64,000 nucleotides of DNA, from contig NC_049992.1 in assembly GCF_000003815.2 (NCBI RefSeq), positions 12,507,432 through 12,571,431 of the forward strand, given 5' to 3'. Each line of letters starts with the position of its first letter. Position 1 is the stretch's first letter. The notes under the pieces are model-generated. The model worked only from the letters and a program-made list of their open reading frames with translations. It searched no databases and was not told the DNA's origin. Positions 1-64,000 of the stretch are shown piece by piece. The position numbers and the translations under genes were made by a program. Source of the stretch: Branchiostoma floridae. Its lineage: Eukaryota; Chordata; Leptocardii; Amphioxiformes; Branchiostomatidae.

Positions 1-1455
1 GCAAGGACCCGATTTCAAAACGGTTTGCAGATTACAAATCTGTACCGACATACCTTTGTAATGATACCAAGTTTGACCGCCTAGAATACACTCTTATCAA
101 TGTTGCCTCTAAGCACTATCCTAGCCCTACCCTAACCCTAGCGGTTAGTGCTTAAGTCATATCTCGGCAAGTAAGCACCCGATTTCAAACGGTTTGCAGA
201 TTACAAATCTGTACCAATATGCCTTAGTAATGATACCAAGTTTGACCGCCTAGAATACACTCTTAGCAATGTTGTCTCTAAGCACTACCCTAACCCTAAC
301 CCTAACCCTAGCGGTTAGTGCTTAAGTTATATCTAGGCAAGTAAGCACCCGATTTCAAAACGGTTTGCAGATTACAAATCTGTACCAACATACCTTTGTT
401 ATGATACGAAGTTTAACCGCCTAGAATACACTCTTAGCAATGTTGTCTCTAAGCACTACCCTAACCCCAACCCTAACCCTAGCGGTTAGTGCTTAAGTCA
501 TATCTCGGCAAGTAAGCATCCGATTTCAAAACGGTTTGCAGATTACAAATCTGTACCAACATACCTTTGTTATGATACCAAGTTTGACCGGCTAGAATAC
601 ACTCTTAGCAATGTTGCCTCTAAGCACTACCCTAACCCCAACCCTAACCCTAGCGGTTAGTGCTTAAGTCATATCTCGGCAAGTAAGCACCCGATTTCAA
701 AACGGTTTGCAGATTACAAATCTGTACCAACATACCTTTGTAATGATACCAAGTTTGACCGGCTAGAATACACTCTTAGCAATGTTGCCTCTAAGCACTA
801 CCCTAACCCTAACCCTAACCCTAGCGGTTAGTGCTTAAGTCATATCTCGGCAAGTAAGCACCCGATTTCAAAACGGTTTGCAGATTACAAATCTGTACCA
901 ACATACCTTTGTAATGATACCAAGTTTGACCGGCTAGAATACACTCTTAGCAATGTTGCCTCTAAGCACTACCCTAACCCTAACCCTAGCGGTTAGTGAT
1001 TAAGTCATATCTCGGCAAGTAAGCNNNNNNNNNNNNNNNNNNNNNNNNNNNNNNNNNNNNNNNNNNNNNNNNNNNNNNNNNNNNNNNNNNNNNNNNNNNN
1101 NNNNNNNNNNNNNNNNNNNNNNNNCAACTGTACCAACATACCTTTGTTATGATTCCAAGTTTGACCGGCTAGAATACACTCTTAGCAATGTTGCCTCTAA
1201 GCACTACCCTAACCCTAACCCTAACCCTAGCGGTTAGTGCTTAAGTCATATCTCGGCAAGTAAGCACCCGATTTCAAAACGGTTTACAGATTACAAATCT
1301 GTACCAACATACCTTTGTAATGATACCAAGTTTGACCGCCTAGAATACACTCTTAGCAATGTTGCCTCTAAGCACTACCCTAACCCTGACCCTAACCCTA
1401 ACCCTTACCCTAACCCTAACCCTAATCCTAGCGGTTAGTGCTTAAGTCATATCTC
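1..1455. repeat. ~170-bp satellite carrying CCCTAA telomere-type tracts
   Basis: About eight tandem copies of a unit of 165-171 bp, seen from the recurring landmark GCAAGTAAGCACCCGATTTC at about 167, 337, 508, 679, 850 and 1015. An assembly gap falls inside the array. Each unit holds two to four CCCTAA hexamers, the same repeat as vertebrate-type telomeres (TTAGGG on the other strand). The tract is bracketed by TAAGCACTA on the left and TAGTGCTTA on the right, which are exact reverse complements. The last copy (1370-1440) has a longer, degenerate tract with CCCTGA, CCCTTA and CCTAAT variants. Copies differ by a few substitutions. This could be subtelomeric or interstitial; the sequence alone does not say which. 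Confidence 0.95.
1025..1124. other. Assembly gap (100 N)
   Basis: A run of exactly 100 N inside the telomere-repeat satellite, the usual placeholder for a gap of unknown size. The copy number of the array is therefore not known. Confidence 0.99.
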
Positions 1456-2216
1456 ACCGCTAAGCGAACGCTCGGTAACCGAAAAGCGACCACATACAAT
1501 GGATGTTCCAGAATCTTCAACAAAATGTTCGTTTCTTTTGTCACTTGATTTTCATAGTAAATCTCGTAACGAGTAGGCAGAAAGCAATTTGAGTACTAAG
1601 AATTATTTCCTTACTTTTCTACAAGGCTCGAAAGTGAATGAAGTGTCCCCTCGGCGAAACCGCTAAGTGAACCCTTCAGTAGCCGTAAAGTGACCCCATA
1701 CGATGGAACTTTAAAAAAATGTGCGTTTCTTTTGTCACTTGAAATTCATAGTAAAATCCGTAATGAGTATACAGAAAGCAATTTGAGTACTAAGAATTAC
1801 TTCTTTACTTTTCTACAAGGCTCGAAAGCGAATGAAGTTTCCCCTTGGCGAAACCGCTAAGCGAACCCTCAGTAATCGAAATGTGACCCCATACGATGGA
1901 ACTCCCGGAATCTTCAACAAAATGTGCGTTTCTTTTGTCACTTGAATTTCATAGTGAAATCCATAACGAGTAGACAGAAAGCAATTTGAGTACTAAAAAT
2001 TACTTCCTTACTTTTCTGCAAGGCTCGAAAGCGAATGAAGTATCCCCTTGGCGAAACCACTAAGCGAACCCTTCGGTAACCGCAAACTGGGCCCATACGA
2101 TAGAACTTCCAGAATCTTCAACAAAATGTGCGTTTCTTTTGTCACTTGAATTTCATAGTAAAACCCGTTACGAGTAGGCAGAAAGCAATTTGAGTACTAA
2201 AAATTACTTCCTTACT
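1456..2216. repeat. Second satellite, ~194-203-bp unit, about 3.8 copies
   Basis: Tandem copies begin at about 1456, 1659, 1853 and 2056, each near ACCGCTAAGCGAACC followed by a GGTAACCG-like stretch. Each contains CTTTTGTCACTTGA and GAAAGCAATTTGAGTACTAA. The unit is unrelated to the telomere-bearing satellite but directly abuts it. No open reading frame is conserved across copies. I see no coding function. Confidence 0.9.
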
Positions 2217-2253
2217 AGCCCAAACCTTCCTTTGCTTTTATGGGCACTTGAAG

Positions 2254-2680
2254 AACTTCAAGCACCTCAACGTTCGTGAACACGCTGCTTTTATTTACAA
2301 CCATTCTACAATTAAATGGAATTGCTTGATAATATAATGAAAACGGAATAGATAGAATATTTTCATAACATTAACGCCATACGAGCGATCGCCGTTGTTG
2401 TTTATATCCTGGGTATTTGATGGCTGGTCTCTTCCAAGACGTCAGTATATTGGAACTTCCAAGACATCAGTATATTGGAACTTCAAGCACCTCAACGTTC
2501 GTGAACACGCTGCTTTTATTTTACAACCATTCTACAATTAAATGGAATTGCTTGATAATATAATGAAAACGGAATAGATAGAATATTTTCATAACATTAA
2601 CGCCATACGAGCGATCGCCGTTGTTGTTTATATCCTGGGTATTTGATGGCTGGTCTCTTCCAAGACGTCAGTATATTGGA
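2254..2680. repeat. 225-bp tandem duplication
   Basis: Two near-identical copies, 2254-2478 and 2479-2680. Both run from AACTTCAAGCACCTCAACG through ACGAGCGATCGCCGTTG to GACGTCAGTATATTGGA. The left copy has an extra short repeat of the GACATCAGTATATTGGAACTTC segment at its end. The copies differ at very few positions, so the duplication looks recent. Each copy carries a GCGATCGC palindrome; a related GCGATCGC also sits near 2780. Confidence 0.9.
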
Positions 2681-2832
2681 TTAAAAATACATATGTAAAT
2701 CAGCAGACCAAATTACTGTTTAATGTGTAAATCAACCTTTTTCCAAACACCTGCTTGATGCCTACCACAGTGACATCATCGCGATCGCTCGTTATTTAAA
2801 ATACTTGTGTTGCATGCATTTTATTGAGAAAA

Positions 2833-2985
2833 ATGGCGAGCTCATCACTGATAACACTTGTATATAGATATCTGAACAAATACACAACTTTGCGGTTACC
2901 GTCTGCCATTGCTGCAACCGAGCACAACATATCTCCCTGTTTTCCCCATCTTACAAAATTAGGATTACATCATCAAGAATTATAA
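2833..2985 (+). CDS. Possible small ORF or 5' exon, 50 aa, unrecognised
   Basis: An ATG in a good context (GAAAAATGGCGAGC) opens a 50-codon frame with a basic, hydroxylated, acid-free first half (MASSSLITLVYRYLNKY). That composition would suit a mitochondrial presequence, but this is only compositional. A splice-donor-like ATAAG|GTTAGT lies right after the stop codon, so the segment could instead be a 5'UTR exon. AAAATGGCG resembles a YY1 site near a transcription start. I do not recognise the product. Confidence 0.2.
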   Translation: MASSSLITLVYRYLNKYTTLRLPSAIAATEHNISPCFPHLTKLGLHHQEL

Positions 2986-3113
2986 GGTTAGTCACTCACT
3001 TTAAGATGTTCCCCTTGGCTTGTATGTAATTCGATGATTATCAATAAAACTTCACAGAAATGTACATATAGTACATAATAGTGACTTAAAACGTTTTTTT
3101 ATTTTATTTTGAA

Positions 3114-3413
3114 ATGCTAATTCTTTTTATTTACGTAAATAATTTCATTGATGATAATCAAATTTCAAAGAGGAAGACACCCACCTCAGTAATTCCTATG
3201 GTGATGTGCGTAGCACCAGCCGCCCAGTCGTGCCCTCTGCCACACGATTCTTGTTCAAATGACGAAAATTCTGGTGACGGTGTAACGGCCATGACCCAAA
3301 CGTTTCAACCGTACCACATGCCCGAATTTAACAAAGGAATAACCCCAGATCATCTTATAAGTCCATCGTACAAGTTCACAACAGGCGCCGCCTTCCTTGA
3401 CTACAAGTGGTAA
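3114..3413 (+). CDS. Possible ORF or terminal exon, 99 codons, unrecognised
   Basis: An open frame from an ATG in T-rich DNA. The first ~20 residues look intronic. After an AG in AAATTTCAAAG the translation becomes protein-like (cysteines, prolines, then FQPYHMPEFNKGITPDHL) and ends ...FLDYKW before TAA. It could be the last exon of a small gene starting near 2833, but I could not find an in-frame splice joining the two. No family recognised. Confidence 0.25.
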   Translation: MLILFIYVNNFIDDNQISKRKTPTSVIPMVMCVAPAAQSCPLPHDSCSNDENSGDGVTAMTQTFQPYHMPEFNKGITPDHLISPSYKFTTGAAFLDYKW

Positions 3414-5173
3414 CGTTATCCATGTTTATGAAGCTACAGACAGCAAATTCGATTCTCAAGAACTTGAATAAGTACACGACGTCGACGTGTTTTGATTGTC
3501 CACCATCTTGGAAATTTCAAAGTCTCGTACCCAGGACACTGTGAGATTCTAGTAAGGGGTCTAGTAATCTAAACTAGATAAGATAAGAAAGGAGAGAATA
3601 GCCAGGGTTCCAATTCCTTCATCATGCGACTTTAAACCGTGTCGTTTATAGCAAGCAGAAAATGTATCTAAACATAGTAGGGCAGGTAGAATTTTATGTA
3701 TGGCTCTTCTAAGATATTTGGTCCACCTATGAAAATCGTTTCCTGCAACAACTTCTTCCATATGGAGTGTGTAGTAGTACCATTTTATGATATGACAATG
3801 AGCTTTATTACTTTATTGCTCGTGCATCTCTACTGAGATGCATTAAACTTGAACATGTTTCAGTGTGGTTATAATTATAATTTTCTGTTTTTTCGTCTTA
3901 ACTTGGTGAAGTTTTTAAGCATTGTAGATTAACGTTAGGTCAGTAAATAACGGCCCATTATTTTTAAGTGTATGTCATTTTTAACATGCGGGGAACAGCA
4001 TTATGCATTTTCGTATGTAGCCATAACGAGAGCAGTAACGTTATCATATATTTTTCCATACAGAGAACAACATTACATATGTCTATATATAAACAGCGAG
4101 TGTGAAATGTATTTTGTTTCGTATCGTATACAGTGAATAGACTTTTATACATTCGACATTGCATAGGTAATCAGGACACACTTCCGACCTTTCACCTTTG
4201 TATACTCGGTCTGACCCCGACTCAGATCCACCATTTTCGGAAAGCCGTGGAGCAGGATATATTCTGTCCCTGCAATTATTACTGACGTCCTGTGCCATTT
4301 TTCAGCATTACAGCGAAATTCGTTGTTCAGTTTGGACCGTGGGTACGTGCAGTAAATGTAGGTTTCGTGTTCGGCGCGTTGCTAACGTTACCTTGAATTT
4401 CGTACATAAACCTCCTTGGCTTGATACAAAATATGTAAAACTGCTATGTGGCCGCTCGCGTCCGTGTTTGCCCAAAACAAGGAGCTTTTATAAAAGATTA
4501 TGATTAATGAAATTCTTTAACGCATCCTTTTAACGAGATAGATGCTATCCAGATGTCGGTCGATTTGCATGATACGTGTTGGACCTAGTCTGTGTTGTGT
4601 GTGTCCTGGAGCAGTATGTTACAATTGACTATAAATGCAGTATATCAGTTCTCACTCTATGCAGTATATCACTTCTCAGTAATCTATTAGAATTATCCTT
4701 AATGCACACATTAGCTAGGAAAATACGCCAAAAAATAGTTGCTCAAGCAACTGGATATGGTTTTGGAAACGGTCAGACGTTTCGGATAGCATCCACTATC
4801 CTTTGTCAGTGACACTGGGAAGCTAGGAAAATGTTATGAAAGTAATGTCAAAGCAGTCTAGCTCTATGATTGTATTAATAACTAGCGCCTCTTATTGGCC
4901 GGTCATACATTGCTGCGGGGAGTGGCCAAGCAGCCCCTGAAAGTGGAGTTTGCATTACACAGACAAGACAAAACAGACAGACAAGTTATGTATGATCATT
5001 GTTACACTGTCTTCACAATGCACTTAATGTCTATTCCCCCCCCCCCATTGCTCCTGTTCTATTACTAGTTTTTTTTTAAATTTCTGTGGATATAACTTTA
5101 TCTCATGTCCTGTGTTTTCATATATTATTAATATTGTCCCAACTAACTTGTGACTTTTTTTTTGTTATTTCAG
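3414..5173 (+). other. Intergenic or 5' intron sequence before the zinc-finger exon
   Basis: No convincing gene. Several short open frames on both strands show no conserved motif. A run of 11 C lies at 5036-5046. The stretch ends in a clear 3' splice site, a T-rich tract followed by GTTATTTCAG at 5164-5173. It therefore probably contains the end of an intron whose upstream non-coding exon I cannot place. Confidence 0.5.
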
Positions 5174-5179
5174 TTCAAG

Positions 5180-8100
5180 ATGGAAGAGTACAATAAACCA
5201 CACTGGACCAATATAGAGTATGCATCACTGACCAGTCATGACAGTCACTGCGCGGATCAGGCCAGCCCTGAGTATATAGGACCCAACTCTAATCAGTTCT
5301 GCAACATCATGGCTCATATGATGGCAGCAACAACGGGGACGCCTGGTCCTGGTGAACCAACGACTCGTATGATCGCTGAATCTGCAGATCACGGTGTGGT
5401 TGGATCTCGGGAGACAGCCAGGAACACAACAACAGAGCAGCTGGGATCACCAGATCACTTAACGTGCACAGTAACACAGCTAGACAAGCAGCCAAATCCT
5501 GATGAGAACACAACACAGGGAAAGCCCACAGACCAAGTCAGCAGTGAAGATGAGGAGGTTCACCAAACAGAAAGCCAAAACTCTGAAGGCCATGATCCAT
5601 GTACATCATCCTTTGAGATAGCACAGCCACCAAGTCAATCTGAGCAAGGCAAAACAGATGCAGATTCAGACACTGACTTAGCAAAGTACTCAGTATTGTA
5701 CGGAGGAAACCAAATCTTTATTTGCGATCTGTGTAGCCTCATGTTTATTACAGAGTCGGACCTAGCCCAGCACATCAAGACGCATCCAGATAAAAGTCCC
5801 GTGATAAAGCAGCCGCACAGGCGCAGACCTTATAAATCATGGTATGCCAACAGAGTGGAGGAGAACAATAAGAGTGGGTCTGGCGAGAAACAGTTTATTT
5901 GTAAAGAATGTGGCTTCAGCACTAATCACAGAGGCAAGCTGATAGCACATGCAAAGACCCATGTTGTCAAGAAGACATATAAATGTGATCAGTGCACGTT
6001 TTCTTCAGTCAAGAAAAAGACGATGGACAGGCACATGCTAAAACACGTACAGGAGGGCCCCTTCAAGTGCCGAGACTGTGCATTCACAACATCTGACATA
6101 AAAGACATGGAGAAACACATTGGGACCCACAAAGAGCGATACAATTGTGAACTGTGCCCTTTCTCTGCAGTTATGAAGAAGACTTTGGAAAGGCATCTTA
6201 AGATGAAACACGCCCAGGAAGATTCTACAGATTCAGAAGCTTCTGAGGCTATGGTTTGTGACGACTCAAGTGACGAGGCAGAAACAGACAATTCAGCAGA
6301 ACATACACTGGTATCAGAAAGCTGTGAAGGTGTGAATGATGACACACCAGAAAAGGAAACTTTGGAAAATGCTAATGCTATAGTTGAAAATTCTGAGGAG
6401 AATCCTTCTGCAAGCACAAATAGTTATCCTGACACGTCACACTCAGCAAGCGGAGATGAGCTTGGTGATGACCACGTACAGGAAGAGTGCCGAGACCTCA
6501 CGTTCACCACACCTGACAAAGAAGACAGGGAGAAACACATCGCGTTCACCACACCTGACAAAGAAGACAGGGAGAAACACATCGCGACCCACACAGAGTT
6601 GCCGGGCAAGCCATACAAGTGTAGTCTGTGCCGTTACTCTGCAGTTAAAGAGAAGACTTTGGAAAGGCACCTTAAGATGAAACATTCCCAGGAAGATTCT
6701 ACAGTGACAGAAGCTCCCGAACCTACAGACGTTGACAACTCAAGTGATGGGGCAGAAGCAGAAGATTCCCCAGAACAGTCTCTGATGTCAGAAAGCTGTG
6801 AAGGTGTGAATGCTAGCACTCCAGAAAAGGAGAAGTTGGAGGATACAGTAGTTGAAACTCCCAAGGATTGTGCCTCTACAAGCAAGGATAGTTTTCCTGA
6901 CATGTCAGACTCTGCAAGTGCAGACGAACTCGGTGATGATGTCACTGATTCTGACGAAGACTATATTCCTAAGCAGGCAGAAGTGGATGCTACAGAACAG
7001 GGTCATCTTGACGAAGATGAAGATGGTGTCCAAAACGTCCCTGACGAGACTCTGGCATGTAAGGAGCATGACTTTGTGACAGACAGCAACGAAAAGCCGA
7101 AAGCCCATGGAAAAAAAAGTGAAACATCTGGCGGGAAGCCACACAAGTGCAAGGACTGCAGTTATTCTACAGCATACAAGTCTGATCTCAGGCAACACAT
7201 GTACAAGCATAATGGGAAGTACCCTTTTGAGTGTAAGGTGTGTGGGTACAAGGCTGCAAGGCAGAAGGAAATGGTACAACACTCCAGGATTCATACTGGA
7301 GAAAAGCCCTTTAAGTGTGACCAGTGTGACTTTTCCACAGCACAAAGCAGCACATTGAAGGTGCACAAGATGAGACATAGTGGGGAGAAACAAAACACAG
7401 GCCACATGTTCAAGTGTAAGGAGTGTGACTATTCCACAGCACACAGGGCTGATCTTAGACAGCACATGTTCAGGCATAATGGGAAGTACCCATTTGTTTG
7501 CAAGGTGTGTGGGTACAAGGTAGGAAAGAGGAATGCCATGGTAATACATTCCAGGATTCATACAGGAGAGAAGCCCTTTAAGTGTGACCAGTGTGACTTC
7601 TCCACAACACAAAGAAATTCTTTAAAGGAGCACAAGATGAGACACAGTGGGGAGAAGCCACACATGTGCGATGTGTGCGGCTTAAGGTTTTACACCAAGC
7701 CTAACCTTAATGCTCACATGAATAGACACTTGGACATTAAGCCGGAATTAAAGAAGCCACATAAGTGTGACAAATGTGAGTATGCAACGGCACACAAGAC
7801 ACACTTGGCAATACATGTAGCACGCTACCACACTGGGGAAAAGCCCCACATGTGCGAGTACTGCGGGTATCGGACTGTAGATCGATCCAATCTTGCCACA
7901 CACAAGAAAACTCACACCGGAGAAAGACCATTCAAATGTGACCTGTGTGACTACAGCTCAGTGGCAAAGAAGAAGCTCCAACAGCACATGTCTAAGCACA
8001 CCGGTGAGAAACCATACATGTGCACGATGTGCGACTTTAGGACAGTGTACAAGCCTAGCCTTTTGTCGCACATGCAAAGGCACACGGGGGAGAAACCATT

Positions 8101-8521
8101 CAAGTGTGATCTCTGTGACTACCGGGCAGCCCAAAAGAGTAGCTTGAAGTCCCACATGGTTCAGCACACTGGTGAAAAATCACACATATGTCCTGACTGT
8201 GGACACAAAACAGCTCATCGTAGTAACCTTCTTTCTCATATGAGGAAAATACACAAAAAGGACATCGAGGAGAAACCATTGAAATGTGATCAATGTGACT
8301 ACCGGACAGCCAAAACGAGTAGCCTGAAGTCCCACATGGTTAAGCACACCGGTGAAAAACCACACGTATGTCCTGACTGTGGGCATAGAACGGCTCATCG
8401 ATGTAATCTTCTCTCTCATATGAGGAAAGTACATAAAAAGCACAAGACAGAGGTTTCCCCCGAGTTTCCAAACATGGCGGCGCTCCTGTTCCCTACAGGG
8501 AGCGGAGTTGAAAAACTGTAG
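5180..8521 (+). CDS. C2H2 zinc-finger protein, 21 fingers, 1113 aa
   Basis: One open exon. The start is the ATG six bases after a clear splice acceptor (TTATTTCAG|TTCAAGATGG), with A at -3 and G at +4. An upstream in-frame GTG at 5150 lies in the polypyrimidine tract and is not the start. Residues ~1-175 are acidic and Ser/Thr/Gln-rich. Fingers 1-6 are spread out and separated by acidic linkers. Fingers 7-21 form a nearly continuous array with TGEKP-type linkers. All 21 keep C-x2-C and H-x3-5-H. Multi-finger arrays of this kind normally bind DNA in the nucleus; there is no KRAB, SCAN or BTB domain, so the partner and target are unknown. Internal duplications are obvious (a finger-plus-acidic-linker module, and finger pairs in the array). 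A cysteine-less half finger is duplicated at 6502-6585. Orthology is not assignable by eye. Confidence 0.93.
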   Translation: MEEYNKPHWTNIEYASLTSHDSHCADQASPEYIGPNSNQFCNIMAHMMAATTGTPGPGEPTTRMIAESADHGVVGSRETARNTTTEQLGSPDHLTCTVTQLDKQPNPDENTTQGKPTDQVSSEDEEVHQTESQNSEGHDPCTSSFEIAQPPSQSEQGKTDADSDTDLAKYSVLYGGNQIFICDLCSLMFITESDLAQHIKTHPDKSPVIKQPHRRRPYKSWYANRVEENNKSGSGEKQFICKECGFSTNHRGKLIAHAKTHVVKKTYKCDQCTFSSVKKKTMDRHMLKHVQEGPFKCRDCAFTTSDIKDMEKHIGTHKERYNCELCPFSAVMKKTLERHLKMKHAQEDSTDSEASEAMVCDDSSDEAETDNSAEHTLVSESCEGVNDDTPEKETLENANAIVENSEENPSASTNSYPDTSHSASGDELGDDHVQEECRDLTFTTPDKEDREKHIAFTTPDKEDREKHIATHTELPGKPYKCSLCRYSAVKEKTLERHLKMKHSQEDSTVTEAPEPTDVDNSSDGAEAEDSPEQSLMSESCEGVNASTPEKEKLEDTVVETPKDCASTSKDSFPDMSDSASADELGDDVTDSDEDYIPKQAEVDATEQGHLDEDEDGVQNVPDETLACKEHDFVTDSNEKPKAHGKKSETSGGKPHKCKDCSYSTAYKSDLRQHMYKHNGKYPFECKVCGYKAARQKEMVQHSRIHTGEKPFKCDQCDFSTAQSSTLKVHKMRHSGEKQNTGHMFKCKECDYSTAHRADLRQHMFRHNGKYPFVCKVCGYKVGKRNAMVIHSRIHTGEKPFKCDQCDFSTTQRNSLKEHKMRHSGEKPHMCDVCGLRFYTKPNLNAHMNRHLDIKPELKKPHKCDKCEYATAHKTHLAIHVARYHTGEKPHMCEYCGYRTVDRSNLATHKKTHTGERPFKCDLCDYSSVAKKKLQQHMSKHTGEKPYMCTMCDFRTVYKPSLLSHMQRHTGEKPFKCDLCDYRAAQKSSLKSHMVQHTGEKSHICPDCGHKTAHRSNLLSHMRKIHKKDIEEKPLKCDQCDYRTAKTSSLKSHMVKHTGEKPHVCPDCGHRTAHRCNLLSHMRKVHKKHKTEVSPEFPNMAALLFPTGSGVEKL
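6502..6585 (+). repeat. 42-bp in-frame tandem duplication of a degenerate finger
   Basis: Two identical 42-bp copies (6502-6543, 6544-6585) encode FTTPDKEDREKHIA twice. The sequence resembles the second half of finger 4 (FTTSDIKDMEKHIGTH), but the second zinc-coordinating cysteine of the C-x2-C pair is gone. It is therefore a decayed finger, copied after decay. The perfect identity of the copies implies a recent event. Confidence 0.9.
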
Positions 8522-11372
8522 TGTATTATATGCTTACCATATATGCTTATGGTATAGCTGCACTACCGTTAAATGCACAAGGTGAAAATATCTAAATGTA
8601 ACTGACTGATATAACAAGGAGTCTGTACACATTAGTTGACGTTAAATGATTTTAATTCAACACCCGCTTTGTTGAGCACATTTAACAGCCATTGCTAGAT
8701 ATGTACATGTACTCACTCATGTCTTTTATAGCAAAAATGTGTATATGCAATCAGTCATGTAGTTCATATTGGCAATATAGATACAGATTTATCCAAAATA
8801 AGTCAGTTCTTTAGGAAAATCTTAACATGGATTTTTGTATCTGTAATTGATTGTGAAAGTTTTTGTTTGCATTGATTCTCATTAATTGTTACCTTACCAA
8901 GTTATACTGTTTGTATGTCATGACATTTATAAGATTGATTGGTTGGAATTTGAAACATCTCCTCATTTGTGCAGATGACTGCATTTTTCTCAGGCATATG
9001 AATATTAGAGTGATTGTCATAAAATATATCCTGTCAGTCAATATTGGAAGTACAGGAGCATTATTGTAAAAGGTTTCTATGATTAGAAATTGAAGAGCCA
9101 TTATCTTGGGCATGCAGGTAGCTTTGACAGAGATGTACAAAATGGAATGCACATTATGCAAATCAGGTATTCATTCTCATATTTGAAAAGGACATTCCAA
9201 AAATTTGGTATTTTCCATTGTAGGACACTTACATACGTAATATGCAAATTAGAGCAGTTGGGATAAAGAATGGGTACCAATAATGTAAATTTGGGCCTCA
9301 CTTGCACATTGCCATAATTCCTTTGTAAATACTTAAGTAACATGATGAATGCCATTGATGTGACTTCAATGCATAGATTATGTAAAATAGGCAGTCATTT
9401 GCAAAATCAATGCTAAAATGTTAAAAGTTTATTTTACTCAAAGGATAGAACTTTCACACACGTTACATAAATTATAGATGTGATTTGGGCAGAGAAGACA
9501 ATAGAATATGCTAACCACTGTAACTAGAGCCTCTTACTCAATGAAACAGGAAATCATCTAAATAGCTCACGGAGGTATGAGGTCTTCGAACTCTTGTCTG
9601 AAAAAGTGCCGGCGACGAAGAAAAGACTTAACGGTATTATTAGCACAAAGTTAACAATACACCGGGATAAACCATTGCATAGAGGTGTGGTGTGGTGGTG
9701 TGGTGATGAATTCACCAAGGGCTGAAAAATGACAAATTCATCTTCCACAGAACTCCGTGACAACCTTCTCAAAACAGCACACAGAATAGTTTGCCTCACA
9801 CGCAATAAGAGCTGTATAGTTCAGTTTCAGTAGTAGTAGTACTAGTAGTTCAGTTACCAACCAAATAAAAGAGAACCAGCTGGGTCAAAGTCCGAAGTTT
9901 CAACAAGTGTAAAAAAAAAATAGTGGCCTGCGCAGACCTGGTATATAAGGCCATATAACGTTACGCCAAGTGGTGCCAAGGGTAAATGACCTTGTGTTGG
10001 GGGGTCACCTTGATCTAGGAGGTTACTAGTATTACCTCCTTGTTGGCAGCTTCGCACTAAAGCAGTACAAAAAAGGTTATTTGACCTGTTTGCACCTTTG
10101 TCCTTCCGAACCTTCGCCAGGTTAGTGCTACTTTTCCCCTTGTTACAACATTTCGCTTTTGTATTCTTTGCACAAATATCGCTTAAAGTTGTCAAATTAA
10201 GAGTGTAAACTGTGCATGCATATAGATTGGGGGAGGGTCTTGGAGATTTGTTTTCCTCTGCAGTTATAAAATCATTGCCACGACTTAAATCTTGACTACT
10301 AGTAACCAGTGTACGTGTACACGTACTGTCTACTAGTGTTTGGACAGTTTGCAAACCCTCGGCTTATCAGGCATTGCCGGCCAGGGATTTCAAAGTGCGT
10401 TTATTGCTTGCTTAAGGCGAGTCCTTCTGGCCTCGAGTTGTGATGGCAGCCCATACGTCTCTGTCAGTCATTAGCCCGTTTGGGCTCTACCGCATCGTTT
10501 ATAGGGGCTTATAGTTATAGTAATTGTGAAGGATTTTTGGGCAGACAGCTGAAGGAGAACGGATGTTACGTGACAGGCGCTAGCGGCTATATCATCATGC
10601 CCTGTCAATTAGCGTAGCCTACATTACCAGCTAGCTAGCTACAAACTTTTTCACCGTTTGGGCTCTACCGCAAGTAATCCTAAGTAAAAGGCGTTGGATC
10701 AAGCAAGGCTTTTATTTGTGTGTATTGTCGATCTGATCAATGACAATGCATTACATTTGATTAAGTAATGTCAAGAGTCATGGATAGAGACAATAACATT
10801 TATGACCATAACCAGATGAACAGCTTTAAGTTGTTTTATTGATTAACTCAAAATGCTTATCGACTAGCTATCATTGCACCTGTTCTCAGGTGCTGCATTG
10901 CCTTGTCTGGGTATTTCTCGACAATTACCAGTAGTAATACCAGTCGATAAGGATTCTACTAAAAGAGGATGAAATCTTGTCCTACAACTGCTTCGAAACC
11001 GGGGAACTACGTGGCCACCCAACAAATATCGTGTCATAAGCTTTCATCCAATCACAGTGCCTGTCGTGGCGCTCTGTAAAAGTATGGTCTCAGGGCACTT
11101 GTTATGTTGGAAGAGTACATTTAGGTATAGGGTCCATAGGACAACCTGGCTGACATAAACTCAAGCTTAATGCATATATAATCATAATTTTATAGTTTGC
11201 CTTGTTATAATTAGTATTTTTCTGTGACTATGGTGTCCCAAACTATGCATTTGTATGCCTTTGGATTTTTCTTACCGCCACATGTATGACAACAACACCC
11301 TATTTTTTTAGTGAGATCGTCCAGATCATAACGCACTTGCTTTTTAATTTATACAAGGCGACAGCTGCGCAA
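8522..11372 (+). other. 3'UTR of the zinc-finger gene and intergenic region
   Basis: After the TAG the sequence becomes AT-rich with no conserved open frame, consistent with a 3'UTR. A possible AATAAA is at 9864-9869, but the true end is not clear. The minus-strand open frames around 9554-10354 have no recognisable motif. At 10471-10486 a TTAGCCC...GGGCT hairpin resembles those at retroelement 3' ends elsewhere in this window, and CGTTTGGGCTCTACCGCA recurs near 10655. The promoter of the SLC35B1 gene should lie in the last kilobase; no clear TATA box was identified. Confidence 0.5.
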
Positions 11373-14300
11373 ATGAATTCAGCTCCCAGCAGCACTAGTA
11401 CCGGGAAACGGGAAGACAATCCCCTGGAGGCTATGACGTTACCGGCTTCGAACCCGCAACCGCCGGTTGGACTCAAAAAGGAAGACGTGGAAACCGGGGG
11501 TCAATCACAATCAGGCACGTCATCAGTACCGGCAGCGGGCGGCATGGAGGGTCTCTGGAACCGCCTGAGCGAGAGAACCAGGCTCCTTACCTGCTTCTTC
11601 GGCATCTTCGTGTGTTATTTCTACTACGGGATCGTGCAGGAGAAGATGTGAGTACGATAGGCACACGGAAGTAGATTTCATTTGGTAAAGAAAGCGTCGG
11701 AAATGGTGCACACTATTTCTGTGTATATGTGTCGGCTAGAAAGGGGGAGGGGGGCATATATCCGTAAACGTGCAATATTCTTGTACGATGGTGGACAGGA
11801 GGGATGCCATAAATTTCAAGTATAAAGTTAGCTTCACACACACGCATACACATGAATGTTTTTGGACTAAGAACCAGGACATGTAACCAAGGATAAAAGA
11901 TCCTTGATGTATTACAAACGTTGCAAACCAAGGTTGTAACGTGACATATTTTTTTAACGAATATTCAAACATCAGCCTCTTTGCTTTTCTTTATGATTAA
12001 TATTGCTGTGGGTGTGGGAAGATGATAGCGTTTGTATTTTCTGCAAGTTGTGTTTATGGTGATCATGTAACATGCAGGAATCTGTAATCTTACTAACTTA
12101 CAAGAAGATGAAATATGGCGGGTCTGCCGAAACACCTCAAACAATCTCAAATGACTCTAATATGCGATGTACATAAGACAACGACGTGTGGTGCTCTGGA
12201 TATATTCATGGAAAAAAAACCCTGCAGCAAGTCCTAACTATTTACCAATTATTTGGAGTTTGCCATAGAAGGTTGATGTCCAATGTACACTGCATATTAG
12301 AGCCGTTTGAGGTTCTTTGAGGTGTTTAACTTTAAGGCAGACGACGGTTGAAAACTTCCCACAGTGATTTAACAGAAAAAATACATTTGGGGATTATTGA
12401 AACCCTGCCAGTGCATACATGTGCAATTAGCCTGAGTACCATCCTCCGTAGTGACTGCCGTTAGCTTGCGCAAACGGATTGAGCCAGCAGTCACTACAGA
12501 GGATGGTACTCAAGCTATGTGCAAGTGGAACATTACTGGAATTGGGAATGACTTGATATGAGCACATGCATTATCATAAATTTTCCACAGAGAAATCAAT
12601 GATTAGAAAACAGTTTTATCAACAAAGTATTACGGTAACGGGAGGGGGCCATACTTCGACAGGGGTCCAAATTTCGACAGGTTTTAAAAATCATTGTTGC
12701 GGAGAAATGCATAGATGCCTGCACATGAGAAGTACACTAGCTGTAGACTAAACCTTGTTGTAAATAACTACAAAGACGGGGTATGTGTCGAAGTTAGCAA
12801 GTCCCACAGATAACGATTGAAAAACTTGCTCAAGTTTGACGCCTTCCGTGCAAGTTGACGAGCGAACGTATCGAGACCATGGACCGGGAAACTCTTGAAT
12901 TATTCTTCGCAAAATACGACATGTGAAAAAATACCACCACACATAGAAATGATGTTTATTAGCCTTCCGAAAAATAATACCTGTGTTCTGTTCTGCCTTT
13001 AACTGGGTTGGATAAACGGAGCTAAAATGATGCCACAATGTTCACGCAGTCGGGGCCCCGCCATTTTACTATCATGCACGAAGGCGGGCGAGCGATGCTC
13101 AACACGTTGAACTCAGTCAACCCGTCCGTCGAGCGACAAACATTCAAGAAAAATCGATCCCTACCGACTAAAAAATCCTGTAGCCATTGCTGCTGCCAAA
13201 AGACAGGATGAAAAGGCAATCAAGGAAGCCGAAAAGCGAAAATGCCATCACAGTCTAACGTAACAATGCGCTGCCGTTTTGCGGCAAGTTGGTCTCACCG
13301 TGAGAGGTAAACGTTTTAACACACCGTATTTGAATAAGTCGCGTAATACAAAATATGACCCATATTTGGTACAAAAAAATTATAATGAAGACTTTTAGTG
13401 CTATTCTATTTGCATAAGTTGTTTAAAAATGCACGGCGATGGTCTGGTTGTTACTATGTCGGAGTTTGGACCCCTTTTTTGTGTTGGAACGTTCTGCTAG
13501 GACGCAAGCCGAAAACCTGCCGTAAGTTTCGTGCGCTGTCAAAGTACAGTGCGGAAGGCTACTGTCAAATGAAATATATATCTGTACAGCTTCAATAACA
13601 GTTATATGGATGTATACAAGATCTTAACTTGTTTTTGATGAGTTCACTGTAAAATGTACATTGACAAAAGCCATGCGCATCCACTTAGAACGGGTGTCGA
13701 AGTATGGCCCCCTCCCGTTAACGTTATGTATACAGTAACAGATACTAGTGGGTAACTGGATTGTTACTGTGTTATAGCTGTTTAAACAGAGACTATTATG
13801 TTTTGATCACATTTTTTTATATGTAAATTGTAATACATGTAGTCATGTTTTCTGTCTTTTTTCAGAACAAGAGGAACATATGGCGAGGATAAAGAAAAGT
13901 TCACTTATGTCATGTCCCTGGTGTTCTTACAATGTATCGTCAATGCAGCTTTTGCCAAAATGAGTAAGTTACCAATCCTTGCTGTTATCTCTTCTGTTAG
14001 ACTTAGCAGGTGACTTCCATAATCTTTCAGTAGGTGTTTTAATTTTTTGGGGTTCCACTTGTTATCATTTCTTAAGTCTTTTCTTTGAATTCATATCGGG
14101 CCAAAAATATATATGAACATATTGGCCTGACTTTAGAGATACATCTATCCATGTATATCTATCATATATATTTATTAATTCCTATGTTGCTGTTTTTGTT
14201 TGCAGTGTGTTACTTTGCAGCTCCTGGTGTCAATGACACTACACCAAACTGGCTCTACGGAATATGTTCAACTACCTACATGGGAGCCATGCTGGCCAGT

Positions 14301-17300
14301 AACCAGGCACTACAACATGTTAACTACCCTACACAGGTAAGGGTTACTATTAACCAGGCACTACAACATGTTAACTACCCTACACAGGTAAGGGTTACTA
14401 TTAACCAGGCACTACAACATGTTAACTACCCTACACAGGTAAGGGTTACTATTAACCAGGCACTACAACATGTTAACTATCCTACACAGGTAAGGGTTAC
14501 TATTAACCAGGCACTACAACATGTTAACTACCCTACACAGGTAAGGGTTACTATTAACCAGGCACTACAACATGTTAACTACCCTACACAGGTAAGGGTT
14601 ACTATTAACCATGCACTACAACATGTTAACTACCCTACACAGGTAAGGGTTACTATTAACCAGGCACTACAACATGTTAACTACCCTACACAGGTAAGGG
14701 TTACTATTAATCAAGCACTACAACATGTTAACTACCCTACATGTGTAAGAGTTACTATCGATCATGCATTACAACGTTAACCAGCACTAGTAACAATGCT
14801 ACACAGGTAAGTAGGGTTTACCACTAGTATTAACCAGGCACTACAACACACAGGAATGAGTATATGCATTTTACGTACATGTGAAATAATTTTTAATTCT
14901 AAACTGGGATTTGAATTAAAAATGCAAGCCATGGGATTGTTGCATGTCTATATCAACTGTAGAAAAAGCATTACATATTTTAGGCTTTGTATTAAGAATC
15001 TAACTTGATTTGATGTTGATCTGTTTTACCTTTGCATTTTGTACTTGTAGGTATTAGGGAAGTCCTGTAAACCTATCCCAGTGCTGATCTTGGGCGTGCT
15101 GCTGGCCAGGAAAAGATACCCCCTCTTAAAGTACCTGTTTGTACTGCTCATCGTGGCAGGGGTGGCCATCTTTGTTTACAAGGACAACGTGCAGGCAAAG
15201 GCAGACGACCACATCTTCGGCTGGGGAGAAATTCTTTTGGTAAGTCGAAGACACCCTTTATGTTAAAGACAATTCCATTCTATGTTTATTTGTCAGTGAG
15301 TTTGGTAACATCAGTGATCAGGGCTTGAAACACTGGTTGCATATGTGAGAATGAGCAACATACATGGTAATTGTGTGCAAGTTATGGTACTTAGTAATGA
15401 ACAAGTTCAAAGGCAAAGCATTATACTATGTAGTATACTGATACATTGTGTAACTTGCTTTCCCCTGAAGGCAGCCTTGATTAGTCATGCAGTCTTCTTA
15501 CTTTGCCCAAAGGAAGGGAAATACTGTCTTGGGCTTGTCTGTCTTTATGCATTTCTGTGATTCCAATATGCACAATGTAGTGACATCCTTCAATTGTTGG
15601 TGCCACTATTTATTTCTGGTCAGTGGAAGGGACTCCAAGGCAGTATGACTATGAGTGTGTCTTGGTGTGTCTTCCCTTCTAACCCTGTTGCTCCTCTGGA
15701 TAACTCAGCAACTTGGTCCAGCCATCTCTTTCTTGGTCTGCCTGCTGGCTGTTTTTATTCAGGTGTCCATTTACATGAAAGATTCTTATTACAGCTTTTG
15801 TCTTCTGGCATCCTGTGCAAGTGTCCAAACCACCCCAGTTTATTTCTTCTAACTAATGCCAGTATATGCTCAACTGGCAGCATTTGACGGATGACTTTAT
15901 TGTGTCTTGGTGTGTTTGTTGTTATTTGAATATTGTAGAGCAGGGGTCTAGCCAGCGTCCGTTTTTCCGTCAATTGACGGAAATTTGCTGCGTCTGACGG
16001 AAAAATTTTAAAACCAATCCGTCAACCTTGACGGACAAAAATCCTTGATGGAAGCTACAGGCGGCTTGGGGACGCCGTCCACGGCCGTAAAAGCCACACA
16101 CTGTTTGTTTTGCTATTGTTATGATTGTTGACAATGTGTGTCGGCGCCCTTTCGCATACGATAATCTCATTAAAACCCGTTTTTCAAGGTCTCAGTTCAG
16201 TCCTTCTAATTAATTTTCGCGGTTTTCGCGACGATTGTAATTGGCTGACGGAAAAAAATTTCGAGCTGGCTAAAGCCCTGTTGTAGAGTGACAGGATGTG
16301 AGGCAGAGGATGGTGTATTGGATACTGGCAGGATGGGAAGGTTGGTTTGGCCTGGGTCCAAAGTTGTAACCTCAGGCTGGTAGGATGGGATGGTTGTCCT
16401 TGCCCGAGTCCAAAGTTGTCCCTGCTTGCTGGCAGCAAAATGCGTAGACAAAATTAGCAATAAATTCTCAATAAAGAAGAAAACAATAAATTTACAAAAA
16501 TGTATGACACAGATTTCTTGTTTCCTTTGCTCTCCTCACAGTTAGCATCCCTGACCATGGATGGTCTGACTGGAGTGTCCCAGGAGAAGATGAGAGGACA
16601 ACACCAGACCAACTCTCACTACATGATGTACAACATGAACTTCTGGTCCATCGGCATCTTAGCTGTCTGTAAGTTTTGTCTGTTTTGGTATAGCTACAAG
16701 ATAATGTTATTATCATGACTAGCACATAAAAAAATTATCATAGTATAATGCAGAAATTTCAAAATATCTATGTGGAGGACTAGTTAATATTTTTGTGGAC
16801 TAATTATAGGATAGTTTTTCATACTAGTATTGGTTGTTCCAAGTCTATTTTGTTGTGTATAAGATTTTTTCTATTTTATTTTTGTAGGCATTGGAGTGAC
16901 CGGGGAAGTCTTCTCTTTCCTAAAGTTCCTTGAGAAGTACCCATATGTGCTGGGGAACATGTTTCTCTTCTCCATCACCAGTGCACTGGGACAGGTAAGT
17001 AGGAATCTTGGTGTCTGTGTTTCCGGAATAATTGTGATTAGTATAATTTAAGAACAGATGGATGGCTTGTAATGATATTTTGTATGTGGATAGATATTGG
17101 AAAGGTGAACGTTAAGGTCAAGTTTGGGCCTCCTTGCAGGTATCTTTGGCACTGCAGTATAACTTCAATTATATCTTTTGTCTTGGTTATACCTGTTTTT
17201 CATCCACTTCCCCTAGCTCTTCATCTTTGTGACGGTGACAAACTTTGGCCCGCTGACGTGTTCGATCATCACGACCACGCGGAAGTTCTTCACGATCCTC

Positions 17301-17429
17301 GCTTCCGTGATCATCTTCCAGAACCCGTTACTCCCGCGCCAGTGGTTAGGAGTGCTTCTCGTTTTCAGCGGGTTGGCCGGGGACAGCTACTTCGGAAAGG
17401 CAAAAAAGGTCAAGGAAAATCACAAGTGA
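11373..17429 (+). CDS. SLC35B1 (ER nucleotide-sugar / ATP carrier family), 7 exons
   Basis: Coding exons: 11373-11647, 13866-13963, 14206-14336, 15051-15239, 16542-16668, 16888-16994, 17217-17429. All junctions are GT-AG and phases join without a frameshift. The inferred protein matches SLC35B1 throughout: [19 protein letters not shown], then [25 protein letters not shown] [10 protein letters not shown], and [20 protein letters not shown] near the C-terminus. It is a ten-helix drug/metabolite transporter fold protein of the ER; the human protein is reported to exchange ATP and ADP across the ER membrane. The start is uncertain. ATG 11373 gives 379 aa with a Ser/Pro-rich extension; ATG 11544, in a strong context, gives 322 aa, the length of the human protein; ATG 11286 is also in frame. 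The C-terminus is lysine-rich (KKVKENHK) but not a strict KKxx ER signal. Confidence 0.95.
12428..12517. mobile_element. 90-bp foldback MITE in SLC35B1 intron 1
   Basis: An almost perfect hairpin: TAGCCTGAGTACCATCCTC at the left pairs with GAGGATGGTACTCAAGCTA at the right, and GTAGTGACTGC pairs with GCAGTCACTAC inside. The flanks share TGTGCAA on both sides (12420-12426 and 12518-12524), consistent with a target-site duplication with one or two mismatches. It shares its terminal motif with the element at 21447-21696. Confidence 0.8.
12636..13720. mobile_element. ~1.1-kb non-autonomous TIR element in SLC35B1 intron 1
   Basis: The ends are inverted repeats of about 26 bp: TAACGGGAGGGGGCCATAC followed by TTCGACA at the left, and its reverse complement at 13695-13720. 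A second inverted pair lies inside the ends (AGGGGTCCAAA at about 12661, TTTGGACCCCT near 13470). No transposase-like protein is encoded; short minus-strand open frames have no recognisable motif. I could not define a clean target-site duplication, so the superfamily is open. Confidence 0.75.
14301..14759 (+). repeat. 51-bp minisatellite spanning the exon 3 / intron 3 boundary of SLC35B1
   Basis: Nine copies of exactly 51 bp, starting at 14301, 14352, 14403, 14454, 14505, 14556, 14607, 14658 and 14709, with decayed copies to about 14860. Each unit contains the last 36 bases of exon 3 plus the first 15 of intron 3, including the donor CAG|GTAAGG. Copies 1-8 keep the donor; copy 9 has CATGT|GTAAGA. 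Because 51 is 17 codons and no unit has a stop, the frame stays open across all nine ([17 protein letters not shown] per unit). A stop at 14778-14780 ends it, and another donor (CAG|GTAAGT) sits at 14804-14809. Confidence 0.97.
15606..15890 (-). mobile_element. Decayed LINE (RTE-like) reverse-transcriptase C-terminus
   Basis: On the minus strand one frame reads [17 protein letters not shown] and, after a frame change, another reads [17 protein letters not shown]. Both are hallmarks of the extreme C-terminus of RTE-type non-LTR polyproteins (the 'WxGHxxRM' and 'GRPRxRWxD' motifs). The two pieces are in different frames and the rest of the reverse transcriptase is absent, so it is a 5'-truncated, frameshifted relic in SLC35B1 intron 4. 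Confidence 0.7.
15941..16280. mobile_element. 340-bp hAT-like MITE with 8-bp target duplication
   Basis: The left end CAGGGGTCTAGCCAGC and right end GCTGGCTAAAGCCCTG are inverted repeats with two mismatches. TTGTAGAG is repeated directly on both sides (15933-15940, 16281-16288). CAGGG ends plus an 8-bp duplication are characteristic of hAT elements. The interior has several copies of TGACGGA / TCCGTCA, possible subterminal binding motifs. No coding capacity. Confidence 0.85.
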
Positions 17430-18532
17430 TTGTTAAGGAGAATCTACTGTTCATTTTACCTCTGGCTCCAACATTTATTGCAGTTGAAATCACCATGGTG
17501 ATAGAGATTCATGTGTTGTTTCAGGAATGGGGGAATGATATCTCTAAATGACAGGGTAACAGGATTTTACACAGAAAAGTTATTTTTCAAGGCTGAAGAT
17601 ATATTCTGTATGGACGAAAATTGTGGAGTAAGAAATGTAAAGGCTTTGACTTGTTGAAATTGGGTATTGGGATATTTCATTACACAGAAATGCATAAAAA
17701 TGTAGATTAAATGTAGTTTTCAAAGGCTTTCTTAAGAAGACGTTAAAGGTGTCAGGTGTCATCATTTTCATCTTAAGAACTGCATCCTAACATATTCCTT
17801 CAAGGTTTTTTTTGCCAATTCAAGAATGAAAGGCAGTTATCCACTTGAATTTTACAATTATCCTCCTTATAGTTTACTTGTTGTATCTACAATCATTAGC
17901 ATTAGTTTTGATGTAGAATGTTTCTGTGTCAGTTACTAACAGCCTACTCTGTGGTACTGGAAAATGAAAAGTAATGACAAGTACTAATACAGCTAACCTC
18001 AGTATGTAAGTCCTATCTTTGAAAAGGTAAGAAACATATTAGCCTCTATATGTTGCACTGGGATTCAAATGGCATTCATGTACAAAGTAGCTAAGAATGC
18101 TTATAAGAAGGTACAATTGGTCTCAACCATTTTATTATGTTTAACAATACAGTTTGCAAAAAAGATCCCCTCTTTCTTTCCATGTAACTTAGAAGAAATG
18201 TTTCTCTGTATCAGAACAATTCTGTTTGCCAATATTTAAAAAATTCAATTTTTTGGGGGGTTATTCAATTCTATGATGTACTACTACTAGCTGTAGAGAT
18301 TTTCTTCCCTTTCGCCCTTTTGTATTGAATGTCATCTGATGCATCAAATCGAACTCCCACCAATTTGATTTGAAATGTCTTGTAACTGCCTGGCGCTCAA
18401 ATTGTTTTCATGAGATGATATGGAATTCAGCTACAACTTGTACAAGTACTTTCAAAAATGATATCCATACACAGGTAGGTTGATTTGGAGCCCACCTTTA
18501 ATTAAGAAATTATTCTATTACACATAGAACAG

Positions 18533-18872
18533 CAGGGCTCGAAATACTGGGTGTTTGTGCACCCAAAATTAGAGCTGTGCACCCAATTATTTTCTGTTGG
18601 TGCACAGGGTGCAACCAAATATTTTCTTAGGTTTATGTATGTAAAGATATCAAAGTATACTAGTATACAACATATTCTTGACATCTTAGTGTTAGAAAGA
18701 TAATAAAAATGTCTGCCATGGTACTTGTTTAAGAATTTGATAGCTTGTAACTAAGTTTTGCTATTAGGTTATTACTTAAATTTAAGTGGTCCACCCAAAA
18801 ATGTTTGGGCACCCAATTTTTTAAGCTGGGTGCACCAGTGCACCTAATCCCAAAAAGGAATTTCGAGCCCTG
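18533..18872. mobile_element. hAT-like MITE with repeated GTGCACCCAA motifs
   Basis: Left end CAGGGCTCGAAAT and right end ATTTCGAGCCCTG are perfect 13-bp inverted repeats. The subterminal regions carry GTGCACCCAA or its complement several times on both sides, as expected for transposase-binding repeats of hAT elements. GAACAG flanks both ends, but a clean 8-bp duplication cannot be drawn. No coding capacity. Confidence 0.8.
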
Positions 18873-20329
18873 AACAGTGTAGAGCTAGTTCTAGAGTGCT
18901 GGATATATTCTCAAATGTAAGTTCATCTGTGACAGTAGTCAACATTATGTTACAAGTTTAAACTGTACATCCGTACACAAAAAGGATCTTGCAACTTGAT
19001 AAGGATCAGAGGACTGATTGAAAGCTTGTTGGTAAGCGCTTTATTTTGTGTAAGGATATAAAGTTTAAAATTCAACATCATACTGTCTATATTGTTTTTT
19101 TATGAACTCAATTTCAACCGTATAGGGATAGTTGTTCTTGATGAGTTTGATTTTCTCATGGTGCCAAACAAGTATAATGTAACAGACTGCTGAAGCCAGC
19201 CGTATGATTTATTGTAATTTACTTCGAAAGTCTTGTACTTGTTTATTGAGAAAATGTACCTAGGCTACACCAATACATTGATTCCTGTACATGTATTTAG
19301 AATATAACAAAGCTTAACTGGAATATGAAAATATACTGTCTGAAACTCTAGGAAATTAGTGTATTTAGATTCAGGTTTCCCTTCTGGCAATATTGTCATT
19401 TTGACTTCTTTCTCCATTGTTAAATTATACTGCCCAAGAATCTGGGAAATAAAAATGTTGGTGGCCTTTTGCTTGCCCAAATTCCATGATCCACCACTTT
19501 AAGTAACATTAAGAGCAGTTCAATTAAAGATGCCCTAATAGTTGAATAATTATTGTAAAGAATATGATAATCCACACTTACTACAATCATTGATTAAGAG
19601 CATTTCTGGCAAGTGTACATTTAGTACATAGAAATCACATCTGTATCTCAAGATTTCATATTTAAAGGTATTGTTTTATTTGTGTAATCATCTGTGACTG
19701 TTTTTCAAGTTCATTTGATGTCTCTGAATGTCAAGATGTGCAGTCACACACTGTGCAAGCTAACATGATTCCTAAATGGTATAAGAATGATGGTCAGGAC
19801 CATTTGAGAAGATTCGAAATACAAAACTTTATCTTAAGTTTGTTCGCTTTCTGTCATTGTTCTCAAAACATTACTGTATGAATGGATTTGTCATCAATAT
19901 CCTAAGATACATGACTTGTTTGTTAGAACTTGGAACACTGTTACGATAGGTTTCCATGTATCTTGTACTTCCCACTTGTTCCTAGCTGGCCTTTGTTGCT
20001 GAGATGTATAAAGTTACATGGAAATCAAACTGCTCAGTCAACACACATTGAACATTTGTGGTGTGAGCTGCTGGGTGACAATTGCCATAGTTGTCCACAA
20101 AACATTTTCTATTTGCCAGTTAAGAAGATAGTGTGACAACAATCAGTATTCCTTTTAATTGCATTTTTCCCCGTTTAACAGCCAGCAAAACTCAATGGGT
20201 GCCAATGTCATCCATCCCAAAAATCACATGGCCTTCAACCTGAATGTATGTGAATGGTGGTAGTGTTTTTGGTGTGTTTGTGCATACTTTGCCAGTATAA
20301 TCAGGCTATGGATGGATTGTGATGATATT

Positions 20330-20420
20330 TGTCATGCCACCTATCTATCCAACTATATCCCTCTAGTCATCCATCCTTCCATCACTTTTGATCCATCCAA
20401 TATCCATCCATCTGCATACA
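20330..20420. repeat. Imperfect ATCC-rich simple repeat
   Basis: A short stretch dominated by ATCCATCC, CTATCTATCC and CCATCCATC, degenerate throughout. Confidence 0.7.
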
Positions 20421-21175
20421 AGACCAACACAAACAACCATTTGTATCTTGGGTTATAAAATCTTTATTTACCAGGTGATAACCCAGGTCCCTTTCAACAG
20501 GTTAAAAACATTTTCACTCATAAGCAAGAAACTCAATAACAATTCTGGGTATAGAAATAAATACTGACATGGAGAGGTTTGTATAAATACTGCATTTTGT
20601 CTGTACAATATATTGACAAGTAGAAAAGTATATAAATAGAAAATTCCACAGGTGCAAAAATATACAGATCTGGAAAATCAAAATGAATAATAACAATTTC
20701 CACATTTAACAATCATATAGTTCTGGTTTACTGAAAACATTACAACAATGTATTGTTAGTACAACATATATATATAGATCTTTAGTTACATAGTATTACA
20801 ACAAAAAGTTAATTCCTCTTAATACATATATACATATTTGTTAGTCTTGTGTTAGACAAAAATGTCCCTTTTTCCCATAAAAATAACTTCCTGACAAATA
20901 TATATTTCTTTTAATATTGTTGGAAAAAAATCCTAGAAAACCTTGGATTTTGAATGGCCATCAAAACTTCTTATTTGAAATCTAACAATCTATTGAGGCT
21001 GTATAGTAACTTATCAAATTTGTTCCTTTGCATTGTAAAAAAATCCAGTTCCTTGAAAAAGTGTACAAAAATGTGTATAAACATACTTGAACAACGGACA
21101 ATTCGCTCAGATTGTCAATTTACTGCATTCATATTTAGGTTCCGAATATTGTTATAGAAAAACTACAAAATATCT

Positions 21176-21275
21176 NNNNNNNNNNNNNNNNNNNNNNNNN
21201 NNNNNNNNNNNNNNNNNNNNNNNNNNNNNNNNNNNNNNNNNNNNNNNNNNNNNNNNNNNNNNNNNNNNNNNNNNN
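21176..21275. other. Assembly gap (100 N)
   Basis: Exactly 100 N between SLC35B1 and the SFI1-like gene; the true length is unknown. Confidence 0.99.
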
Positions 21276-21446
21276 ACCAGGTCATAGAAGGCTGTATCAA
21301 AGACATTCTCAAAGTTGTAGCTATAATCTAATTTTTACATGTGCTGCTAGAACGACTAGTTTGTACATTGAACAACACTAGTCATTCACTGTATAGATCT
21401 AAGATAATGCTGAACTAACAGGAATATAATGCTATACTACCAGGAC

Positions 21447-21696
21447 TAGCCTGGGTACCATACCATCGAGGCGCTCGGCAGTGTAGGGGTGGCCGCCCGT
21501 ACAGTTAATTGGTACAGGCCGGGGGAGATCTTACGGGGTTAGGTTAATTTAGTCGCGGGCGGGGTAAACTCAAAAGGCCGGCTACAAGCTCTATCGGCGA
21601 AATCTCAAAGGGCAGCTAATCAGACAGGCTGACAGAAGCAGGTTGGTGCCGGGTAAAGCACCCCAAAGCCGACCGCGGAGAATGGTACCCAGGCTA
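21447..21696. mobile_element. 250-bp MITE with TAGCCTGGGTACC ends and 9-bp target duplication
   Basis: The left end TAGCCTGGGTACCAT is the reverse complement of the right end ATGGTACCCAGGCTA. TACCAGGAC is repeated directly at 21438-21446 and 21697-21705. A 9-bp duplication suggests a Mutator-like origin, which is inference. The interior is GC-rich and non-coding. It shares its terminal motif with the smaller element in SLC35B1 intron 1. Confidence 0.88.
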
Positions 21697-21958
21697 TACC
21701 AGGACTGATGTACGTGTACTAAAGGTAAAATACTACACTAAGGGAAGACCTTCAATCAGTTACATAAAAGGGAACATTCACTAGTCCTGTTTATAATGTA
21801 TCGCATGGCACTGATATTTCTGAAGTTTTTCGGTAACCGTGTTCTGCTTAAAACTGGAGTAGTACAGAGTATCTTAGTGTTTTCTGTAATGAAATAAACT
21901 AACATTATACTTTACTTGACATAACAAACACTAACACATACCAAATGTGCACCTTGAG

Positions 21959-21964
21959 TTTATT
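21959..21964 (-). terminator. Candidate polyadenylation signal of the SFI1-like gene
   Basis: AATAAA on the minus strand about 277 bases after the predicted stop codon at 22241. It is the closest perfect hexamer downstream of the stop that I noticed; another is at 20463-20468. Confidence 0.4.
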
Positions 21965-22240
21965 CTGTTTGCTGTATTTAGATGTAATGACTACCTGTTG
22001 TTGTAAACTGCCTACAGAAGAAAGGACAGGACAAGCAAATAATTTCAAAGGTGTCATTCACTAACAGGAAAAACTATGCATATCTTAGTATACCACCCTA
22101 AAACTAAAAGTGGCATCTCCCATGCAATCTCTCCCTCTACCCCAATAACATGACTGTGGACTGCTCCACTTTAGTGAAAGGGTGGTTCATACAATGTAAG
22201 CTAACAAAACTATGATAGATACCCCAGAGCCCTTTGTGTA

Positions 22241-63606
<41,366 letters not shown>

Positions 63607-63896
63607 AATATCGTAATTGGAACACACCGCGGAATTGCACGGAGAACGGGCGCGTGGTTGGAGGGGGGTGCACTATACCGGCCGAACGAAACACGGCACA
63701 ATTAACTGCCGCTATGTACCTTTATACATCCTCTGTTGTTCCTTTCTTTCCTGTTAGTAGTTGCACAAAACAAAAATCTGCATGAGCATACAAAAGTCAT
63801 GAGAAAATGGGCGTATACTGACAAGAATTTTCATTTAATTTTGGTCCGTCACAACCGCTATGACGTAAAACTTAACTGCTGGCCGTAGCATTAAAA
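63607..63896. promoter_or_regulatory. Probable bidirectional promoter
   Basis: About 290 bp separate the minus-strand SFI1-like first coding exon from a divergent plus-strand ATG. The interval is locally GC-richer (ACCGCGGAATTGCACGG, GAACGGGCGCGTGG) and contains a CRE-like TGACGTAA at 63861. No TATA box is evident. Assignment rests on position and composition. Confidence 0.4.
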
Positions 63897-64000
63897 ATGG
63901 CGGGAAAATGGCGGCGTACGTTCAATTTGACCCATTCAGCCGTAGATCCGGGCGATAATGCAACGGTTCCTCACACTTTTACACGAGTTGTAGGTCACCA
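63897..64000 (+). CDS. Possible first exon of a divergent plus-strand gene (partial)
   Basis: ATG at 63897 opens a frame that stays open to the window end (MAGKWRRTFNLTHSAVDPGD and onward, 34 codons). A second ATG at 63908 in another frame gives only 16 codons. Both ATGs sit in AAAATGGCGG, a YY1-type sequence often found just downstream of transcription starts. The product is not recognised from this fragment. Confidence 0.4.
   Translation, partial: MAGKWRRTFNLTHSAVDPGDNATVPHTFTRVVGH

Follow-up and report, generated by a model that had tools for sequence, protein, structure and literature searches.

Minisatellites that lie over exon-intron borders, termed 'mirages', have been described in a number of amphioxus genes, including those of the globins BflGb6 and BflGb9 (PMC3087553), troponin C and PGBD5 (PMC3902484), with Adh3 cited as the first case (Canestro 2002; PMC3087553). 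They show a pattern in which the centre of the array is homogeneous and the edge is diverged (PMC3087553), and their copy numbers vary: in PGBD5 these differ between assemblies or haplotypes (2 or 7, 3 or 6; PMC3902484), and 6 and 3 copies are given for BflGb6 (PMC3087553). In the passages of both papers that deal with splicing, mirages are said to leave it undisturbed, so that a regular mRNA is made (PMC3087553, PMC3902484), although the former allows for cryptic use of the repeated AG/GT signals (PMC3087553).

Two further systems bear on such arrays. In Rogers' model, tandem duplication of AGGT is a route to intron gain, and the cases cited in this context are ATP2A1 and a gene of fission yeast in which a 24-bp AGGT segment is present in multiple copies (PMC4974935), while in intron 4 of DOK7 nearby donors can both be used (PMC5585400).

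Here we describe an array at the border of exon 3 and intron 3 of the amphioxus gene SLC35B1. Like the mirages, it is a minisatellite across an exon-intron border with repeated AG/GT signals, a homogenised centre and a diverged edge, and it is a further instance of this known amphioxus kind. As in Rogers' model, its tandem AG/GT-bearing copies create potential GT...AG introns inside the array; in contrast to the intron gain envisaged there, there is no sign of an additional intron position, the unit is weak on its acceptor side, and exons 3 and 4 remain in frame when joined via the first donor. It shares with DOK7 the presence of closely spaced donors that compete for one acceptor, but whereas DOK7 has two different donors 11 nt apart, SLC35B1 has eight identical ones at a fixed spacing of 51 nt. 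We favour, with a probability of roughly 0.72, a reading in which this mirage is spliced mostly at its first donor, the remainder of the array being intron, with possible leaky in-frame isoforms.

The SLC35B1 gene and its array of splice donors

The window, by which we mean the whole stretch of 64,000 nucleotides that was analysed, holds a complete SLC35B1 gene, for which a spliced model gave seven exons, GT-AG introns throughout and a product of 379 aa (Table 1). A PDB search with this model matched human SLC35B1 (AXER; PDB 9grz) over residues 65-374 (E 1.5e-124). The 16 residues around the splice junction are identical in the two proteins, and the TM4 lysines K117 and K120 (human numbering) are present in the amphioxus model, the alignment containing GKSCKPIPV. 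The N end of the model is some 57 residues longer than that of human SLC35B1 (the alignment starts at 65 vs 8), its start codon being our choice. Exon 4 has a single match genome-wide, and the array is placed once in the assembly.

Table 1. Position of the window in the genome, and features of SLC35B1 and its donor array in window coordinates.
Feature	Position	Strand	Detail or evidence
Window	C14:12507432-12571431		genome of 513,431,437 bases in 431 contigs
SLC35B1 exon 1, coding part	11373..11647	+	donor GAT/GTGAGT; spliced model with GT-AG introns
SLC35B1 exon 2	13866..13963	+	spliced model
SLC35B1 exon 3 as ended by donor 1	14206..14336	+	final 36 bases form the exonic portion of copy 1
Eight near-identical 51-bp units, each with intact CAG/GTAAGG donor	14301..14708	+	
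Degenerate ninth unit, donor decayed to TGT/GTAAGAG (GT at 14745)	14709..14759	+	
Relic tail: decayed units with small insertions/deletions	14760..14848	+	alignment to unit
In-frame TAA reached via donor at 14807	14778..14780	+	
Relic donor CAG/GTAAGT (then A)	14804..14812, GT at 14807	+	9/9 consensus positions
SLC35B1 exon 4, UAA transporter family	15051..15239	+	spliced model; PF08449, E 2.8e-11
SLC35B1 exon 5	16542..16668	+	spliced model
SLC35B1 exon 6	16888..16994	+	spliced model
SLC35B1 exon 7 including stop codon	17217..17429	+	spliced model

TRF delimited the array at 14300-14758, with a period of 51, 9.0 copies and 97% matches. The original prediction had placed a 51-bp unit across the end of exon 3 and the start of intron 3 and had counted eight CAG/GTAAGG donors 51 bases apart, and both points were borne out: each unit comprises 36 exonic and 15 intronic bases, and the eight donors have their GT at 14337, 14388, 14439, 14490, 14541, 14592, 14643 and 14694 (14337 + 51k, k = 0-7). 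With the register taken from 14301, there is no difference among copies 1, 2, 3, 5, 6 and 8, a single base differs in copy 4 and in copy 7, and seven bases differ in copy 9; the 5' edge of the array is undiverged and its inner copies are homogeneous, while its 3' edge is decayed. Beyond the ninth unit the tail aligns to the unit as far as about 14848, with a score of 68 vs a maximum of 26 in 300 single-base shuffles, and the relic donor within this tail is both the best consensus match in the array and the donor closest to exon 4. Upstream, a weak likeness of positions 14251-14281 (approximate limits) to the unit (score 28) lies in another frame and was taken as chance.

The same window contains several other features. 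On the minus strand, a 1195-aa frame (33136-36720) with endonuclease and reverse transcriptase belongs to a non-LTR retrotransposon, and beside a reverse-transcriptase frame lies a 956-aa open frame (37014-39881) with matches to DnaJ, GDSL-lipase and, below cut-off, PHD. The latter resembles the first ORF of LINEs of the CR1 type; its DnaJ domain is unexpected. An open frame at 23852-24784, also on the minus strand, matches the Sfi1 family. On the plus strand, a 1124-aa frame (5147-8518) encodes many C2H2 zinc fingers and includes a 180-bp unit repeated 2.0 times (8089-8444). A block of tandem arrays at 3-2680 consists of 171 bp x 6.0, ACCCTA x 9.0, 203 bp x 3.8 and 226 bp x 1.9. An Rfam search of the window returned nothing at the gathering score.

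Arrays of phased donors across the genome

The published mirage family could be followed in this genome at C6:27.45 Mb, its best match to the class III alcohol dehydrogenase family (E 2.9e-37 for one exon and, being a single exon, under the family cut-off). Here, arrays are found at exon borders on the acceptor side (59 bp x 6.9) and at the donor (33 bp x 9.8), which points to an amphioxus genome. Read-through of the donor array ends at once in TGA (...LCQKIR, then stop), so only the first donor can serve there. The SLC35B1 unit, a multiple of three bases, differs from this Adh3 donor array in being open through eight intact donors. A length divisible by three is not unique to SLC35B1 among mirages, since the reported PGBD5 units, of 60 and 108 bp, share it (PMC3902484).

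We then surveyed the genome with a pattern of three AGGTRAG sites 41-71 bases apart; the counts are of overlapping matches, to which a long array contributes repeatedly, and units of less than 41 bp are picked up as multiples of their length. The pattern had 7851 genome-wide matches (361 for its backwards form), and a control in which one base was changed, AGGTYAG, had 1422 (625 for its backwards form, so that non-donor motifs vary too). As single motifs the three are about equally common (AGGTRAG 45, AGGTYAG 49, backwards form 43) in 20 random stretches of 10 kb, drawn from contigs C2, C6, C10 and C14 with 9807 N included, and the excess of AGGTRAG therefore lies in tandem copies. When the first 100 matches listed for each motif, all on C1 from its start, were grouped by eye, AGGTRAG gave 16 arrays in 2.40 Mb and AGGTYAG 15-16 in 5.98 Mb, an excess of about 2.5-fold by array per Mb in these non-random stretches, as compared with 5.5-fold by match. 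Scaling 16 arrays per 100 matches to 7851 yields, as a rough guess, some 1250 arrays, many of which need not touch an exon. Donor arrays are thus frequent but not dense in the genome: three phased AGGTRAG sites were found in none of 30 arrays in the random 200 kb, in one of seven in the window and in one of eight in the Adh3 region, and six rearranged motifs gave no phased arrays in any of these three sets.

Coding exons at the edges of the 16 sampled AGGTRAG arrays were sought by giving Pfam 20 of the 32 possible edge peptides (16 loci, two strands each) at a length of up to 80 residues; the frame at L034 was picked by eye and was not the longest, and the start points at L030, L041 and L042 were set by hand. 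Three of the 16 arrays had a Pfam-supported coding exon at the edge above cut-off, namely dynein AAA_7 (L031), dynein AAA_8 (L033) and TALPID3 (L034), with 0, 11 and 2 residues, respectively, between the end of the match and the donor. Two more had matches below cut-off (L041, CMIP6, at the first donor; L032, AAA_16/AAA_7 on the other strand, at the acceptor side), and the other 15 of the 20 peptides had no Pfam match; at L030, L040 and L044, exons were recognised by inspection alone. The units of the five arrays with a Pfam edge match measure 23, 43, 50/46, 43/50 and 47 bp. No unit among these is divisible by three, so the function of those genes should depend on reliable choice of a single site. 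Across all 16 arrays, three units counted by eye are multiples of three (L029, L038 and L044; P of 3 or fewer 0.17, with L030, whose spacing is 30/31, scored as not a multiple), and this small sample gives no general sign of frame being kept in donor arrays.

Some of the sampled loci are of interest in themselves. At C1:229400-232100 (L031 and L032), both ends of a single dynein intron seem to bear arrays, a 43-bp one at the donor and a 47-bp one at the acceptor, the AAA_7 pieces on the two sides ending and beginning at profile positions 39 and 36; the arrays found at 221 kb of C1, where a dynein was recognised by eye, and at 239 kb, with dynein AAA_8, may belong to that gene as well. At C1:427860-428500, on the minus strand, L044 is a second open in-frame donor array, with 30-bp units reading ...SYLATQVSYLATTSPQVSYLATTSPQ and an exon identified by eye only.

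These data suggest that the genome holds many donor arrays, more than the handful in the papers. The kind itself is already known from those papers, and the genome-wide excess of phased donors is new as far as searched: no genome-wide count of splice-site arrays was found in the open PMC literature, the search on which this novelty rests, in which the papers listed for amphioxus tandem repeats were judged by title. Tandem repeats have been tallied per scaffold across the draft amphioxus genome, in passages that leave splice sites untreated (PMC2632668), and a report on the amphioxus huntingtin gene mentions tandem repeats and assembly errors (PMC2206037). In the same literature, SLC35B1 together with Branchiostoma returned nothing related by title, and VNTR together with splice-donor returned none.

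Reading frame of the array and the SLC35B1 protein

The 51-nt unit is open in the frame of the exon for 0-8 retained units. Donors 1-8 are predicted to give full-length, in-frame and stop-free products of 379 to 498 aa, and the weak ninth donor an open product of 515 aa. The donor at 14807 is predicted to bring in the TAA at 14778, as the original prediction had stated for the donor at 14804-14809, and so to end the protein at residue 315, with four exon junctions downstream. That prediction had also envisaged 0 to 7 extra copies of one 17-residue peptide; the 17 codons are indeed in frame and free of stops, but the eight peptide units are not all equal, since in copy 7 an H replaces the first Q of NQALQ. 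When translated through the repeat, the peptide matched Plectin, DUF2795 and other Pfam families, and we set these matches aside as probable artefacts of the repeat.

If donors 1-8 were all used to an appreciable extent, SLC35B1 proteins with 0-7 extra 17-residue units would be made, and the array would generate a ladder of isoforms, as had originally been proposed. That all eight predicted products are open and in frame is in keeping with this idea. However, 2958 of the 9000 possible border-spanning units at exon 3 of SLC35B1 are in frame and open by chance and units divisible by three occur in three of the 16 sampled arrays. That the SLC35B1 unit is open thus looks like an accident with odds of one in three rather than a sign of a selected ladder. 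The differences between copies lean in the other direction: in the read-through frame, six of the 11 distinct ones are synonymous where 24-29% would be expected (P 0.026, 0.045 or 0.072 depending on transition weight; three of the other changes are adjacent and maybe one event), as compared with 3/11 and 2/11 in the other two frames. This is the lean that a translated ladder predicts, but purifying selection on the real exon before spreading would predict the same.

The position of the junction in the protein likewise cuts both ways. Alignment to human SLC35B1 places it between the residues matching Q113 and V114, in TM4a. In this carrier, N109 is reported to form a luminal gate contact, K117A to be inactive, K120 to contact phosphates and Q113F, at the junction itself, to leave about 25% transport (PMC12267056). 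Taken literally, 17 extra residues would separate the gate residue N109 from K117 and K120, which speaks against a ladder. On the other hand, because the unit repeats 12 residues, the insertion point can slide over 12 identical residues, from Q113/V114 back to N102 (human numbering). With such sliding, the last copy could rebuild the start of TM4a, the added residues would loop out close to the luminal turn between TM3 and TM4a, by the luminal gate, and the predicted longer isoforms might be able to fold. Taken together with the passages on published mirages, in which splicing is undisturbed, the evidence weighs against appreciable use of all eight donors, which we consider unlikely.

Choice among the donors

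The reading that we prefer, a mirage spliced mostly at its first donor, can be set out as follows. A tandem duplication of a segment straddling the border of exon 3 and intron 3 would have founded the minisatellite, and slippage or unequal exchange probably spread the array and homogenised it. Splicing would mostly take the first, exon-side donor (GT at 14337), so that copies 2 onward would form the start of a longer intron; splicing of this kind would allow the array to be tolerated and hence to survive. Should donors 2-8 be used now and then, the result would be a longer protein in frame rather than a nonsense message, and such longer isoforms, if present, are most likely minor noise. Against this reading, donors 1-8 are identical with near-identical flanks, and nothing local singles out donor 1; by analogy, nearby donors can both be usable, as in DOK7 (PMC5585400), and mirage repeats can be possible cryptic sites (PMC3087553). 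At the opposite end of the array, the relic donor at 14807 has the full consensus, lies nearest to exon 4 and ends the protein, so that a rule simply favouring the intron-side donor would disable the gene.

This same relic donor raises the possibility that some splicing goes to 14807, in which case the stop in the extended exon 3 would cause the message to be degraded and SLC35B1 output to be damped, perhaps according to copy number. Its match at 9/9 consensus positions, its proximity to exon 4 and the four exon junctions that follow the stop at residue 315 are all compatible with such a poison site. Yet exon 4 was found once in the genome, and an ER ATP carrier is probably essential, which would limit the loss that can be tolerated; we regard a regulatory role of this kind as improbable.

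It is also conceivable that a retained unit, being a GT...AG segment, is removed by a second round of splicing, with donor 1 as its 5' site and the CAG that closes the last retained unit as its acceptor, which would restore the normal message. The exonic parts of copies 1-8 end in ACACAG and continue with GTAAGG, the geometry of AGGT duplication in Rogers' model (PMC4974935), but the acceptor is weak, with 10/16 pyrimidines vs 12-15 in the six real acceptors of the gene, 24% of the 3781 AGs on the plus strand of the window do as well, and an intron of 51 nt would be very short, all of which makes such self-correction very improbable. An assembly artefact, in which the copy number is wrong or the array collapsed or expanded, would have precedents in the published mirages that vary between assemblies or haplotypes (PGBD5, PMC3902484; BflGb6, PMC3087553), but it is equally hard to credit given the private differences of copies 4, 7 and 9 and the decayed tail, which make the array real even if its length is inexact. 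By the same mirage precedent, copy-number polymorphism at the SLC35B1 array, which had been expected from the outset, would be plausible.

Returning to the mirage with a mostly used first donor, a broader and much more speculative picture, which we think rather unlikely as a whole, would be one in which splice donors are preferred minisatellite seeds across the genome, with arrays of the order of a thousand, a strict first-donor rule generally holds, and an open in-frame subset that includes SLC35B1 leaks a copy-number-dependent protein ladder (in SLC35B1, one that would rise by 17 residues per step at the luminal gate of this ATP carrier of the ER), the proteome thus varying with the length of the allele. 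Whichever way the donors are chosen, eight identical donors with near-identical flanks constitute a natural experiment on the choice made by the spliceosome, in which position is the main difference. Should donors 2-8 not leak, many genes together would demonstrate a strict first-donor rule; should they leak, the length of a conserved ER carrier for ATP would be set by that of the allele.
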